From Roseococcus suduntuyensis (GTDB taxonomy: Bacteria; Pseudomonadota; Alphaproteobacteria; Acetobacterales; Acetobacteraceae), in NCBI RefSeq assembly GCF_014196305.1, contig NZ_JACIDJ010000003.1, forward strand, positions 310,001 to 374,000: a DNA stretch of 64,000 bases. Reading direction: 5' to 3'. The notes beneath the pieces were generated by a model. That model did no database searches. It was not told the origin of the DNA and saw nothing but the letters and a program-made list of their open reading frames with translations. Each line of letters opens with the position of its first letter. Positions within the stretch are counted from its first letter, which is position 1. Positions 1 to 64,000 of this stretch are shown one piece after another. A program made the position numbers and the translations under genes.

Positions 1-691
1 GGAGGTTGGTCGGCGCGTCGCGCGAATTGGCGCCCACGAAATCCTGGAACTTGTGCTTCGGGATCAGCATCCCGCGCGAGGCCACGAAGGTGTCGGCCCA
101 GAAGGGCGTGGGGCGCTCGAACTCCACGCGCACCGTGTGGTCATCCACCTTCACCACGTTCACGCCGCGATAGCTGCCCGAGGTGACGCCGGCGGTCGCG
201 GGGTGGCGGCCATATTCCCAGTTGAACACCACGTCATCGGCCGAGAAATCCTGGCCGTCATGCCACTTCACGCCGCGCTTCAGCTTCCAGGTGACGGAGC
301 GCCCATCCTCCGCCAGCCCGCCATTGTCCACGGAGGGGATCTCGGCCGCCAGGATGGGGTGCAGCGTGCCATCCGCGGCCCAGCCGGCCAGCGGCTCGTA
401 GAAGACGCGCGCCGCGTCCTGGTTGGTGGTGCCGACGGCGAAATGCGGGTTCAGCAGCGTCTGCGCCTGCCAGTAGAGCACACGCAGCGGCCCGCCCCCG
501 CCGCGGCGCGTGCCGGGATAGGGCGGCACGGCCTCGGGCGCGGTCTGGGCCGAGACGCCCGAGATGGCGAGAAGCTGCGTCGCCATCGGCGCGGTGAAGC
601 CCACCGCCGCCATGCGCCGGACAAAGCCCCGGCGCGAGAGGGTGCCGCGCTTCACCCGGCCGATCAGTTCGCGCAGACCGTTTTCGTCCAT
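1..691 (-). CDS. ABC transporter substrate-binding protein, peptide type (C-terminus outside window)
   Basis: This is the N-terminal 230 codons of a family 5 (SBP_bac_5) periplasmic solute-binding protein, which delivers peptides or similar solutes to an ABC permease. A twin-arginine signal is visible near residue 20 (SRRGFV) followed by a hydrophobic stretch ending near VSAQ, so export by Tat is likely. The mature part shows typical family text such as WKLKRGVKWHDGQDFSADDV. The start at 691 has a GGGAGAGG-like ribosome site upstream. The gene runs off the left edge, so the permease and ATPase genes cannot be seen and the substrate cannot be named. Confidence 0.88.
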   Translation of the reverse strand, partial: MDENGLRELIGRVKRGTLSRRGFVRRMAAVGFTAPMATQLLAISGVSAQTAPEAVPPYPGTRRGGGGPLRVLYWQAQTLLNPHFAVGTTNQDAARVFYEPLAGWAADGTLHPILAAEIPSVDNGGLAEDGRSVTWKLKRGVKWHDGQDFSADDVVFNWEYGRHPATAGVTSGSYRGVNVVKVDDHTVRVEFERPTPFWADTFVASRGMLIPKHKFQDFVGANSRDAPTNL

Positions 692-759
692 GCCCGCCTC
701 TCCCGAGATGTGTCTCCCGGGAAAGGCTAACGCATCGCGTCAGGCAGGAACCACTTCTT

Positions 760-1953
760 TCAGGCGCCGCGCAGTTCGTGATCCACGACGCTGACCCAGT
801 AGGCGACGCCCAGCGGGATGATGTCGTCGTTGAAGTCGAAGTGCGGCGTGTGCAGGTTGGCGGAGGTGCCGTCCGGCCCATTGCCGCCGCCGATGAACAT
901 GAAGGCGCCGGGCCGCTGCTCCAGCATCAGGGCGAAGTCCTCGGCCCCCGTCACCAGCGCGTTGTTGGTGTTCACCGCCGCATCGCCCACCAGCGCGCGG
1001 GCGGCGGCGGCGGCGACATCGGTCTGCTCGTCATGGTTCACGGTGGCCGGCGTGCCGCGGCGATAGGTGACCTCGGCCGTCACGCCATAGGAGGCGGCGA
1101 GGCCGTGCGCGAGTTCGCCGATGCGCCGCTCCAGCAGATCCCGGATGGCCGGCGTGTAGCTGCGCGCCGTGCCGGTGACGGTCATCTCCGCCGGCATGAC
1201 GTTGGCCGAGATGGGGGAACCACCCTGGATGGACCCCACGCTCAGCACCGCCGTCTCCACCGCCGGCACGTTGCGGCCGATGATGGTCTGAAGCGCGAGC
1301 ACAAAATGCGCCTGCACGATGGTGACGTCGGTGGCCAAATGCGGCGTCGAGCCACCATGCCCGCCCGTGCCCTTGAAGGTGACGATGAAGCGATCGGACG
1401 CCGCCAGCGCCGGCCCCTTGCGGATGGCGAAGCTGCCGGCCGGAATGGTGGGCTTGTTGTGCAGCCCATAGACGGCATCCACCGGGAAGCGCTCGAACAG
1501 CCCGTCGGCGATCATCGCCTTGGCGCCGCCCCGGCCTTCCTCGGCCGGCTGGAAGATCAGGTGGACGGTGCCGGCGAAATCCTTGTGCTGCGCCAGGTAG
1601 CGCGCCGCGCCCAGCAGCATGGTGGTGTGGCCGTCATGGCCGCAGGCGTGCATCAGCCCCTCATGCTTCGAGGCATAGGGCTTGCCCGTGGCCTCGGGGA
1701 TCTGCAGCGCGTCCATGTCGGCGCGCAGACCGATGACGCGCTGCCCAGGCCGCGTGCCCTTGATGGTGCCGACGACGCCGAGCTTGCCCACGCCCTCCGT
1801 CACCTCGATGCCCAGCGCGCGCAGTTCCTTCGCGACCAGCGCGGCGGTGCGGACCTCCTCCATGCCCAGTTCCGGGTGGGCGTGGATGTCCTGGCGGATG
1901 GCGGCCAGCTCGGGCTGCCATTGGCGCACGGTCTCGATGACGGAGGAATTCAT
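760..1953 (-). CDS. M20 family amidohydrolase (hippurate hydrolase / aminoacylase type)
   Basis: A 397-residue metal-dependent amidohydrolase of the M20D group, which cleaves N-acyl amino acids or related amides in the cytoplasm. Visible motifs are HAHPELG near residue 25, MHACGHDGHTTMLLGA near residue 105 (metal ligands and catalytic region), FQPAEEGRGGAKAM near 135, and a C-terminal HTPHFDFND. The start MNSSVIETV at 1953 is chosen over an upstream methionine at 2031, because 2031 would overlap the next gene and add residues foreign to the family. It may be co-transcribed with the META lipoprotein gene 46 bp upstream. The true substrate is unknown. Confidence 0.9.
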   Translation of the reverse strand: MNSSVIETVRQWQPELAAIRQDIHAHPELGMEEVRTAALVAKELRALGIEVTEGVGKLGVVGTIKGTRPGQRVIGLRADMDALQIPEATGKPYASKHEGLMHACGHDGHTTMLLGAARYLAQHKDFAGTVHLIFQPAEEGRGGAKAMIADGLFERFPVDAVYGLHNKPTIPAGSFAIRKGPALAASDRFIVTFKGTGGHGGSTPHLATDVTIVQAHFVLALQTIIGRNVPAVETAVLSVGSIQGGSPISANVMPAEMTVTGTARSYTPAIRDLLERRIGELAHGLAASYGVTAEVTYRRGTPATVNHDEQTDVAAAAARALVGDAAVNTNNALVTGAEDFALMLEQRPGAFMFIGGGNGPDGTSANLHTPHFDFNDDIIPLGVAYWVSVVDHELRGA

Positions 1954-1999
1954 GGGGCGGCCTCTCTTCGGCGGGAATGTCCCGCCCAGGATGAACCCT

Positions 2000-2380
2000 T
2001 CAGCGCCGCGCCACCAGCCGCGTGCCATCACTGCCCACCAGTTCCAGCCGGTCGCCGGTGAGGCGCGCGATGCGCCCGGTCTCGATCAGGCGCAGCACCA
2101 CAGCCTCCTGCCCCATGGCGGGCTCGGGGCAGGCCATGCGGGTGGCGATGAGCGGGCCGGTGCGAAGCCGCCCCTCCTCCATGCGCCAGGACCCGCCGTA
2201 ATTGTTGCAGGGGCCGCGCCCCGCGAGCCGTCCCTCCTCGAAACGCAGCGTGGAGGGGCGCGCGGGGGCGGCGCCGGCGATGCTCTCCAGCCGCCATTCG
2301 GGGCCCGTCAGCGTGGCGGGGGCGGGCGGCGTGGCGCAGGCGCCAAGTGTCACGGCAAGGGCGATGATGGCGTGGCGCAT
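2000..2380 (-). CDS. META domain lipoprotein (HslJ-like)
   Basis: A 126-residue protein with a short signal peptide and lipobox (VTLGAC), so it is probably lipidated and anchored in the envelope. The mature part carries one META/HslJ domain, recognisable by GPEWRLESIAG near residue 28, GPCNNYGGSW near 57 and MACPEPAM near 83. Members are often heat- or stress-linked envelope proteins, but their biochemical role is not established. The start MRHAII at 2380 is preferred to one eight codons upstream, because it begins directly with the signal peptide. Confidence 0.82.
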   Translation of the reverse strand: MRHAIIALAVTLGACATPPAPATLTGPEWRLESIAGAAPARPSTLRFEEGRLAGRGPCNNYGGSWRMEEGRLRTGPLIATRMACPEPAMGQEAVVLRLIETGRIARLTGDRLELVGSDGTRLVARR

Positions 2381-2451
2381 GGGTTCCTCCGGCAATGGCG
2401 CCACCCTACCACGTCTTGACCGCGCCCGGCGGCGCCCGCCACACCAACGGC

Positions 2452-3090
2452 ATGACGACCCCCCTCGCCTTCCATTTCGACGTCCATAGCCCCTGGTGCT
2501 TCCTGGCCTCGCTCCGGGTCGAGGCCATCGCGGCGAAGCATGGCCGCGCGGTGGACTGGGTGCCGCTGCACCTGGCGCGGCTGATGGACCGCGTGGGCGG
2601 CCGCCGCCCGCTGGAGGCGAACCCGGCCTTCGTCGCCTGGTACCGGCAGGACTTGCAGGATTGGGCGACGCGGGCCGGCGTGACCCTGCGCCAGCACCCC
2701 GACTACCCGCTCCGCCCCGCCCGCGCGCTGCGCGCCTGCTGCTTCGCCCGGAGTGAGGGAAAAGGCGGCGCCTTCGCCCGCGCCGTGCTGGCCGCCTACT
2801 GGACCGAGGCCGCGCAGATTGATGACGCGGGCCTGCTGGGCGACCTGGGCGCCAGGGTGGGGCTGGACCGCGCCGCCGTCATCGCCGCCACCGGCGAGGA
2901 ACGCTGGAAGGCGGAGGTGGAGGCGAACACCGAGGCCGCGGCCCAGTCCGGCATCTTCGGCCTGCCGGCCACCATCGCCGACGGCAAGCTCTTCTTCGGC
3001 AATGACCGGCTGGAGCTGCTGGACCTGTTCCTCACCCATGGGCGCATCCCCGGCCCCGAGCTTTCGGCGGCTGATTCACGGCCCCGGTGA
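2452..3090 (+). CDS. DsbA-fold oxidoreductase / 2-hydroxychromene-2-carboxylate isomerase family
   Basis: A 212-residue thioredoxin-fold protein of the DsbA/GST-kappa group. The N-terminal FHFDVHSPWCFLAS is the hallmark of the branch that includes 2-hydroxychromene-2-carboxylate isomerase of naphthalene breakdown. GIFGLPATIADGKLFFGNDR near the C-terminus is the cis-proline and substrate-loop region. No other aromatic-degradation genes lie nearby, so the precise substrate is uncertain. The stop codon and last few codons fall inside a palindromic repeat (3066-3113) shared with three other places in the window. An alternative start lies at 2395 but lacks family similarity. Confidence 0.82.
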   Translation: MTTPLAFHFDVHSPWCFLASLRVEAIAAKHGRAVDWVPLHLARLMDRVGGRRPLEANPAFVAWYRQDLQDWATRAGVTLRQHPDYPLRPARALRACCFARSEGKGGAFARAVLAAYWTEAAQIDDAGLLGDLGARVGLDRAAVIAATGEERWKAEVEANTEAAAQSGIFGLPATIADGKLFFGNDRLELLDLFLTHGRIPGPELSAADSRPR

Positions 3091-3113
3091 CACACCGGGG
3101 CCGATCAGACGCG
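3066..3113 (-). repeat. Dispersed palindromic repeat, copy A
   Basis: Read on the minus strand it begins GCGTCTGATC and ends GTGAATCAGCCGCC, with an inner hairpin whose arms are GGCCCCGGTG and CACCGGGGCC around a 3-nt loop. The outer arms CTGATC and GAATCAG can also pair. It lies at the junction of two convergent genes and includes the stop codon of the isomerase gene. Copies B, C and D are at 37445, 53903 and 57524. A role as a bidirectional terminator or REP-like element is inferred. Confidence 0.75.
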
Positions 3114-3116
3114 GTC

Positions 3117-3749
3117 CTAGTCCGTCCCGAAGCACCGATCCCCGGCATCGCCGAGGCCGGGGACGATATAGCCATGCTCGTTCAGCCGCTCATCCAGCGC
3201 GGCGGAGAGGATGGGCACGTCCGGATGCGCCGCCTGCAAGGCCCGCACGCCCTCGGGCGCCGCCACCACACAGGCGAAGCGCACGCTGGTGGCGCCGGCC
3301 TGCTTCACCCGCGCGATGGCCTGGATGGCCGAACCGCCGGTGGCCAGCATCGGGTCCAGCACCAGCGCGCCACGCTGTGCCAGGTCACGCGGCAGCCGCA
3401 CCACATATTCGCTGGCCTGGAGCGTCGCTTCGTCGCGCACCAGGCCCAGATGGCCCACGGGCGCATCGGGCAGCACCATCCGCGCGCCTTCCAGCAGCCC
3501 CAGCCCCGCGCGCAGCACGGCAACCAGGCAAGGCTCGGGCGCGGCCAGCACGGGCGCGTCCATCGGCCCTACGGGCGTCTCGATGCCGGCCATGGCCTCG
3601 GGCAGGTCGCGCAGGATTTCCGCGGTGAGGATGGCGCCCATCTCCGCCAGCACGCGGCGGAAGGTGGCGCTGTCCGTCTCGCGGCGGCGGATCAGGGTCA
3701 GCTTCGCGCGCAGGAGGGCGTGGCGCGGCACGCGGAAGGTCGAGTCCAT
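3117..3749 (-). CDS. upp: Uracil phosphoribosyltransferase
   Basis: A 210-residue enzyme that makes UMP from uracil and PRPP in pyrimidine salvage. The PRPP-binding loop LDPMLATGGSA lies near residue 135, and the uracil-recognition region HGYIVPGLGDAGDR near the C-terminus is typical of Upp. The length matches the family (about 210). The start at 3749 gives the expected N-terminus. It is convergent with the gene on its left across the palindromic repeat. Its 5' end is about 40 bp from the MotB-like gene, so it may be the last gene of that minus-strand block. Confidence 0.94.
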   Translation of the reverse strand: MDSTFRVPRHALLRAKLTLIRRRETDSATFRRVLAEMGAILTAEILRDLPEAMAGIETPVGPMDAPVLAAPEPCLVAVLRAGLGLLEGARMVLPDAPVGHLGLVRDEATLQASEYVVRLPRDLAQRGALVLDPMLATGGSAIQAIARVKQAGATSVRFACVVAAPEGVRALQAAHPDVPILSAALDERLNEHGYIVPGLGDAGDRCFGTD

Positions 3750-3792
3750 GCGTGGCGGTTAACCTACAATCACCTCCGCCGGAAGTCTGGTG

Positions 3793-4734
3793 TCAGCGGT
3801 CGGTCAGCCGCAGCTCGATGCGCCGGTTGCGGGCGAAGGCCTCGGGCGTGGTGCCCTCGTCCAGCGGCTGGTGCTCGCCGAAGGCGGCGGCCGCCACGCG
3901 GCTGGCCGGCAGCCCGGCCTCGATCAAGAGGTTCACCACCGCGATGGCCCGCGCCGCCGAAAGCTCCCAGTTCGTGGCGAAGCGGGTGGAGCGGATGGGG
4001 TTGCGGTCCGCATGCCCGTCCACCCGCAACAGCCAGTTCACGCCGGGCGGGATGCTGGAGGCGATCTCGTTCAGCAGGCGCGACAGGGTGCGAAGCTGCG
4101 CCTGCCCCGTCGGCGTCAGGTCGGCCGATCCGGTGGGAAACAGCACCTCCGACTGGAAGACGAACCGGTCCCCCACCACCCGGATTTCCGGCCGCTCGCC
4201 CAGCAGGGCGGAGAGACGGCCGAAGAACTCGCTGCGATAGCCCTGCAAATCCTCCACGCGGGCCAGCAGCGCGGCGTCCAGCCGGGCCTGGAGGTTCTCC
4301 ATCCGTGCGGCCGCATCGGCCTCGCGCGTGTCGGCCACGTCGAGCGCCGCGGCGAGCCGCGAAAGCTGGGCGCGGAGGTCGGTGATCTGCCGCACCAGCA
4401 GCCCCACCTCCTCGCGCGAGGCGGCGGCGACGGCCGCCTCGTCGCGCGCGCGCCCCTCAGCGGTGGCGGCGCGGGCGGTGGCGGCGGAGAGTTCGCCCCG
4501 CAGGGCACGCGCCCTGCCCTCCTCCAGCGCCAGCATCTCGGCCAGTTCCGCCACCTGGCGGTTCAGCGCGTCGAGCGCCCGGTCGCGGCTGGACAGTGCC
4601 GCCGAGAGAAAGCCCTGCCCCAGCGCGAAGACCAGCAGCGCGAAGATGATGACCATCAGCAGCGTGGACAGCGCGTCCACATAGCCGGGCCAGGCGTCGA
4701 AGCCCGGCGCCCCCCGCCGCGCGCGGCGCGCCAT
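3793..4734 (-). CDS. MotB/ZorB-like inner-membrane protein with peptidoglycan-binding OmpA domain
   Basis: A 313-residue protein with one N-terminal membrane helix (about residues 20-42) that carries an aspartate at its start (WPGYVDALSTLL), at the place of the proton-carrying Asp of MotB and ZorB. A long predicted coiled coil follows (about 45-165), then a C-terminal OmpA/MotB peptidoglycan-binding domain (about 185-313; VLFPTGSADLT, DGHADRNPI, NRRIELRL). It overlaps its MotA-like partner as TGATG and surely works with it as an ion-driven stator-like complex. No flagellar genes are near, so the driven process is unknown. Loose annotation as flagellar MotB would be misleading. Confidence 0.87.
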   Translation of the reverse strand: MARRARRGAPGFDAWPGYVDALSTLLMVIIFALLVFALGQGFLSAALSSRDRALDALNRQVAELAEMLALEEGRARALRGELSAATARAATAEGRARDEAAVAAASREEVGLLVRQITDLRAQLSRLAAALDVADTREADAAARMENLQARLDAALLARVEDLQGYRSEFFGRLSALLGERPEIRVVGDRFVFQSEVLFPTGSADLTPTGQAQLRTLSRLLNEIASSIPPGVNWLLRVDGHADRNPIRSTRFATNWELSAARAIAVVNLLIEAGLPASRVAAAAFGEHQPLDEGTTPEAFARNRRIELRLTDR

Positions 4735-5816
4735 CAGCGCGGGCCTTCCGCCAGTGCCGCAAGGATGCGCGTGACTTCCTGGATCTCGGCGCGGATTTCG
4801 GCGGTGGATTGCTGGCGGCCCTGCGCCAGCTCCTGCACCAGCCCACCAAGCTGCGCCTCGATGGCGCGCAGATGGCCGCGATTCGCCTCCTCGCCGGTGG
4901 AAAGCCGCTGGTCCACGAGGCGCGCCAGCAGCATCTGGGTGGCGCGCATCTGCTCGGTCAGGATGGACATGCGCTCGGCCAGCTGGTGCAGGCCGGCCTC
5001 GTGCTGGGCGCGGCCTTCCTCGGCGCGGGCCAGCATGCCGGCCACGACTTCCAGGCTATGGGCATTGGCCTCCAGCAGGGCGGGGAGTTCCACCTCCCCC
5101 TCCAGCTCACCCCCCGATCCGGCCGAGAGGCGGGTCTGGCCGGCCAGCCAATCCTCCAGCTCGGTCGCGAAGCGGTTCTGCGCCTGCCCGGCCGTGAGGT
5201 CGAGGAAGCCCAGCACCAAGGCCCCCGCCAGCCCCAGCAGCGAGGAGGAGAAGGCCACGCCCATGCCCCGCAGCGGCTGCGCCAACCCGCCGCGCAACTG
5301 GTCGAACAGCGCGTTCACATCGCCCACGCCCAGCGTCATGGCGCCGATCACGTCGGCCACCGCGCCGATGGTCAGCAGCAGCCCCCAGAAGGTGCCGAGC
5401 AGCCCCAGGAAAATCAGCAGCCCGGTCATGTAGCGGGAGAGTTCCCGCGTCTCGTCCAGCCGCGAGAGGATGCCGTCCAGCACCGAGCGCAGCGAACCCG
5501 CCGAGAGGCTCAGCCGGTCCGAACGCCGCGCGGCCAGCATGCTGGCCAGCGGCGCCAGCAGCCGCGGCGTCTCGCGCGCGGGCGCCCCCTGGCGGGCGTT
5601 GCGGAAGGCGGAAAGCCAGGCCACCTCGTCGCGCAGCAGCAGCACCTGGCGGATGTTCCAGGCGATGCCGATGGCCAGCACGCCCAGGATCACGCCATTC
5701 AGCGCGGGGTTGGCCAGGAAGGCGGTCCAGAGCGTGCCGGCCAGCGGCAGGGCCGCCAGCAGGACCAGCGCCAGGAAGCCCAGCATGCGCCAGAGATATT
5801 GCAAAGGCTGCGTCAT
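4734..5816 (-). CDS. MotA/TolQ/ExbB (ZorA-like) proton-channel subunit
   Basis: A 360-residue membrane protein. Two N-terminal helices (about 8-30 and 38-56) are followed by the MotA/TolQ core helices near residues 145-172 (LLIFLGLLGTFWGLLLTIGA) and 195-222 (MGVAFSSSLLGLAGALVLGF), and then a C-terminal coiled-coil tail of about 130 residues. This layout resembles ZorA and MotA rather than short TolQ. It is translationally coupled to the OmpA-domain partner. The two probably form an ion-powered motor that acts on the cell wall or envelope. Similar pairs next to efp and suhB occur in other alphaproteobacteria (recalled, not checked). Confidence 0.85.
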   Translation of the reverse strand: MTQPLQYLWRMLGFLALVLLAALPLAGTLWTAFLANPALNGVILGVLAIGIAWNIRQVLLLRDEVAWLSAFRNARQGAPARETPRLLAPLASMLAARRSDRLSLSAGSLRSVLDGILSRLDETRELSRYMTGLLIFLGLLGTFWGLLLTIGAVADVIGAMTLGVGDVNALFDQLRGGLAQPLRGMGVAFSSSLLGLAGALVLGFLDLTAGQAQNRFATELEDWLAGQTRLSAGSGGELEGEVELPALLEANAHSLEVVAGMLARAEEGRAQHEAGLHQLAERMSILTEQMRATQMLLARLVDQRLSTGEEANRGHLRAIEAQLGGLVQELAQGRQQSTAEIRAEIQEVTRILAALAEGPR

Positions 5817-5942
5817 GGGGCGGGAGAGTAGAGGCTGGGCCCCGTCGCACCAAGCGAAGCCTCGCCGCGCGACCTGGGGGCGCCGCCGCGTGCCGGCGCC
5901 GCTCCTGGAGGTTGCCGGGCGAGCCCGCGACTCCGCCGGGCT

Positions 5943-6449
5943 TCAGCCGCGCGTGGCGCCCATGGGCAGGATGTCCACCAGGTCCTGCCCCGCCTCGACA
6001 CGGCCGAGGGCGCGGATGTCCACCCGCGTCTCCGGCAGTCCGCCGGCCACGAGGCCCGCCCGCACGGCCAGACCCCGCCGCAGGGAGAGGCGGCGCGTGG
6101 TGGAGACGTCCTCATTCCCCGCCGCCTCGGCCCAGAGGGTGATGCGGCCGGTGGTCTCCCGCGCCAGATGGCCGCCCAGCCGCAGCAGCCCCAGGCGCTG
6201 GGCGGCGGTGGGGGACTCGGTGCCGGGTTCGAAGGCAAGGCGCCAGCCGCCGCCATTCATGCTGAGCAGGCCGCCAATCGCCACGGGCCGCGCCAGGGGC
6301 AAGGGGGCGGCCGGCGGCGGCGAGGTGGGCAGGCGCACGGGGGGCGGGGGCGCCAAAGCGGGGTCGGGCAAGGAAGGGTTTGGCTGGGCGCCGGCGGGCC
6401 GCGCCAGCAGCCCCGCCATCGCGGCCAGCAGCGCCCGGCGCGCGCGCAT
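5943..6449 (-). CDS. Secreted OmpA-like domain protein
   Basis: A 168-residue protein with a signal peptide (RRALLAAMAGLLARPAGAQ), a proline-rich linker (about residues 22-55) and a C-terminal OmpA/MotB-like domain. In that domain the usual NxxLSxxRA pattern survives as TRRLSLRRGLAVRAGLV, and the end is degenerate. It has no membrane helix beyond the signal, so it is probably periplasmic. It lies between suhB (16 bp upstream) and the MotA/MotB-like pair (126 bp downstream), which suggests a part in the same envelope machine. The function is not established. Confidence 0.7.
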   Translation of the reverse strand: MRARRALLAAMAGLLARPAGAQPNPSLPDPALAPPPPVRLPTSPPPAAPLPLARPVAIGGLLSMNGGGWRLAFEPGTESPTAAQRLGLLRLGGHLARETTGRITLWAEAAGNEDVSTTRRLSLRRGLAVRAGLVAGGLPETRVDIRALGRVEAGQDLVDILPMGATRG

Positions 6450-6465
6450 CCTCAGCCAGCCCCCA

Positions 6466-7326
6466 TCAGCCGACCTCTGCGCGGCCCCGGCCGGCGGCGG
6501 CGGCGGCGATGCTGTCGGCCACGATCTCGCGCAGCTTGCCCTGAAGGTTCGGGTTGCCCGCGACCACATGGCCCTCCGCATAGGGGTCGCCGCCATCGGG
6601 CGCGGTGACATAGCCGCCCGCCTCGCGCACCATGACCAGGCCGGCCGCGATGTCCCACTTGTTGAGGCCGAGTTCCCAATACCCGTCATACCGGCCGGCC
6701 GCCGTCCAGGCGAGGTCGAGCGCCGCCGAGCCGAAGCGCCGCACGCCCGAGACCTGCGGCATGATCCGCACCAGCGCGTGGGTGAACTCCGCCTTGCGCG
6801 GCACCGAGGCGAAGGGGATGCCGGTGGCGAAGAGCGCCTCGTTCATCACGCGCCGGCCCGAGACGCGCAGCCGCTTGTCGTTGAGGAAGGCGCCCATGCC
6901 CTTCTCGGCCCAGAACAGCTCGTCCGAGGCGGGGTTGTAGATGACGCCGGCCATGATCTCGCCCGACGTCTCGCTCACGCGCTTCTCGATGCCGACCGAG
7001 ATGGCCCAGTGCGGGATGCCGTGCAGGAAGTTGGTGGTGCCGTCCAGCGGGTCCACCACCCAGCGCCATTCCCAGTCCTTGTCGCCGCTGGCGCCGCTTT
7101 CCTCCATGAGGAAGCCGAAGCCCGGGCGGGCCTTGGAGAGTTCCTCGCGCAGCGTCTGCTCGGCGCGGAGGTCGGCCTGGGAGACGAAGTCGCCCGCCGA
7201 CTTGGCCGAGACCTGCAGCGTCTCCACCTCGGTGAAGTCGCGCAGCAGGCGGCGCGACGCCTTGCGGCAGGCGGCGACCACCACGTTCAGCGCGGGCGAC
7301 AGACGGGGGGAGTTGGCACCGGACAT
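6466..7326 (-). CDS. suhB: Inositol monophosphatase family protein
   Basis: A 286-residue member of the lithium-sensitive phosphatase family, which dephosphorylates inositol 1-phosphate. In enterobacteria SuhB also joins rRNA antitermination complexes. Metal-site motifs are visible: EESG near residue 83, WVVDPLDGTTNF near 102-113, and WDIAAGLVMVREAGG near 227-241. The length fits the family (about 265-285). It follows efp by 54 bp, with a stable hairpin in the spacer, and precedes the OmpA-like gene by 16 bp, so co-transcription is likely. The symbol is the family name and the cellular role is inferred. Confidence 0.88.
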   Translation of the reverse strand: MSGANSPRLSPALNVVVAACRKASRRLLRDFTEVETLQVSAKSAGDFVSQADLRAEQTLREELSKARPGFGFLMEESGASGDKDWEWRWVVDPLDGTTNFLHGIPHWAISVGIEKRVSETSGEIMAGVIYNPASDELFWAEKGMGAFLNDKRLRVSGRRVMNEALFATGIPFASVPRKAEFTHALVRIMPQVSGVRRFGSAALDLAWTAAGRYDGYWELGLNKWDIAAGLVMVREAGGYVTAPDGGDPYAEGHVVAGNPNLQGKLREIVADSIAAAAAGRGRAEVG

Positions 7327-7350
7327 GGGAGAGCCTTGCGGAAGTGGGGG

Positions 7351-7371
7351 GCCGGGGGCGGTGCCCCCGGC
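7351..7371. other. Stable GC hairpin in the efp-suhB spacer
   Basis: A perfect 9-bp stem (GCCGGGGGC / GCCCCCGGC) with a 3-nt loop lies just after the efp stop on the minus strand. No U-tract follows, so it is a weak terminator at best. It may instead attenuate the operon or mark an mRNA processing point. Confidence 0.4.
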
Positions 7372-7380
7372 GGGTGGGCC

Positions 7381-7950
7381 TCAGCCCTTGGCGCGCTCGA
7401 CGTAGGAGGCGTCCTCGGTGCGGACCACGATCTTCTCGCCGGCCGTGATGAAGGGCGGCACCATGGTCTTCACGCCGTTTACCAGCAAAGCGGGCTTGTA
7501 GGAGGAGGAGGCGGTCTGCCCCTTCACCACCGGGTCCGCCTCGGCGATTTCCAGCGTGACCAGCTCGGGCAGGTCCATGGAGACCGGGTCGCCCTCGATG
7601 AGGCGGACGTTCACCACCATGTTCTCCTGCAGGAAGGGCAGGCGGTCGCCCAGGATGGCGCCGGGGACCTGCGTCTGCTCGAAGGTCTCGGGGTCCATGA
7701 GCACGAGGTTGTCGCCATCGGCGTAGGAGTAGGTGAACTCCTTGTCCTCGGTCGTCAGGCGCTCGACCACGTCGGCGGTGCGCCAGCGCTGGTCCTTCTT
7801 GGCGCCCGTCTTGATGTTGCGCATGTCCACCTGGATGATCGCGTTGCCTTTGCCCGGGATCATGATGTTCTGCTTGAGGATGGTGTAGCGCTGGCCTTCG
7901 AACTCGATGACCATGCCGGCACGCATCTGGTTGGCCTGCATCTTCGCCAT
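7381..7950 (-). CDS. efp: Elongation factor P
   Basis: A 189-residue translation factor that relieves ribosome stalling at polyproline stretches. The KOW domain carries the tip lysine K34 in PGKGNA, the residue that is beta-lysylated in many proteobacteria. The OB domains follow (MDPETFEQTQVP near 97; SYKPALLVNGVKTMVPPFI near 148). Length and sequence match the family. No modifying enzymes (EpmA, EpmB) are in the window. Its promoter must lie between 7950 and 8130, where the oppositely directed polymerase gene begins. Confidence 0.97.
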   Translation of the reverse strand: MAKMQANQMRAGMVIEFEGQRYTILKQNIMIPGKGNAIIQVDMRNIKTGAKKDQRWRTADVVERLTTEDKEFTYSYADGDNLVLMDPETFEQTQVPGAILGDRLPFLQENMVVNVRLIEGDPVSMDLPELVTLEIAEADPVVKGQTASSSYKPALLVNGVKTMVPPFITAGEKIVVRTEDASYVERAKG

Positions 7951-8130
7951 GGGCGGGGGAACTCCTCAGAAGACCTGCGAACAAGGGGTGGCAAGCCCGG
8001 GCGGGCTTTCCGTGACGCGCTGTCTAGGCCACACTCCCCCTCCCGTGAAGGCCCTGGCGCCCGGCGGGCGTGGCCACGGCTTGCCTTCCGGCTGGCCGGC
8101 ACGAGATGGAAGGGCCTGGTTCCGCCCCCG

Positions 8131-9474
8131 ATGCAGCCCGACCCCCACGCCGACGACCCCCTGCTGCAACCCGACCCGCAGGCCCCGCTGCGCTGGCTCT
8201 TCCTCGATCTCAACAGCTATTTCGCCAGCGTGGAGCAGCAGGAGGACCCGGCCCTGCGCGGCCGGCCCGTCGGGGTCGTGCCATCGGAGGGCGAGAACAC
8301 CTCCCTCATCGCCGTGAGCCTGGAGGGCAAGCGGCTGGGGCTGCGGACCGGCACGCCGGTGCATGAGGCCCGCCGCCTCTGCCCCGGCATCGCCCTGCGG
8401 CCCGCCCGCCACGCGCTCTATGTCGCCTATCACCAGCGGGTGCTGGCCGCGATCGAGCATCACGCGCCCGTCTCCCGCGCCTGGTCGGTGGATGAGTTCT
8501 CGGTGCGGCTCGCGGGCGCGCAGCGCCTGCCGGCGGGGGCGATGGCGCTGGCGCGCGCCATCCGGGCGGGAATCGCGGAAGATGTGGGGGCGTGCCTGCG
8601 CTGCTCCATCGGCCTCGCCCCCAGCTGGCGGCTGGCCAAGCTCGCGACCGAGCTGGAAAAACCCGATGGGCTGGTGGCCCTGCTGCCCCAGGACCTGCCT
8701 GCCCGCCTGCTCTCCATCGGCCTGCGCGAATTCCCCGGCATCGGTGAGCGGTTGGCCGCCCGGCTGGCGCGCAGCGGTGTGACCGATGTCCGGGGCCTGT
8801 GGGAGATGGGCCCCAAGCGCGCCCGCGCCGTGTGGAACAGCGTGGAGGGGGAGCGCTTCTGGTATGGGCTGCGCGGCGCGGACATCCCCGAGCCCCCCCT
8901 GCCCGCCCAGCCCGGCTCACTCGGCCATGCCCGCGTGCTGCCGCCCGAACTGCGCGACCCCGAGGGGGCCAGGCATGTGGCGCGGCTGCTGGCGCAGAAG
9001 GCCACCGCCCGGCTGCGGGCGGCGGGGTGTCTGGCCGGGCTCGTGGTGCTGGAGGCGCGGCCCGGGCGTTCCGAACCCGTGGCCGAGACGCTGCACGCCG
9101 CCCTGAAGCTGCGCCCGACCGATGACGAGCGCGCGGTGCTGGAGGCGGTGGAGGCGATGTGGCGCGCCTGGCTCACGCGGCCCGCCGCGCCGCGCCGGCT
9201 GCGGCATGTGAGCGTGACGCTGGCCGAGATCGTCTCGGCGCGGGAGCATGCGGCCGCGCCCGACCTCTTCGCCGCCGGCCCGCCCGCCGGGGGTGAGGAG
9301 GCGCCTGATTCCGCCACCGGCTCGGCCCCTGGGTCAGCATTGGGCGCCGCACTCGACCGGGTGCACCAGCGCTTCGGCCGCGGCAGCCTGACCATCGGCG
9401 CGGCCCCGCGCGACTGGGAATCCTATGCGGGGGAGAAGATCGCCTTTTCGCGGGTGCCGATGCGGAAGGGCTGA
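8131..9474 (+). CDS. Y-family DNA polymerase (DinB/Pol IV-like)
   Basis: A 447-residue translesion polymerase. Catalytic motif I is FLDLNSYFASVEQQ (residues about 24-37) and motif III is SVDEFS (about 119-124), giving the acidic residues for metal binding. The helix-hairpin-helix region reads FPGIGERLAARLARSGV near 205. The little-finger domain covers about 255-370. The C-terminal tail (about 385-447) contains an Ala/Gly/Pro-rich stretch before an RFGRGSLTIG motif. It is longer than classical Pol IV (about 350). The start at 8131 is the only methionine before the polymerase fold. The open frame extends far upstream, but there it is antisense to real genes. Confidence 0.88.
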   Translation: MQPDPHADDPLLQPDPQAPLRWLFLDLNSYFASVEQQEDPALRGRPVGVVPSEGENTSLIAVSLEGKRLGLRTGTPVHEARRLCPGIALRPARHALYVAYHQRVLAAIEHHAPVSRAWSVDEFSVRLAGAQRLPAGAMALARAIRAGIAEDVGACLRCSIGLAPSWRLAKLATELEKPDGLVALLPQDLPARLLSIGLREFPGIGERLAARLARSGVTDVRGLWEMGPKRARAVWNSVEGERFWYGLRGADIPEPPLPAQPGSLGHARVLPPELRDPEGARHVARLLAQKATARLRAAGCLAGLVVLEARPGRSEPVAETLHAALKLRPTDDERAVLEAVEAMWRAWLTRPAAPRRLRHVSVTLAEIVSAREHAAAPDLFAAGPPAGGEEAPDSATGSAPGSALGAALDRVHQRFGRGSLTIGAAPRDWESYAGEKIAFSRVPMRKG

Positions 9475-9535
9475 AGCTTATCCGTGAAGGGCGGGCTTGC
9501 GGGAATGTCGCCTCGCCGCTAGAGACCCACCGCGC

Positions 9536-9610
<75 letters not shown>

Positions 9611-9618
9611 GCGCCCCC

Positions 9619-10401
9619 TCACATCCCGAACATCCAGCCGAAGCCCGCCATCAGCATCCAGCCCACGCTGCCGATGATGGACAGCGCCAGCGCGATGCCC
9701 GCGATGCCGAACATCGCCCCGCCCAGGATGGTGAAGGTGTCCTCCTCCATCATCCCCATCGCCATGATGAGGCAGGCCAGCGAGGGCGGCCCGTTGGTGA
9801 AGGGCAGCGGGATCACCACGATGCAGGCCAGCAGCACGCCATAGGCGCCGATCACCCGGTCGCCCAGGCGGGAGGTGACGATGGAGGGGCGCGGCCGCAC
9901 CCAGCGCTCCACGCGCTTCAGCCAGGGCAGCGCCCGGCTCGTGATCATCCGCAGGTCCGACCGCTTCATGGAACGGCGCGTCAGGAAGGCGGGCAGGCGC
10001 GGCGTGGGCAGCCCATAGGCCAGCTGCGCGCAGATGATCATCAGCGGAAAGCCGAAGATGGGGCTGAGGCCCGGGATGTAGATCGGCAGCAGGTTCGGAA
10101 GCGCGAACAGCACGATCAGGATGCCATAGCCGCGCGGCCCCAGCGATTCGATCAGCTCGCCCAGCGTCACCCGCTCGGTCGGCCAGTCGCGCGCGATGAT
10201 GCCGATCAGCTCGGAAATCGGGACCGGGTGTTCCGCCTGCAGCGCCGCCTCGGCGCTCTCGGGCCCGGCATGGGTCACTTCCGCCGGCCCCGCATGCGGG
10301 CCGGATTCCCTGGGCGCGCCCTGCGCGCCCGGCTCGGATGACGTGGTGATGACGCTCGCACTCCCCGGGACCGCCGCGCGCTCATACTGCAACGCAGCCA
10401 T
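9619..10401 (-). CDS. ExoD family membrane protein
   Basis: A 260-residue integral membrane protein of the ExoD (exopolysaccharide synthesis) family. About 55 low-complexity N-terminal residues are followed by the ExoD core, with LGPRGYGILIVLFALPNLLP near residue 85 and several membrane helices. These include one region rich in glycine and methionine at the C-terminus (IIGSVGWMLMAGFGWMFGM). The start at 10401 has CAGGA just upstream. A TTG 14 codons earlier (10443) is also possible. ExoD affects exopolysaccharide production and alkali tolerance in rhizobia, but its biochemistry is unknown. The gene is convergent with the tRNA. Confidence 0.85.
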   Translation of the reverse strand: MAALQYERAAVPGSASVITTSSEPGAQGAPRESGPHAGPAEVTHAGPESAEAALQAEHPVPISELIGIIARDWPTERVTLGELIESLGPRGYGILIVLFALPNLLPIYIPGLSPIFGFPLMIICAQLAYGLPTPRLPAFLTRRSMKRSDLRMITSRALPWLKRVERWVRPRPSIVTSRLGDRVIGAYGVLLACIVVIPLPFTNGPPSLACLIMAMGMMEEDTFTILGGAMFGIAGIALALSIIGSVGWMLMAGFGWMFGM

Positions 10402-10550
10402 GTCCTGCCAGAAAAACCTTGCATTGACCGATGGGCGATACAAGCCCCGTCTTTGCCTTCATCTGGCGATCCCGCGCGATCCGTGCCACCCCCCCCTAGC
10501 CCCCGCTGGGGCCGGGCGGCCCCGCGCCGCCCCGGAGAGGAGGAACACCC

Positions 10551-11072
10551 ATGACCACCGCCGCGCCATCCCATTGGCCGGGCGAGATCCTCGCGGCCTT
10601 CAAGGCCCAGGATGTGCGCCTGGTGCCCTATGTGCCCGACAACGTCCTGCGCCCGCTGATCGCGGCCATCGAGGCCGACCCGCACTTCACCGCCTTCCCC
10701 TGCGCGCGCGAGGAGGAGGCGATCGGCATCGCCGCCGGCGCCGTCATGTCGGGGATGCGCGCCGCCTGCCTGATGCAGACCTCGGGCTTCGCCACCCTGC
10801 CCAACGCGCTCGCCTCGCTGGTCTGCGCCTTCCAGCTTCCGGTGGTGATGGTGGTGAGCGAGCGCGGCACGCTGGGCGAGTTCAACCCCGGCCAGGCCAT
10901 CGTCTGCCGCACCATGCGCCCCATCCTGGACAGCATGGGCATCGAGCACCACACGCTCTCGCGCCTCGACGAGTGCGGCTTCCAGGCCGACCGCGCGCTG
11001 CGCCAGGCCTTCGCCACGCGCTGGCCCGCCTGCCTCATCCTCTCGCCGCTCCTGACCGCGAGGCCGCAATGA
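10551..11072 (+). CDS. ThDP-dependent decarboxylase, alpha (N-terminal) subunit, sulfopyruvate/phosphonopyruvate type
   Basis: A 173-residue subunit equivalent to the N-terminal, pyrimidine-binding half of ThDP decarboxylases. The catalytic glutamate region reads AREEEAIGIAAGA near residue 55. An excellent ribosome site (GGAGAGGAGGAA) precedes the ATG. The gene overlaps the beta-subunit gene by 4 bp. Split two-gene enzymes of this size are known as sulfopyruvate decarboxylase (ComDE) and phosphonopyruvate decarboxylase. No sulfonate or phosphonate genes lie nearby, so the substrate is uncertain. Confidence 0.8.
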   Translation: MTTAAPSHWPGEILAAFKAQDVRLVPYVPDNVLRPLIAAIEADPHFTAFPCAREEEAIGIAAGAVMSGMRAACLMQTSGFATLPNALASLVCAFQLPVVMVVSERGTLGEFNPGQAIVCRTMRPILDSMGIEHHTLSRLDECGFQADRALRQAFATRWPACLILSPLLTARPQ

Positions 11073-11683
11073 CCCGCCCCGAAACCCTCCGCTCCAATAC
11101 CCAGGTGATGAACCGCGCGGCGCTGACGAAGCGCATCGTGGGCAAGCTGCACAGGCGTGAGGCCGTGGTGGGCGGCATCGGCAATTCCAACTGGGACCTC
11201 TGGGCGGCCGACCCGGCGCGGCCCGAGAATTTCTACATGCTGGGCAGCATGGGCCTGGCCGCGCCCATCGCGCTGGGCGTGGCGCTGGCCCAGCCCGACC
11301 GGCGCGTGCTGGCGCTGGAGGGCGATGGCTCCCTGCTTATGCAGCTGGGCTGCCTCTCCACCATCGCGGCACGGGCGCCGCGCAACCTCGTCATCGTGGT
11401 GTGGGACAACGCCATCTACCAGATCACGGGCGGGCAACCCACGCCGGCCGCGCAGTCGGGCACGGACTGGGTGGCCATCGCGCGCGCCAGCGGCATCGCG
11501 CAAAGCCACTGGGCGGCGGACGAGGCGGAGTTCGACGCGTTGATCGAGACGGCGCTGACCACCGATGGTCCGCATCTGATTGCGGCGCGAATCGACGACG
11601 AGCCCGGTCGCAGCCAGACCGACCGCGATCCGGTGCGCTTCGCCCAGGCCTTCGCCCGCGCCATGGCGCTGCCCGTGGGCTGA
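11069..11683 (+). CDS. ThDP-dependent decarboxylase, beta (C-terminal, ThDP-binding) subunit
   Basis: A 204-residue partner of the preceding gene, starting at its stop (ATGA overlap). It carries the diphosphate/Mg2+-binding motif GDGSLLMQLG beginning near residue 88 and closing with the WDNAIYQITGG region near 112, as in TPP_enzyme_C domains. The family is as for the alpha subunit. Nothing related follows: the next 350 bp on this strand carry no gene. The gene ends 13 bp before a terminator hairpin that is oriented for the opposite strand. Confidence 0.82.
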   Translation: MTRPETLRSNTQVMNRAALTKRIVGKLHRREAVVGGIGNSNWDLWAADPARPENFYMLGSMGLAAPIALGVALAQPDRRVLALEGDGSLLMQLGCLSTIAARAPRNLVIVVWDNAIYQITGGQPTPAAQSGTDWVAIARASGIAQSHWAADEAEFDALIETALTTDGPHLIAARIDDEPGRSQTDRDPVRFAQAFARAMALPVG

Positions 11684-11695
11684 TAACTTCGGATG

Positions 11696-11730
11696 AAAAA
11701 AATGGCCGGAACCCGTGGGGGTTCCGGCCA
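11696..11730 (-). terminator. Intrinsic terminator facing left
   Basis: A perfect 12-bp stem (TGGCCGGAACCC / GGGTTCCGGCCA, 11703-11714 and 11719-11730) with a 4-nt loop is followed, on the minus strand only, by seven U residues (A7 at 11696-11702). On the plus strand no U-run follows. No minus-strand protein gene lies upstream of it. Confidence 0.85.
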
Positions 11731-11937
11731 AAGGAGAGAGGATGCCGGAGGGGGGGAACCGGCACCCTGCGCCAAGCCCGCCCGCGAGGGGCGAAATGGC
11801 ACAATCCGGCGGCACCGGGCCCGCGGGAAAGCCGCGAGGACCTGACGGGGCGGGCTCCACCCTCCCCTGCCCGGCGAGCCGGACGAGGGAGTGGGGGGGG
11901 ATCTGGCGGAGACATCCACCGCACCACCGGAATGATA
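11696..11937 (-). ncRNA. Candidate stress-induced small RNA (about 240 nt, C-rich loops)
   Basis: Bounds are set by an exact GCAAC-N16-CGTT promoter-like motif on the minus strand (11969 to 11945), which predicts a start near 11937, and by the minus-strand intrinsic terminator at 11730-11696. Just before the terminator a hairpin (11765-11742 on the minus strand; arms GTGCCGG and CCGGCAT) shows a loop of TTCCCCCCCT. Another C-rich stretch of nine C lies near 11895-11905, and CTCTCTCCTTT near 11741-11731 is complementary to ribosome-binding sites. C-rich loops and EcfG control recall GsrN of Caulobacter (established knowledge), but no sequence homology is claimed. The 5' end is a prediction. 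Confidence 0.5.
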
Positions 11938-11942
11938 CTGCA

Positions 11943-11969
11943 TCAACGACGCGCCGGCTGCCGCGTTGC
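11943..11969. promoter_or_regulatory. EcfG-like promoter dyad (faces both ways)
   Basis: The minus strand reads GCAAC-N16-CGTT exactly (11969 to 11945), directed into the candidate small RNA. The plus strand reads TCAAC-N16-CGTT (11943-11967), whose -10 ends 67 bp before the transglutaminase-like gene. The element is therefore a partial dyad around one centre. Confidence 0.6.
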
Positions 11970-12033
11970 ATCAGCCGACGCGACTTTCTCTCCCCCCACA
12001 ACAGCCGCCCGCGACCCCGGCCAAGGACCACCC

Positions 12034-12948
12034 ATGCCCGACGTGCAGATCAGCCATCGAACGGAATACGCCTATCAACGTCCGGTGGGCCTGATGCCGC
12101 ACCGGCTCATGCTGCGTCCCCAGGACAGCCACGACCTGCGGCTGCACGAGGCCACGCTGACGGTGGACCCGCCCGCCGCCCGCATGCGCTGGGCGCACGA
12201 CGTCTTCGGCAATTCCATCTGCCACCTGGAATGGGACGAGAACCTCCGCACGCCTTATCTGCGCATCGTCTCGGAGCTGGCGCTGACCCATTACCCCGCC
12301 GGAACCTCGCTGCGGCGGGAGGCGCTGGATCCCCTGGCCGAGCTCTACCCCTTCTCCTACGCGGCCGATGAAATCCCGGACCTGGCCCGCCTGACCGAAC
12401 GCCAGCTGCCCGACCCCGAGCGCCAGGTGGATGCCTGGGCGCGTCGCTTCGCCGCGCGCGAGGGCGGGGTGCACACGCTGGGGCTGCTGGAGGAGATGAC
12501 GCGCGCCATCAAGGCGGAGTTCACCTATGTGGGGCGCGAGGCCGAGGGCACCCAGGCCCCGGCCGAGACGCTGTCCATGGGCAGCGGCACCTGCCGGGAC
12601 TTCGCCGTGCTGATGATGGAGGCCGCGCGCAGCCTGGGCTTCGCCGCGCGCTTCATCACAGGTTACCTCTACGAGGAGCCGGACGCCCCCAACCAGGGCG
12701 CCGGCGCCACCCATGCCTGGTGCGGGGTCTATCTGCCGGGGGCCGGTTGGGTGGAATATGATCCGACGAACGGCATCATCGCCGGGCAAAACCTCATCCG
12801 GGTAGGGGTGACACGCACCCCCGCGCAGGCCATGCCGGTCGCCGGCGGCTTCGTGGGGGACCCCTCGGACCCGCTGCCTCTCACGGTGGAGGTCCAGGCC
12901 AGGGCGGTGCCGGCACCGCACGGCACGCCGGGAGGCCAGAGCAACTGA
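12034..12948 (+). CDS. Transglutaminase-like cysteine protease family protein
   Basis: A 304-residue cytoplasmic protein with an N-terminal bacterial transglutaminase-like domain (about 1-80; HRTEYAYQRPVG) and a transglutaminase core. The catalytic triad is visible as C187 (GSGTCRDF), H227 (GATHAW) and D243 (YDPTNG). Members are predicted peptidases or amidases, often beside circularly permuted ATP-grasp and alpha-E genes, which are absent here. The gene stands alone between the putative bidirectional stress promoter at 11943-11969 and the sensor kinase gene. No signal peptide is seen. Confidence 0.85.
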   Translation: MPDVQISHRTEYAYQRPVGLMPHRLMLRPQDSHDLRLHEATLTVDPPAARMRWAHDVFGNSICHLEWDENLRTPYLRIVSELALTHYPAGTSLRREALDPLAELYPFSYAADEIPDLARLTERQLPDPERQVDAWARRFAAREGGVHTLGLLEEMTRAIKAEFTYVGREAEGTQAPAETLSMGSGTCRDFAVLMMEAARSLGFAARFITGYLYEEPDAPNQGAGATHAWCGVYLPGAGWVEYDPTNGIIAGQNLIRVGVTRTPAQAMPVAGGFVGDPSDPLPLTVEVQARAVPAPHGTPGGQSN

Positions 12949-13018
12949 CGGCGGAATACCGCCGCACGAAAGGCGGCGCCGGCATCCCTCGGCGCCCGCA
13001 TTCGGGAGATGACCACCA

Positions 13019-15829
13019 GTGCCCCTCGCGCTCATTGCGTTTCTTGGACTGCTCTTCGCGCTGATTCCCGCCGGCATCGTCCAGGTGCAGCTGGAACGCG
13101 AGGCGCGGGACACGCGCACGCGGGACCTCGAGGCCCAGGCCATGCAGCTGGCGAGCCTGGTGGGCCGCCAGGTGGCCAGCACCCTGGAGAGCGCGCGCCA
13201 CACGCTGCGGACCATGGCCGCGCATGAGGATGTGCGCCGCCTGGAGGCCAGCGCCGCCTGCGACCTGTTCCTCCAGCGCGTGGTGGCCGTGGCGCCGCGC
13301 TATGCCACGGCCAATGTCTTCGACCGCGAAGGGAACGCGCTCTGCGCCTCCAACCCGGCCGTGCTGTCCACCAATGTGGCCGACCGCCCCTATTTCCAGC
13401 GCACCCTTCGCTCGGGCCGCATGGAGCTCGGTGAGTTCGCCACGGGGCGGGCCAGCGGCCAGGCCTCGCTGCACATGAGCCAGCCGCTGATGGGCGCGGA
13501 TGGCGAGGTGGCCGGCGTGCTCGTCATCGCCATCTCGGTCGGGTGGCTGAACGATGAATTGCAGGCCCTGCTGCTGCCCGAGGGCGGCGTCGCCGTCATC
13601 GCCGACCGCGCGGGCAACGTCGTCGCGCGCTCCGCCGCGCGGGAGCGCTTCGTGGGCCGCCCGCTCGGCGCCCAGGGGATGACCATGCTCCGTGCCCGCG
13701 CCCCGGGCGTGATGGAGGCCACCTCGCTCGACGGCGTGGTCCGCACCGTGGCCTACCTGCCCGTGGAGATCGAGCCCGAGGGTCTCTTCGTCGCGGTCGG
13801 GCTCGACACCGCCAGCGCCATCGCCGCGCAGGAGGACGCCAATGTCGAGGCGGCGGTGATGGTGGTGGGATCGCTGCTGCTGACCTTCGTGGTGGGCCTC
13901 GTCTTCTTCAACGCGGCGGTGGACAGGCCGGTGCAGCGCATGCTGCGCGCGGCCAACCACTGGGCGCGGCAGGACTGGGGCGCGCGCGTGGGCCATATCC
14001 GCGGCGGGCGGGAATTCCAGCGCCTGGCCGCGGCCCTCGACAGCATGGCGGATGCGGTGCTGACGCGCGAGGCGGCGCGGCGCCGCGCGCTGACCCGCAT
14101 GGAGGCGGTGGTGGGCGTGGCCCCGCAGATCGTGATGACCGCCGACCGCGCCGGCCATGTGGACTGGACCAACCCCTACTGGCAGGAGCTGACGGGCTTC
14201 GACAACGCCCGCAGCCTGGGGCTGGGCTGGATGGACGCCACCCACCCCGAGGACCAGCCCGGGCTGCGCGCGGCCTGGGACGCCATGGTGGCGAGCGGCC
14301 TGGGCGATGGCGCGCAGGGGTTCAGCCATGAGGTGCGGCTCTGCCGCGCGGAGGACAAGCAATGGCGCTGGCACCTGATGAAGGGCGCGGCCATCCGGCA
14401 TGATCCGTCGGAGATCGCGGCCTGGGCCATGGTCGGCATCGATTTCCACGAGCTGCGCGTCATCCAGGCCCAGGCCGAGGACACGGCGGCGCAGCTGCGC
14501 GCCACCTATGAGAACGCGCCGGTGGGCCTTTGCCTGGTGGACCGCGACCTGCGCTTCATCGCCATCAACGACATGCTGGCCGCCATCCATGGCGTGCCAG
14601 TGGCCGACCATATCGGGCGGACGCTGTCCGAGGTGGCGCCCGACATGCCGCCCGTCATCGAGGAGGCCATGCGCCGCGTGGTCGCCACGGGGGAGCCTGT
14701 GGAGGAGCTGGAGGTCACCTGCGAGGTGGACGGCCAGCCCCGCTTCTGGCTGGCCAGCTACCGGCCCATCCGCGGCAGTGACGGCTCCATCACCTGCGTC
14801 ACCGGCTCGAAGGTGGACATCACGGCGCGCAAGCGCGTGGAGGAGAGCGAGCGCCTGCTCTCGCGCGAGGTGGACCACCGCGCGCAGAACGCCCTGGCCG
14901 TGGTGCGCGGCCTGATCCGCCTCTCCGCGGCCGACGCGCCCGATGACGTGCCGGCGCTGGTGGAGGTGCTGGAGGGGCGGATCGCGGCGATGAGCCGCGC
15001 GCACACCCTGCTCTCGCGCGAGAAATGGGTGGGGGCCGAACTGAGCGAGATCGTGCGCGAGGAATTCGCCCCGCAATCGGGCCGCATCCATGCCGAGGGC
15101 CCGCCCGTGCGCCTGACGGCCGAGGCCGCGCAGCCGCTGACCCTCGTGCTGCACGAACTCGTGACGAATGCGCTGAAATACGGCGCGCTCTCCGTGCCCG
15201 AGGGGCAGGTCACGCTGCGCTGGACGCGCCAGCAGGACAAGCTGCACATGCAGTGGTGCGAGGAGGGCGGGCCGCCCATGGTGCAGGCGCCGCTGCGCCG
15301 CGGCTTCGGCACCCGGCTGATCGACGCCAACATCCGCGGCCTGCTGGCCGGCGACATCGAGCGCGACTGGGCCGAGACCGGCCTGCGCTGCACCCTGGTG
15401 CTGGGCGCGGAGGCGCTGGCCGGCAGCCGTTTCGTGACGGGGCTGCGCGAGACCTCGCCGCTCGCCGGCCGGCGCGTGATCGTGGCGGTGGAGAACGCGG
15501 GCGAGGCGCGGAGCCTCGCGGGGCTGCTGCGCGCCTCGGGCTGCGCCGTGCTCGGCCCCGCCACCAGCATCGAGGAGGCGGTGGAACTCATCGAGGCCGA
15601 GAAGCGCGTGGACGCGGCCGTGCTGTCGGGCACGCTGCAAGGCCGCTCGGCGCAGCCTCTGGCGCAATTGCTGCGGCGCCGCGCCTCGGCGCTGCTGTTC
15701 CTCAACACGCTTGGCCTCGACAACGAGAGCGACGAGGCGCCGCCGCGCATGCTGCGCCCGCCGCACACCGCCGAGGGCATCCGCCGCGCGCTGGTGGAGG
15801 CGTTGGAGGCTTCGCGAAACGATAGCTGA
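13019..15829 (+). CDS. HWE-family sensor histidine kinase with Cache, HAMP, two PAS and a degenerate receiver
   Basis: A 936-residue membrane sensor. Its first helix (about 3-22) is followed by a periplasmic Cache-type domain (about 25-265), a second helix (about 280-302), HAMP (about 303-355) and PAS domains near 365-480 and 495-605. The HWE kinase core follows, with phospho-acceptor H620 in EVDHRAQN and the family's QWCEEGGP in the ATPase domain. The C-terminal receiver (about 820-936) has Ser870 where the phospho-Asp should be (AAVLSGTL), and the KP pair reads RP, so it cannot be phosphorylated normally. The start is a GTG at 13019 with CGGGAG upstream. HWE kinases feed PhyR in alphaproteobacteria, and phyR lies 5 kb away. 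That link is inferred. Confidence 0.88.
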   Translation: MPLALIAFLGLLFALIPAGIVQVQLEREARDTRTRDLEAQAMQLASLVGRQVASTLESARHTLRTMAAHEDVRRLEASAACDLFLQRVVAVAPRYATANVFDREGNALCASNPAVLSTNVADRPYFQRTLRSGRMELGEFATGRASGQASLHMSQPLMGADGEVAGVLVIAISVGWLNDELQALLLPEGGVAVIADRAGNVVARSAARERFVGRPLGAQGMTMLRARAPGVMEATSLDGVVRTVAYLPVEIEPEGLFVAVGLDTASAIAAQEDANVEAAVMVVGSLLLTFVVGLVFFNAAVDRPVQRMLRAANHWARQDWGARVGHIRGGREFQRLAAALDSMADAVLTREAARRRALTRMEAVVGVAPQIVMTADRAGHVDWTNPYWQELTGFDNARSLGLGWMDATHPEDQPGLRAAWDAMVASGLGDGAQGFSHEVRLCRAEDKQWRWHLMKGAAIRHDPSEIAAWAMVGIDFHELRVIQAQAEDTAAQLRATYENAPVGLCLVDRDLRFIAINDMLAAIHGVPVADHIGRTLSEVAPDMPPVIEEAMRRVVATGEPVEELEVTCEVDGQPRFWLASYRPIRGSDGSITCVTGSKVDITARKRVEESERLLSREVDHRAQNALAVVRGLIRLSAADAPDDVPALVEVLEGRIAAMSRAHTLLSREKWVGAELSEIVREEFAPQSGRIHAEGPPVRLTAEAAQPLTLVLHELVTNALKYGALSVPEGQVTLRWTRQQDKLHMQWCEEGGPPMVQAPLRRGFGTRLIDANIRGLLAGDIERDWAETGLRCTLVLGAEALAGSRFVTGLRETSPLAGRRVIVAVENAGEARSLAGLLRASGCAVLGPATSIEEAVELIEAEKRVDAAVLSGTLQGRSAQPLAQLLRRRASALLFLNTLGLDNESDEAPPRMLRPPHTAEGIRRALVEALEASRNDS

Positions 15830-15841
15830 GCCGGTCGCGCT

Positions 15842-15866
15842 GCAACCGGACAGGGGCGCGCACGTT
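15842..15866 (+). promoter_or_regulatory. EcfG-like promoter GCAAC-N16-CGTT
   Basis: GCAAC at 15842-15846 and CGTT at 15863-15866 are separated by exactly 16 bp. The -10 ends 34 bp before the ATG of the lipoprotein-Dps operon. The site is also an extended dyad (GCAAC-N17-GTTGC, 15842-15868). Confidence 0.65.
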
Positions 15867-15900
15867 GCTTCTCCAGACAGACGCAGAAGGAGAAGCCGAC

Positions 15901-16158
15901 ATGCGCAAGCTTTCCAACATTGGCCCGAAGCTGGCCCTGGGCCTCATTCTCGCCGGCGGCCTCGCCGCCTGCGGTCAGACGCAGGGCGACCGCCTGCTCT
16001 CCGGCGCGGGCCTGGGCGCGGCCGGCGGCGCGGCGATCGGCGCCGCCACGGGTGGCAGCCCGCTGGCCGGTGCCGCGATCGGCGGCGTGGCCGGCGGTGC
16101 GACGGGTGTGCTGACCAGCCCCCGTGACGTGAACGTCGGCCGTCCGGCCTGGCGCTGA
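15901..16158 (+). CDS. Small glycine-zipper lipoprotein
   Basis: An 85-residue envelope protein. The signal peptide ends in a lipobox (LAAC, Cys about residue 24), and the mature part is a glycine-zipper helix (repeated GAGLGAAGGAAIGAA type), as in Rcs/SlyB-like and YMGG proteins that sit in the outer membrane. It is preceded by AGAAGGAGAAG and by an EcfG-like promoter, and followed 8 bp later by the Dps gene. It is very likely the first gene of a four-gene stress operon (15901-17462). The function is unknown. Confidence 0.78.
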   Translation: MRKLSNIGPKLALGLILAGGLAACGQTQGDRLLSGAGLGAAGGAAIGAATGGSPLAGAAIGGVAGGATGVLTSPRDVNVGRPAWR

Positions 16159-16166
16159 GCTTCGAC

Positions 16167-16640
16167 ATGAGCACGACGAAGAAGAGCCCCGCCGCCAATG
16201 ACGCGGCGGGGGGCATCGCCTCCGCCCTGACCGGCTATGTCGCCGACACCTATGTGCTGATGGCCAAGACCCAGGCCTGCCACTGGAACGCGACCGGTCC
16301 GGGCTTCATCGGCATGCACCAGCTGACCGAGGCGCAGTACAAGGAGCTGTTCATCGCCGTGGACGAGCTGGCCGAGCGCCTGCGCGCCCTGGGCGAGCCG
16401 GCCCCGCGCGGCCTGACCGCGATGCTGGACCTCGCCACGCTCGATGAGCTGGAGGGCAAGGTGGACGTGGCCGGTGCCTACCGCACCCTGGCCGACGACA
16501 ACACCAAGATCGCCGCCCGCGCGCGCGAACTGGCCGAAGCCGCCGAGGAGGCGGAGGACATCGCGACCCACGACATGCTCGTCCACCGCATCGAGGTGCA
16601 CGAGAAGGCTGCCTGGCTGCTGCGCAGCCACGTCGCCTGA
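16167..16640 (+). CDS. dps: Dps family ferritin-like DNA protection protein
   Basis: A 157-residue ferritin-like protein that oxidises and stores iron and protects DNA during starvation or oxidative stress. The ferroxidase-site pattern is visible as KTQACHWNATGPGFIGMH (about 34-51) and AVDELAERLRALGEPAP (about 64-80), with ATHDMLVHRIEVHEKAAWLL near the C-terminus. The length is typical. The short N-terminal extension with lysines (STTKKSP) may bind DNA. It follows the glycine-zipper lipoprotein gene by 8 bp. Placement behind an EcfG-like promoter fits GSR control. Confidence 0.92.
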   Translation: MSTTKKSPAANDAAGGIASALTGYVADTYVLMAKTQACHWNATGPGFIGMHQLTEAQYKELFIAVDELAERLRALGEPAPRGLTAMLDLATLDELEGKVDVAGAYRTLADDNTKIAARARELAEAAEEAEDIATHDMLVHRIEVHEKAAWLLRSHVA

Positions 16641-16686
16641 CCACACACGACAACGCCCAAGACGACATGGGCCAAGGAGAATTTCC

Positions 16687-16992
16687 ATGAGCGATTTCCG
16701 CAATGATCCGCCCCGCGTGGGCACCGCCGGCACCACCACCGGCTCCACCAGCTTCGACCCGCATGCCGAGATCACGGCGCTGCGCGAGAAGGTCGAGGCG
16801 CTGATGAGCGAGCGCGTCTCGCCCGCCATCGGCAGTGCCGTGGGCTCCGCCGAAGCGGCGGCCCATCGCGCCACCGACGCGGTGCGCCACCAGGCCGAGA
16901 ACCTCAGCGACTTCGTGCATGAGAAGCCGCTGATGGCGATGGCCTCGGCCGCGCTGGCCGGCTTCGTCTTCGCGCTGCTCGTGCGGCGCTGA
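16687..16992 (+). CDS. DUF883 (ElaB/YqjD-like) inner-membrane protein
   Basis: A 101-residue protein with a soluble helical N-terminal part (heptad-like region about 25-75) and one C-terminal membrane helix (MAMASAALAGFVFALLVRR). E. coli ElaB and YqjD share this layout, bind ribosomes and are RpoS-controlled (established knowledge). It lies 46 bp after dps, with AAGGAGAATTTCC before the ATG, and 2 bp before the next gene. It is probably part of the same stress operon. Confidence 0.8.
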   Translation: MSDFRNDPPRVGTAGTTTGSTSFDPHAEITALREKVEALMSERVSPAIGSAVGSAEAAAHRATDAVRHQAENLSDFVHEKPLMAMASAALAGFVFALLVRR

Positions 16993-16994
16993 GA

Positions 16995-17462
16995 ATGCGA
17001 AGCCTGCGGCTTCTCGAGGTCGCGGCGCAGGCGGAAGCACTCCGCCTGCGCTGCCAGGCGGCCGGCATGGCGCGGTCCGCCGCTCTTGCGGCGGTCGCGG
17101 GGCTGTTCGGCCTGTTCATGCTCGCGCTGCTTCATCTCGCGGCGCTGCTGTGGCTCGCCGAGGATCACGGGGAGTTGCGGGCGGCGCTCTATGTCGCCGC
17201 CGCCGATGCGGTGATCGCGGGGCTCTTCCTCCTCGTGGCGCGGCGCAACAAGTACCGGCGCGCGGCCGATGAGGCGCTGGCGATCCGGCGCGACAGCCTG
17301 CGGATGGTGCGCCAGTCCTCTCCCGTGGGCGAGGTGGCGAACATCATTCCCTGGCGTGGCCTGGCGGTCGGTCTGGCTGGCCGCGTGGGCGTGGGGATCG
17401 GGCGGAAACTTCTCTTCGCCGTCTTCGCGCTGATCTTCGGGCGTCGGCGCAGGCGCCGCTGA
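16995..17462 (+). CDS. Phage-holin-like / YqjE-type membrane protein
   Basis: A 155-residue protein with two central membrane helices (about 25-52 and 63-82). Flanking basic regions end in a run of arginines (RRRRRR). In many proteobacteria a gene of this type follows a DUF883 gene, as yqjE follows yqjD. It starts 2 bp after the DUF883 stop, so translation is probably coupled. Despite the family label it is not a phage gene here. It ends the operon, and a 190-bp gap follows. Confidence 0.7.
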   Translation: MRSLRLLEVAAQAEALRLRCQAAGMARSAALAAVAGLFGLFMLALLHLAALLWLAEDHGELRAALYVAAADAVIAGLFLLVARRNKYRRAADEALAIRRDSLRMVRQSSPVGEVANIIPWRGLAVGLAGRVGVGIGRKLLFAVFALIFGRRRRRR

Positions 17463-17580
17463 TTCAGTCGGCGCAGTCGCCGCCAGGAGCGGCGGCGCCC
17501 CCTCCCCACCCGTGCCGCGGCCGGTGCCCCCGGTCGCGGCCACATGCGCTTCAGTCGCATTCAAAACATTGAAAAACCTT

Positions 17581-17609
17581 GGAAACCAAGCTCAAGCCCG
17601 AGCGTTTCC
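17581..17609. promoter_or_regulatory. EcfG-like promoter dyad GAAAC-N16-CGTT
   Basis: GAAAC (17582-17586) and CGTT (17603-17606) are 16 bp apart, 49 bp before the ATG of the PRC-barrel gene. The surrounding bases make a perfect 6-bp dyad GGAAAC-N17-GTTTCC (17581-17609). It differs from the other copies at the second base of the -35. Confidence 0.5.
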
Positions 17610-17655
17610 TGTGTGTGGGTCCCTTCGAGGCCTGCCAGACAAGGAGAACACCATC

Positions 17656-18306
17656 ATGCGACGCAACATCCTGACGCCGGCCGCCCTGGCTTCCGCCCTG
17701 CTCGTGGCGCCGATGCTGGCTCATGGCCAGACCGCGTCCTCCCCGGCCGGCGGTGGGCCGACCATGACGCAGACCTCCCCGCAGGGCGTGACGCCCGGCC
17801 AGCCCGCCCCGCCGACCGCCGGCACCGCGCCGGGCATGACGCCGGGTGGCGCCATCGGCCAGACGCCGGGTGGCAACATTCCCGGCACCACGCGGGGCAC
17901 GAACGCTCCGGCCGCCGGCATGACGGCCCCCGGCACGACCGCCGGTGTCGGCGCCGCCTTCCCGGCCGGTTCCGCCGTGATGGCGCGCCCGCGGATGAGC
18001 CAGATCATCGGCGCGAACGTCTACAACGACGAGAACGACAGCATCGGTTCGGTGGATGACATCATCCTGGTGCCGCCCGCGGGTGCCGCGGCCGCCGGTG
18101 CCGCCGCGGGTGCGGGCCGTGGTCCGCTGGCCGTGATCCAGGTGGGTGGCTTCCTGGGCCTGGGCGGCCGCCTGGTGGCGGTGCCGCTGACGGACCTTCA
18201 GTGGAACGCCGAGCGTGAGCGCGTGGTGCTGCCGGGTGCGACCCGCGACGGCCTGCGCGAGCGTCCGGAGTTCAACTACGACAGCGTGCGCACCAGCAGC
18301 CGCTGA
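17656..18306 (+). CDS. Secreted PRC-barrel domain protein with Gly/Pro/Thr-rich linker
   Basis: A 216-residue exported protein. The signal peptide (about 1-24, ending MLAHGQ) is followed by a low-complexity region of about 80 residues with repeats of TPG and PGTT type. The PRC-barrel follows (about 115-205; MSQIIGANVYNDENDSIGSV, IQVGGFLGLGGRLVAVPL). PRC-barrels of this kind are common in soil alphaproteobacteria and often stress-linked, with unknown function. AAGGAGAAC lies before the ATG. A dyad resembling the EcfG promoter lies upstream and a clear terminator downstream, so it is a single-gene unit. Confidence 0.82.
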   Translation: MRRNILTPAALASALLVAPMLAHGQTASSPAGGGPTMTQTSPQGVTPGQPAPPTAGTAPGMTPGGAIGQTPGGNIPGTTRGTNAPAAGMTAPGTTAGVGAAFPAGSAVMARPRMSQIIGANVYNDENDSIGSVDDIILVPPAGAAAAGAAAGAGRGPLAVIQVGGFLGLGGRLVAVPLTDLQWNAERERVVLPGATRDGLRERPEFNYDSVRTSSR

Positions 18307-18313
18307 TCGAACG

Positions 18314-18346
18314 GGGGCCGCTTCCTTCGGGGGGCGGCCCCTTTTT
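18314..18346 (+). terminator. Intrinsic terminator of the PRC-barrel gene
   Basis: The stem GGGGCCGC / GCGGCCCC (18314-18321 and 18334-18341) is followed by TTTTT (18342-18346), 8 bp past the stop codon. Confidence 0.85.
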
Positions 18347-18413
18347 CATGCCCGGCTTTTTATGCCTCGCCGGACCGGTTTCCCATCTACGCTGCCCTCG
18401 CTCGCAGGACATG

Positions 18414-18443
18414 AAAAAGGCCCCGCGTCGCCGCGGGGCCTTT
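18414..18443 (-). terminator. Intrinsic terminator of the 25-residue membrane protein gene
   Basis: A 12-bp stem AAAGGCCCCGCG / CGCGGGGCCTTT encloses a 4-nt loop. On the minus strand it ends in UUUUU (A5 at 18414-18418). It begins 4 bp after the stop of the small minus-strand gene. Confidence 0.8.
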
Positions 18444-18447
18444 ACGT

Positions 18448-18525
18448 TCACAACACTCCGAAGAGCAGAAGCAGAATGAGGATGGGAATGGGAATTCCCA
18501 GGAACCAGAGCAGAATGGTGCGCAT
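18448..18525 (-). CDS. Very small membrane protein (25 residues)
   Basis: A 25-residue open frame encodes almost nothing but one membrane helix (MRTILLWFLGIPIPILIL...). It is supported as a gene by a good ribosome site (GGGAG, 7 bp before the ATG), an EcfG-like promoter with the -10 ending 30 bp before the ATG, and an intrinsic terminator directly after the stop. Similar tiny helices with the GIPIPI motif occur in other alphaproteobacteria (recalled, not checked). The function is unknown. A role in membrane stress is inferred from the promoter. Confidence 0.7.
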   Translation of the reverse strand: MRTILLWFLGIPIPILILLLLFGVL

Positions 18526-18552
18526 GTTCATCTCCCTGTTGGCGATGCCTAA

Positions 18553-18579
18553 GCAACGCAATGTGACGCCCGCGGTTGC
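18553..18579. promoter_or_regulatory. Divergent EcfG-like promoter dyad GCAAC-N17-GTTGC
   Basis: The minus strand reads GCAAC-N16-CGTT exactly (18579 to 18555), ending 30 bp before the small membrane protein ATG at 18525. The plus strand reads GCAAC-N16-GGTT (18553-18577), ending 30 bp before the lipid kinase ATG at 18607. The element sits exactly midway between the two divergent genes. Confidence 0.65.
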
Positions 18580-18606
18580 GGCGTTTCGCGCGGTGGAGTT
18601 CCGGCC

Positions 18607-19542
18607 ATGACCGCCCCGCCCCCCGAGGCGCCACCCGGTCCCGTCACCTCCTGGCCCGCCTGTCTCATCGTGAACCCGCGCGCCGGCAACCTCTCGGCCA
18701 TGGATGATCCGGGCCCGCAGCTCGCGGCCACGCTGCGCGCGGCGGGCTTCGCGGTGGAGGATCCGGAGGCCGGCGCCGACCTCGACACGCAATGGGCGCG
18801 GGCGGAGAGCGCGCGCATCGTCTTCGTGGCGGGTGGCGACGGCACGCTGCGCGATGCGGCCGCACGGCTGCGCGGCACGGGGCGCTACCTCGCCCCCCTG
18901 CCCGGCGGCACGCTGAACCGGCTCTGCACGCGGCTCGACCTGCCCAATGACCCGATCGAGGCGGCCGCGCTCTACGCCGCGGCCTCACCCGGGCTGATCG
19001 ACACGGCCACCGCCAATGGCGAGGTGTTTCTCTACCAGCTCATCATCGGCCGCGCGACGCGGCTGATGCGCTTCCGCGAAATGCAGCGCGGCGGCGGCGC
19101 GGGCGGCTGGTGGCCGCTGGTGCAGGCGCTGCTGCGCGCGCTGACGCGCCCCTTCCCGCGCGAGCTCTGGGTGCGGATCGGCCCCGCCGCGCGGCAGACG
19201 GGCCAGGCCGTGGTCGTCACCCTGCCCGAGCCCAACCGTCCCTCCGGGCTGCTGCTGCATGTGGCGCGCCCCGCCGGGGCCGTGGCACGGCTGCGCCAGG
19301 CCTGGCTCTGGTTCCGTGGCAAGCTCGGCGAGGATGCCGAGGTGTCCGAACGCGAAGTCGCCCGCGTGGCCGTTCATGGCCGCCAGGACGGCGTGCGGAT
19401 GAGCCTGGATGGCGAGATGCGCCTCGCGCGCACGCCCGTGCGCGTCAATCTTCACAAGCGGGCGCTGTCCGTCCTGGTCGTGCCGCCGCAGCGGCCGCAG
19501 GATGGCGAGCGGGCGGCGCCGCCACCGGGAGTTCCGGCATGA
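18607..19542 (+). CDS. Diacylglycerol/lipid kinase family protein
   Basis: A 311-residue cytoplasmic or membrane-associated enzyme of the DAGK catalytic family (DgkB/YegS-like), which phosphorylates lipid hydroxyls with ATP. The nucleotide-binding signature VAGGDGTLRDAAARL lies near residue 77, and PLPGGTLNRLCTRL near 100. LIVNPRAGNLS near residue 20 is the usual first strand. The length fits (about 300). It overlaps the phosphoesterase gene by 4 bp (ATGA) and starts 30 bp after a putative bidirectional stress promoter. Confidence 0.85.
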   Translation: MTAPPPEAPPGPVTSWPACLIVNPRAGNLSAMDDPGPQLAATLRAAGFAVEDPEAGADLDTQWARAESARIVFVAGGDGTLRDAAARLRGTGRYLAPLPGGTLNRLCTRLDLPNDPIEAAALYAAASPGLIDTATANGEVFLYQLIIGRATRLMRFREMQRGGGAGGWWPLVQALLRALTRPFPRELWVRIGPAARQTGQAVVVTLPEPNRPSGLLLHVARPAGAVARLRQAWLWFRGKLGEDAEVSEREVARVAVHGRQDGVRMSLDGEMRLARTPVRVNLHKRALSVLVVPPQRPQDGERAAPPPGVPA

Positions 19543-20312
19543 CCCATCGTCTCGCCCATCTCTCCGACCTGCATTTCGGCGAGGCCGATCCCGCGCGCGT
19601 GGCCGAGATGGCGGCCGATGTGCGGGCCGCCTGCCCCGATGCGGTGGTCATCAGCGGCGACCTCACGCGCCGCGCCCAGCCGCAGGAGTTCGAGGCGGCC
19701 TTCACCTTCCTGGCCGGCCTCGACGCGCCGCTGCTGGTGGTGCCCGGCAATCACGACATTCCGCATTCGGCCCTGTGGGAGCGCTTCATGGCGCCCAAGC
19801 GGCGCTGGCGCGCGGCGCGGCTGACGGCGCCGGCCGAGCGGCTCGATCTCGACCATGCGCGCCTCATCGGCCTCGACACGGTCAGCCGCGCGCAATGGCA
19901 TGTGGACTGGTCGGCCGGCGCGGTGCCGCAGCACAGGCTCGAAAGGTTGGAAGCGGCGCTGACGGTGGGCCGCGGCAAGCCGACCCTCGTGGTCTGCCAT
20001 CACCCGCTGGTGCATGGCGCCTGGGCGCAGCGGCGGCGCACGCCCCGCGGAGCCGAGGCCACCATCCGGGTGCTGCGGCGAGAGAATGTCGCGGGGCTGC
20101 TCTGCGGCCATCTGCACCGCGCCGAGGTCACGCCCCTGGGGCCCGAGCCGGGCGCGCCTTGCCAGGTGATGGCGCCGAGTGCCTTCTCCCCGCGCGGCGT
20201 CTCCGCGGTGAATGGGTGGAATCTGATCGAGTGGGAGGAAGGCAGGCTGCGCGTCACCACGCGCGAGGTGACGAACCGGGGTTGGCGGGAACGGGTGGTG
20301 GAGGCCGCGTGA
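19539..20312 (+). CDS. Metallophosphoesterase (calcineurin-like)
   Basis: A 257-residue enzyme with all five blocks of the two-metal phosphoesterase fold: HLSDLHFGEAD (about 6), VISGDLTRR (about 38), VPGNHDIP (about 66), CHHPLVHG (about 154) and CGHLHRAE (about 190). It resembles CpdA/Icc-like phosphodiesterases, but the substrate cannot be told from the sequence. It is translationally coupled to the lipid kinase gene, which suggests a linked role in lipid or phosphodiester turnover. Confidence 0.88.
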   Translation: MTHRLAHLSDLHFGEADPARVAEMAADVRAACPDAVVISGDLTRRAQPQEFEAAFTFLAGLDAPLLVVPGNHDIPHSALWERFMAPKRRWRAARLTAPAERLDLDHARLIGLDTVSRAQWHVDWSAGAVPQHRLERLEAALTVGRGKPTLVVCHHPLVHGAWAQRRRTPRGAEATIRVLRRENVAGLLCGHLHRAEVTPLGPEPGAPCQVMAPSAFSPRGVSAVNGWNLIEWEEGRLRVTTREVTNRGWRERVVEAA

Positions 20313-20360
20313 GCGGCACCCCGACCCTGCCAATGGTGAGATCGACGACGGGCCGGGGCG

Positions 20361-20525
20361 TCAGAGCGTGACGCCGCGGCCGGTCAAGAGGGACACCGCG
20401 AACAACACCAGGAACACGAAGAACAGGATGCGCGCGATGCCGGCCGCCGTGGATGCGATGCCGCCGAAGCCGAGGACCCCGGCGATGAGGGCCACGACGA
20501 GAAAAGTGATGCTCCAACCCAGCAT
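20361..20525 (-). CDS. DUF1328 small membrane protein (YtjA family)
   Basis: A 54-residue protein with two membrane helices: [21 protein letters not shown], then [19 protein letters not shown]. Sequence and length match the DUF1328/UPF0391 family, which is common beside stress genes in proteobacteria. The start at 20525 begins directly at the conserved ML(G)W. The function is unknown. No EcfG-like motif was found in the 270 bp upstream, which instead hold a tandem repeat. Confidence 0.85.
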
Positions 20526-20695
20526 GGTTCTGCACTCCGGGAAACGGCAGGACCGGCCGATGCCCGTCCCGCCGCGTCAGGCGGTGGCTCCGGCCGGTTC
20601 CTGGAGGGGGGTTGCGGGCGCCGGGACCATTCGCCCGCGATACGGCGCGCGCGTTTGGCCCCGACAGGTCGCGCGCCGCGGTGCATCGTGCGCGT

Positions 20696-20791
20696 GCACG
20701 TCCTGGGATGCGTGCACGCGCACGTCCTGGGATGCGTGCTTGCGCACGTCCCGGGATGGGTGCCCGCGCACGTCCCGGGATGGCATCAAGC
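20696..20791. repeat. Four tandem copies of a 24-bp repeat
   Basis: The unit GCACGTCCTGGGATGCGTGC plus four variable bases occurs four times in direct tandem (20696, 20720, 20744, 20768). Copies 1-2 carry TCCTGGGATGCG and copies 3-4 TCCCGGGATGGG or a decayed end. Because 24 is a multiple of three, the minus strand would read as a repeated octapeptide (SRDVRGHP type), but no good gene context supports translation. It lies between the DUF1328 and CsbD genes. Confidence 0.85.
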
Positions 20792-20796
20792 CCGGA

Positions 20797-20994
20797 TCAG
20801 AACTTGCTTTCCCAGCTCTTCACCTGGGACTCGGCCTCGTCACGGGCCACGCCATAGCGCTCCTGGATGCGCCCGATGAGCTGCTCGCGCTTGCCCTCGA
20901 TGACCGTCAGGTCGTCATCGGTCAGCTTGCCCCACTGCTCCTTGGCCTTGCCGGTCAGCTGCTTCCAGTTGCCCTTGATGGTATCGCTGTTCAT
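20797..20994 (-). CDS. CsbD family stress protein
   Basis: A 65-residue hydrophilic helical protein. The family signature is clear: MNSDTIKGNWKQLTGKAKEQ at the start, then GKLTDDDLTVIEGKREQLIG and a closing region ending VKSWESKF. CsbD-like proteins are SigmaB- or EcfG-controlled in many bacteria, with unknown function. The start at 20994 is the family start. A frame-open extension to 21069 is rejected. An exact EcfG-like motif lies 45 bp upstream. Confidence 0.92.
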   Translation of the reverse strand: MNSDTIKGNWKQLTGKAKEQWGKLTDDDLTVIEGKREQLIGRIQERYGVARDEAESQVKSWESKF

Positions 20995-21039
20995 GGTCTG
21001 TCTCCTTGCTGGCGGCGTCGGCGCCGCCTCGGCCAGGAG

Positions 21040-21064
21040 AACGGGCAAGGGGCCCTGAAGTTGC
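21040..21064 (-). promoter_or_regulatory. EcfG-like promoter GCAAC-N16-CGTT for csbD
   Basis: On the minus strand GCAAC (21064-21060) and CGTT (21043-21040) are 16 bp apart. The -10 ends 45 bp before the CsbD start codon. It lies between csbD and the 3' end of phyR. Confidence 0.65.
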
Positions 21065-21087
21065 AGCATGCCCCATCACGGAACGCG

Positions 21088-21810
21088 TCACGGAATGGGC
21101 ACGCGCCCGGCATGGACCGCCTGGTAGGTGGCGATCGCGAGGCTCAGCGGGTCGAAGGGCTTGCGGACGATGAAGGCGGGCTCAATGCCCTCCGCCGTCA
21201 GCAGCAACTCGGGATAGGCGGTCACGAAGATCACGGGCGTGATCGTGCTCTCCATGATGGTCCGCACGGCCGAGATGCCACTGCCGCCCCGGCCCAGGTT
21301 CACATCGGCCAGGATCAACCCCACGGGGCGTTCATGGGCCAGGCGCACAGCCTCGCGCTCGGTCATGGCGACGCCGGCCACGCGGTGGCCGCAGCCCTGC
21401 ACCAGCATCTGCAGGTCCATCGCGATCACCGGCTCGTCCTCGATGATCAGGATGTCGGTGGCGGCCACCTGGCGCAGGTCGTGCCGGGCCTGGCGCACCT
21501 CCTCGGCGGCCTGATCGGGCGTCATGTCCAGCACCCGGGCGGCATCGGCCAGCGTGACCTCTTCCAGCGCCGTCAGCAGCAAAAGCTGGCGCTGCACCAG
21601 CGTCAGCCCCGGCGCGTCGCGCTGCGGATGGTCGCGCATCAGTTGGGTGATGGCGGCATAGAAACCGAGGCGCGGCGGCAGGTCCTGGGGCATGCGCGGG
21701 ATGGCGCGGCCCACCAGCCCGTCGCCCTCCCCCTGGCTGCCGGTGAGCGCGCGGGCGAAACGGCGGGCATAAGGCAGGGCTGCGATCAGCTCCTGCTGGG
21801 TGGCGCTCAT
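21088..21810 (-). CDS. phyR: PhyR-type response regulator, anti-anti-sigma factor of the general stress response
   Basis: A 240-residue regulator with an N-terminal sigma-like domain (about 1-115; LTALEEVTLADAARVLDMTPDQA is the sigma4-like part). A C-terminal receiver follows (about 118-235; ILIIEDEPVIAMDLQ, phospho-Asp in LILADVNLG, VRKPFDP). When phosphorylated, PhyR binds NepR and frees EcfG (established knowledge). Its genomic neighbours are two ECF sigma genes and nepR, divergent from it. The architecture is complete. No EcfG-like motif was found in its 44-bp upstream gap. Confidence 0.95.
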   Translation of the reverse strand: MSATQQELIAALPYARRFARALTGSQGEGDGLVGRAIPRMPQDLPPRLGFYAAITQLMRDHPQRDAPGLTLVQRQLLLLTALEEVTLADAARVLDMTPDQAAEEVRQARHDLRQVAATDILIIEDEPVIAMDLQMLVQGCGHRVAGVAMTEREAVRLAHERPVGLILADVNLGRGGSGISAVRTIMESTITPVIFVTAYPELLLTAEGIEPAFIVRKPFDPLSLAIATYQAVHAGRVPIP

Positions 21811-21854
21811 GGAACAGTCTCCTCGACGAAGGGGATGAGGGCGCGCGGGACAGG

Positions 21855-22403
21855 ATGCCCAAACTCCGGCCGCGCGGGAATGACGTAATGCAGGAGGATG
21901 CCGCGAAGGCCAATGCCGAGGCCGCGTTCCGCACGGCGCTGGTGGCGCTGATGCCGTCGCTGCGCGGCTATGGACGGGCGCTGAGCGGCTCCGTCGCCGC
22001 CGCGGATGAGCTGGTGCAGGAGACGCTGCTGCGCGCCCTGTCCAGCGAACGCCGCATGACGGAGGTGGGGGAGCTGCGCGCCTGGGTCTTCACTATCTTG
22101 CGCCACGCCTGGTTGTCCGGCCTGCGGGCGGGACGGCGGCTGACGCCATTGGAGGAGGGAATGGAGGGCGTGGCCGGGCCGGCGGACAGCCTGGCCCTCG
22201 ATGACCTGGCGCGCGCCATGCGCACCCTGCCCGCCCCGCAGCGCGAGGCGGTGGTGCTGATGGGGGCCCAGGGCATGTCCGCCACCGAGGCCGCGCGGAT
22301 CTGCGGCGTGCCGGAGGGCACCATGCGCGCACGCCTCAGCCGGGCGCGGAGCGCCTTGCGGCGCGCGCTCGAGCCTAGGTTGCGGACCCCTCCAGGTGTT
22401 TGA
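21855..22403 (+). CDS. ECF sigma factor (EcfG-like paralogue)
   Basis: A protein of 182 residues, or 171 if it starts at 21888. It has sigma2 (about 25-90; RGYGRALSGSVAAADELVQETLLRA, LRAWVFTILRHAWLSGLR) and sigma4 (about 120-175; LPAPQREAVVLMGAQGMSATEAARICGVPEGTMRARLSRAR). It is divergent from phyR and directly upstream of a second sigma gene. Having no anti-sigma partner of its own, it may be a second GSR sigma that shares NepR. The start is uncertain, since neither candidate has a strong ribosome site. Confidence 0.88.
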   Translation: MPKLRPRGNDVMQEDAAKANAEAAFRTALVALMPSLRGYGRALSGSVAAADELVQETLLRALSSERRMTEVGELRAWVFTILRHAWLSGLRAGRRLTPLEEGMEGVAGPADSLALDDLARAMRTLPAPQREAVVLMGAQGMSATEAARICGVPEGTMRARLSRARSALRRALEPRLRTPPGV

Positions 22404-22419
22404 CGGCATCTTATGCGAA

Positions 22420-22446
22420 TGAACGTGGCCGGGCTTTCGTGGTTGC
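22420..22446. promoter_or_regulatory. EcfG-like dyad upstream of ecfG
   Basis: The plus strand reads TGAAC-N16-GGTT (22420-22444), 41 bp before the ecfG ATG, a plausible autoregulatory promoter. The minus strand reads GCAAC-N16-CGTT exactly (22446 to 22422), facing into the upstream sigma gene. A transcript from the exact copy would be antisense to that gene. Confidence 0.5.
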
Positions 22447-22485
22447 CCGGGCACCTCTCGCTTCACATTACAATTTTTTAATGCA

Positions 22486-23214
22486 ATGAAGTCCGAGCCT
22501 CAGCGTTGGGGGGGCATGCGAGCACCGGACACAAACACGATGCCCCTCCCCCAGGACGACCAGGCCGAGGCCACCATGGTCGACTCCGCACCCGAGGTCA
22601 GCTTCCATGACCTCCTTGTCGCTGCCCTGCCCGCCTTGCGGCAGCAGGCCCTGGCGCTGACGCGCAACCGCGCCGATGCCGACGACCTGGTGCAGACCAG
22701 CGTCAGCAGCGCGCTGGCCGCGCAGACCTCCTTCCAGCCCGGCACGAATTTCGGCGCCTGGATGGCGCGCATCCTGCGCAACCGCTTCCTTTCCAACATG
22801 CGCCGCCGGCGCGAGATCGTGGACATCGAGGATGCCCCCGCCTCCCTGCTCGCCCGCAGCGGCGGCCAGGAAGAGGGGCTGGCCATCCAGCAGCTCCGCC
22901 ACCTGATCGGCAAGCTGCCGGCGGATCATCGCCTCGTGCTGATCATGATCTCCGTGCAGGGCCTTTCCTATGAGGAAGCCTCGGAGCAGCTCAACGTGCC
23001 GGTCGGCACGCTGAAGTGCCGCGTCTCCCGTGCGCGCGCCATGCTGCGCCGCTGGCTGCTGGGCGATGACGAGGCCCCCAAGCCCCGCGTCACCGCGCCC
23101 AAGACCCGCGCGCGCGCTTCCGTGCCTGCTCATGCGCTCTCCGCTTTGCCCGCGGCCCCTGTCATGGCTAAGCTTGGCCGTGACAATGGCGAGGCACAGC
23201 TGGAGCGGCGGTGA
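22486..23214 (+). CDS. ecfG: General stress response ECF sigma factor EcfG
   Basis: A 242-residue sigma factor with sigma2 (about 40-105; ALTRNRADADDLVQTSVSSAL, NFGAWMARILRNRFLSNMRR) and sigma4 (about 130-185; LPADHRLVLIMISVQGLSYEEASEQLNVPVGTLKCRVSRARAMLR read in parts). An unusual Ala/Pro/Arg-rich C-terminal tail of about 50 residues follows. It overlaps nepR by 4 bp (GTGA), the classical arrangement for the GSR sigma. The ATG at 22486 has no ribosome site. ATG 22516, preceded by a G-run, is an alternative. Confidence 0.9.
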   Translation: MKSEPQRWGGMRAPDTNTMPLPQDDQAEATMVDSAPEVSFHDLLVAALPALRQQALALTRNRADADDLVQTSVSSALAAQTSFQPGTNFGAWMARILRNRFLSNMRRRREIVDIEDAPASLLARSGGQEEGLAIQQLRHLIGKLPADHRLVLIMISVQGLSYEEASEQLNVPVGTLKCRVSRARAMLRRWLLGDDEAPKPRVTAPKTRARASVPAHALSALPAAPVMAKLGRDNGEAQLERR

Positions 23215-23420
23215 GCGGCGATACGGAAGAACCGGACAGGCCTGGACCACGGATGAGCAAGCCTGGCTCCCCTCCGAAGCGCGCCCGCAAGGCACCCTCG
23301 GACAAGGCGTTCGACCTCTGGCTCGACCAGGGTTTGCACGCCATGTTCGACGAGGTGGCGAAGGAGCCGATTCCGGAAGAGCTGCTGCGTCTGATCGAGC
23401 AGGACCGGAACAACAAATAG
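23211..23420 (+). CDS. nepR: NepR anti-sigma factor
   Basis: A 69-residue protein that binds and silences EcfG until phosphorylated PhyR captures it. Two amphipathic helices typical of NepR are visible: KAFDLWLDQGLHAMFDEVAK (about 32-51) and PEELLRLIEQ (about 55-64), linked by the conserved PIPEE. The disordered charged N-terminus is also typical. It starts with GTG overlapping the sigma gene stop. An intrinsic terminator follows 41 bp after the stop. Confidence 0.92.
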   Translation: MSGDTEEPDRPGPRMSKPGSPPKRARKAPSDKAFDLWLDQGLHAMFDEVAKEPIPEELLRLIEQDRNNK

Positions 23421-23460
23421 GTTCCGGCACGGCCACCGTGTCCAGGCGGCCCACACCTTG

Positions 23461-23502
23461 AACCCGCAACCTGCCCCTGACGGGGTGGGCGGCGGGTTTT
23501 TT
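23461..23502 (+). terminator. Intrinsic terminator of ecfG-nepR
   Basis: The outer stem AACCCGC / GCGGGTT (23461-23467 and 23492-23498) encloses a second stem (TGCCCC/GGGGTG region) and is followed by TTTTTT ending at 23502. Confidence 0.8.
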
Positions 23503-23523
23503 CGTGTCCGCATCCTGACTTCA

Positions 23524-23565
23524 GGGCCCCTGGCATCGGGCCCCTGGCATCGGGCCCCTGACATC
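23524..23565. repeat. Three tandem copies of a 14-bp repeat
   Basis: GGGCCCCTGGCATC repeats at 23524 and 23538, with a third copy GGGCCCCTGACATC at 23552. It fills the space between the nepR terminator and the terminator of the convergent SYLF gene. Each unit contains the palindrome GGGCCC. Confidence 0.8.
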
Positions 23566-23572
23566 GGACAAG

Positions 23573-23604
23573 AAAAACCCCGCGTGGCACAGGGCCACGC
23601 GGGG
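23573..23604 (-). terminator. Intrinsic terminator of the SYLF gene
   Basis: A perfect 11-bp stem CCCCGCGTGGC / GCCACGCGGGG with a 5-nt loop is followed, on the minus strand, by UUUUU (A5 at 23573-23577). It lies 26 bp past the stop of the minus-strand gene. Confidence 0.85.
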
Positions 23605-23629
23605 CGTGCCGGCCTTGCGGCCGGGCGGA

Positions 23630-24193
23630 TTAGCGCTCCGGCGTGAAGCGCGTGATCTTGGTGCCGTTCAGCGCCAGCGCCGCCATCAGGCCCTGCTGGC
23701 CGAAGGTGATGGCATAGACGGGCTCGGCCAGCGTCGTGGAGGTCACGTTCGCCTGAAGGCCACGGTCCAGCGCCACCACCGACGGGCCGGTGCCGATTTC
23801 CCAGCCATCGGCGTTGTCCAGCGCGCGCAGCGCGGCTTCCGTCATGAAGAACATGGCCAGGCCCGAGGTCTGCGCGCCGGCCTGCAGGCCGAAGGAGGCG
23901 CCGACGATGCGGTAGTAGCCCTGGTGCGTGGCGCCGCGGCGCAGCGCGCCCTCGCCATACTGGCCGCCCACGATGAAGCCGCCCTGGATGATGCGCGGGA
24001 AGATCAGCACGGCCTGCGCCTGCGAGAAGAGCGGCGCGGCGTTTTCCATGACGCGCAGGCGGCGCTCGGCCTCGGCCACGTCGCGGCTGATCTCGGGTCC
24101 GGTGGCGGCGGCGGCGTCACGGGCCAGCGGCGCGCTGGCCAGCAGCCCGGCACCCGCGGCGAGGAGGGGGAATTGGCGTCGGGAAAGGTTCAT
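23630..24193 (-). CDS. SYLF (Ysc84) domain lipid-binding protein, exported
   Basis: A 187-residue protein with a twin-arginine-like signal (LSRRQFPLLAAGAGLLASAPLA) and a SYLF domain (about 45-187): AVLIFPRIIQGGFIVGGQYGEG, then GASFGLQAGAQTSGLAMFFM. SYLF proteins bind phosphoinositide-type or acidic lipids in eukaryotes, and bacterial members are envelope proteins of unknown role. The start at 24193 begins the signal directly. It is convergent with nepR. The 86 bp upstream to pdxY show no EcfG-like motif. Confidence 0.87.
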   Translation of the reverse strand: MNLSRRQFPLLAAGAGLLASAPLARDAAAATGPEISRDVAEAERRLRVMENAAPLFSQAQAVLIFPRIIQGGFIVGGQYGEGALRRGATHQGYYRIVGASFGLQAGAQTSGLAMFFMTEAALRALDNADGWEIGTGPSVVALDRGLQANVTSTTLAEPVYAITFGQQGLMAALALNGTKITRFTPER

Positions 24194-24279
24194 GGATCGG
24201 TGTTCCTTCGAGCGGCGCCGAGATGGCGCGCGTCTGCTGGCCCAACGCATGAACCTGAAGGCGGATGCAGCGGCCGGGG

Positions 24280-25122
24280 TTAAACCTGTTCCACCGCGAA
24301 GACCCGGCTGGGCGAGACGAACTCCTCCTGCGCCGCCACGGTCAGGATTTCGCGCGAGCCCGCCTCGGCCGTCCGCCGCAACAGGCCGAAGATGCTGGAG
24401 GCAGCGGCGGAGAGCGCCACCTCCGCTGAACCGCTCCGCAGCCGGTGGAACAGGAAGAGCGCCGCGATGGCATCCCCTGCCCCGTTCACGTTCAGCGGCA
24501 GCAGCGGCGTGGTGACGCGCCAGAACCGCCCGCCCTCGGCGGCCAGCATGGCGATACCCTCCGCGTCCTCGGCGTCGAAGCTGGTCAGCAGCACGCAGCG
24601 CGGGCCCATGTCCTGCAAGGCCGCGATGGCGGCCTTGGCGGAGGCGAGGTCCGTCACCGCGCGCCCCGTCAGCCATTCCAGCTCGAAGCGGTTGGGGGTC
24701 GCGATGTCGGCGCGGGGCATGGCGTGGTCGCGCAGCAGTTCCGGGATGCCGGGGCGCACGAAGACACCGCGCCCCACATCGCCGATCACGGGGTCGCAGC
24801 AATAGAGCGCCTGGGGGTTCGCGGCCTTGGCGCGCGAAACCGCGTCCAGGATGGCCTCGCCGATCTCGGGCCCGCCCATGTAGCCCGACAGCACCGCGTC
24901 GCAGCGCGCCATCGCGCCCCGCTCCTCGATCCCCTGCACGCAATCGCGCACCAGCCCCGCCTCGAACACCTGGCCGCGCCAGGCGCCATAGCCCGTGTGG
25001 TTGCTGAACTGGACGGTGTGGATGCCCCAGACCTCGGCGCCGAGCCGCTGGAGGGGAAACATGGCGGAGGCATTGCCCACATGGCCATAGGCCACCCAGG
25101 ACTGGATGGAGAGGATGTTCAT
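24280..25122 (-). CDS. pdxY: Pyridoxal kinase
   Basis: A 280-residue ribokinase-fold enzyme that phosphorylates pyridoxal to PLP in vitamin B6 salvage. Family signs are [18 protein letters not shown] at the N-terminus, [11 protein letters not shown] (about 39-49), [13 protein letters not shown] (about 147) and the catalytic [13 protein letters not shown] (about 221-233). The length fits PdxY (about 287). It is a single gene, divergent from the Bug protein gene. PdxK is a possible alternative name. Confidence 0.93.
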
Positions 25123-25223
25123 CGCGAAGCGAGGGTTACTCCCGCCGCGCGGGCTTGCCCACCCGGGTTTCCCACATGGGCCGGCCTTGCGGGCAGCGGC
25201 GCCGGGATGCGAGGCTCGACGCC

Positions 25224-26180
25224 ATGCGATGGCTCCTGCTGGTGATGCTGCTGCTGCCCTGTCCCGGGGTTGCGGCCGCGCGCGCGGAGCCGGCCGAGGC
25301 CTGGCCCACCCGCGACATCCGCATCATCGTCCCCTTCCCCCCCGGCGACGCGGCGGACAGCGAGGCGCGGCGCCTGGCCGGCCACTACACCGAGGTGTTC
25401 GGCGTCAACTTCGTGGTGGACAACCGGCCGGGCGTCTCGGGCCGCATGGGCACCGAGATCAGCGCGCGGCTGGCATCCGATGGCTACACCCTCATCATGA
25501 CCGCCAGCGGGCCGCTGACGCTGGTGCCGCAGATCCTGGGCGCGGGCTATGACCCGCTGGTGAGCTTCGAGCCGGTGCTGCTGCCCGCCGCCATGCCCCT
25601 GCTGCTGCTGGCGCCCGACGGCCCCGCCTATGCCCGCGTGCAGGACCTGGTGCTGCGCGCGCGGGGCCAGCGGCGCGGGCTCGCGGCGTGCTCCACCGGC
25701 ATCGCGACCCCTTCGCACATCGCCGCCGTGCTCTTCGCCCGCAGCCTGGACCTCGATTTCGTGCATGTGCCCTATCGCGGTTCCTACGCCGCCATGACGG
25801 ATGTGATGGCCGCGCGCTGCGACATGCTGTTCGACAACGCGGCCTCGGCCGGGCGGCATGCGCGGGCGGGGCGGGTGCGGGCGGTGGCCATCACCACCGA
25901 TGCGCCGCAGACCGCCTGGCCGGGCGTGCCGGCGCTGGAGGGCGTGCGGCTTTCCACCTTCTCCGTGCTGGTGGCGCCCGGGGGGACGCATCGCCTCATC
26001 GTGTCGCAGCTGAACGACATCGGGCGCCGCTTCCTCGCGCGGCCGGAGGAACGCGCGCGCATCCTGGCCGAAGGCGGTGCGCCGCTGGACCTCGCGCCCT
26101 CGCAAATCCGCAGCTATCTCCGGCAAGAGATCGCGGGGTGGAACGCCATCCTGCGCGGAATTGACCTCGCCCGGGACTGA
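25224..26180 (+). CDS. Bug family tripartite tricarboxylate-type substrate-binding protein
   Basis: A 318-residue periplasmic binding protein. The Sec signal ([21 protein letters not shown]) is followed by the Bug hallmark [20 protein letters not shown] and by [36 protein letters not shown] near 190 is the second family block. Most Bug genes in Acetobacteraceae are orphans without their TctA/TctB permease, as here. The ligand is unknown. The start at 25224 begins the signal peptide. The diguanylate cyclase gene starts 2 bp after its stop, so the two are probably co-transcribed and could form a sensing pair. Confidence 0.88.
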
Positions 26181-26182
26181 AC

Positions 26183-27013
26183 ATGGATTCGATGACCGCC
26201 TGGAACTGGAGCTTCCTGCTGCTCCGGGCCGCCACAACCATCGCCTGCGTCGTGGCGGCCGTGGCCGTGGCGCGGCACGGGCGCGGGCGGCGCGGCACGG
26301 GCTGGGGGTATCGCGCCGGCGCCATCCTTTATCTGCTTTTGCTGGCCGGGCTGACCATGGCCGAGGCCTATGGGCAGATCACGACCTGGGCGGGGTTAAG
26401 CACGCCATTGCTGGGCTGGTTCTGGCTGGGGACGGACCTCGTCATCCCGCTCGCCGTGCTGCTGCTGCTGCGCATCCTGCGCGAGCGCAACGCGCTGGCG
26501 GGGCAGCTCGCCGCGGCCGCCCGGCATGACCCGCTGACCGGCCTGCCCAACCGCGCGGGCTTCGCCGAGGAGGTGGCGCATGCCCTGGCGCGGGCGGCGC
26601 GCGAGAGGGTTCCCGTATCGGCCGCGATGCTCGACCTCGACCGCTTCAAGCGCGTCAATGACGGCTGGGGCCATGCGGCGGGCGATGCGGTGCTGCGCGG
26701 CGCCGCCGATGCCATGCGCCAGGCCATGCGCCCGGGCGACATCCTGGCGCGCATGGGCGGCGAGGAATTCGCGCTGCTGCTGCCGGGCCTGGACGCGCAA
26801 TCCGCCCTGCCCGTGCTCGACCGGGTGCGGGCCGCGGTGGAGCAGGCCGTGCCCCACCCGGGCGGGGCTGATGAGCGGGTGACGCTCTCGGCCGGCGTCG
26901 CCACCCTCGCCACCCCCAGCAATGAGGCCCTGGAGGCGGCGCTGCGGGCGGCGGATGGCGCGCTCTATGCGGCCAAGGCGGCGGGGCGCAACCGCGCCCT
27001 GCCGGCGGCCTGA
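26183..27013 (+). CDS. Membrane diguanylate cyclase (GGDEF)
   Basis: A 276-residue protein with three membrane helices (about 10-30, 44-65, 75-98) and a GGDEF domain (about 110-276). The active site is intact as GGEEF, and an inhibitory I-site RPGD precedes it by five residues, so it should make c-di-GMP with product feedback. Other marks are DPLTGLPNRAGF and LDLDRFKRVND. No dedicated sensory domain is present. It directly follows a Bug-type binding protein gene, which may supply a periplasmic signal (inference). Confidence 0.93.
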   Translation: MDSMTAWNWSFLLLRAATTIACVVAAVAVARHGRGRRGTGWGYRAGAILYLLLLAGLTMAEAYGQITTWAGLSTPLLGWFWLGTDLVIPLAVLLLLRILRERNALAGQLAAAARHDPLTGLPNRAGFAEEVAHALARAARERVPVSAAMLDLDRFKRVNDGWGHAAGDAVLRGAADAMRQAMRPGDILARMGGEEFALLLPGLDAQSALPVLDRVRAAVEQAVPHPGGADERVTLSAGVATLATPSNEALEAALRAADGALYAAKAAGRNRALPAA

Positions 27014-27020
27014 GGCAGGC

Positions 27021-28151
27021 TCAGGCGGCGAATTCCGCGCGCACCTTGTCCGTGTGCGCGCCGAGTGCGGGCACCGGTCCCAGCGCCCGCGGCCCGTCGC
27101 TGAAGCGCGCGGCGGGGGCAGCGATGGCGATGGGGCCCTTCTCTGTCTCGACGGTGACGCGGCGCAGGGCGGGGTGCTTCGCCAACCCGTCCACGCCGTT
27201 CACGAAGCCATAGGCGGTGTTGGCGGCCTCCAGCTTGGCCACGCATTCCTCGCGCGTGCGCGCGGCGAAGACGGCGGCGATGTGCGCGTCCACCATCGGG
27301 CGGTGCGCCACGCGCTCCACATTGCTGCGGAAGCCCTCGCGCTGGGGCAGCGTGGCGTCGTCCAGGAAGTTCGCGGCGAATTGCGCCCATTCGCGCTCGT
27401 TCTGGATGGAGATCAGGATCAGCGCGCCATCCCGCGTCTCGAAGGCGCCATAGGGGCAGAGCGAGGGGTGGGCGAGGCCGATGCGCTGGGGCGCCTTGCC
27501 CGTGCCCTCGAAATACAGCAGCGGCACGTTCATCCAGTCCGCCATGCCGTCGAAGAGGCTGACGGCCACACCCTTGCCGCGGCCCGTGATGCCACGCTCG
27601 ATCAGCGCCTCCAGCACGGCGGCGTGGGCGTTCATGCCGCAGGCGATGTCGCAGGCGGAGACACCCACGCGCCCCGGCCCCTCGGCGCGGCCGGTCACGC
27701 TGCAAAGCCCGCTTTCCGCCTGCACCAGCAGGTCATAGGCCTTCATGGAGGCGTATTCGCCTTCCTCGCCATAGCCCGAGATGTCCACGGTGATCAGGCG
27801 CGGGTGGCGTTCGCGCAGCGCCGCGCTGCCGAACCCCGCGCGGGCCATCGCACCCGGCGCGAGATTCTGGATGAAGACGTCGGCCTTCTCCAGCAGACGG
27901 GCCAGCAGCGCCTTGTCGTCCGCCTGCTTGATGTCGAGGCAGATGCTCTCCTTGCCGCGGTTCAGCCAGACGAAATAGGTGGAAAGCCCGTTGCAGGCGG
28001 CGTCATAGCCGCGCGCGAAATCCCCCTCGGCGCGCTCGATCTTGATGACGCGCGCCCCCGCGTCGCACAGCTTGGCCGAGCAGGTGGGGGCCGCCACCGC
28101 CTGTTCCATCGAGACTACGAGCAGGCCTTCAAGTGGCTTTCCGGGCGTCAT
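27021..28151 (-). CDS. CaiB/BaiF family CoA transferase
   Basis: A 376-residue class III CoA transferase that moves CoA between carboxylic acids. KPLEGLLVVSMEQAVAAPTC opens the protein, RGKESICLDIK follows near 60, and the conserved QNLAPGAMARAGFG region lies near 95 with the catalytic-type aspartate downstream. The start MTPGKPLEG at 28151 is preferred to one 11 codons upstream. The substrate is unknown. Acyl-CoA metabolism is also served by the acyl-CoA dehydrogenase 2 kb away on the same strand. Confidence 0.9.
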   Translation of the reverse strand: MTPGKPLEGLLVVSMEQAVAAPTCSAKLCDAGARVIKIERAEGDFARGYDAACNGLSTYFVWLNRGKESICLDIKQADDKALLARLLEKADVFIQNLAPGAMARAGFGSAALRERHPRLITVDISGYGEEGEYASMKAYDLLVQAESGLCSVTGRAEGPGRVGVSACDIACGMNAHAAVLEALIERGITGRGKGVAVSLFDGMADWMNVPLLYFEGTGKAPQRIGLAHPSLCPYGAFETRDGALILISIQNEREWAQFAANFLDDATLPQREGFRSNVERVAHRPMVDAHIAAVFAARTREECVAKLEAANTAYGFVNGVDGLAKHPALRRVTVETEKGPIAIAAPAARFSDGPRALGPVPALGAHTDKVRAEFAA

Positions 28152-28238
28152 GCGCTTCCCCCAAACTACACAGGCCAGGAACATGCCACCGCGGCGCGGG
28201 CGCGTTAAGCCGCGCGGCCCCTGACTGGCGCCAGGGCC

Positions 28239-29918
28239 TCAATCCTGATCGAACTCCAGCACCGCCTCCTGCCGCCCCTCGGCCCCCGGGCGAAGGCGCA
28301 TCGCATCCGTCTTGTGGCGCAGCAGCAGCAGGGCGATGCGCCGCAGGTCCGGCTCGTCGGGCGGGGTGGCGGGGTCCAGGGGCGCGATGGGCGCACCCTG
28401 CCAGGCCAGCGTCAGGCGCAGCACCGGGTCGGTGTTCTCCATGCGGAGATGCACGGCACCGCCGGAGCCGATCTCCTCCTGGGCCAGCAGGGCGAATTCC
28501 TCCAGCGCGCCACCCACCCGGTCGGCCACGGCGCGGCGCACGCCCCATTGCTGCAAGGGCGCGCGCGCCGCATCCAGCAGGGCCGGCACGCCCTCGGCCG
28601 GGTGCCATTCCAGCGCCACCTCCCGCGCAAGGCCGATCCGCAGCAGCGGCCCCAGCACCAGCGCGACCGCCAGCGCCAGCGCCAGCGAGGAGAAGGTCAG
28701 CGCCTGCACCGCGAAGGGCAGGTCCGCGTAGAGGCCGGGGATCAGCGCGCCCGAGAGCCCCACCACCAGCGAGACGCCCAGCAGCACCGTCCGCCGCGGG
28801 TCCAGCAGGCGCTGCGTGATGGTGATGAAGCCCGAGGCGATGATGAAGGCCGAGACGTAGAGCAGTGCCGCGCCCAGCACCCCCTGCGGGATCAGCAGCA
28901 TCCAGACCCCGGCGGAGGGGATGAAGGCCAGCCCCACCCAGATGGCCCCCGCCGCCAGCCCCACCACGCGCGACCGCACGCCGGACGCGACCGCGAGGCC
29001 CACGCTGCCCGTGTAGCTGTTCATCCCCGGCAGGCCCATGCACCCGGCCAGCGCCGTGCCCATGCCATCGGCCAGCACGCCGCCGCGAATGCTGCGCTGG
29101 TCGGGGCGGGTCCAGTCGGGGTCCTCGGCGCGCTGGGCGGCGATGATGTCGCCCATGCAGCGCACCAGGCTCGCCAGGGCGCCCAGCAGGAAGCCGGGCA
29201 GCAGGGCCCAGTTGAAGCTGGGCATCACGGGCGGGCCGTCCAGCAGGCTGACCCCCTGCACGGCGGGGGCCTCGGGTGCGCTGCCCAGCAGCAGCGCCAG
29301 CGCCGTGCCGCCCAGCATCCCCGCCAGCACCGCGAGGGGCCGCAGGCGCGGCGGGCCCCAGATGGCGAGCGCCACGATCAGCGCGAAGGTGGCGATGCCG
29401 ACGACGCGCTGCACCCCCCCGGCCGGATCGGCGGGGGAGCCGAGCGCGATCAGCCGGACGGACAGAATGCCGAGCGCAAGGCCCACCAACAGCACGATGA
29501 GGCCGATGATCTCGTTCGGCACCTGGTTGCGCAGCCGCCGCACGAAGGGCGAGAGCACCATCTGCGTCAGGCCGGCCACGAGGGTCATGCCGGCCACGTC
29601 CGCGAGGCCGCTGCGCTGCGCGACGACGACCGAGAGCGGCAGGTAGATGGCGGTGAAGATGCCACAGATGAGATAGCCGGAGCCGATGCCCCAGCGCCCC
29701 CAGCATTGCAGCAGGGTGGCGATGCCCATGGCCAGCATGGACCATTGCAGCACCGCGGCCTTCAGCGCGACATCCGCGCCGGCCGCCTCGGCCACCAGCA
29801 GCGGGAAGCCGAGTGTCACGGCCGCCAGCCCCGCCTGCTGCAAGGCCGCGGCCAGCAGCAGGGGAATGGGCGGAGTCTCTTGCAGGCGCCAGATGGCGGG
29901 TGCGCCTGCGGGGGGCAT
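28239..29918 (-). CDS. NCS2-type nucleobase permease fused to a degenerate RsbW-like ATPase domain
   Basis: A 559-residue protein. Residues about 1-425 form a xanthine/uracil permease-type transporter with roughly 12-14 helices (GSGYLICGIFTAIYLPLS, GLPGMNSYTGSVGLAVASGV). Residues about 433-559 are soluble and resemble an anti-sigma-type HATPase_c_2 domain: VADRVGGALEEFALLAQEE aligns with the N-box region, AWQGAPIAPLDP with the G1 box and RPGAEGRQEAVLEF with the last strand. The N-box asparagine is missing, so ATP binding is doubtful. It overlaps the acyl-CoA dehydrogenase gene as TGATG. The fusion is unusual and the domain call is tentative. Confidence 0.75.
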   Translation of the reverse strand: MPPAGAPAIWRLQETPPIPLLLAAALQQAGLAAVTLGFPLLVAEAAGADVALKAAVLQWSMLAMGIATLLQCWGRWGIGSGYLICGIFTAIYLPLSVVVAQRSGLADVAGMTLVAGLTQMVLSPFVRRLRNQVPNEIIGLIVLLVGLALGILSVRLIALGSPADPAGGVQRVVGIATFALIVALAIWGPPRLRPLAVLAGMLGGTALALLLGSAPEAPAVQGVSLLDGPPVMPSFNWALLPGFLLGALASLVRCMGDIIAAQRAEDPDWTRPDQRSIRGGVLADGMGTALAGCMGLPGMNSYTGSVGLAVASGVRSRVVGLAAGAIWVGLAFIPSAGVWMLLIPQGVLGAALLYVSAFIIASGFITITQRLLDPRRTVLLGVSLVVGLSGALIPGLYADLPFAVQALTFSSLALALAVALVLGPLLRIGLAREVALEWHPAEGVPALLDAARAPLQQWGVRRAVADRVGGALEEFALLAQEEIGSGGAVHLRMENTDPVLRLTLAWQGAPIAPLDPATPPDEPDLRRIALLLLRHKTDAMRLRPGAEGRQEAVLEFDQD

Positions 29919-31081
29919 CAGTAGCTGCGCGGCATGCCCAGCACATGCTCCCCGATGTAGGAGAGGACGAGGTTGGTGCTGATGGGCGCCACCTGATAGA
30001 GCCGCGCCTCGCGGAACTTGCGCTCCACATCGTATTCCTCGGCGAAGCCGAAGCCGCCATGGGTCTGCACGCAGGCCTCTGCCGCCGCCCAGGCGGCGTC
30101 GGCGGCGAGCATCTTGCCCATGTTGGCCTCTTCGCCGCAGGGGATGCCGGCCTCGAACTTCTCCAGCCCCTGCTTCACGATAGCCTCGGCCGCGCGCATC
30201 TGGGCATAGGCCTTGGCGATGGGGAACTGCACGCCCTGGTTCTGGCCGATGGGGCGGCCGAACAGCACGCGCTCCTTGCTGTAGGCCACCGACTTCTGGG
30301 TGAACCACTTGGCGTCACCGATGGATTCCGAGGCGATCAGCAGGCGCTCGGCATTCATCCCGTCCAGGATGTAGCGGAAGCCGCGGCCCTCGACGCCCAC
30401 CAGGTTCTCGGCCGGAACCTCCATGTTGTCGAAGAAGACCTCGCAGGAATTGTGGTTCATCATGGTGCGGATGGGGCGGATGGTCAGGCCCTTCGCGGTC
30501 CGCATGTCCACGATGAAGGTGGACAGGCCCTCGGTCTTCTTCGTCACCTGGTCCTTGGGCGTGGTGCGGGCCAGCAGCAGCATCAGGTCGCTGTGTTCCG
30601 CGCGGCTGGTCCAGATCTTCTGGCCGTTGACGATGTACTTGTCGCCTTCCTTCCGGGCAAAGGTGCGCAGGTTGGTCGTGTCCGTGCCGGAGGTGGGCTC
30701 GGTGACGCCGAAGGCCTGCAGGCGGAGTTCGCCGCTGGCGATGCCGGGCAGGTAGCGCTGCTTCTGGTCCGCGCTGCCGTGCTTCAGGATGGTGCCCATG
30801 ATGTACATCTGGGCATGGCAGGCGGCGCCATTGCAGCCTTCCTGGTGGATGGTCTCCAGGATGGCGGCGGCGGCCGAGAGCGGCAGGCCCGCGCCGCCGA
30901 ACTCCTCGGGAATCAGCGCGCCGAGATAGCCCGCCTCGGTCAGGGCCTTGACGAATTCGGTCGGGTAGCCGCGGCGCGTGTCCAGTTCGCGCCAGTATTC
31001 GCCGGGGAACCGCGCGCAGAGCTTGCGGACCTCCTCGCGGATTTCGGCGTGGGGGTCGGCGGCGATCAGCGGCTGGTCCAT
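29918..31081 (-). CDS. Acyl-CoA dehydrogenase
   Basis: A 387-residue FAD enzyme that introduces the alpha,beta double bond into acyl-CoA. The signature FGVTEPTSGTDTTNLRTFA (about 122-140) binds FAD and substrate. GQKIWTSRAEHSD follows near 155, and the C-terminal QTHGGFGFAEEYDVERKFREARLY (read in parts) holds the usual active-site loop. The length is standard (about 385). The start MDQPLIAAD at 31081 is chosen because upstream frame text is non-family. It is translationally coupled to the permease gene, a pairing whose sense is unclear. Confidence 0.92.
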   Translation of the reverse strand: MDQPLIAADPHAEIREEVRKLCARFPGEYWRELDTRRGYPTEFVKALTEAGYLGALIPEEFGGAGLPLSAAAAILETIHQEGCNGAACHAQMYIMGTILKHGSADQKQRYLPGIASGELRLQAFGVTEPTSGTDTTNLRTFARKEGDKYIVNGQKIWTSRAEHSDLMLLLARTTPKDQVTKKTEGLSTFIVDMRTAKGLTIRPIRTMMNHNSCEVFFDNMEVPAENLVGVEGRGFRYILDGMNAERLLIASESIGDAKWFTQKSVAYSKERVLFGRPIGQNQGVQFPIAKAYAQMRAAEAIVKQGLEKFEAGIPCGEEANMGKMLAADAAWAAAEACVQTHGGFGFAEEYDVERKFREARLYQVAPISTNLVLSYIGEHVLGMPRSY

Positions 31082-31167
31082 GGCGGGTCTCCCTCTTCGT
31101 TTCCGATTAGGGCGCGACCCGCCTGACGGCAAGGGCGCAGCGGGACCCGCCGCGCGGTTGAGGCCCG

Positions 31168-31632
31168 CTACTCCTCCTCGCGCCGCACCCGCTGCTGCAC
31201 CACCGGCCGCGACGGCCCCGCCCCCTGCCGCCCGATCGGAATGGACCGCACCTTCACCTCCGGCATCGGCCGCTGGAGGTCTATGTGCAGCAGCCCGTTG
31301 TCGAGGAAGGCGCCCTCGATCTCGATGCCCTCGGCCAGCACGAAGGCGCGCTGGAACTGCCGCGCCGCGATGCCGCGGTGAATGAAGACCCGCCCTTCCG
31401 TGTCGTCGCGCTGCCGCCCGCGGATCACCAACTGGTTGTCCTCCTGCGTGATCGCGAGGTCCTCCATGGCGAAGCCCGCCACCGCCAGCGTGATGCGAAG
31501 CCTGGCCGGCCCCGTCTGCTCGATATTGTAGGGCGGGTAGCCATCCGCGCTTTTCTGCACGCGGTCGAGCATCTGCTCGAGGTGGTCGAAGCCCAGGAAC
31601 AAGGGCGAGCCGAACACCGAGGAACGGGACAT
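31168..31632 (-). CDS. Small heat shock protein, Hsp20 / alpha-crystallin family
   Basis: A 154-residue chaperone that holds unfolding proteins. The alpha-crystallin domain spans about 35-130: PPYNIEQTGPARLRITLAVAG, NQLVIRGRQ, FIHRGIAARQFQRAFVLAEG and GLLHIDL. The N-terminus RSSVFGSPLFLGFDHLEQML is of the IbpA/HspD type of alphaproteobacteria. The C-terminal tail has IPI, the oligomerisation motif. A CTTGCAA-N16-CCAATT arrangement at 31723-31695 (minus) weakly resembles a sigma-32 promoter and is not called. GGAGG lies before the ATG. Confidence 0.92.
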   Translation of the reverse strand: MSRSSVFGSPLFLGFDHLEQMLDRVQKSADGYPPYNIEQTGPARLRITLAVAGFAMEDLAITQEDNQLVIRGRQRDDTEGRVFIHRGIAARQFQRAFVLAEGIEIEGAFLDNGLLHIDLQRPMPEVKVRSIPIGRQGAGPSRPVVQQRVRREEE

Positions 31633-31755
31633 GGGGCCTCCTGACCGCAGCGAGCCGTGGCGCGCCCCGGAAGAGGCAGCGCGCCTCGTTGCAGAATTGG
31701 CCCGGCACGGGCCTTGTTGCAAGGCGGCGCGTGGGGGGCTACCTCCGCGCCGGCC

Positions 31756-32283
31756 ATGACGGACGAAACCCTCCCCATCCTCTACGTGCCCGACCCGCGG
31801 CTGCGGAAGAAGGCGCGCCCCGTGGCGCAAGGCGATGGGGATGCCGTGCGCGCCCTCGCCGCGCGCATGCTCGCCACCATGTACGCCGCCCCCGGCATCG
31901 GGCTGGCGGCCCCCCAGGTGGGGTCGGACCTGCGCCTCATCGTCGTGGATGTGGGCGGCAAGGAGACGCCGGCGCCCATGGTGCTGGTGAACCCCGAGAT
32001 CATCGCCGCCAGCCGCGAGATGGAGGTGCGCGAGGAAGGCTGCCTCTCGCTGCCCGGCCAATACGCGGATGTGGAGCGGCCGGCGCGCATCCAGCTGCGC
32101 TGGCTGGAGCTGGACGGCACGAAGCGGGAGGCCGAGGCGGACGGGCTGCTGGGCGTCTGCCTCCAGCACGAGATCGACCACCTGAACGGCGTGCTCTTCG
32201 TGGACCATCTCTCCGCGCTGAAGCGCAACATGCTGCTGCGCAAGCTCGCCAAGGAGCTCAAGGCGCGGGAGAGCCGGGATTAG
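31756..32283 (+). CDS. def: Peptide deformylase
   Basis: A 175-residue metalloenzyme that removes the formyl group from new proteins. All three motifs are intact: [10 protein letters not shown] (about 46), EEGCLSLPG (about 94) and the metal-binding [12 protein letters not shown] (about 136). It is the first gene of def-fmt-truA. Its stop overlaps the proposed fmt start. The start at 31756 gives the family N-terminus [13 protein letters not shown] soon after. Frame-open sequence before it is not conserved. Confidence 0.95.
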
Positions 32284-33196
32284 CCCGAAGCTGCGCCTGG
32301 CCTTCATGGGCAGCCCGGACTTCGCGGTGCCGGCGCTGCGGGCGCTGCACGCGGCGGGGCACGAGGTGGCGGCGGTCTATTGCCAGCCCCCCAAGCCCGC
32401 CGGGCGCGGCCAGCGCGAGACCCCCTGCCCGGTGCATCGCGCGGCACTGGAACTGGGCCTGCCCGTCCGCACGCCCGCGCGGGTGAAGCGCGATGCGGCG
32501 GAACACGCGGCGTTCGCGGCGCTCGACCTCGATGTTGCGGTGGTGGCGGCCTATGGGCTGATCCTGCCGCCCGCCATGCTCGACGCGCCCCGGCGCGGCT
32601 GCCTCAACATCCATGCTTCGCTGCTGCCGCGCTGGCGCGGGGCGGCGCCCATCCATGCCGCCATCCTGCATGGCGATGCCGAGACGGGCATCACCATCAT
32701 GCGCATGGAGGAGGGGCTGGACACCGGCCCCATGCTGCTGCGCGAGGCGATCCCGCTGACCCCGCGCTCCACCACGCCGGAGGTGCATGACGCCCTGGCG
32801 GAGATGGGCGCGCGCCTGATCCTGCGCGCGCTGGACGAGAACCCGCCGGCCACGCCGCAGCCCGAGGCGGGTGTCACCTACGCCCCCAAGCTCACCAAAC
32901 CCGATGGCGCGCTGGATTTCACGCAGCCCGCCACGGTGCTGGACGCGCGCATCCGCGCCATGAACCCCTGGCCCGGCGCCTTCTTCACCCATGGCGGCGA
33001 GGCGCTGCGTGTGCTCGCCGCCGAACCGGCCGAGGGCCAGGGCCCGCCCGGCACCCTCCTGCACGGCTTCACCGTGGCCTGCGGCACCGGCGCGCTGCGC
33101 CTGACGCGCCTGCAACGCCCCGGCCGCGGGCCACTCGACGCCGAGGCCTTCCTGCGCGGCTACAACCTGCCCCCCGGCACGGTCCTGGGCGGATGA
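32279..33196 (+). CDS. fmt: Methionyl-tRNA formyltransferase, apparently starting at ATT
   Basis: A 305-residue enzyme that formylates initiator Met-tRNA. Motifs are [12 protein letters not shown] near the start, [20 protein letters not shown] (about 113-132) with the catalytic Asn-His, and [13 protein letters not shown] (about 142-154). The first ATG (32306) would cut the first beta-strand (LRLAF). Reading back, [16 protein letters not shown] aligns without gap to E. coli MSESLRIIFAGTPDFA if an ATT at 32279 is the start. That ATT overlaps the def stop and has GGGAGAG 7-8 bp before it. CTG at 32291 is the alternative. Confidence 0.9.
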
Positions 33197-33969
33197 CCGC
33201 CTACGCCCTGCTGGTGGAGTATGACGGCGCGGGCTTGGTGGGCTGGCAGCGCCAGTCCAACGGCCTATCCGTGCAGGAGGCCATCGAGACCGCCGCCACC
33301 TCCCTGAACGGCGGCGCCACGCCGCTCGCCACCGCTGCCGGCCGCACCGATGCGGGCGTCCATGCCGAGGGGCAGGTGGTGCATCTGGACCTCGCCGCCG
33401 ACCTGCCGCCCGCCCGGCTGCGCGCGGCGCTGGACTTCCACCTGCGGCCCCAGCGCATCGCCATCCGCGCCGCCTGCCTGGCGCCCGAGGGCTGGTCGCC
33501 GCGCTTCTCGGCCGCGCGGCGGCACTACCGCTTCCGCATCCTGAACCGCCCCGCCAAGCCCGCGCTGGAGGAGGGCCGGGTCTGGCACGTGCCCCTGCCG
33601 CTCGATGCGGCCGCCATGCACGACGCGGCCCAGGCGCTGCTCGGCAAGCATGATTTCTCGGCCTTCCGCGCCGCCTCCTGCCAAGCCGAGCACGCCATCC
33701 GCACGCTGGACCGGTTGGACGTGACGCGGGTGGGCGAGGAGGTGGTCATCCACGCCTCCGCCCGCAGCTTCCTGCACCACCAGATCCGCAACCTGGCGGG
33801 CACGCTGCACATGGTGGGGCTGGGGCGGCGCCCCGTCTCCTGGCCGCGCGAATTGCTGGAGGGGCGCGACCGCCGCCGCGCCGGTCAGACCGCCCCGCCG
33901 GAGGGCCTCGTCTTCCTGGGCGTGGACTACGACCCGCCTTTGCCCTGGGTCACTTCGGACCGGGCTTGA
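33193..33969 (+). CDS. truA: tRNA pseudouridine synthase A
   Basis: A 258-residue enzyme that makes pseudouridine at positions 38-40 of the tRNA anticodon arm. [16 protein letters not shown] opens the protein, the catalytic aspartate lies in [14 protein letters not shown] (about 51-64), and [21 protein letters not shown] (read in parts, about 193-213) is the family C-terminal block. The ATG overlaps the fmt stop (ATGA), making a coupled def-fmt-truA operon. Its 3' end overlaps the convergent dehydrogenase gene by 20 bp. Confidence 0.96.
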
Positions 33970-34867
33970 CCGGTTCTGCGCCGCCAGGTTCGCCAGGAAG
34001 CGCGAAGCCCGCCAGCGCCTGCCAGACGCGCAGCACGAAGGCATCGTCCCGCCCGCCATGGCCCAGCGCCCGCTGCGCCACGAACAATTGCAGCGCCTGG
34101 GCGGCCAGCGGCACGGGCAGCGCGGCCTCGCGCGCCATGCCCTCCACGAGGCCCAAATCCTTCACGAAGATGTCGCCGGCGGAGAGCGGCGTGTCGTCGC
34201 CCACCAGCACATGCGCCATGCGGTTCTCGAACATCCAGGAATTGCCCGCGGCACTCGTCACCACGCCATAGACGGTGTGCGGATCGAGGCCGGAACGCAG
34301 CGCCAGCGCCATGGCCTCGGCGGCGGCCGCGATGTGCACGCCGGCCAGCAGCTGGTGCACCACCTTCATGGCGGCACCCTGGCCGGGCTCGCTGCCCAAG
34401 GACCAGATCTTGCCCGCGATGGCGTCCAGCACCGGTTTCGCGGCGGCGAAGGCGGCGTCGCTGCCGCTGGCCATCACCGTCATGCGGCCCTCGCGCGCGG
34501 CCGCGGCGCCGCCGGAGACGGGCGCGTCGAGATAGAGCAGGCCCCGCGAGGCGGCCTCGGCAGCCAGGCGCCGCGCATCGGCTGGTGCCATGGTGGCCGA
34601 GCAGACCACGACCCCACCCGGGGCAACGCGCTGCGCCGCGCCTTCCGGGCCGAACAGCGCGGCCTCGGCCTGGGCGGCGTTCACCGTCAGCACCACCACC
34701 GCGTCCTGCCCGGGGTCCAGATCGGACCCGCGCGCCACGGCGCGGTTGCCGAAGGCGGCGCGTGCGCGTTCGGAGGGGTCCACGCCCGTCACGTCGAGGC
34801 CGGCGCGCAGCGCGCTGAGTGCGGCACCCCCGCCCATGCTGCCCAGGCCGATGAAGGCTGTTTTCAT
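33950..34867 (-). CDS. NAD-binding beta-hydroxyacid dehydrogenase (3-hydroxyisobutyrate dehydrogenase family)
   Basis: A 305-residue dehydrogenase. The Rossmann motif FIGLGSMGGGAALSAL lies at residues 5-20. YLDAPVSGGAAAAREGRMTVM (about 115-135) is the substrate-binding block, and the catalytic lysine sits in GAAMKVVHQLLAG (about 164). The closest functional groups are L-threonate or 3-hydroxyisobutyrate dehydrogenases, and the substrate cannot be fixed. It is the last of three minus-strand genes (amidase, FAD monooxygenase, this) with gaps of only 5 and 13 bp, probably one operon for an aromatic or amide compound. Confidence 0.87.
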   Translation of the reverse strand: MKTAFIGLGSMGGGAALSALRAGLDVTGVDPSERARAAFGNRAVARGSDLDPGQDAVVVLTVNAAQAEAALFGPEGAAQRVAPGGVVVCSATMAPADARRLAAEAASRGLLYLDAPVSGGAAAAREGRMTVMASGSDAAFAAAKPVLDAIAGKIWSLGSEPGQGAAMKVVHQLLAGVHIAAAAEAMALALRSGLDPHTVYGVVTSAAGNSWMFENRMAHVLVGDDTPLSAGDIFVKDLGLVEGMAREAALPVPLAAQALQLFVAQRALGHGGRDDAFVLRVWQALAGFALPGEPGGAEPVKPGPK

Positions 34868-34880
34868 GCCATTGATCCTG

Positions 34881-36107
34881 TCACGGGCTCCAGCTTTCGC
34901 GGGCGTTCAGCAATGCGGGGTCGAAGCCCGCCAGCTTCTTGTAGCGCGCGGCGGTGCCGGCCAGTTCCTCGTGCGAGATGACGTCGTGCAGCGCCTGGAA
35001 ACCGTCCGGCGCGCGGCGATGCACCTCCTCCAGCACCAAATCGGGGCCGAGGTCGCGGTTGGCCAGCGTCAGCTTCGCGGTGGGCGGGCGGCGGGCCTCC
35101 TCATAGGCGGCCAGCCCCTCCTCGATCCGCGCCGCGCGCGCGAGATGCAGCGCCAATTGCCGCGCATCCAGCACCGCCTGCGAGGCACCGTTGGAGCCGA
35201 TGGGGTACATCGGGTGCGCCGCATCCCCCAGCTGCGTCACGCGCCCCTCGGTCCAGCGCGGCAGCGGGTCGCGATCCACCATGGGGAATTCATAGACGCG
35301 CTCGGCCCCGCGGATCAGGCCGGGCACGTCCAGCCAGCCCCAGTTCCAGCCCTCGAAATGCGGGAGAAACAGGTTGCGGTCTATCTCGCGGTTCCAGTCC
35401 TCGCGGCCCGGCGCCGCCTGGGTCCGCATCTCCGCGATCCAGTTGATCACCGCCATGCCGTCCGGCAGTTGCCGGATAGGGTAGCAGACGAACTTTTGGG
35501 CATGATGCCCGGCCTGCACCATCGTGGCGCCGGTCAGATAGGCGGGGGCGATGGTGGTGGCGCGCCACAGCATGGCGCCCGACCAGCGCGGCAGGCCCTC
35601 ATCGGGCGCGAAATACCCGCGAATGGCGGAATGGATGCCATCGGCCCCGATCAGCGCCGCCGCCCGTGCCGTGCCGCCGCCGGCCAGTTGCGCCGTCACA
35701 CCCTCGGCATCCTGTGCGAAGCCGGTCACGCGCTGTCCGGTCTCGACCTCGATGCCGCGCGCGCGGGCCTCGGCCAGCAGCAGCATCTGCAACTCGCCGC
35801 GATGGATGGAGTATTGCGGCCAGCGATAGCCGGCGGCGAGGCCCCGATCCTCCCGCCAGATCTCCTGCCCATGGGCGGAGACATAGCGCAGCTCCTTGGT
35901 GGCCACGCCCGTCGCGGCCAGCTTTTCGCCGAGGCCCAGCTCCGTCAGCTCCCGCACCGCATGGGGCAGCAGGTTGATGCCGACGCCGAGCGGCCGCACT
36001 TCGCGCGTGGCTTCCAGCACGCGCGGCGCGAAGCCCGCGGCCTTGAGGGACAGCGCCGCCGTCAGCCCGCCAATGCCGCCGCCCGCGATGAGGATGGGGG
36101 TCGCCAT
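34881..36107 (-). CDS. FAD-dependent monooxygenase (aromatic hydroxylase type)
   Basis: A 408-residue flavoprotein. The FAD fingerprint GGGIGGLTAALSLKAAGF (about 7-24) is followed by IGADGIHSAIR (about 154-164, the DG motif) and by GDAAHPMYPIGSNGASQAV (about 290-308, the GD motif). These three together define class A flavin hydroxylases such as salicylate or 6-hydroxynicotinate 3-monooxygenase. The start MATPILIAGGG at 36107 is the family start. The amidase gene begins 5 bp upstream, so amide hydrolysis then ring hydroxylation is a plausible joint pathway (inference). Confidence 0.9.
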   Translation of the reverse strand: MATPILIAGGGIGGLTAALSLKAAGFAPRVLEATREVRPLGVGINLLPHAVRELTELGLGEKLAATGVATKELRYVSAHGQEIWREDRGLAAGYRWPQYSIHRGELQMLLLAEARARGIEVETGQRVTGFAQDAEGVTAQLAGGGTARAAALIGADGIHSAIRGYFAPDEGLPRWSGAMLWRATTIAPAYLTGATMVQAGHHAQKFVCYPIRQLPDGMAVINWIAEMRTQAAPGREDWNREIDRNLFLPHFEGWNWGWLDVPGLIRGAERVYEFPMVDRDPLPRWTEGRVTQLGDAAHPMYPIGSNGASQAVLDARQLALHLARAARIEEGLAAYEEARRPPTAKLTLANRDLGPDLVLEEVHRRAPDGFQALHDVISHEELAGTAARYKKLAGFDPALLNARESWSP

Positions 36108-36112
36108 GGCGG

Positions 36113-37384
36113 TCAGCCCAGCGCCCGGCGCAGCCACTCGGCCCACATCAGCGCCGCCGCGTCCTGCCCGCGCGGGGTGACGATCTGCGCGCCCAGCGGC
36201 AGGCCGCGCGGCCCCGTTCCGGCCGGGATGGTGACGCAGGGCGTGTGCAGCAGCGTCCAGAGCGTGTTGAAGACGGGCGTGCCGGTGAATTCGATGCCCT
36301 CCGGCGCCTCGCCGGGGGCGGAGGGGGTCAACACCGCGTCATAGCCCGCGATGGCGTCCGCGAAACAGGCCTGCGCGGCGGCAAAGGCGGCGCGGGCCTC
36401 GACCAGCTTGGCGGGCGGCTCGGCCATGGCCCAATCCATGTTGGTCCGCATGGCGGGGCTGAGCTGGGCGCGGGCGTGATCAATTTCCCAGGCCAGCGCC
36501 TGGGCGCTTTCCATGTGCATGACATGGGCGTGGGCGGCGAAGGCGGCGTCGCAGGCGGCGGGCAGCGTGATGGGCGTGACCGTGGCACCCGCGCGGCGGG
36601 CGGCCTCGGCCACGCGCTCCATGTGCGGGGCGGTCTCGGGCCCGGCCTCCGCCATGGCGCCCATGACCAGGGCGAGTTTCGGCGCGCGCGGCGCCTCGGC
36701 CGGGCCATGATCCAGCCCGGTCAGCGCGGACATGGCCCGGGCCGCATCGGCCACGCTGCGCGCCATGACGCCGATGGTGTCCAGGCTTTCGCTCATCACC
36801 TTCATGCCGGCGCGGTGCAGCGTGCCGTAGCTCGGCTTGAAGCCCACCGCGCCGCAGAAGGCCGCCGGCCGGATGATGGAGCCTGCGGTCTGCGTGCCGA
36901 AAGCGAGGTGCAGCATCCCCGCCCCCACCCCCGCCGCCGAGCCCTGGGAGGAACCGCCCGGCGTGTGCCTGGCATTGTGCGGGTTGGTGGTGGCGCCGGG
37001 GAAGCGCGTGGCGAATTCCGTCGTCACCGTCTTGCCGGCGATGACCGCGCCCGCCCGCCGCGCCAGCGCCACGCAGGACGCATCGGTGCGCGGCCGGTGC
37101 CCCGCCCAGATGGGCGAGCCGTATTGCGAGGGCTGGTCGGCGGTGTCGAGCACGTCCTTCACGCCGAAGAACAGCCCGGCCAGCTTCCCCTTGGCGGGCG
37201 CCGCATCCACCGCCGCCGCCTGGCGCCGCACCAGGGCGGGGTCCAGATGGGCGAAGGCGCGCACCCCCGGCTCGCGCCGCGCGATGACGTCGAGCATGGC
37301 CTCGGCCAGCTCCTGGGCCTTGAGGGTGCCGGCGGCGATGCGGGAAGCGGCGTCGGTGGCGGAGAGTTCGGCGGGGTGGGTCAT
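36113..37384 (-). CDS. Amidase (amidase signature family)
   Basis: A 423-residue serine hydrolase of the amidase signature family. The catalytic triad is visible: Lys in FFGVKDVLDT (about 73), cis-Ser and Ser in PGGSSQGSAAGVGAGM (about 144-159). TQTAGSIIRPAAFCGAVGFKP (read in parts) follows. The start MTHPAELS at 37384 is chosen over an upstream methionine that would run into repeat copy B. The substrate is unknown. It leads the three-gene minus-strand operon. GatA is excluded by length and context. Confidence 0.92.
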   Translation of the reverse strand: MTHPAELSATDAASRIAAGTLKAQELAEAMLDVIARREPGVRAFAHLDPALVRRQAAAVDAAPAKGKLAGLFFGVKDVLDTADQPSQYGSPIWAGHRPRTDASCVALARRAGAVIAGKTVTTEFATRFPGATTNPHNARHTPGGSSQGSAAGVGAGMLHLAFGTQTAGSIIRPAAFCGAVGFKPSYGTLHRAGMKVMSESLDTIGVMARSVADAARAMSALTGLDHGPAEAPRAPKLALVMGAMAEAGPETAPHMERVAEAARRAGATVTPITLPAACDAAFAAHAHVMHMESAQALAWEIDHARAQLSPAMRTNMDWAMAEPPAKLVEARAAFAAAQACFADAIAGYDAVLTPSAPGEAPEGIEFTGTPVFNTLWTLLHTPCVTIPAGTGPRGLPLGAQIVTPRGQDAAALMWAEWLRRALG

Positions 37385-37444
37385 GAACCCAGCGTAATCG
37401 CGTGTGGCCCCGGCTGTGAACCATCCCCCGAGCAGCCTTTGGAG

Positions 37445-37490
37445 CGACTGATTCACCGCTCCGGCGATTCCGCCTCCGCGGATCAGGCGC
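37445..37490 (-). repeat. Dispersed palindromic repeat, copy B
   Basis: Read on the minus strand: GCGCCTGATC, an inner imperfect hairpin, then GTGAATCAGTCG. It matches copies A, C and D over both outer arms, with a changed inner stem. Unlike them it lies between divergent genes, just before the 160-residue hypothetical protein gene. Confidence 0.65.
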
Positions 37491-37501
37491 TATATGAGGA
37501 G

Positions 37502-37984
37502 ATGGTCCGCACCACCGCCCTCCCCTCCGGCGCCCTTCGGCATGAGCTCGGCGTGGCGGCCGGCGCCCTGCCCGCCGTGCCGCCCGCCGCGCTGGAAATC
37601 GCCTGGGAGGTGGCGCGCGAGGGGGCGTCCGCCGGGCATTGGGGGCCGCCGCGCCTGCTCGCCTTCGCCGATGGGCGCGAGATGGCGCTGACCGACCCCG
37701 ACGCCGCCGCCTGGGCCGAGGCGATGGACCGCCATGCCGGCCTCGATTCGCTGGCCGGCGTGGCGCTCTGCCTGCGCCTGCTGGCGCTGGTGGAGGCCAT
37801 GGGGCGGGCCGAATGGCTGCGCGGCTTCTTCGCCATCGGCCGGCGGGGCGTGGAGTTCCACCCGCTTCTGCTGGCCGCCGCCGCCCGCGCACCGATTGAC
37901 GCCACGGGCCGTTTCGAGGATGGCGCGATGCGTGCCATCCTGTCGCGGACCCTTCCACCCGACGCATCCCGCGTGCCCGCCTGA
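37502..37984 (+). CDS. Hypothetical protein, unrecognised
   Basis: A 160-residue Ala/Leu/Arg-rich, probably all-helical soluble protein. No signal peptide, membrane helix or known motif is recognised. Codon use and GC are like the neighbours. GRRGVEFHPLLLAAAARAPID near residue 118 looks like its best-ordered segment. It is followed 14 bp later by a lipoprotein gene. The start is uncertain: ATG 37502 has GAGGAG touching it with no spacing, and a TTG at 37439 would place repeat B inside the gene. Confidence 0.6.
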   Translation: MVRTTALPSGALRHELGVAAGALPAVPPAALEIAWEVAREGASAGHWGPPRLLAFADGREMALTDPDAAAWAEAMDRHAGLDSLAGVALCLRLLALVEAMGRAEWLRGFFAIGRRGVEFHPLLLAAAARAPIDATGRFEDGAMRAILSRTLPPDASRVPA

Positions 37985-37998
37985 CGAAAGCCCCGCAT

Positions 37999-38364
37999 AT
38001 GCCCCGCGCCGCCGCCCTGCTTCTGCCCGTGTTGTTGCTCGCGGGCTGCGCCCAGGGCTTCGCGCCGCCGCCGCCCCCGCCCGGGGCGCGCAGCAGCAAC
38101 CCCGAGGTGGTGGCCGCCTGCCGCGCCCAGGCCGCCTCGGTCATCACCCGCCAGGACCGCGGGCAGCTCATCCGCGAGGATGAGCGCAACAGCCGCCTGG
38201 GCTCCGAGACCACGGGCTCGCTGGCCTTCCGCGCGCCGATTGACCGCCTCAGCCGCGAATACCGCTTCGAGCAGATGGTGGATGAATGCGTGCGGGCCAA
38301 CACGCGCGACACCGCGCCCGCCGCGCCATCGCCCGCACCGGCACCGACCCCTGGGGGCCGCTGA
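37999..38364 (+). CDS. Small lipoprotein, unknown function
   Basis: A 121-residue exported protein with a clear lipobox (LLLAGC, Cys about residue 17), a proline run after it, and a charged helical middle (VVAACRAQAASVITRQDRGQ). A Pro/Ala-rich C-terminus follows (PAAPSPAPAPTPGG). It is probably an anchored envelope lipoprotein. No enzyme motif is seen. It shares up to 79 bp with the annotated 5' end of the downstream exporter gene, whose start is itself uncertain. Confidence 0.72.
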   Translation: MPRAAALLLPVLLLAGCAQGFAPPPPPPGARSSNPEVVAACRAQAASVITRQDRGQLIREDERNSRLGSETTGSLAFRAPIDRLSREYRFEQMVDECVRANTRDTAPAAPSPAPAPTPGGR

Positions 38365-39602
38365 CCCTGCCTGCCTTCGGCGCGCTCGGGCGCGCCCTGT
38401 CCCATCGTGACGCGCGCATCTTCTTCTCGGCCAGTCTTACTGCCTGGACCGGGCTCTGGATGCACCGCATCGCCGTCATGTGGCTGGCCTGGGAGCTGAC
38501 GGGCTCGGCCTTCTGGGTCGGCATGGTGGCCTTCTGCGACCTGGCGCCGGCGGTCGTCTTCAGCCCCATCGCGGGGGCCGTCGCGGACCGCATGGATCGC
38601 GTGCGCCTGACCATGATCGCGCAGGGCGTGATCGGCGCGCAGGCCGGCTGCATCGCGCTGCTGGTGGCCACGGGCAATATCGGCATCGAGATCCTGCTGG
38701 TCTTCGAGGTGATCGGCGGGATCGCGGCGAGCTTCGCCCAGCCCGCCCGCCAGGCGCTGATGCCGGGCCTCGTGCCGCGCGCCGACCTGCCGGCCGCGGT
38801 CGCCGCCAATTCGCTGGCCTTCAACGTGGCGCGCTTCCTGGGGCCGGCCATGGCGGGGCCGATGATCGCCTTCGGTGGCGTGGTGCCGGCCCTGCTGTGC
38901 AACATGGTGGCCTATGCCATCGCGTCCGCCAGCCTGCTGACCATGCGCGTGGACCCCGCCCATCGCCAGGGCCACAAGCCCGAGGCCTCGTTATTGGCCG
39001 AGACGGTGGAGGGCATGCGCTACGCCGCGAGCCACCCGGGCATCGGCCCCATCCTCATCTTCGCCGGCATCACCGCCATCCTGTTGCGTGGGGTGCAGGA
39101 GGTGCTGCCCCCCTATGTGGACCGGCTGTTCGGCCAGGGGGCGCCGGGGCTCGCGCTGCTGACGGCCTCCATCGGCGTGGGCGCGCTGGTGGGCGGGCTG
39201 TGGGTCGCCTCGCGCGGGCGGCTGGAGGGCACGACGCGGCTCGCCGTGGTGGGCGTCACCTTGCAGGCCGGCGTGGCGGCGGCCTTCGTGGCCACGGGCA
39301 ACTTCGCCTTCGCGGTGCTGTGCGGGGCGCTCTATGGCGCCTGCGCCACCATGCACGGGATTTCCGTGCAGACGCTGTGCCAATCGGCCGCGCTCACCCG
39401 GATGCGGGGGCGGACGCTGGCGCTGTGGGGCCTCATCACCCGCGCCTGCCCGGCGCTGGGCGCACTGATCCTGGGCACGGCGGGCGAGCTGTTCGGCATG
39501 CGCGTGCCCACGGTGGTCGCGGCCGCGCTGGCCTTCCTTGTGTGCATCTGGGCGGTGACACGGATGCGCGCCTGGGCGAAAGAACTCGAGAATCCGCAAT
39601 GA
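38286..39602 (+). CDS. MFS exporter (EntS-like, MFS_3 group)
   Basis: A protein of up to 438 residues with about 12 membrane helices. RDARIFFSASLTAWTGLWMH begins helix 1. The loop 2-3 motif is seen in AGAVADRMDRVRL, and LPAAVAANSLAFNVARFLGPA is typical of the group that exports siderophores or drugs. The first ATG (38286) lies inside the lipoprotein gene and adds about 35 Arg-rich residues. No ATG, GTG or TTG occurs between it and helix 1. A CTG at 38361 overlapping the lipoprotein stop is the other option. It is followed 13 bp later by the Gfo/Idh/MocA gene. Confidence 0.85.
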   Translation: MRAGQHARHRARRAIARTGTDPWGPLTLPAFGALGRALSHRDARIFFSASLTAWTGLWMHRIAVMWLAWELTGSAFWVGMVAFCDLAPAVVFSPIAGAVADRMDRVRLTMIAQGVIGAQAGCIALLVATGNIGIEILLVFEVIGGIAASFAQPARQALMPGLVPRADLPAAVAANSLAFNVARFLGPAMAGPMIAFGGVVPALLCNMVAYAIASASLLTMRVDPAHRQGHKPEASLLAETVEGMRYAASHPGIGPILIFAGITAILLRGVQEVLPPYVDRLFGQGAPGLALLTASIGVGALVGGLWVASRGRLEGTTRLAVVGVTLQAGVAAAFVATGNFAFAVLCGALYGACATMHGISVQTLCQSAALTRMRGRTLALWGLITRACPALGALILGTAGELFGMRVPTVVAAALAFLVCIWAVTRMRAWAKELENPQ

Positions 39603-39615
39603 GGAGTGACATGCC

Positions 39616-40593
39616 ATGCTGAACGCCGCGATCGTGGGAATGGGCCGCTGGGGCCAGACGCTGGTGGACAGCGTGCAGGGGCGCAACGACGCCGGCATCC
39701 GCTTCGTGGCCGGCAGCACGGGCACGCGCAGCAAGGCGGAGGCCTATGCCGCGCAGAAGGGCATCGCGCTGCTGGACAGCTACGACCAGGTGCTGTCCCA
39801 CCCCGGGGTCCAGGCCGTGGTGCTGGCCACCCCCCACGCGCAGCACGCCGAACAGGTGATCGCGGCCGCGCGCGCGGGCAAGCATGTCTTCGTGGAGAAG
39901 CCCTTCACCCTGACCAAGGCCAGTGCCGAGGCCGCCGTGGAAGCCTGCGCCCAGGCCGGCGTGGTGCTGGCGCTGGGCCACAACCGCCGCTTCCTGCCCG
40001 CCGTGGCCGAGATGAAGGCGATGCTGGAGGGCGGCAAGCTCGGCACGCTGCTGCATGTGGAGGGCCAGTTCAGCGGCCCGGGCGGCTTCGCCTACAAGCC
40101 CGGCGCCTGGCGCGCCGACCGCGCCGAAAGCCCCTTGGGCGGCATGGGCGGCATGGGCATCCATATGGTGGACATGATCATCAACCTGGCCGGCCGCTTC
40201 CGCGACGTGCGGGTGCTGAGCCATGCCCGCGTGCTGCCCACCATTGACGACACCACCGCCATGCTGGCCACGCTGGAGGGCGGCGCCACCCTCACCTTCG
40301 CCACGCTCGCGGCCAGCCCGCGCTTCTGGCGCGTGGCCCTGTTCGGCACCGAGGGGCTGGTGGAGCTGCGGGGGCATGAGCAGCTGTTCTTCCGCGCCCG
40401 CGAGGGCAATGAGGAATGGGTGCGCGACTTCCCCGTGACCGACATCGAGGCCGCGGAGCTCGAAGCCTTCGCCGCCGCGGTGGCGGGCGGGCCGGCCTAT
40501 CCGCTGCCGGTGGCCGACGCCATCCATGGCGTGGCCGTCTTCGAGGCGATGATGGGGGCAGCCGCCTCGGGCAGCGCCTACGCCGTGGCGTGA
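39616..40593 (+). CDS. Gfo/Idh/MocA family oxidoreductase
   Basis: A 325-residue NAD(P)-dependent sugar or inositol-type dehydrogenase. The Rossmann motif AIVGMGRWGQTLVDSV lies at 5-20, and HVFVEKPFTLTKASAEA (about 92-108) contains the EKP motif. GMGGMGIHMVDMIINLAGRF (about 176-195) carries the catalytic-type histidine and aspartate. The substrate cannot be inferred. It lies 13 bp after the MFS exporter gene, so both may be in one unit. GAGTGACATGCC precedes the ATG. Confidence 0.9.
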   Translation: MLNAAIVGMGRWGQTLVDSVQGRNDAGIRFVAGSTGTRSKAEAYAAQKGIALLDSYDQVLSHPGVQAVVLATPHAQHAEQVIAAARAGKHVFVEKPFTLTKASAEAAVEACAQAGVVLALGHNRRFLPAVAEMKAMLEGGKLGTLLHVEGQFSGPGGFAYKPGAWRADRAESPLGGMGGMGIHMVDMIINLAGRFRDVRVLSHARVLPTIDDTTAMLATLEGGATLTFATLAASPRFWRVALFGTEGLVELRGHEQLFFRAREGNEEWVRDFPVTDIEAAELEAFAAAVAGGPAYPLPVADAIHGVAVFEAMMGAAASGSAYAVA

Positions 40594-40623
40594 CGGCGTG
40601 GGGCCGGGCGCGCCCCGGCCCCG

Positions 40624-41277
40624 CTATCCCAGGGTGAAGATGGCCTCGCGCGTGCCGCCGTGCAGGTAGTAGCCCTCCATTCCGCCTGATTTCAGCCGCC
40701 AGCTGTGGGTGTAGAAGAACCACCAGCCATCCCGGTTGATGCCGAAATTGGTGGCGAGGAACTTGCCGGGGTCGGCCTCGTTCGTGAGATAGGTGGACGG
40801 CTCCACGACGTGGAATTCCTGCCCGTCGAACTTCCGTTGCAATTGCCCGCGCTGGGCGGTGGCCTGCGCGTCACGGTCCGGCATGTCCCTCGACTTGTTC
40901 GCGTGCATGACGAGGCACCCCCCATCGCCCGCCTGGGAGCCGACGCCCAGCGAGCAGCCATCCATGTTCGCCGTGAACATCACCCGCGACTGGTTGCTGA
41001 GCGTGCCCTGCGTGACCTTGTTCTGCCGGTAGCCCAGCCAGAATATCGGCAGCATCTCGTTGCGCGCGCATCCCGACACGTCGTTGGAAAGATGGAATAC
41101 CTTGGCACCCCGGCGGTTCAGCACCATCGGCGGCCCCGGCATCTCCTTGATGGTGATCACATGGGGACGGCTTTCGCTGATCCGGACCGTGCTTTCCAGG
41201 TCGATGAACTGGCAGCGAACGATATGCCGCTCCATGAACTCCAAGGGGTCGCGCACGAAGTCCGAACGATCCGTCAT
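40624..41277 (-). CDS. Unrecognised soluble protein with a conserved-looking Cys/His pair
   Basis: A 217-residue protein with no signal peptide or membrane helix. Hydrophobic strands alternate with charged loops. The most striking segment is ANMDGCSLGVGSQAGDGGCL followed by VMHANKS (about residues 101-127), with a Cys and a His 17 residues apart and a second Cys between. This spacing recalls Cys-His deamidase folds such as CNF or BLF1, but that is only a pattern match. HSWRLKSGGMEGYYLHGG near the end suggests a beta-rich domain. GGGAGAA precedes the ATG. It stands alone between oppositely directed genes. Confidence 0.62.
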   Translation of the reverse strand: MTDRSDFVRDPLEFMERHIVRCQFIDLESTVRISESRPHVITIKEMPGPPMVLNRRGAKVFHLSNDVSGCARNEMLPIFWLGYRQNKVTQGTLSNQSRVMFTANMDGCSLGVGSQAGDGGCLVMHANKSRDMPDRDAQATAQRGQLQRKFDGQEFHVVEPSTYLTNEADPGKFLATNFGINRDGWWFFYTHSWRLKSGGMEGYYLHGGTREAIFTLG

Positions 41278-41408
41278 GGGTTTCTCCCGCCCAGGTTGCA
41301 TGACGCTAGACGAACTCGCCCAGGCAATGGAAGCGCCACCTGCCTTCCGCCGCCCGGCCGGGCGGGTTACACGCGGGGGGTCACCACAGGCAGGAGGAAC
41401 CCCGCCCG

Positions 41409-41759
41409 ATGAGCAAGATCAACCGCACCGGCAGCAACGACATTCTTTCGAGCGCCGTCGAGTATCACAACTTCGTCTTCTGCGCGGGCATGACCGCCGA
41501 TGACCTGACGCAGGACATCACGGGCCAGACCCGCCAGGTGGTCGCCAAGATCGACGCCATGCTGGAGGCGAACGGCACCGACAACACCCGGCTTCTGCAG
41601 GCGCAGATCTGGCTGAAGGACATCCGCGACCGCGACGCCATGAACAAGGTGTGGGTGGAGTGGCTGGGCAGTGCCGGCCGCCCCGCGCGCGCCTGCGTGG
41701 AAGCGAACATGGCGAGCCCGCGCCATCTGGTCGAGATCATGGTCACGGCCTGCAAGTAA
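41409..41759 (+). CDS. RidA family protein (enamine/imine deaminase type)
   Basis: A 116-residue member of the YjgF/YER057c/UK114 group. The core SSAVEYHNFVFCAGMTADD (about 14-32), TRLLQAQIWLKDI (about 60) and GRPARACVEANMASPRHLVEI (read in parts, about 89-109) fit the family. The arginine in PARACVE is the residue that binds the carboxylate in RidA. The GAGGAAC site lies 9 bp before the ATG. The gene is monocistronic, with a hairpin 15 bp after the stop. Confidence 0.9.
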   Translation: MSKINRTGSNDILSSAVEYHNFVFCAGMTADDLTQDITGQTRQVVAKIDAMLEANGTDNTRLLQAQIWLKDIRDRDAMNKVWVEWLGSAGRPARACVEANMASPRHLVEIMVTACK

Positions 41760-41774
41760 CGAAGCCTTCATCCG

Positions 41775-41799
41775 CCCCGGCTGGCCACTACAGCCGGGG
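41775..41799 (+). terminator. Hairpin after the RidA gene
   Basis: The stem CCCCGGCT / AGCCGGGG (8 bp) with a 9-nt loop begins 15 bp after the stop codon. No U-tract follows, so termination would be weak or factor-aided. Confidence 0.4.
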
Positions 41800-41827
41800 T
41801 GGGTGGGCCCGCCTGGAGCGGGTTTGA

Positions 41828-41853
41828 TTTTGCCTCAACGAATTTAGGCAAAA
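41828..41853. promoter_or_regulatory. Perfect inverted repeat TTTTGCCT-N10-AGGCAAAA
   Basis: It lies at 41828-41835 and 41846-41853 in an AT-rich patch that stands out from the GC-rich surroundings. It sits in the 371-bp gap (41760-42130) between the RidA and CHAP genes. It could be a regulator operator or a weak bidirectional terminator. The rest of the gap holds AT-rich stretches but no gene or RNA that I can support. Confidence 0.5.
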
Positions 41854-41929
41854 ATAAGGCGCGATTGGGGCAGGGATTCCCCAGGACGGCGCGGCTATTC
41901 TACACTTTTTATACTGTGACTTTTTGGCC

Positions 41930-41942
41930 GCAACACTGTTGC
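41930..41942. promoter_or_regulatory. Palindrome GCAAC-ACT-GTTGC upstream of the CHAP gene
   Basis: A perfect 5-bp dyad with a 3-bp centre, about 190 bp before the CHAP gene start and next to an AT-rich stretch (41899-41925) that could hold the promoter. The arms equal those of the stress-promoter dyads (GCAAC/GTTGC), but the spacing is quite different. Confidence 0.4.
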
Positions 41943-42130
41943 ATGATTCTCTGGCGCCGCTTCCCTTAGGACATGCGTCCTTATTTCGCGGCCGATCCAC
42001 CCCCCTATCCGACGAATCACGGCACATTGCGCCATGTATCGGCCAATCGGGTTGCCCCGCGTGCAACCACCGCATACCCGGTTTGCACGCACCGACGATA
42101 TCCGTCGGCCGCGGTCCAGGAGGGATCGGA

Positions 42131-42793
42131 ATGCGCCACGTGGCCGCCATATTCGCGATGAGCCTGGCTCTGAGCTGGGCACCTGATGCCTATGCCGCCC
42201 GCGGCGACGCCCGCACCGAAACCCGCAACCCGACCGCCACCAGCCGCCCCGCGGCCACCCGCCCCGCCCCCGCTCGCACCACCTCGGGCCAGCGTGCCGC
42301 AACCTCCCGTGGCATTTCCTGCGTGCCCTATGCGCGCCAGGTCACCGGCATGGAGATCAGCGGCAATGGCCGCGACTGGTGGCACAATGCCGCCGGGCGC
42401 TATGCCCGCGGCCAGCGGCCGGAGCGTGGCTCGATCCTCTCATTCCCCGCCTCGGGCGGCATGCGGATGGGCCATGTGGCCGTCGTCTCGCGCGTGGTGG
42501 ACACCCGGGTCATCGAGATCGACCACGCGAACTGGGGCGGCCCCGGCATCCGCCGCGGCAGCGTCATGCGCGGCGTGCGCGTGCAGGATGTCTCGCCGGG
42601 CAATGATTGGACCCAGGTGCGCGTCCAGGTCGGCCACAGCGCGGAGGCCTTCGGCCGCGTCTATCCGACGCATGGCTTCATCCACAACCGCCCGGCCGGC
42701 AGCATGGTCGCGCAGGCCTCCGCGCCCGCCGCCCCGGCCCAGCGTGCGCATGCGCCCCTGACGGCGCAGCAGCTCGCCGACGCGCGGCGGTAA
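42131..42793 (+). CDS. Secreted CHAP-domain amidase/endopeptidase
   Basis: A 220-residue exported protein. The signal peptide (MRHVAAIFAMSLALSWAPDAYA) is followed by a Thr/Ala/Pro-rich linker (about 24-62) and a CHAP domain (about 64-175). The domain has the catalytic cysteine in GISCVPYARQVTG, the histidine in MRMGHVAVVSRV and an acidic partner in IEIDHANWGG. CHAP enzymes cut peptidoglycan cross-bridges or stem amides. An Ala-rich C-terminal tail follows. AGGAGGGATCGG precedes the ATG. The frame is open upstream to 41924, but that part lacks family features. Confidence 0.87.
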   Translation: MRHVAAIFAMSLALSWAPDAYAARGDARTETRNPTATSRPAATRPAPARTTSGQRAATSRGISCVPYARQVTGMEISGNGRDWWHNAAGRYARGQRPERGSILSFPASGGMRMGHVAVVSRVVDTRVIEIDHANWGGPGIRRGSVMRGVRVQDVSPGNDWTQVRVQVGHSAEAFGRVYPTHGFIHNRPAGSMVAQASAPAAPAQRAHAPLTAQQLADARR

Positions 42794-42896
42794 CACCGCC
42801 CTTCCCGCCTGAAGTGCATTCCAAAGCGTATTAGGTTCTTCCCAAGCCTGGCTTTGGCTGCCTAACCTTCCTCCCATCAAAGGGAGGAAAACAAAC

Positions 42897-43892
42897 ATGA
42901 ATCGTCGCAGCGTACTCACGCTTGCGGGGGCTTCGGCCCTTGGTGCCGGGACCCTCGCGGCACCCGCCCTCGCCCAGGGCGCTTGGCAGCCCGACCGCCC
43001 CATCCGCGTCATCGTCCCCTTCCCGCCCGGCGGCGCCACCGATGTGTGGGCGCGCCTCGTCACCGAGACGATGGGCGAGATCATGCGCGCCACCTTCGTG
43101 GTGGAAAGCCGATCGGGTGCGGCGGGCATGATCGGCGCCGAGGCCGTGGCCCGCGCCCCGGCCGATGGGCACACGCTGCTCTTCACCATCACCTCGCTCG
43201 TGCAGTCGCCGGTCGTGCTGCGGCAGAACCCCTATGACGCGGTGCGCGACTTCACGCCCATCGGCCAGATGGGCACCACCACGCTGATCTTCATGAGCCG
43301 CGCGGCGCTGGGGCCGCGCAACCTCGCCGAATTCATCACCTTCGCGCAGGAGCGGTCACGGCGCGGCCAGGGGGTGAATCTCGGCTCCTGGGCCGCGGGG
43401 TCCAGCGCGCATGTCTTCGCGCTGGCGCTGAACAACCAGCTCAACCTCGGCATGACGCATGTGGCCTATCGCGGCGAGGCGCCGATGCTCTCGGCCTATC
43501 TGGGGCAGGAGGTGGATTGCGGCATCAACTCGCTGACCACCATGCGCCCGCATATCGAGAGCGGCACCATGGTCCCGCTGGCCGCACTGGGCGATGCGCG
43601 GGCGGGCGGGCTGCCCAATGTGCCCACCTTCGTGGAGCAGGGGCATGACATCGGCCGCGGCTGGAGCGGCTTCGTGGGCATGCTGGCCCCCGCCCGCCTG
43701 CCGGAGCGCGTCCACACCCGCCTGGCCGAGGCCTTCCGCGAGACCATGGCGCGGCCGGCCCTGCAGGCGCGGCTGCGGCAGATGGACACGGACCCGATCT
43801 GGCTCGGGCCCCAGGAGTTCGGCGCGACGATCGAACGCGTTCGCTCACGCTGGATCGAGATCACGTCGGGGATGGATCTACAGATGGGCTGA
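42897..43892 (+). CDS. Bug family tripartite tricarboxylate-type substrate-binding protein
   Basis: A 331-residue periplasmic binding protein with a Tat-like signal (NRRSVLTLAGASALGAGTLA, cleavage after ALAQG). The Bug core follows: WQPDRPIRVIVPFPPGGATD (about 29-48), VVESRSGAAGMIGAE (about 69) and THVAYRGEAPMLSAYLGQEV (about 182). No permease genes adjoin, so it is an orphan, as is the other copy at 25224. The two share only family-level similarity. AAAGGGAGGAAAACAAAC precedes the ATG. The ligand is unknown. Confidence 0.9.
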   Translation: MNRRSVLTLAGASALGAGTLAAPALAQGAWQPDRPIRVIVPFPPGGATDVWARLVTETMGEIMRATFVVESRSGAAGMIGAEAVARAPADGHTLLFTITSLVQSPVVLRQNPYDAVRDFTPIGQMGTTTLIFMSRAALGPRNLAEFITFAQERSRRGQGVNLGSWAAGSSAHVFALALNNQLNLGMTHVAYRGEAPMLSAYLGQEVDCGINSLTTMRPHIESGTMVPLAALGDARAGGLPNVPTFVEQGHDIGRGWSGFVGMLAPARLPERVHTRLAEAFRETMARPALQARLRQMDTDPIWLGPQEFGATIERVRSRWIEITSGMDLQMG

Positions 43893-43969
43893 CGCCCATC
43901 CCCACGAAACCGCTTCGCGCTTTCGCGGGGGCCCCGGTTTGGTGTTGATCCTGACGGGGATTCTCCGTT

Positions 43970-43988
43970 GGCGCGGCGAAGCCGCGCC
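43970..43988. terminator. Hairpin between convergent genes
   Basis: A perfect 8-bp stem GGCGCGGC / GCCGCGCC with a GAA loop lies in the 150-bp gap between the Bug protein gene and the convergent HdrB-like gene. No U-run is present. It probably separates the two units. Confidence 0.4.
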
Positions 43989-44042
43989 GCCGATCGGGGC
44001 TTTCCGGGGATCGGGGACACGGCCCTCGGCCCCAGCTCTGGG

Positions 44043-44879
44043 TCAGAGCGGGCGGGGGCGTTCCAGTTCGGGCAGCACCAGCTTGCGCACGGCCACCTCG
44101 CCCGCCTCGGCCACGCGGTCTGGGCCGATGGCGGCCAGCTTGTCCTCGGCGTTGCGCCAGGTCTTGTAGTCGTCGGCGTAGTCCCAGCCCATGCCCTCGG
44201 CCAGCAGATGGACCCAGTTCAGCACGCGCACACCGTGGTCGCGCTCCAGCCCCACCATCTCGCGGTGGCAGGAGTGGAAGATGGTCACCAGCGTGTCCGC
44301 CCCCGAGTCCCGCACCGCATCCAGCGTGGCACGCAGATGGTCCGGCAGGGCGCCGGGCACGTTCGCCAGCCCGAAGCACATGTAGGAGGCGCCGCGCAGG
44401 GGGTGATCCACATGCTCCGCCCCCGGGATCATCGAAAGCAGCCCGGGAATGATGTCGTTCACCGGCACCTGGTTGTGGAAGCCCACATGCCGGTCCACCA
44501 GAAAGCGCGTCTTCACGGGGTGCGTCAGCAGGGGTGCCAGGGCCTCGCGCCGCTCCCACAGCGCCTCGCAGAGGTGGCGGCTGTCGAAGTCCTGCGCCTT
44601 GGACTGCCCCATGAAGTCGTCCAGATTCATGTGGCAGGACGGGCACCAGGTGATGACGCGGTTGGCGCCACTCGCCGAGAACTTGTCCATGGTGCGGTCG
44701 GCCATGCCCTCCGCGATGCGCGGCGTGCTCTCCTTGGGGCTGCCGCAGCAGGCGCCCGGCCCGCCGACCGGCGCGGCGCCCACGCCCACCGCTTCGAGCA
44801 GGCGCTGGCTCAGGCGAATGATCTCGCCATGGCGCGTCATGTTGCAGCCATACCAGAAGAGGTTTTCGGTCACAGCCAT
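44043..44879 (-). CDS. HdrB/GlcF-like CCG-domain iron-sulfur protein
   Basis: A 278-residue protein with two cysteine-rich CCG domains. The first is around WYGCNMTRHGE (about 11) and ACCGSPKES (about 46), with CPSCHMNLDDF near 82. The second is around FGLANVPGA and FHSCHREMVGLE. Such subunits bind a non-cubane or 4Fe-4S cluster and pass electrons in heterodisulfide-reductase-like or glycolate-oxidase-like complexes. Its start overlaps the 4Fe-4S partner gene by 10 bp. The electron donor is probably one of the upstream oxidative or eliminating enzymes, but no flavoprotein is in the cluster. Confidence 0.8.
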   Translation of the reverse strand: MAVTENLFWYGCNMTRHGEIIRLSQRLLEAVGVGAAPVGGPGACCGSPKESTPRIAEGMADRTMDKFSASGANRVITWCPSCHMNLDDFMGQSKAQDFDSRHLCEALWERREALAPLLTHPVKTRFLVDRHVGFHNQVPVNDIIPGLLSMIPGAEHVDHPLRGASYMCFGLANVPGALPDHLRATLDAVRDSGADTLVTIFHSCHREMVGLERDHGVRVLNWVHLLAEGMGWDYADDYKTWRNAEDKLAAIGPDRVAEAGEVAVRKLVLPELERPRPL

Positions 44880-45280
44880 TGCTTCTGCTCCTCCTCGGTG
44901 AAGCCCAGGCGCGCGAAGACCTTCACGCGCGACATGGTCTCGCTGGCATCGCGCTTGGCCAGCGCGCCGGTCTCGTTCGCCCGCCATTTGGCGAGGCGCA
45001 GCATCAGCATGGGGTTCACCCCGTGCGGGCAGGCGGCGTTGCAACTGCCCGTGCGCGTGCAGGCGGCGATCCAGGCCAGCGCGGCCGGGTCGCTCGGGCC
45101 GCCCGTCAGCGCGTCCAGCACGCCGCGCACCAGATCGGGTGCCGCGGCGCCCGCGGCGGCCGGCGCATAGGGCAGCATGGGGCAGGCTTCGGCGCAGGCG
45201 CCGCAGCGCGTGCAGGCGTCCAGCATCCGCGCCGTCTCGCTGGCGCGCAGCGCCGACCAGTCCTCGTGGCGGGCTACCAT
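44870..45280 (-). CDS. HdrC-like 4Fe-4S dicluster protein
   Basis: A 136-residue ferredoxin-type subunit with two cluster motifs, CTRCGACAEACP (about 23-34) and CTRTGSCNAACPHG (about 74-87). In the second motif one Cys of the usual CxxCxxCxxxCP is replaced by Thr-Gly spacing. The start MVARHED at 45280 overlaps the stop of the upstream PLP enzyme gene (ATGGTAG), showing tight coupling. It forms a two-subunit electron carrier with the HdrB-like protein. The longer start at 45298 is less likely. Confidence 0.8.
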   Translation of the reverse strand: MVARHEDWSALRASETARMLDACTRCGACAEACPMLPYAPAAAGAAAPDLVRGVLDALTGGPSDPAALAWIAACTRTGSCNAACPHGVNPMLMLRLAKWRANETGALAKRDASETMSRVKVFARLGFTEEEQKQWL

Positions 45281-46359
45281 CCGTTGACGCGGTCCCATGT
45301 GGCGATCACCTCGCGTGATCCGTCCACGACATGATAGCGCTCATAGGCCGCCGCCGTCAGGCAGGAATGGTTGGGGGCCACGCGCAGCTTCGTGCCCACG
45401 GGCAGGTCCGGCATGGGCGTCGCCTCGCCATGCTCCTGGTGGACGCGGGCGATGATGGCCTCGCCATGCGCGCGGTGGCCATCCACATCGAGCACCAGGC
45501 CGAAGCCATAGTCGCGCGGGGCCTTTTCCGTGCTGCGGTCCTTCGACAGCGCCAGCGCGCCCGCGTCCAGCAGCAGCGCGCCGCGCGCCGGCTTGCGGCC
45601 GATGACGCTGGTCAGCACCGTCACCGCGATGTCCTGCTCGGGATGGGTGCCGAGCTGCGCCTGGAACAGGTCGCCGAACATATAGACCCCGGCGCGCACC
45701 TCGGTGATGCCGGCCAGCGACTTCGCGTGCAGCGCGGTGGGCGACGAACCCAGGCTCACGATGTCCACCGTGAGGCCCGCCTCGCGCAGGGCCTGCGCGG
45801 CCCCGGCCGCACCCGCACGTTCCTGTTCGGCGATGGCCTCCATCTCGGCGGGGCTGCGCCCGCCATAGGAATGGCCCGCATGGGTGAAGATGCCGGCCAG
45901 GCGCGAACCCAGCGCGCGCGCCACGGGCAGCGCCTCGGCGGGTGCCACGCCGCCCCTGCCCTCGCCCACATCCACCTCGACCAGGGCGCGGATCGGGCCC
46001 GGATGCGCGGCGATGGCGGCGGCGGCCTCGGCATCATCGGTGATGACCTTCACATCGGCGCCGGCCGCGTTGAGGGCCGCCACCGCATCCAGCTTCTGCG
46101 GCGTGATGCCGACGGCATAGATCTGGTCGCGCCAGCCGGCCTCCGCGAAATACCGTGCCTCGGCCAGCGTGCTGACGGTGATGGGGCCGTGGCTGGGCGC
46201 GGCCAGCGCCGCCACCTCGCGCGACTTCGCGGTCTTGAGGTGCGGGCGCAGCACCACGCCGGGGTGGCGGGCCATGGCACGCTCCATCAGCGCCAGGTTG
46301 CGCTTCAGCACGCCCAGGTCGAGCACCAGGCAGGGGGTGGGCAGGTCATCGAGGGTCAT
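45274..46359 (-). CDS. DSD1-family PLP enzyme (D-threonine aldolase / D-3-hydroxyaspartate dehydratase type)
   Basis: A 361-residue enzyme with an alanine-racemase-like N-terminal barrel. The PLP lysine lies in VLRPHLKTAKSREVA (about 36-50), and GIFTHAGHSYGG (about 155) and LGSSPTALH (about 203) follow. A C-terminal domain has the metal-binding VAPNHSCLTAA (about 327). This set defines D-threonine aldolases and D-serine or D-hydroxyaspartate dehydratases, which act on D-amino acids. A small secreted protein gene lies 1 bp upstream and the iron-sulfur pair downstream, all overlapping or abutting. The exact substrate is open. Confidence 0.87.
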   Translation of the reverse strand: MTLDDLPTPCLVLDLGVLKRNLALMERAMARHPGVVLRPHLKTAKSREVAALAAPSHGPITVSTLAEARYFAEAGWRDQIYAVGITPQKLDAVAALNAAGADVKVITDDAEAAAAIAAHPGPIRALVEVDVGEGRGGVAPAEALPVARALGSRLAGIFTHAGHSYGGRSPAEMEAIAEQERAGAAGAAQALREAGLTVDIVSLGSSPTALHAKSLAGITEVRAGVYMFGDLFQAQLGTHPEQDIAVTVLTSVIGRKPARGALLLDAGALALSKDRSTEKAPRDYGFGLVLDVDGHRAHGEAIIARVHQEHGEATPMPDLPVGTKLRVAPNHSCLTAAAYERYHVVDGSREVIATWDRVNGW

Positions 46360-46360
46360 G

Positions 46361-46807
46361 TCAGCGCAACCTCAGCACGGCGATTTCGAGGGCGTAGTTT
46401 CCTGCCCCGGGCGGGCGGTCCAGCAGCATTTCCACCTCCGCCCCCGGCAAGGTCCAGATGATGCCGTGCTGCGCGGGCACGCGGGTTTCGCGCAACAGGA
46501 TGGCCTCGGGCAGGCAATCGGGAATGGCGCGGCGCAGCTGGCGGTAGAGGCGCGGCGCCTGGGCGCGGGTTTCCTCATGCTCGGCGAGCGTCGCGTGGAA
46601 GCTCGCAGCATGTTCCCGCCCGGGCGCGTAGTCGGTCTGGCGCAGGCTGCGCAGGGCGCCGGGAAAGACCACATCGCCCTCGGGGATGTCCCGGAAATCG
46701 CCGGGCGCCGCGGCCACGACCCGGCGCAGGGCCTCGCAGAAGGCATCCTCCGCCCAGGCCGGGGCGGCGGCCAGCAGCAAGGCTGTGAAAAGGACCCTCA
46801 GCGCCAC
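46361..46807 (-). CDS. Secreted protein of unknown function
   Basis: A 148-residue protein with a signal peptide (LRVLFTALLLAAAPAWA) and a mature part with two cysteines (DAFCEALRRVVAAAPGDF and IPDCLPEAILL) that may form a disulfide. No known domain is recognised. The GTG at 46807 overlaps the M81 gene stop by 10 bp and starts the signal peptide directly. It ends 1 bp before the D-threonine-aldolase-like gene. It is thus embedded in a catabolic operon, perhaps as a periplasmic accessory. Confidence 0.68.
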   Translation of the reverse strand: MALRVLFTALLLAAAPAWAEDAFCEALRRVVAAAPGDFRDIPEGDVVFPGALRSLRQTDYAPGREHAASFHATLAEHEETRAQAPRLYRQLRRAIPDCLPEAILLRETRVPAQHGIIWTLPGAEVEMLLDRPPGAGNYALEIAVLRLR

Positions 46808-48294
46808 GCGCTCTCCTCGTCGAGCGGCAGGACGGGGCGGGGCAGCCTGGTCCACTCAAAACGCGAGAGGATGGGCGAGGTGAGGCCCGGCGCATCCACC
46901 TCCACGATCCGCGCATGGTCGAAGAACTCGTCGAAGCCGCCGCGGAAATGCCCGCGCGACTTCACCACGACGGCACGCGCGGCCGCGAGGTCAATGCCCA
47001 GGTGCTCCAGGAAGGCCGGGTCCGCGCATTGGGTGCGGCCCTCGATCACCACCACCTCGATGCCGCCCAGGCGCAGCCGCGCCGTGGCGCCGAGGCGCAT
47101 GGCGGTGCCCTTGAAGATGCCGCGCCGCCCCGTGACCTTGCCATCGGAAAGCGCCACCACCTCGGCCTCCGCCGCGAAGGGGCGGGAGAAGGGGTCCTGG
47201 CCGGAATCGCGGTTGAAGCGGGCCTCGAAGCGGGCGCCGACACCCTTGGCATGGGCCTCGCGCGCCAATTCGGGGTCATGGATCACGCCGAAGACCGCGC
47301 CCTCGACACCCGCGCGATGGAAGGCCTCCAGCAGCCACATGGTGTTGCCGCGCCCGCCGCCGCCGGGGTTGTCGGCCACATCGGCGAAGGCGAGCGGCAC
47401 GTCGGTGGTGAGTGCCCGTTGCGTCGCCTCCTCGATGGGCGTCAGCGCGGCCACGAAACGCGCGCGGCGCGCCCAAAGCGCCTCGGCCAGTTCATCGGCC
47501 AGCGCATCGGCGGCGCCCTGGTGGGTGGCGGTGACGATGGCGCACATGCCGTTGAAGGGCGTGTCGCTATAGGCGAAGCCCGCCATGACCGAGACGTTCA
47601 CGATGCGCGGATCGGCCGCCCGACGCTCCTGGCCGAGGTTGATCACCTCCGCATAGGGCCCGGCCGCCGTCAGCAGCGAGACGGTGGGCGGCACGATGGG
47701 CAGGCGGCGATGGGCGCGCACGAAACGCTCCCCCGCCATCAGCCGGCGCAGCAGTTGCGCGGATTCGGCGCCGCGCTCGCGCATGTCCAGGTGAGGGTTG
47801 GTGAGATACCCCACGAAGGCATCGTTCAGCGCCACATTGGCGTCGCTGACATTCACGTGCAGGTCGTAGCTGCACACGAGCGGCACTTCGCCCAGCTCGG
47901 CGCGGATCAGCGCCTGGATGGCGCCTTCGGGGTCGTCCAGCACCGTGGTGAGGCCGGCGCCATGCATCACGCAATAGACGCCATCCACCCGGCCACGCAG
48001 CAGGCGCAGGCCCTCGCGCCACTCATCCATCAGGCGCTGGAAGAAGGCGTGGTCCACAGGCCCGTTGGGCTCGGTCATGGCCAGCAGCAAGGGGTGGGGC
48101 TGCCAGGGGCCGGCGGCGTCCATGTCGGCGATGAAGCCCGGCATCTCGCCCAGCGCGCGGGGGGCGGGGCTGCGGGAATCCTCCAGGATGGCCGGGCCGC
48201 GCAGCAGGCAGCGCGCGGCGAAGTCGGCCTCCATCGCCACGGGGGCGAAGCGGTTGCACTCGATGGAAAAGCCCAGGAGGGCCACGCGTTTCAT
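46798..48294 (-). CDS. M81 family metallopeptidase (MlrC-like)
   Basis: A 498-residue protein of the M81 family, named from MlrC of microcystin-degrading sphingomonads. ALLGFSIECNRFAP starts the family fold, metal-binding candidates lie in CVMHGAGLTT (about 107) and CSYDLHVNVSDAN (about 139), and VADNPGGGGRGNTMWLLEA (about 306-324) is a strong family block. Most members outside microcystin degraders probably cleave small peptides or amides. It starts within the stop of the threonine-synthase-like gene (TGATG) and overlaps the next gene. Confidence 0.88.
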   Translation of the reverse strand: MKRVALLGFSIECNRFAPVAMEADFAARCLLRGPAILEDSRSPAPRALGEMPGFIADMDAAGPWQPHPLLLAMTEPNGPVDHAFFQRLMDEWREGLRLLRGRVDGVYCVMHGAGLTTVLDDPEGAIQALIRAELGEVPLVCSYDLHVNVSDANVALNDAFVGYLTNPHLDMRERGAESAQLLRRLMAGERFVRAHRRLPIVPPTVSLLTAAGPYAEVINLGQERRAADPRIVNVSVMAGFAYSDTPFNGMCAIVTATHQGAADALADELAEALWARRARFVAALTPIEEATQRALTTDVPLAFADVADNPGGGGRGNTMWLLEAFHRAGVEGAVFGVIHDPELAREAHAKGVGARFEARFNRDSGQDPFSRPFAAEAEVVALSDGKVTGRRGIFKGTAMRLGATARLRLGGIEVVVIEGRTQCADPAFLEHLGIDLAAARAVVVKSRGHFRGGFDEFFDHARIVEVDAPGLTSPILSRFEWTRLPRPVLPLDEESAWR

Positions 48295-49412
48295 CAGATC
48301 TCGACCCCCAGCATCTCGGCGTAGCGCGGCGTGGCCTTCAGCCCGGTGCCGGTCAGGACCACCACCGTGCTTTCGCCCGGCGCGATCTGGCCTGACGCCA
48401 GCAGCCGCGCGAATCCCGCGGCGGCCTGCGCGCAGGTGGGTTCCACATAGATGCCGCGGCGGGCCAGCATCAAGGAGGCGTCGGCGATCTCGCCCTCCTC
48501 CAGCAATACCGCACCCCCGCCCGACTGGTGCAATGCCGCCACGCATTCGGGCAGGCGCAGCGGCTGGGCGATGGCGGTGCCCTCCGCGATGGTGGGGCGC
48601 GCCGCCTCGGCGGGCAGGCCGAGGGCCGCGCGCGCGATGGGCCCGCAATGCGCCGGCTGGGCGGCGAAGAGACGCGGCAGGCGTTCGATCTGCCCCGCCC
48701 GCAGCAATTCCGAGAAGCCGATATACAGCCCCAGCACGTTCGACCCCGCCCCGCAGGGGATGATCACGTTGTCCGGCGCCACGAAGCCCAGATCCTCCCA
48801 CAGCTCATAGGCCAGCGTCTTGGTGCCTTGCAGGAAGAAGGGGTGCCAGTTGTGGCTGGCGTAGAAGATGCGCTCGGCCTCGCGCTCGGCCGCTTCCGCG
48901 CAATCCTGCCGGCTGCCGGGCACGAGGGTGATGGCGGCGCCGGCCGCCCGGCTCTGCACCGTCTTGGCGGGCGAGGTGCTGGCGGGGACGAAGATGGTGG
49001 CCGCCATGCCGCCCGCCGCCGCATAGGCGCTGACGGCCGCCCCGCCATTGCCCGAGCTGTCCTCCAGCACGGCGGTGATGCCCTGTTCGCGCAGCAGGGA
49101 GAGCATCACCGAGGCCCCGCGGTCCTTGAAGCTGCCCGTCGGCATGAACCATTCGCATTTCAGCAGGGCCGTGCCGGCGGGAAGCGCCATCTCGATCAGC
49201 GGCGTGCAGCCTTCGCCCAGGGTGATGGGGGCGCGCGGCAGGAAGGGGAAGGCGGCGGCGTAGCGCCAGATGCTCCGCACCCCCGTCGCGATGTCGTCGC
49301 GCCCGATGCCGGGCAGGTCGGTGAGCAGCAGGGGCGCCCTGCCCTCGCCGCACCAGCGGGGGGTTTCGAGGGGATAGGCCGTGCCGGTGCGGGGGTCGAG
49401 ATACTGGGTCAT
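48294..49412 (-). CDS. Threonine-synthase-like PLP lyase
   Basis: A 372-residue fold-type II PLP enzyme. The Schiff-base lysine lies in PTGSFKDRGAS (about 95-105), the phosphate loop in EDSSGNGGAAVSAYAAAGG (about 119-137), and TGTGLKATPRYAE closes the protein. Full-length threonine synthases are longer and usually sit with hom and thrB. Here it leads an operon with an M81 peptidase and a D-amino-acid enzyme, so a catabolic lyase (for example of hydroxy- or diamino acids) is as likely as threonine synthesis. The start MTQYLDPRTG at 49412 is the family start. Confidence 0.82.
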   Translation of the reverse strand: MTQYLDPRTGTAYPLETPRWCGEGRAPLLLTDLPGIGRDDIATGVRSIWRYAAAFPFLPRAPITLGEGCTPLIEMALPAGTALLKCEWFMPTGSFKDRGASVMLSLLREQGITAVLEDSSGNGGAAVSAYAAAGGMAATIFVPASTSPAKTVQSRAAGAAITLVPGSRQDCAEAAEREAERIFYASHNWHPFFLQGTKTLAYELWEDLGFVAPDNVIIPCGAGSNVLGLYIGFSELLRAGQIERLPRLFAAQPAHCGPIARAALGLPAEAARPTIAEGTAIAQPLRLPECVAALHQSGGGAVLLEEGEIADASLMLARRGIYVEPTCAQAAAGFARLLASGQIAPGESTVVVLTGTGLKATPRYAEMLGVEI

Positions 49413-49462
49413 GCGGGGCGGGAGGGTTGCGCGGCGAGGCACTTCGGGCAAGCCTCGCGCCC

Positions 49463-50542
49463 ATGGAAAACGACCTCGCGCGGCTGGCCGCCGAACTTGT
49501 GCGGATGGACAGCCGCAGCTTCGTGTCCAACCTGGCCGTGGCCGAGCGCCTGGTCGCGGAGCTGGAGGGGTTCGAGGTGGAGCGGCTGGACTTCACCGAC
49601 CCCGCCGGCGTGCCGAAATGCGTGATCGTGGCGCACAAGGGCGGGCCGGGCGGCATCGCGCTGTCCGGCCACATGGACACGGTGCCCGACACGGGCTGGA
49701 CCACCAACCCATGGTCCGGCGACATCCGCGACGGGGTGCTGCACGGGTTGGGCAGCGTGGACATGAAGGGACCGGTCGCGGCCTGCGTCATGGCCGCCCG
49801 CGCCGCCCCCCGCGCCACCCTGCTGCTGACCACCGATGAGGAAACCACCAAGCAGGGCGCCCGCCTCATCGCCGAGCAATCCGCGCTGGCCCGCCGCGCC
49901 GAGCTGCGCGGCATCGTGGTGGCCGAGCCCACGGCGCTGATCCCGGTGCGCGGCCACCGCGCCCATGTGCTCTTCACCGCGACGGCCGAGGGCGTGCAGA
50001 AACACTCCTCCACCGGCCAGGGGGTGAACGCCAATTGGGCGCTGATCCCCTTCCTGGTCGAGGCGCGGGCCATGTTCGAGCGGCTGCGCCAGGATGAGAC
50101 GCTGCAGGACCCCGCCTATGACCCGCCCTTCAGCGACTTCAACCTGGTGCTGGACAATCACGGCACGGCGGTGAACGTGACGGTGCCGCGCGCCACGGCC
50201 CGCATCAAGTTCCGCTATTCCGCGCGCGTGGACCCTGCGCCCGTGGTGGACGCCATGCGCCGCGCCGCCCGCGCCAACGGCATCACGCTGGAAGAGGCCT
50301 ATGAGGGCCGCCCGCCCGAACTGCCCGAGGACCACCCGCTGGTCCGCGCGGCCATGCGCGCCACCAATGCCGCCCCCCGCACTGCGCCCTATGGCACCGA
50401 TGCCTCGGAGTTGCAGGCGCTGGCGCCCTGCGTGGTGCTGGGGCCCTCGGTGATGGCCACCGCCCACACGCCGCATGAGCATGTGCCGCTGGACGACCTC
50501 AATCGGGCGGTGCCGGTGCTGCGCCGCCTGCTCGACGCCTGA
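49463..50542 (+). CDS. M20 family deacylase (ArgE/DapE type)
   Basis: A 359-residue zinc amidohydrolase. SGHMDTVPDTG (about 67-77) and HGLGSVDMKGPVAA (about 94-107) hold metal ligands, and LTTDEETTKQGARL (about 122-135) carries the catalytic glutamate pair. VRGHRAHVLFTATAEGVQKHSS marks the dimerisation domain. It resembles acetylornithine or succinyl-diaminopimelate deacylases, but the genes of those pathways are not near. It is divergent from the threonine-synthase-like operon and 27 bp upstream of the acyl-CoA ligase gene. The start at 49463 is preferred to 49427. Confidence 0.86.
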   Translation: MENDLARLAAELVRMDSRSFVSNLAVAERLVAELEGFEVERLDFTDPAGVPKCVIVAHKGGPGGIALSGHMDTVPDTGWTTNPWSGDIRDGVLHGLGSVDMKGPVAACVMAARAAPRATLLLTTDEETTKQGARLIAEQSALARRAELRGIVVAEPTALIPVRGHRAHVLFTATAEGVQKHSSTGQGVNANWALIPFLVEARAMFERLRQDETLQDPAYDPPFSDFNLVLDNHGTAVNVTVPRATARIKFRYSARVDPAPVVDAMRRAARANGITLEEAYEGRPPELPEDHPLVRAAMRATNAAPRTAPYGTDASELQALAPCVVLGPSVMATAHTPHEHVPLDDLNRAVPVLRRLLDA

Positions 50543-50569
50543 CGAACAAGAACACACGGAAACTGTCAC

Positions 50570-52660
50570 ATGGATTTCTCCACCCTCGACCCGATGATCC
50601 GGCCGCGCTCCATCGCCATCATCGGCGCCTCGGATGATGCGACGCGCATCGGCGGCCGGCCCATCGCCTACATGAAGGCGCGCGGCTTCCAGGGCACCAT
50701 CTTCCCGGTGAACCCGAAGCGGCCTTCCGTGCAGGACATCAAGGCCTTCGCCGATGTGGCGAGCCTGCCCGAGACGCCGGATGTCGGCCTGATCGCGGTG
50801 CCGGGCGAGGCCGCCATCGAGGCCATCGAGGCGCTGGGCCAGAAGGGCACCAAGGCCGCCATCGTCTTCACCGCGGGCTTCGCGGAAGTGGATGAGAAGG
50901 GCGCCGCCGCCCAGGCACGCATGGTGGCGGCGGCCAAGCGCCATGGCATCCGCATGCTGGGGCCGAACTGCCTGGGGCTCTTCAATGACGCGATCGGCTT
51001 CTACCCGATCTTCTCGTCGAGCTTCGAGCAGGGCTGGCCCATCGCGGGGCGCATCGGCATTGCGTCCCAGTCGGGCGCCTATGGCACCCATGTCTATTCG
51101 CTGGCGCGCAAGCGCGGCATCGGCACGGGCGTCGTCGTCACCACGGGCAACGAGGCCGAGGTGGCGCTGGGCGACGTGCTGGGCTGGATGGCGCATTCGC
51201 CGGATGTGGACGTGATCTGCGCCTATGCTGAGGGCATCCGCGACAGCGAGAAGTTCCTGGCCGCGCTGGACCTCGCGCGCCGGAACCGCAAGCCCATCGT
51301 GATGATGAAGGTGGGCAAGAGCGAACTGGGCGGCGCCGCCGCGCAGTCCCACACCGCCTCCATCGCGGGCGATGACGCGGTGACGGATGCGGTGCTCAAC
51401 GAATACGGCGTGGTTCGCGCGCGCAACACGGAGGAACTGCTGGATATCGCCTATACGGCGACCAAGCGCATCTTCCCCGTGCAGAACACGCTGGGCGTGA
51501 TGACCGTCTCCGGCGGCGCGGGCGTGCTGATCTCGGACGTGGCGGAAAGCCTGGATTTCCCCATGCCCGCCATGCCGGAGGCGGCGCAGGCCAAGCTGCG
51601 CGGCTTCGTGCCCTTCTGCGCCCCGCGCAACCCGGTGGACTGCACCGCCCAGGCCTTCAACCAGATCGAGCTCATCGGCGAATTCACGCGCTCCATGGTG
51701 GAGGAAGGCGGCTACACCTCCTGCCTCGGCTTCTTCACCCAGGTGGGCGGGTCCAAGACCAATGCGCCCAAGGTGCGGGCGCAGATGAAGGCCGTGATGA
51801 AGGACCATCCGGACCGGCTCTGGGCGCTGTGCATCATCGCCTCGGACGAGATGGTGCGCGAATACGAGGCCGACGGCTTCCTGATCTATGAGGACCCGAC
51901 GCGGGCCGTCGCCGCCCTGCACGCCATGGGCCGCTTCGGCGAGGCCTTCGCGCGCGTGGCCAGCGCGCCGCCCGCCGCGCCGGCCGTGACGCTGCCCGCC
52001 AAGACGCCGACCGAGGCCGAGGGCAAGCGCATCCTCACCGCCGCCGGCATTCCCGCCGTGCCCGAGCGCGCCTGCGCCGATGTGGACCAGGCCATCGCCG
52101 CCGCGCGCGAATTCGGCTTCCCGGTGGTGATGAAGATCCTCTCGCCCGACATCCTCCACAAGAGCGAGATCGGCGGCGTGCTGCTGGACGTGAACAGCCT
52201 GGACGCCGTGCGCGAGGGCTTTTCGACGTTGCTGCGCCGCGCGGGGGAAAAGGCGCCCACCGCGCATATCGAGGGCGTTCTCGTCGCCAAGCAGATCAAG
52301 GGTGCCACCGAGATGGCGCTCGGCATCCTGCGCGACCCGGTCTTCGGGCCCGTCGCCATGGTGGGCCTGGGCGGCATCTTCATCGAGGTGCTGAAGGATG
52401 TCGCCTTCCGCCGCTGCCCCTTCGGCGAGGCGGAGGCCGAGCAGATGATCCGCTCGCTGAAGGGCTTCCCGCTGCTCGATGGCGCGCGGGGTCGGCCCAA
52501 GGCGGATGTGGCCGCGCTGGCCAAGGCGCTGGCCAACCTCTCCGCCTTCGCCGCCGCCGCCGGGCCGCGCCTCGCGGGCGTGGACATCAACCCGCTGCTG
52601 GTGCTGCCCGAGGGTGAAGGCGCCTATGCCGCCGACGCCGTGCTGGAGATCACGCCGTGA
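50570..52660 (+). CDS. ADP-forming acyl-CoA synthetase family protein
   Basis: A 696-residue single-chain enzyme of the acetate-CoA ligase (ADP-forming) type. The CoA-binding domain comes first (about 8-135; RSIAIIGASDDATRIGGRP). Two succinyl-CoA-ligase-like domains follow, with the phospho-histidine in AAAQSHTASIAGDD (about 259-272), and then an ATP-grasp domain (about 480-690; VVMKILSPDILHKSEIGGV). It makes an acyl-CoA from an acid with ATP. It is coupled to the MaoC hydratase gene (GTGA overlap), suggesting a degradation cassette. The acid is unknown. Confidence 0.9.
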   Translation: MDFSTLDPMIRPRSIAIIGASDDATRIGGRPIAYMKARGFQGTIFPVNPKRPSVQDIKAFADVASLPETPDVGLIAVPGEAAIEAIEALGQKGTKAAIVFTAGFAEVDEKGAAAQARMVAAAKRHGIRMLGPNCLGLFNDAIGFYPIFSSSFEQGWPIAGRIGIASQSGAYGTHVYSLARKRGIGTGVVVTTGNEAEVALGDVLGWMAHSPDVDVICAYAEGIRDSEKFLAALDLARRNRKPIVMMKVGKSELGGAAAQSHTASIAGDDAVTDAVLNEYGVVRARNTEELLDIAYTATKRIFPVQNTLGVMTVSGGAGVLISDVAESLDFPMPAMPEAAQAKLRGFVPFCAPRNPVDCTAQAFNQIELIGEFTRSMVEEGGYTSCLGFFTQVGGSKTNAPKVRAQMKAVMKDHPDRLWALCIIASDEMVREYEADGFLIYEDPTRAVAALHAMGRFGEAFARVASAPPAAPAVTLPAKTPTEAEGKRILTAAGIPAVPERACADVDQAIAAAREFGFPVVMKILSPDILHKSEIGGVLLDVNSLDAVREGFSTLLRRAGEKAPTAHIEGVLVAKQIKGATEMALGILRDPVFGPVAMVGLGGIFIEVLKDVAFRRCPFGEAEAEQMIRSLKGFPLLDGARGRPKADVAALAKALANLSAFAAAAGPRLAGVDINPLLVLPEGEGAYAADAVLEITP

Positions 52661-53511
52661 TCAACGAACAGCACCTGCTGAACTACCCCATCCCCGAAAT
52701 CCGCCAGGTGCTGCGCTGGCAGGATGTGGCGCTGTACAACCTCAGCGTGGGCCTGGGCCAGGACCCGATGGACAAGGCCCAGCTTCCCTACACCTACGAA
52801 CCACAGATGACCGCCCTGCCCTCCATGCCCGTGGTGCTGGGCTATCCGGGCTTCTGGCTGAAGGCGCCGGACACGGGGGTGGATTGGGTGAAGGTGGTGC
52901 ATGGCGAGCAGTCGCTCATCCTGCACCGGCCCGTTCCCGTCTCGGGCGAGATCATCGGGCGGTCCAGCGTCACCGGCATCGTGGATCGCGGGCCCGGCAA
53001 GGGCGCCCTGATTTATTCCGACCGCGTGGTGGTGGACGCCGCCACGGGCGAGAAAATCGCGACCCTGGAGAGCACCACCTTCGCGCGCGGCGATGGCGGC
53101 TTCGGCGGCAAGTCGGGCCCCGTGAAGCCCCCGCACCCCGAGCCCGCGGGCGCGCCCGAGATCACCTGCGACCTGGCCACCCGCCCCGAGCAGGCGGCCT
53201 ATTACCGGCTGAACGGCGACTTCAACCCGCTGCACATAGACCCCGACGTGGCGACGAAGGCGGGCTTCCCCCGCCCCATCCTGCACGGGCTCTGCACCTT
53301 CGGCGTGGTCTGCCACGCCCTGCTGCGCGAACTCTGCGCCTATGACGTGACGCGCTTCGGGCGGATGGATCTGCGCTTCTCCTCGCCCGTCTTCCCGGGC
53401 GAGACCATCCGCACCGAGATCTGGCGCGAGGAAGGCGGGGCCGCCTTCCGCGCCCGCGTCGTCGAGCGCGACATCGTCGTGGTCAGCAATGGCCGTTTCC
53501 GCTTCGCCTGA
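52657..53511 (+). CDS. MaoC-type enoyl-CoA hydratase (hydratase 2 family)
   Basis: A 284-residue double-hotdog protein. The N-terminal half (about 1-140) is the structural repeat. The C-terminal half carries the hydratase-2 motif YYRLNGDFNPLHIDPDVATK (about 186-205) with catalytic Asp and His, then GFPRPILHGLCTFG. It should add water to 2-enoyl-CoA with R stereochemistry. It starts with GTG at the stop of the acyl-CoA ligase gene. Such a pair could activate and hydrate an unsaturated or branched acid. VOC follows 11 bp downstream. Confidence 0.9.
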   Translation: MINEQHLLNYPIPEIRQVLRWQDVALYNLSVGLGQDPMDKAQLPYTYEPQMTALPSMPVVLGYPGFWLKAPDTGVDWVKVVHGEQSLILHRPVPVSGEIIGRSSVTGIVDRGPGKGALIYSDRVVVDAATGEKIATLESTTFARGDGGFGGKSGPVKPPHPEPAGAPEITCDLATRPEQAAYYRLNGDFNPLHIDPDVATKAGFPRPILHGLCTFGVVCHALLRELCAYDVTRFGRMDLRFSSPVFPGETIRTEIWREEGGAAFRARVVERDIVVVSNGRFRFA

Positions 53512-53522
53512 AAGGACATCCC

Positions 53523-53903
53523 ATGAACCTCACCTATGACCACATCCACCTCCGCACGGCCGACCATGAGGCCGCCGCGCAATGGTTCGTGGACATGCTG
53601 GGCGGCGCCATCACCGGCCGCATCACCACGGGCAAGCCGCGGGTGGATGTGAAGCTGGGCGGCGCCACCATCCTGATCACCCAGGCGGACGCGTCGGACC
53701 TTGCGGCGCCCGATGGGCTGAACCACGGCATTGACCATTTCGGCTTCGCGGTGAAGGGGTTGGATGGCGTGGTGGCGGAGCTGAAGTCCAAGGGCGTGGT
53801 CTTCACCATGGAGCCCAATGAGGCGCGCCCCGGCATCCACATCTGCTTCATCAAGGGGCCGGAGAACATCTCGATCGAGCTGCTGGAACGCAGCGCGGCC
53901 TAG
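53523..53903 (+). CDS. VOC family protein (glyoxalase/dioxygenase fold)
   Basis: A 126-residue metal-binding protein of the vicinal oxygen chelate fold. YDHIHLRTADHEAAAQWFVD (about 5-24) gives the first metal histidine, GIDHFGFAVKGLDGVVAEL (about 70) the second, and ISIELLERS at the end the glutamate. It could be a methylmalonyl-CoA epimerase-like or glyoxalase-like enzyme. Its place after an acyl-CoA ligase and a hydratase gene supports a CoA-thioester role (inference). AAAGGACATCCC precedes the ATG. Repeat copy C follows directly after the stop. Confidence 0.85.
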   Translation: MNLTYDHIHLRTADHEAAAQWFVDMLGGAITGRITTGKPRVDVKLGGATILITQADASDLAAPDGLNHGIDHFGFAVKGLDGVVAELKSKGVVFTMEPNEARPGIHICFIKGPENISIELLERSAA

Positions 53904-53948
53904 CGTCCGATCGGCTTCGGCGGCACGCCGGGGCCGTGAATCGGCCGC
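53903..53948 (+). repeat. Dispersed palindromic repeat, copy C
   Basis: Starts GCGTCCGATC and ends GTGAATCGGCCGC, with an inner hairpin of CGGC-type arms around GGCAC. It sits between the stop codons of convergent genes (VOC and LysR) and fills the 50-bp gap almost completely. Confidence 0.72.
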
Positions 53949-53953
53949 TCAGC

Positions 53954-54793
53954 TCACACCCCCCGCAGCCACTCCAGCAGCGGCTCCACCACGGGCGATT
54001 GCCCGGCGGCATCGCCGAAGAGGCACATCTCGGCGGTGCCCAAGGGGGGCAGGTGGTCCAGTTCCACCAGCCCCTCGGGCAGGCCGGTGCGGCCCATGAC
54101 GCTGGCGGCGAAACCCGCCTCGGCCGCGGCCGCGACACCCATGAGGCTGGGCGAGGTATAGACCACCTCCGACGCCACGCCCGCCCGCGCCAACGCCGTC
54201 AGCGCGCGGTCGCGGAACATGCACCCCTGCGGCAGCATGGCCAGCGGCAAGGGCCGTCCGGGGGGTGCCGTGAAGTCGGGCGCGGCCACCCAGACCACCG
54301 CCTCGGTGAAGATCACGCGGCCTTCCGTCTCGCCATCGCGCCGCTTGCCCAGAACGAGGTCCAGCTCCTCCCGCGCCAGGCGCGCGCGGAGTTCGTGGCT
54401 GCGGCCCACCTCCACCTCGATCCGCAATTCGGGCCAGGTGCGGGAGAGGCGGGCGAGCGCGGGCGCCAGGTGGCGCGGCACGAAATGGTCGGCCACCCCC
54501 AGGCGCAGCCGTCCCTCCACGGGGGGGCTGACGAAGCGGCGCACCGCCTCCTCGTTCAGCGCCAGCATGCGGCGGGCATAGGCCAGCAGGGTCTCGCCCT
54601 CGGGGGTGAGGGCCACGCGCTTGGCGCCGCGCAGGAAGACGGGGCCGCCCAGCAGGTCCTCCAGCCGCTTCACCTTCAGGCTGATGGCCGATTGGGTGAG
54701 GCCCAGCGCCTGCCCGGCCGCGGTGAAGCCGCCACGCTCCGCCACGGTGACGAAGCCGCGCAGCAGGTCGAGGTCGAGGTCGGGAATCCGCAT
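53954..54793 (-). CDS. LysR family transcriptional regulator
   Basis: A 279-residue regulator. The winged helix-turn-helix is at about 8-65 (DLLRGFVTVAERGGFTAAGQ, LTQSAISLKVKRLEDLLG). The effector-binding periplasmic-protein-like domain spans about 88-279 (GRLRLGVADHFVPRHLAPAL). It is convergent with the acyl-CoA ligase cassette and does not face it across a promoter, so its target is not evident. The mature length is slightly short for LysR (usually about 300). The start MRIPDLDLDLLRG at 54793 is typical. Confidence 0.92.
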   Translation of the reverse strand: MRIPDLDLDLLRGFVTVAERGGFTAAGQALGLTQSAISLKVKRLEDLLGGPVFLRGAKRVALTPEGETLLAYARRMLALNEEAVRRFVSPPVEGRLRLGVADHFVPRHLAPALARLSRTWPELRIEVEVGRSHELRARLAREELDLVLGKRRDGETEGRVIFTEAVVWVAAPDFTAPPGRPLPLAMLPQGCMFRDRALTALARAGVASEVVYTSPSLMGVAAAAEAGFAASVMGRTGLPEGLVELDHLPPLGTAEMCLFGDAAGQSPVVEPLLEWLRGV

Positions 54794-54846
54794 GGTGGGG
54801 AGGGTTATCCCCTCCCCACGCGCAAAGACAAAGGGCCGGTCAGGGC

Positions 54847-55584
54847 TCAGAGGTCGTCGTCGAAGCCGCCGCCATCGTCGAAGCCGCCATCATCATAGGC
54901 GCCGTGCGCGTCCTGGCCGCCCACATCGTCATAGCCGCCGCCGGCATCCTGCTGGGGCGTGCCCCAGCCCTGCTGCTCGGCCGCGGCCCCCGGGTCGGTC
55001 CAGGGCGAGGAAGAAGGGACGGCCTCCTGCCCGAAATCGCCGCCGGACGCGCCGGCCGCCTGCGCGCCGCCGCCGCCCATCATGCCCATGAGCATGTTGC
55101 CCAGCACCATGCCGCCGGCGACACCGGCCGCGGTCATCATGGCCGTGCCGAGGAAGCCCGGACCCTGGCGGCCCTGCAGGGCCTGGGGGTTGTGGCCGGG
55201 CGGAAATTGCGGCTCCGGGCGCGGCGGCATGGCAACGGGCTTCTGCCCGCCAAAGCCGAAGAAGCCGCGGTTCTGCGCGGCCTGACCCTCGCGCTGCGCC
55301 TTCTCCACCTCCCACTCCAGTTCCTGGATGCGGTTCTGGGCGGCCACCAGCGCGTGCTCCTGCACGAAGGCGGTCTGGGTGATGCGGAAGCGCGCCTCGG
55401 GGTGCTTGGCGAAAAGCTCCGCGATCAGCGCATCGGCCTGGGGCTCCACCGGCGGCAGGGGCTGGGCCGCGGCGGCACCCGTGTTGGGCATGCGCCCCGG
55501 GGCGGCCTGGCCAGGGGAAGTGGGCTGCGCGCCGGCCACGCGCAGAACGTAGTCGGTGATGATCCGGCGCTCTTCGTCGGTCAT
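54847..55584 (-). CDS. DUF2076 domain protein
   Basis: A 245-residue protein recognised by TDEERRIITDYVLRVAG at the N-terminus, a coiled-coil stretch (QNRIQELEWEVEKAQREGQ, about 83-101) and GFFGFGG. A glycine/methionine-rich hydrophobic segment (about 150-170; VLGNMLMGMMGGGG) and an Asp/Gly-rich acidic tail (YDDGGFDDGGGFDDD) follow. DUF2076 proteins are periplasmic ligand-binding-like proteins of unknown role. No signal peptide is seen. The start at 55584 fits the family, and the upstream frame does not. AGAGAGG precedes the ATG. Confidence 0.82.
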   Translation of the reverse strand: MTDEERRIITDYVLRVAGAQPTSPGQAAPGRMPNTGAAAAQPLPPVEPQADALIAELFAKHPEARFRITQTAFVQEHALVAAQNRIQELEWEVEKAQREGQAAQNRGFFGFGGQKPVAMPPRPEPQFPPGHNPQALQGRQGPGFLGTAMMTAAGVAGGMVLGNMLMGMMGGGGAQAAGASGGDFGQEAVPSSSPWTDPGAAAEQQGWGTPQQDAGGGYDDVGGQDAHGAYDDGGFDDGGGFDDDL

Positions 55585-55669
55585 GGGTGTCCTCTCTCTG
55601 GGCGGGGGGCGCATCGCCCGTTCGCCACGCCGCAGCAAGTGGAACAAGGGAGGGTAGATTTCAAGAAGT

Positions 55670-56089
55670 TCATGCAGGGATCACACGGGGTGGCAACGCG
55701 TGGGCGCCCCACTCGATCACGGGGCATCGGTCCATCACCACGGCCAGCCCCTTGGCGCGGGCACGGGCGGCGGCGTCCTCGTCCACCACGCCAAGCTGCA
55801 GCCAGAGGGTGCGGGCGCCGAGCGCCATGGCCTCGTCCATCACCGCCCCCGCCTCCTCGCTGCGGCGGAAGATGTCCACCATGTCCAGCGGACCGGCCTC
55901 GGCCAGGCTCGCCACCACGCGCCGGCCATGGATCTCCCGGCCCGCGAGGACGGGATTGACGGGCATCACGTCGTAGCCACGGGCCAGCAGGAAACCCATC
56001 ACCGCATGTGAAGAACGGTGCGGTTTGTCGGAAGCGCCGACCAGGGCGATGCGCCGCGTGGCCAGCAGGATGTCGCGCGTGTTTTCCAT
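55670..56089 (-). CDS. CoA-binding protein (YccU family)
   Basis: A 139-residue single Rossmann-fold protein. RRIALVGASDKPHRSSHAVM (about 12-31) is the CoA-binding loop, and VDIFRRSEEAGAVMDEAMALGARTLWLQLG (read in parts, about 72-100) is the rest of the family signature. These proteins bind CoA but have no known reaction. A start three codons upstream (56098) is equally possible. The gene is divergent from the S49 protease gene, and the 54-bp gap must hold both promoters. Confidence 0.88.
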   Translation of the reverse strand: MENTRDILLATRRIALVGASDKPHRSSHAVMGFLLARGYDVMPVNPVLAGREIHGRRVVASLAEAGPLDMVDIFRRSEEAGAVMDEAMALGARTLWLQLGVVDEDAAARARAKGLAVVMDRCPVIEWGAHALPPRVIPA

Positions 56090-56143
56090 ACCGCCCATAT
56101 GGGCACAGCTTGCGCCAGCGCACCGGGGGGGCATCTTGGCCCC

Positions 56144-56956
56144 ATGTGGATTCCCTTTCGCGCCCGCCCCCCCGTCATCCCCCTGGTCCGGCTGGAGGGG
56201 ATGATCGCCGCCCGCGGCGGGCTGATCAGCGGCATGAACCTGGCGGGCGTGGCGCCCCTGTTGGAGCGCGCCTTCGCCATGAAGCGCGCGCCGGCGGTGT
56301 TCCTCGCCATCAACTCGCCGGGCGGCTCGCCCGTGCAGTCGGCGCTGATCGCGAACCGCATCCGGCAATTGGCGGAGGAGAAGAAGAAGCCCGTCATCGC
56401 GGTGTGCGAGGATGCGGCGGCCTCGGGCGGCTACTGGATCGCCTGCGCGGCCGATGAGATCGTGGCGGACCCGGCCTCCATCCTGGGCTCGATCGGCGTG
56501 GTGTCCTCGGGCTTCGGCTTCCAGGAGGCCATCGCGCGGCTGGGCGTCGAACGCCGCCTGCGCACCGCCGGCACCGAGAAGACGCTGAACGACGCCTTCC
56601 AGCCCCAGCGCCCGGAGGACACCGCGCGCCTCGACGCCCTGCTGGAGGAGCTGCACACCGAGTTCAAGGACTGGGTGCGCGCCCGGCGCGGTGCGAAGCT
56701 GCGCGCGCCGGAGGAGGAGTTGTTCACCGGCCGCTTCTGGGCCGGGCGGCGGGCGCTGGCGCTGGGACTGTGCGACGGGCTGGGCGACGCGCTCGGCGAG
56801 GCCAGGCGCCGCTATGGCGAGACGGCGCGGCTGGTGCCCATCGGCCCCCGGCGGCGGCGCTTTCCCTTCTCGCTGCTGGGGGGCGGTGCCGCGCTGCTGG
56901 AGGGGGCGGCGCAGGTGGCGCAGGAGCGGGCCGCCTGGGCGCGATTGGGGTTATAG
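56144..56956 (+). CDS. S49 family serine protease (SppA/SohB-like), no membrane anchor
   Basis: A 270-residue protein of the ClpP-like S49 fold. INSPGGSPVQSALIANRIRQL (read in parts, about 59) is the substrate-binding block. The catalytic serine lies in EDAAASGGYWIACAADEI (about 90-107), and GSIGVVSSGFGFQEAIARLG and the lysine in TAGTEKTLNDAF (about 144) complete the site. Classical SppA has an N-terminal membrane helix, which is missing here (MWIPFRARPPVIPLV), so it may be cytoplasmic or peripheral. The substrate is unknown. Confidence 0.88.
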   Translation: MWIPFRARPPVIPLVRLEGMIAARGGLISGMNLAGVAPLLERAFAMKRAPAVFLAINSPGGSPVQSALIANRIRQLAEEKKKPVIAVCEDAAASGGYWIACAADEIVADPASILGSIGVVSSGFGFQEAIARLGVERRLRTAGTEKTLNDAFQPQRPEDTARLDALLEELHTEFKDWVRARRGAKLRAPEEELFTGRFWAGRRALALGLCDGLGDALGEARRRYGETARLVPIGPRRRRFPFSLLGGGAALLEGAAQVAQERAAWARLGL

Positions 56957-57070
56957 ATTCACCGAAAAAGTAACGTGATTTGATCTGGCGGAATTTTGCT
57001 TTCAAGGCGTGACATTCCACATCGGGCGGGTAAAATGCCGCCCATGAATGCACGATCATAGGATGTGAAA

Positions 57071-57523
57071 ATGCCCGACGGTTCCATCAAGCAGTCCGGC
57101 GCCTATTGGCGCCACCACGGCATCCGCCGCGTCCTCTCCGCCGAGCGCAGCGCCGACACACCCGAGACGCAGGGCATGGGACGCATGGCCGCCATCAGCG
57201 GCAGCAAGACCGGGTCCACGCATCTGTGGGCCGGCACGAACCTGATCCGGCCCGGCGCCAAGACGGGCGCGCACCATCACGGGCCGCTGGAGAGCATCAT
57301 CTACATCGTGCGCGGCCATGCGCTGATGCGCTGGGGCGACCGGCTGGAATTCATCACCAAGGCCGGCCCCGGCGACTTCTTCCAGGTGCCGCCCTATGTG
57401 CCCCACCAGGAACTGAACGCCTCCGATACCGAGGAACTGCACTGCGTCCTGGTCCGCAGCGGCACGGAGGAGGTGGTGGTGAACATCGAGCTGGACCCGG
57501 TGAAGGAGCCGGAGTGGGTGTGA
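57071..57523 (+). CDS. Cupin domain protein
   Basis: A 150-residue single-domain cupin. The metal-binding motif 1 reads GAKTGAHHHGPLESIIYIVRG (read in parts, about 64-84) and motif 2 GPGDFFQVPPYVPHQELNAS (about 104-123), so a metal-binding beta-barrel is likely. It may be a dioxygenase, isomerase or sugar-binding protein. The upstream gap (56957-57070) is unusually AT-rich and probably holds the promoter. AGGATG precedes the start. A GTG two codons upstream is possible. Repeat copy D follows at once after the stop. Confidence 0.87.
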   Translation: MPDGSIKQSGAYWRHHGIRRVLSAERSADTPETQGMGRMAAISGSKTGSTHLWAGTNLIRPGAKTGAHHHGPLESIIYIVRGHALMRWGDRLEFITKAGPGDFFQVPPYVPHQELNASDTEELHCVLVRSGTEEVVVNIELDPVKEPEWV

Positions 57524-57570
57524 GCGTCTGATCGCCTTCGGTGGAATCACCGGAGGCGTGAATCAGCCGC
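57524..57570 (+). repeat. Dispersed palindromic repeat, copy D
   Basis: Starts GCGTCTGATC and ends GTGAATCAGCCGC, with an inner stem TTCGGTG / CACCGGA around GAAT. It begins one base after the cupin stop codon and ends 11 bp before the stop of the convergent SnoaL-like gene. Confidence 0.75.
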
Positions 57571-57581
57571 CCGGCAATCCA

Positions 57582-57980
57582 CTACCCGACCTGCGCGATC
57601 CACTCCTTCAGATTGTAGAAATTCGTGACGCGGGCGATCTTCCCGTCCGCGATCTCGAAGAAGGCGCCCACCGGCAGCGCGTAGGCTTGCCCCCGCGCCT
57701 CCGGCAGGCCGGAATCCGTCACAAGATAGCGGCCATGGATGGTGAATTCGGCGGCCGCGCGGGCGCCATCCGCGCTGTCCATGACCACCAGATCCTCCAC
57801 CCGCTCCGCATAGTGGTGGGCCATGCGGTCGAGGAAGGCGCGGAAGGCGGCGCGGCCCGTCTCGCGCCCGCCCTGGTTTACGTCATGGGCCACATCCTCG
57901 GTCAGCAGCGCGGCCATCCCGTCCCAGTCGCCCGCATTGAAGGCGGCGTAGTAGCGCCGCAGCACCTCCGCGCCGCTCAC
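57582..57980 (-). CDS. SnoaL-like / nuclear transport factor 2 family protein
   Basis: A 132-residue alpha+beta-barrel protein. VLRRYYAAFNAGDWDGMAAL (about 6-25) and FFEIADGKIARVTNFYNLKEW (read in parts, about 108-128) are the family's first and last blocks. Members include ketosteroid isomerases and small hydrolases, and the function is not predictable. The GTG at 57980 overlaps the stop of the racemase gene (GTGA), so they are coupled. A longer frame to 58046 overlaps the racemase gene and is rejected. Confidence 0.82.
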   Translation of the reverse strand: MSGAEVLRRYYAAFNAGDWDGMAALLTEDVAHDVNQGGRETGRAAFRAFLDRMAHHYAERVEDLVVMDSADGARAAAEFTIHGRYLVTDSGLPEARGQAYALPVGAFFEIADGKIARVTNFYNLKEWIAQVG

Positions 57981-58651
57981 GCCGTCAATGCCGGCTGGCG
58001 GGCGCCGATGACGGCAAGCTGCGCGGCCGCCGCCGCCGCCTGGCAAGGTTCGATGACCGGCAGGCCCGACGCCTCGGCCGCCACGGCCACATGCCGCGCC
58101 ATGCCGGCGCAGCCCAGGATGATGACTTCGGCGCCGTCCGCAGCGAGTCGCCGGCAGGCTTCGGCGATGCGCGCCTGGGGGGCCACGGGGTCGGTCAGCA
58201 CCTCCATGGGCAAATCGAGCGGCACCCAGCCCGCCATGCGGCCCTCCACCCCCATGGATTGCAGGGCGCGCCGCTGCCGCTGCTCCGAGCGCCAGGTGAA
58301 GCCCACCACGCCGAAGCGCTCGGCGCGCGTCAGGGCAGCCGCCACGGCGCAGCGGAACATGCCCAGCACCGGCCTGTCGGTCACGGTGCGCGCGGCCTCC
58401 AGCCCCGGGTCGCTCACGCAGCCGATGATGTAGGCCGCGGCCGCCTCGCGCTCGATGGTGCGGCAGAGCGGTTCGGCCACGGCGAACCAGTCGCGCCAGG
58501 TGACGATGGCGGGCGGGCCTTCGTCATCGGCGAGTTGCATCACCTCCAACCGCGGCATTCCGGGCGCGTTGAAGGAGGAGACGGCCTCCGCAATCCCGGC
58601 GGTGCAGGCATGCGAAGTGTTCGGATTGATGACAAGGATGCGCTCACTCAT
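57977..58651 (-). CDS. Asp/Glu/hydantoin racemase family protein
   Basis: A 224-residue protein of the aspartate/glutamate racemase superfamily, closest to hydantoin racemases. ILVINPNTSHACTAGIAEAV (about 5-24) opens it. The two catalytic cysteines lie in YIIGCVSDPGLEAAR (about 76) and IILGCAGMARHVAVA (about 179). Coupled to a SnoaL-like gene downstream. Hydantoin or allantoin metabolism is possible, but no hydantoinase is near. The start MSERILVINPN at 58651 is preferred, and four codons earlier is possible. Confidence 0.86.
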   Translation of the reverse strand: MSERILVINPNTSHACTAGIAEAVSSFNAPGMPRLEVMQLADDEGPPAIVTWRDWFAVAEPLCRTIEREAAAAYIIGCVSDPGLEAARTVTDRPVLGMFRCAVAAALTRAERFGVVGFTWRSEQRQRRALQSMGVEGRMAGWVPLDLPMEVLTDPVAPQARIAEACRRLAADGAEVIILGCAGMARHVAVAAEASGLPVIEPCQAAAAAAQLAVIGARQPALTA

Positions 58652-58735
58652 GTGGTCAAGCATGGCATCGCGCGGTTTTCCTTGCCATGATCTTTTCGAA
58701 GGCCCATTCCTGTCCGCCCTTTTGTGCATCGCAAC

Positions 58736-59230
58736 ATGACCCCCACACCGCCGACCCCAGCCGAGACGATCCACGAGACGATCCATTGGTCCCCGCCCCG
58801 CGCGGCGGTGCCGCCCGGCTATCCGCGGCCGCCCTTCGCCACGGCCCTGTGGCGCGGCGCCAACAACCGCTGCCCGGTCTGCGGCGAGGGCAAGGTCTTC
58901 GCGGGCTTCCTGCGCGTGGCCGAGGAATGCGGCCATTGCCACGCGCCGCTGGGCCAGCTGCGCGCCGATGACGCGCCGCCCTATTTCACCATCTTCATCG
59001 TGGGCCATCTGCTGCTGCCGCCGATCCTGTTCGTGGAGCGGCATTGGGGCTGGCCCATCTGGCTGCACATGGTGGTGTGGCTGCCGCTGATCACCATCGC
59101 CACCACGCTGATGCTGCGCCCGGTGAAGGGGGCCACGGTGGGGCTGATGCTGCGGCTGGGCATCACGGGCAATGACCAGCGCCCGCCGCCCGAGGCCAAT
59201 CCGCGCCTGGCCGAAGACCCCAGGACCTGA
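58736..59230 (+). CDS. DUF983 membrane protein with zinc-finger-like motif
   Basis: A 164-residue protein. Two CxxC pairs (NNRCPVCGEGKVF and EECGHCHAPLG, about 45-70) form a likely zinc ribbon. Two membrane helices follow (about 84-101 and 108-125). This matches DUF983, which is found in alphaproteobacteria near cytochrome oxidase assembly or cell-cycle genes, with unknown role. UPF0262 begins 2 bp after its stop, so the two are probably co-transcribed. The ATG at 58736 is chosen over one four codons upstream. Confidence 0.87.
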   Translation: MTPTPPTPAETIHETIHWSPPRAAVPPGYPRPPFATALWRGANNRCPVCGEGKVFAGFLRVAEECGHCHAPLGQLRADDAPPYFTIFIVGHLLLPPILFVERHWGWPIWLHMVVWLPLITIATTLMLRPVKGATVGLMLRLGITGNDQRPPPEANPRLAEDPRT

Positions 59231-59232
59231 AG

Positions 59233-59703
59233 GTGCCCGACCGTCATCTGGTGCGGATCGAACTGCCCGACGCCCCGCCGCCCCCCTCCGCCTATGCCGA
59301 GGCCGATCGCCGCCAGGCCATCGAGGACCTTCTCCGCGGCAACCGCTTCGACCCCGCCGGCATGGGCGAGGGTCCCTTCGCCCTTCACCTGATGGTGCGC
59401 GAGGGGCGGCTGGTGCTGGATGTGCGGCGGGCGGATGACGTGGCGCTGCGGGCCATCGTGCTGTCGCTCGGCCCCTTCCGCCGCCTCATCAAGGACTACC
59501 TGATGCTGGTGGAAAACCACGAGGAGGCCGTGACCCATGGCGCCATGGAGGCGCGGGTGCAGGCCATCGACATGGGCCGGCGGGGCCTCCACAACGAGGC
59601 GGCCGAATTGCTGATGTCGCGGCTGGAAGGCCGGATCGCGGTGGATTTCGAGACGGCGCGGCGCCTCTTCACCCTGATCGCGGCGCTGCACCAGCGGGTG
59701 TGA
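59233..59703 (+). CDS. UPF0262 family protein
   Basis: A 156-residue soluble protein restricted to alphaproteobacteria. LVRIELPDAPPPPSAYAEAD near the start, ERRQAIEDLL-like RRQAIEDLLRGNRF, LGPFRRLIKDYLMLVENHEEA (read in parts, about 78-98) and IDMGRRGLHNEAAELLMSRL (about 112-131) are the family blocks. The function is unknown. It starts with GTG 2 bp after DUF983, with AGGACCTGAAG before it. The helical middle with Tyr/Lys pairs suggests a binding protein. Confidence 0.88.
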   Translation: MPDRHLVRIELPDAPPPPSAYAEADRRQAIEDLLRGNRFDPAGMGEGPFALHLMVREGRLVLDVRRADDVALRAIVLSLGPFRRLIKDYLMLVENHEEAVTHGAMEARVQAIDMGRRGLHNEAAELLMSRLEGRIAVDFETARRLFTLIAALHQRV

Positions 59704-59731
59704 CCCATCGCCACACCCGCCGGCCTCAGGG

Positions 59732-59998
59732 TCAGCGGCTGCGCGGCGCGCCGGTGCGCGGGTCGAGGCGCACGGTGCGCTTGCCGCCGTCGCGCGTCAC
59801 GTATTCGATCTCCCAGTAGCCGTCATCATCCCACTCCATGTCGTGCAGCGAGGCGAAGTCCGGCCGCTGCTCCACCTGGCGCAGCACCTCGGAGGCCGCG
59901 AGGCTGCCAGCGGGCGGGCGGTCCTGATCGGCCAGCACGGGGCCGGAGAGAAGAAGGCCCGCACCCAGCGCGGCGGCGGCGAGAAAACGACGGTTCAT
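59732..59998 (-). CDS. Small secreted PepSY-like protein
   Basis: An 88-residue exported protein. The signal peptide (MNRRFLAAAALGAGLLLSGPVLA) is followed by one PepSY-type domain: LAASEVLRQVEQRPDFASLHDMEWDDDGYWEIEY (read in parts, about 37-70) and KRTVRLDPRTG. PepSY domains inhibit peptidases or sense envelope conditions. It stands alone, divergent from mtnA across 94 bp. The start at 59998 begins the signal peptide, with AGAAGGAATTTCC just upstream. Confidence 0.84.
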   Translation of the reverse strand: MNRRFLAAAALGAGLLLSGPVLADQDRPPAGSLAASEVLRQVEQRPDFASLHDMEWDDDGYWEIEYVTRDGGKRTVRLDPRTGAPRSR

Positions 59999-60092
59999 GG
60001 AAATTCCTTCTGGCGGCTTGGCCCCGGACACGAAGACGCGCATCTAGGGGCCGGTTTCCCTGCCAACCCATGTGGTACCGGAAGGTTGCACG

Positions 60093-61172
60093 ATGAAGAT
60101 CAACGGCGTCGCCTATCGCTCCGTCTGGCTCGATGCGGATGGCTGGGGCGTGCGCATCTTCGACCAGACGAAGCTGCCCTGGATGGTGGAGGAACTGCGC
60201 CTGACCACCTGGCAGGAGGCGGCGCACGCCATCCGCTCCATGCAGGTGCGCGGCGCGCCCTTGATCGGCGCCGTCGCGGCCTATGGCGTGGCGCTGGCCA
60301 TGCGCGAGGACGCCGGCCAGCTCGATGCCGTGCTGGAGGCGCTGGCGGAGACGCGGCCCACCGCCATCAACCTGCGCTGGGCGCTCGACCGGCAGCGGGC
60401 CAAGCTGCACAACCTGCCCGCCGAGGCCCGCGCCGCCGCCGCCTATGCCGAGGCCGCCGCCATCGCCGATGACGATGCCGAGACCTGCCGCCGCATCGGC
60501 GAGAACGGTCTGCCCCTGCTGCAGGAGATCGCGGCGAAGAAAGGCCGCGTGAACGTGCTGACGCATTGCAATGCCGGCTGGCTCGCCACCGTGGACTGGG
60601 GCACCGCACTCGCCCCCATCTACATGGCGCATGATGCGGGGCTCGATGTGCATGTCTGGGTGGACGAGACGCGGCCGCGCAACCAGGGGGCCGCGCTGAC
60701 GGCCTTCGAACTCGGCGCGCATGGCGTGAAGCACACCGTCATCGCCGACAATGCGGGCGGCCACTACATGCAGCATGGCGAGGTGGACATCGTCATCGTC
60801 GGCACCGACCGCGTGACCCGCACGGGCGACGTGGCCAACAAGATCGGAACCTACCTCAAGGCGTTGGCCGCGCGCGACAATGGCGTGCCCTTCTGGGTGG
60901 CCCTGCCCCATTCCACGCTGGACATGCGCGTGCGCGACGGGGTGGCGGAAATCCCCATCGAGGAACGCAGCGGCACCGAGGTGACGGAACTGACCGGCCG
61001 CACCGCCGATGGGCGCATCGAGACGGTGCGGGTGGTGGCCGCGGGCAGCGAGGCCGCCAACCCCGCCTTCGACGTGACGCCGGCGCGGCTGGTCACGGGC
61101 CTGATCACCGAGCGCGGGCGTTGCGCGGCGGATGAGGCGTCGCTGCTGGCGCTCTACCCCGAAAAGGCCTGA
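60093..61172 (+). CDS. mtnA: S-methyl-5-thioribose-1-phosphate isomerase
   Basis: A 359-residue eIF2B-like enzyme of the methionine salvage pathway that converts methylthioribose 1-phosphate to methylthioribulose 1-phosphate. MQVRGAPLIGAVAAYGVALA (about 50-69), VLTHCNAGWLATVDWGTALA (about 153-172, catalytic Cys) and IVGTDRVTRTGDVANKIGTY (read in parts, about 232-252, catalytic Asp) are all intact. The length matches MtnA. No other mtn genes lie in the window. The start MKINGVAYRS is the family start. Confidence 0.94.
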   Translation: MKINGVAYRSVWLDADGWGVRIFDQTKLPWMVEELRLTTWQEAAHAIRSMQVRGAPLIGAVAAYGVALAMREDAGQLDAVLEALAETRPTAINLRWALDRQRAKLHNLPAEARAAAAYAEAAAIADDDAETCRRIGENGLPLLQEIAAKKGRVNVLTHCNAGWLATVDWGTALAPIYMAHDAGLDVHVWVDETRPRNQGAALTAFELGAHGVKHTVIADNAGGHYMQHGEVDIVIVGTDRVTRTGDVANKIGTYLKALAARDNGVPFWVALPHSTLDMRVRDGVAEIPIEERSGTEVTELTGRTADGRIETVRVVAAGSEAANPAFDVTPARLVTGLITERGRCAADEASLLALYPEKA

Positions 61173-61179
61173 GCGGGCG

Positions 61180-61386
61180 TCAACCCAACTCCGGCCCCTG
61201 GTCCCGCCCGCGTTCGAGCGAGAAGAGGCCCACCACCAGCAGCACGCCCCCCAGCGCCGCGCCGATGGCGGCGAAGCCGGGGGCGAAGCGGCCGGGGGTA
61301 ATGCCGTCGGTCAGCATCAGGCCCACCACCCCAAGGATGAGGACCAGGCCGGACAGGACAAGGATAAGGCCAAGGCGCTGAATCAT
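61180..61386 (-). CDS. Small two-helix membrane protein
   Basis: A 68-residue protein with two membrane helices (about 4-26 and 36-57; LGLILVLSGLVLILGVVGLM and FAAIGAALGGVLLVVGLF) joined by a short loop and ending in a charged tail. The family is not recognised. It is convergent with mtnA (7 bp apart). A perfect inverted repeat (61395-61416) lies in its leader with the second arm touching the ribosome site (TTGGAG), so translation may be controlled by RNA folding. Confidence 0.7.
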   Translation of the reverse strand: MIQRLGLILVLSGLVLILGVVGLMLTDGITPGRFAPGFAAIGAALGGVLLVVGLFSLERGRDQGPELG

Positions 61387-61394
61387 GCTGTTCT

Positions 61395-61416
61395 CCAAGG
61401 GCGAGACTGCCCTTGG
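61395..61416 (-). promoter_or_regulatory. Leader hairpin or operator CCAAGGGC-N6-GCCCTTGG
   Basis: A perfect 8-bp inverted repeat (61395-61402 and 61409-61416) begins 8 bp before the ATG of the small membrane protein. In RNA the 3' arm ends in TTGG, where the ribosome site GGAG starts, so pairing would partly hide it. As DNA it could equally be an operator. Confidence 0.5.
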
Positions 61417-61544
61417 GAAGGGGCGGCATGACGGACATGATGGGGCGATTTCATGGCCGCGCATGTCCCGATGGGCATGTTACCATGCGTGAGGCGCGGG
61501 GCTTGGGGCGCGGACCTGACACCCCTGACGCGAGGAGACACCCT

Positions 61545-62531
61545 TTGCTGCCCAAGACCATGCGCGCCTGGTGCGCCCGCGCCTATGGCGGGCCCGAGGT
61601 GCTGGACCTGCGCGAACTGCCGCTCCGCCCGCCCGGCCCCGGCGAGGTGCTGATGCGCGTCGAGGCCACCACCGTCTCCAGCGCGGACCGGCGCATCCGC
61701 GCGCTGGACGTGCCGCGCGGCATGGGGCCCATCCTGCGCGCGGTCTTCGGGATCACACGTCCGCGAAACCCGGTGCTGGGGGCGGAATTCACCGGAATCG
61801 TCGCCGCGGTGGGCGCGGGGGTGGCCCGCTTCCGCGAGGGCGATGCCGTGATCGGCTTTCCGGGCGCGCGCATGGGCGGCCATGCCGAGTTCGCGCGCAT
61901 GCCGGCCAAGGGCCGCCTGGTCCCGCGCCCGGCTTCCATGCCCCTGGAGGCGGCGGCGGCGCTGGCCTTCGGCGGCAGCACGGCGCGGCACTTCCTGCGC
62001 CGCGCGGGGCTGCGCGCGGGTGAGCGCGTGCTGGTCATCGGCGCCTCGGGCACGGTGGGCAGCGCGCTGGTGCAGCTCGCGCGGCTCGCGGGCGCACGGG
62101 TGACGGGGATGACCAGCGCCCCCAACCTCGCCCTCGTCGCGGCGCTGGGCGCCGAGCCGCGCGACTACCATGCCGCGCCCCTGCCGCCCTCGGGCGAGGC
62201 CTGGGACGTGATCGCCGACCCCGCCGGGGCGCTGGACTGGGCGCGGGCCCAGGCGCTGCTGGCCGAGGGCGGGCGCTATCTGGCCATCAATGCCGGGCTC
62301 GGGGCCATGCTGGCGCGCAACCGCGGCGGCCGGCGGATCCTGGCCGGCCCTGCCGAAGAGCGCCTCGACGACCTGGAGGCGCTGGCCGGGCTGGCCGACA
62401 CGGGCGCGTTCCGCCCGCTGATTGACCGCATCCTGCCCTTCGACGCCCTGCCCGAGGCGCATGCGCGCGCCGATAGCGGGCGCAAGCGCGGCAGTGTGGT
62501 GGTGCTGGGGGCGCCCTACCTCACCGCATAG
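61545..62531 (+). CDS. Zinc-free medium-chain reductase (quinone oxidoreductase-like)
   Basis: A 328-residue NAD(P)H-dependent enzyme of the MDR superfamily. MRAWCARAYGGPEVLDLREL starts the fold, GAEFTGIVAAVGAGVARFREGD (read in parts, about 75-97) follows, and the nucleotide site is RVLVIGASGTVGSALVQLAR (about 162-181, AxGxxG type). No structural zinc cysteines are present, so it resembles quinone oxidoreductases. The TTG at 61545 has GAGGAGA 7 bp upstream and is preferred. ATG 61560 is the alternative. Its 3' end overlaps the convergent DUF3237 gene by 16 bp. Confidence 0.87.
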   Translation: MLPKTMRAWCARAYGGPEVLDLRELPLRPPGPGEVLMRVEATTVSSADRRIRALDVPRGMGPILRAVFGITRPRNPVLGAEFTGIVAAVGAGVARFREGDAVIGFPGARMGGHAEFARMPAKGRLVPRPASMPLEAAAALAFGGSTARHFLRRAGLRAGERVLVIGASGTVGSALVQLARLAGARVTGMTSAPNLALVAALGAEPRDYHAAPLPPSGEAWDVIADPAGALDWARAQALLAEGGRYLAINAGLGAMLARNRGGRRILAGPAEERLDDLEALAGLADTGAFRPLIDRILPFDALPEAHARADSGRKRGSVVVLGAPYLTA

Positions 62532-62989
62532 ACGTCATAGCGCGGCCCGGAGGGCGGCCGCTGGCCCACGCCCACGCCCAGCGTGCGGTTCAGCCAGGCC
62601 AGATCGGGTGCCGCGGTCTGGAAGCGCATCAGCGTGCGGAAGTAGTAGTCGCTGGCGGGCACGGCCTCGCCGGCGCCCAGGCGCGCCAGCACCTCGGGCG
62701 CCCCCGTGCGGATGCCGGCATATTGCACATAGACCAGGCCGCCCGAGGCCGCCTTGATGGTCAGCCGCACGTCGATATGGGCGGTGCCATCGGCCTCCAC
62801 GCGCAGCCAGTCGGCCGCCGTGCCGCCCAGCACCTCGCCCTGCAGGGCGGGGCCGGAGACCACGCCGCCAGTCACGGGGACGATGCGAAGGTCCATCCCG
62901 TCGGCGCCCTTCCCCGCCATCTGCGGGGCGCCCACGGTGATGTCCATGGTGAAGATGTGCTCGACAATGAGCGGAAGCGGTTGGGTCAT
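62516..62989 (-). CDS. DUF3237 protein
   Basis: A 157-residue beta-barrel-type protein. PLIVEHIFTMDITVGAPQ at the start, ADWLRVEADGTAHIDVRLTI (about 65-84) and SDYYFRTLMRFQTAAPDLAWLNRT (read in parts, about 117-140) are family blocks of DUF3237 (UPF0311). The function is unknown. It is divergent from the TetR gene, with the palindromic site at 63080 in the 132-bp gap, so it may be a TetR target. The start MTQPLPLIVEH at 62989 is chosen. GAGGAAAC lies upstream. Confidence 0.85.
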   Translation of the reverse strand: MTQPLPLIVEHIFTMDITVGAPQMAGKGADGMDLRIVPVTGGVVSGPALQGEVLGGTAADWLRVEADGTAHIDVRLTIKAASGGLVYVQYAGIRTGAPEVLARLGAGEAVPASDYYFRTLMRFQTAAPDLAWLNRTLGVGVGQRPPSGPRYDVYAVR

Positions 62990-63079
62990 TTCGTGTTTCC
63001 TCCTGCGCGATCCTGCCCGCTGCGACGAATAGGGGGAAGGTGGGGCTTGCGCCGGAGGGCGACTGAGGCCCATGTTGGA

Positions 63080-63094
63080 TGACGAATTTCGTCA
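63080..63094. promoter_or_regulatory. Likely TetR operator TGACGAA-T-TTCGTCA
   Basis: A perfect 7-bp dyad with one central base, 28 bp before the TetR start codon and in the gap shared with the divergent DUF3237 gene. TetR regulators usually bind such palindromes beside their own gene. A related imperfect site lies at 63762-63787 before the efflux gene. Confidence 0.6.
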
Positions 63095-63121
63095 CTCTTC
63101 TCTTGCGCCGGTGGTAGCCCC

Positions 63122-63733
63122 ATGAACATGCCCGACAGCCAGGCCATCACGCGCGCCCGTATCGCGGACGCGGCGGAAGGCCTGTTTCGCCGCCTGGGCT
63201 ACCAGAAGACGGCGGTGGCCGACATCGCGCGCGAATGCGGCATGTCGCCGGCCAATGTGTATCGCTTCTTCCCGTCCAAGAGCGCCATCAACGAGGCCAT
63301 CGCACAGCGGCTGCTGACGGGCATTGAGACCGAGGTGCGTGACCTGGCCGCCGGCCCCGGCACGGCGGAGGCGCGCATCCGCGCCATCCTGCGCCTGCTG
63401 CATGTGCGCGACCGGGACCTCTTCATCAGCGAGCAACGCCTGCATGACATGGTGGCCGCCGCCATGGCCGAACATTGGGGCGTGATCGAGCGCTTCGTGG
63501 AAACGGTGCGGACCATCCTGGCGGGGCTGCTGGCGGAGGGCATGGAGGCCGGGCATTTCCGCCGGCGTGACCCCGGTCGCACGGCGGTCGCCCTGAACCA
63601 CTGCACCATGATCTGGATGCATCCGCTGCTGATCGCGGATTGCCTGAGCCATGGGGAATCGCCCGAGGCCATGGAGCAGGAGCTGGAGGAGGCGATGGAC
63701 CTTCTCATGGACGCGCTGCGCGTACCCGGCTGA
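63122..63733 (+). CDS. TetR family transcriptional repressor
   Basis: A 203-residue regulator. The N-terminal helix-turn-helix is at about 10-57 (ITRARIADAAEGLFRRLGYQ, TAVADIARECGMSPANVYRF, FPSK). The C-terminal ligand domain spans about 70-200 and includes HCTMIWMHPLLIADCL. It lies directly upstream of an RND-type membrane fusion protein gene, a typical setting for efflux control. An operator-like palindrome precedes it and a degenerate one lies between it and the efflux gene. Confidence 0.93.
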   Translation: MNMPDSQAITRARIADAAEGLFRRLGYQKTAVADIARECGMSPANVYRFFPSKSAINEAIAQRLLTGIETEVRDLAAGPGTAEARIRAILRLLHVRDRDLFISEQRLHDMVAAAMAEHWGVIERFVETVRTILAGLLAEGMEAGHFRRRDPGRTAVALNHCTMIWMHPLLIADCLSHGESPEAMEQELEEAMDLLMDALRVPG

Positions 63734-63761
63734 TGTACGAGCCTTGTCATAGATTATTTGT

Positions 63762-63787
63762 TGACTGATGAATGTTGAAAATCGTCA
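63762..63787. promoter_or_regulatory. Second TetR-like site (imperfect)
   Basis: TGACTGAT and ATCGTCA form an imperfect inverted repeat around an 11-bp AT-rich centre, 42 bp before the efflux adaptor start. The ATCGTCA arm is close to the TTCGTCA half-site of 63080-63094. Confidence 0.35.
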
Positions 63788-63828
63788 GAGGATAGCATAA
63801 TCACGCTCCAGCGACGGAGCCTCCTCCC

Positions 63829-64000
63829 ATGACACGCCTTGCCCTCATCCCCGCGGTCCTGCTGCTCTCGGCCTGCATGCCCCAGGCGGAATCCAGCGCC
63901 CCGCCGCCCGAGGAAGCGCCCCGCGCCGTTCAGGCCGCCCGCATCGCCCATCTCCCCGCCGAGGCCGGCCCTGCCTTCACCGGCACGCTGCGCGCCCGGC
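63829..64000 (+). CDS. RND efflux periplasmic adaptor lipoprotein (N-terminus only)
   Basis: The first 57 codons of a gene that runs off the right edge. The signal peptide has a lipobox (VLLLSACMPQ), so the protein is an inner-membrane-anchored lipoprotein. The segment QAARIAHLPAEAGPAFTGTL is the usual start of an HlyD/AcrA-type membrane fusion protein. The TetR gene upstream and the operator-like sites support efflux pump function. The pump gene itself must lie beyond the window. Confidence 0.78.
   Translation, partial: MTRLALIPAVLLLSACMPQAESSAPPPEEAPRAVQAARIAHLPAEAGPAFTGTLRAR

Follow-up and report, generated by a model that had tools for sequence, protein, structure and literature searches.

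Does the 350-bp gap that separates two plus-strand genes at positions 11684-12033 of a 64-kb stretch of Roseococcus suduntuyensis DNA (the window, that is, the whole stretch analysed) encode a stress-controlled small RNA on its minus strand? Such an RNA, with C-rich loops and under EcfG control, had been proposed in an earlier note, and we hypothesize, with a probability of roughly two in three, that the gap encodes an EcfG-controlled, GsrN-like minus-strand sRNA of about 242 nt (Table 1). The hypothesis is built from features of the sequence, namely the island context, a promoter motif, C-runs and a terminator that are kept in three genomes, and a predicted fold that, with caveats, favours the minus strand. 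The window is a general-stress-response island containing phyR, nepR, two ECF genes and the gene of an HWE kinase that is a putative stress sensor; CsbD and a ferritin-like gene, assigned by Pfam, also belong to it. The two ECF genes stand side by side and both match Pfam PhyR_sigma2. The candidate is located 9.2 kb from phyR, 11.3 kb from nepR and 1.1 kb from the HWE kinase gene, and is not immediately adjacent to any of them.

Table 1. Coordinates of the predicted sRNA, its parts and the neighbouring genes in the window.
Feature	Position	Strand	Basis or remark
TPP-enzyme gene (C-terminal part)	end at 11683	+	upstream flank of the gap
Predicted sRNA, ~242 nt	11696..11938	-	start placed from the position of the -10 box
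Intrinsic terminator, 12-pair stem, loop of 4, U7	11696..11730	-	terminator search; kept in G003 and G020
Linker CUCUCUCCUUU, able to pair with Shine-Dalgarno sequences	11730..11740	-	core UCUCCUUU invariant in 3 genomes
Hairpin with C-rich loop UUCCCCCCCU	11739..11768	-	loop predicted fully unpaired
5' domain, 11-pair outer helix (11931-11921 with 11815-11805) and inner hairpins	11805..11931	-	consensus fold
C8 run, predicted mostly unpaired, invariant in 3 genomes	11893..11900	-	alignment, unpaired-probability profile
EcfG-type promoter of the sRNA, GCAAC-N16-CGTT	11945..11969	-	pattern search; boxes and spacing the same in G003 and G020
Plus-strand reading of the near-palindromic site, TCAAC-N16-CGTT	11944..11968	+	~90 nt ahead of the transglutaminase start
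Transglutaminase-like gene	12034..12948	+	Pfam Bact_transglu_N, Transglut_core; divergent neighbour, probable EcfG target
HWE histidine kinase gene, putative stress sensor	13019..15829	+	Pfam HWE_HK, dCache_1, PAS
phyR	21088..21810	-	Pfam PhyR_sigma2, PhyR_sigma-like, Response_reg
Second ECF sigma gene	21855..22403	+	Pfam
ECF sigma gene taken as ecfG	22486..23214	+	Pfam; overlaps nepR
nepR	23211..23420	+	

The site from which the minus strand would be transcribed reads GCAAC-N16-CGTT, as claimed, with a -35 box ending in AAC, a spacer in the range of 16-17 nt and a CGTT -10 box. In the congeneric genome G020 its spacer carries two changes, with boxes and spacing unchanged. The textbook EcfG -35 box is GGAAC, in place of which this promoter has GCAAC. 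In 18 other stress islands (all but one from other genera, chosen from 66 genomes with a PhyR match, mostly high-scoring), GCAAC was found 28 times at a spacer of 16 nt and 13 times at 17 nt, with 1, 1 and 3 cases at 14, 15 and 18 nt, whereas GGAAC occurred 5 times at spacer 16 and 4 times at spacer 17. GCAAC is therefore the commonest EcfG -35 box in this group of islands. In the available excerpts of a Sphingopyxis study, GGAAC and GCAAC are likewise the two most frequent EcfG -35 boxes (PMC7083833). The pattern G[CG]AAC-N16/17-CGTT occurs 84 times in the 4.14-Mb genome, compared with 61 occurrences of the reversed control pattern, and would be expected only rarely in a random 350-bp gap. 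Five GCAAC-N16-CGTT sites are found inside 10.5 kb of the window, and the stress-island stretches of G020 and of a second congeneric genome, G003, contain five each. Three of the four other window sites stand 19-32 nt ahead of a Shine-Dalgarno sequence and an ATG, and the remaining one (22446, minus) runs antisense to an ECF gene. In this genome the script marked no start codon beyond the sRNA site; the start-like strings that it marked 76 and 87 nt past the site in G003 and G020, respectively, are not common to the genomes.

On the minus strand, the terminator begins 214 nt past the -10 box. It is one of only three strong terminators found on both strands of the 64-kb window under stricter criteria, under which five block shuffles of the window gave none, and there is no minus-strand gene to explain it. 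None of 30 distinct EcfG-like sites, out of the 84 in the genome (34 rows, some with overlapping loci), has a strong terminator within 380 nt downstream. Most parts named in the earlier note were recovered: the textbook terminator at 11730-11696, a transcript length of about 240 nt (about 242 nt from the positions of promoter and terminator), the hairpin with a loop of seven C, and the stretch able to pair with ribosome sites, CTCTCTCCTTT, at 11740-11730. The supposed run of nine C is in fact eight (11900-11893). According to the unpaired-probability profile, the accessible segments are AGAUCCCCCC(CC) from nt 35, UUCCCCCCCU at nt 181-190 and CUCUCCUU at nt 201-208. The loop UUCCCCCCCU has seven C in this genome and G003 and nine in G020; the linker is predicted to be open in this genome and G003 and only partly so in G020, where CUCUCCUU is also only partly open.

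The same near-palindromic site faces the transglutaminase gene, and the alternative that survives best, although we consider it unlikely, is that the site serves only this plus-strand gene, the minus-strand match being a by-product of a near-palindromic consensus (AAC and GTT are mutual reverse complements) and the terminator serving to stop antisense transcription. When T was also accepted as the first base of the pattern, all six close orthologues of the genus (at least 66% identity, this genome included) had a site directed at the gene, and none of ten remoter copies did. In three of these six, from other genomes of the genus and with 66-71% identity, an exact GCAAC faces the gene at a distance of 57-61 nt. 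The unwidened pattern gave 13 sites in 78 upstream regions of named genomes; four orthologues from MAGs (one Rubritepida, two Acetobacteraceae and one Alphaproteobacteria) have one directed at the gene from a distance of 57-72 nt, and of these the Rubritepida region probably duplicates that of the genome G017. Hence, the transglutaminase gene is probably the older EcfG target. Against a promoter for this gene alone, however, it is the minus reading that has the exact GCAAC, whereas the plus reading begins with TCAAC, a box found in at most 1 of the 53 NNAAC-N16-CGTT sites of the 18 islands; moreover, the strong terminator is found on the minus side, and the minus strand is the better match for the RNA fold. 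The near-palindromic site and the motif facing the gene in close orthologues therefore suggest that the site at 11944-11969 is probably a bidirectional EcfG promoter, and the sRNA would have emerged at the opposite side of the transglutaminase promoter. In G017, the divergent EcfG site (L027, likely the same locus as L041) leads, as judged by eye, into a small open frame and not into this RNA. A palindromic GCAACG...CGTTGC that can be read as an EcfG promoter in both directions is also present in the stress island of G007 (L155, 2136-2162).

Conservation of the candidate sRNA is confined to close relatives. When the gap was compared by BLAST with 21 genomes of the genus, it was matched over its full length in this genome, G003 (96%) and G020 (88%) alone, and eight other genus genomes had only short matches with E-values of 2e-4 or weaker. 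Within its own genome the gap is single-copy, and a repeated element was rejected, since the 14 other matches (E up to 1) are all at most 29 bases long. All three genomes have retained the promoter boxes with their spacing, both C-rich elements (the C8 run and the loop), the UCUCCUUU linker and the terminator; conservation of promoter and terminator in relatives, which the earlier note had made a test, is thus seen in G003 and G020, with no convincing homologue in the 18 other genomes of the genus. Covariance searches gave a similar picture. A model of the 3' part matched three of 249 family genomes under strict filters; within the genus, strong matches were obtained in 3 of 21 genomes and matches of any strength (E up to 5) in 14 of 21, the best one outside the three genomes (E 0.04) lacking an EcfG site. 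Nine of the 23 weaker matches in the genus were inspected, and none had an EcfG site within 400 nt upstream. With the 5' model, too, strong matches were confined to three of the 21 genus genomes; at E up to 1 there were 12 weaker matches and 14 of the 21 genomes had a match, the best one outside the three having E 0.036. Both models therefore recover the three genomes, and the 3' model gave no convincing homologue in the rest of the 249 family genomes. Nor was any convincing GsrN-like RNA found when sites without a near start in the 18 other stress islands were read by eye; one such site with a strong terminator (L165) was rejected, as it leads into small protein genes.

Comparison of substitution rates suggests constraint on the predicted RNA in one of the two relatives. 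The sRNA differs from that of G003 at 8 of 243 positions, proportionally fewer than the four-fold sites of the transglutaminase gene (19 of 183, p 0.004) and the third positions of the kinase gene (76 of 936, p 0.007). For G020, the 25 differences in 243 positions equal the divergence of the transglutaminase four-fold sites (19 of 180, p 1.0) and are somewhat below that of the kinase third positions (144 of 936, p 0.05). Constraint is therefore visible in the comparison with G003 and not clear in that with G020.

The RNA from 11938 to 11696 is predicted to fold with -135.9 kcal/mol (z -4.83), and none of 200 shuffles was as good. Tested against column shuffles, the consensus fold of the three genomes gave a z of -7.86 for the minus strand. 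Many of the stems can also form in plus-strand RNA, whose consensus fold has a z of -3.56 with 1 of 200 column shuffles as good. This raises a second alternative, that the structure belongs to the plus strand as a 3' UTR of the TPP gene or a long transglutaminase leader, which we regard as quite improbable: there the hairpin is followed by AAAGGAGAG and not by U, and when the fold of this genome is used as reference, the pairs changed in G020 are broken in 7 of 8 cases on the plus strand as opposed to 3 of 13 on the minus strand (still pairing, 1 of 8 versus 10 of 13; Fisher p 0.0075). The same strand trend in retained pairs is obtained with G003 or G020 as the fold reference. Of the pairs in the consensus fold, 13 have changed on one side without losing the pairing, two are broken in one genome and none is altered on both sides in the three genomes; with the fold of G020 itself as reference, one pair is altered on both sides. 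Covariation shuffles are uninformative for an alignment of three rows.

The substitution pattern also bears on the strand. Against G020, C-U changes outnumber A-G changes by 7 to 1 at unpaired positions of the sRNA, and on the sense strand of genes a C-U excess is likewise seen at third positions of the kinase gene (38 to 16) and phyR (14 to 3), weakly in the transglutaminase gene (10 to 6) and not in the rest of the gap (2 to 2). The genetic code also favours a C-U excess in genes. The C-U excess that preserves wobble pairs is thus found where bases are unpaired as well, which is a serious caveat: the pattern gives weak support to minus as the likely sense strand and does not prove pairing.

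A protein encoded in the gap is very improbable. On the minus strand, frames of 467, 176 and 167 aa span the gap 11684-12033 and stay open to the transcript end inside the predicted sRNA, and on the plus strand AAAGGAGAGAGGATG resembles a start, with a good ribosome site ahead of the ATG at 11742. However, single-base length differences among the three genomes inside the predicted RNA shift the minus frames, which we therefore take to be spurious, and their starts in G020 differ from those in the other genomes; the description of the gap as 350 bp without a minus-strand gene holds on this basis. On the plus strand, the ATG at 11742 is GTG in G003, and relative to this genome the G-run differs in length by one base in G003, which therefore is out of frame there, and by three bases in G020.

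That the candidate is a divergent member of the suhB/MmgR family (RF00519) is hardly credible, and membership was rejected, since the weak full-length match of its 3' part (22.6 bits, E 0.016 in a 401-base search) lies below the gathering cut-off of 41 bits, looks to be carried mainly by the terminator and ranks only seventh in this genome, behind matches of 32.4, 30.7, 27.5 and 23.5 bits and two true suhB genes that exceed the Rfam cut-off (G000:C4:142903-142980, minus, 50.8 bits; G000:C6:239101-239179, plus, 45.4 bits). The two share an alphaproteobacterial origin, a C-rich linker and a strong terminator. A C-rich loop and a terminator are also features of ar7 (RF02342), for which the score was 16.8 bits against a gathering cut-off of 60, and the matches to other Rfam families (12 matches at E up to 5) were all under their cut-offs.

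We thus return to the EcfG-controlled sRNA and its resemblance to GsrN. According to the available excerpts of the GsrN study, this EcfG-controlled RNA of Caulobacter pairs through a C-rich loop with the first nucleotides of the katG mRNA and raises KatG, is processed to a 5' isoform of 51-54 nt and has been proposed as a post-transcriptional arm of the alphaproteobacterial general stress response (PMC5869019). The same excerpts name GsrN-like RNAs in Caulobacteraceae and Rhizobiales and report BLASTn matches of GsrN only within Caulobacteraceae; outside that family, GsrN-like RNAs were recognized by expression, an EcfG site and a position near the stress locus (PMC5869019). The candidate has a near-consensus EcfG site upstream in all three genomes that carry the locus, and lies near ecfG-nepR-phyR. 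As far as GsrN is described there, the two RNAs also have in common an intrinsic terminator and an exposed C run able to pair with G-rich leaders, and, like the GsrN system, the genome of the candidate encodes Hfq and has a G-tract in the katG leader. The candidate differs from GsrN, which has about 100 nt, in its predicted length of about 242 nt, in exposing three C-rich segments, of which two lie in its 3' half, in its distance of 9 kb from phyR and in a near-palindromic promoter probably shared with the transglutaminase gene. The C8 run, at nt 39-46, is predicted to be mostly unpaired but does not lie in a hairpin loop; the clear C-loop comes later, within the 3' half (nt 183-189). The resemblance drawn in the earlier note is thus apt for a possible mode of action, in view of the EcfG site, the position and, in part, the loop; it is not put forward as homology, and the lengths differ. 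MicA, RybB and MicL of E. coli, as presented in excerpts of PMC8103513, similarly form an sRNA arm of an ECF sigma response, but with another sigma factor and other targets.

We propose the following course of events. PhyR would free EcfG from NepR, and EcfG would then start minus-strand transcription at 11969-11945, the RNA ending at the U7 terminator (11696). Both the transcription and its start point are predicted from the motif. The three exposed C- or pyrimidine-rich segments (the C8 run, the C7-9 hairpin loop and the UCUCCUUU linker) would serve as pairing regions for G-rich leaders and Shine-Dalgarno sequences, and Hfq, whose gene is present in all three genomes with the locus, would probably assist. 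On account of such pairing the candidate may work like GsrN, stabilizing or activating some stress mRNAs, for which katG is the best candidate, and blocking the ribosome sites of others; we infer this direction of regulation, as we do the Hfq dependence. The same site would probably also fire the other way, into the transglutaminase gene.

The targets, katG included, are conjectural. The katG leaders of the three genomes contain runs of 7, 6 and 6 G located 79-90 nt ahead of the start codon. In this genome (L182, C1:136182-138362) the 7-G run lies downstream of a stretch that is seemingly conserved in the other two (L180 and L181), which have six G. All three katG leaders were ranked against the leaders and seeds of this genome, with 58 window leaders defined by approximate gene calling, in which the transglutaminase gene was missed: pairing with the loop as strong as that of katG or stronger was found for 1, 5 and 4 of the 58 leaders, with the C8 run for 7, 7 and 12, and with the linker for 17, 20 and 5. 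Six of the 58 leaders contain a run of at least six G, and katG ranks lower with the C8 run and with the linker than with the loop, so the link is weak and the katG pairing is a lead rather than a result.

A broader reading, possible if rather doubtful, is that one near-palindromic EcfG site fires both ways to give the transglutaminase mRNA and a lineage-specific, multi-seed sRNA that has converged with GsrN on the logic of C-loop and G-tract, including katG. Were the promoter bidirectional and the RNA independent of GsrN, Alphaproteobacteria would have invented an sRNA arm of the general stress response more than once. A candidate from the Acetobacteraceae group with no homologues detected in most of its genus would point to repeated rebuilding of this arm, with the quasi-palindromic EcfG promoter as a possible origin, and the candidate offers a concrete and testable pairing with katG. 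In the open literature on EcfG small RNAs and on small RNAs in Acetobacteraceae or Roseococcus, mostly at the level of titles and the beginnings of abstracts, no description of this candidate is apparent.

Two further EcfG-type sites in the island merit mention. The GCAAC-N16-CGTT at 22446-22422 (minus) points antisense through the whole second ECF gene towards phyR; it is kept in three genomes with a diverged spacer, the second ECF gene being intact (182 aa) in all three, and a long phyR leader antisense to this gene, in an excludon-like arrangement, is possible. A similar antisense layout was noticed by eye at L161 (7833, minus). The site at 18579-18555 (minus) precedes a hydrophobic peptide frame of 25 aa, MRTILLWFLGIPIPILILLLLFGVL, that is identical in three genomes and is followed by a terminator about 112 nt downstream of the site; this frame possibly encodes a membrane peptide of the stress response.
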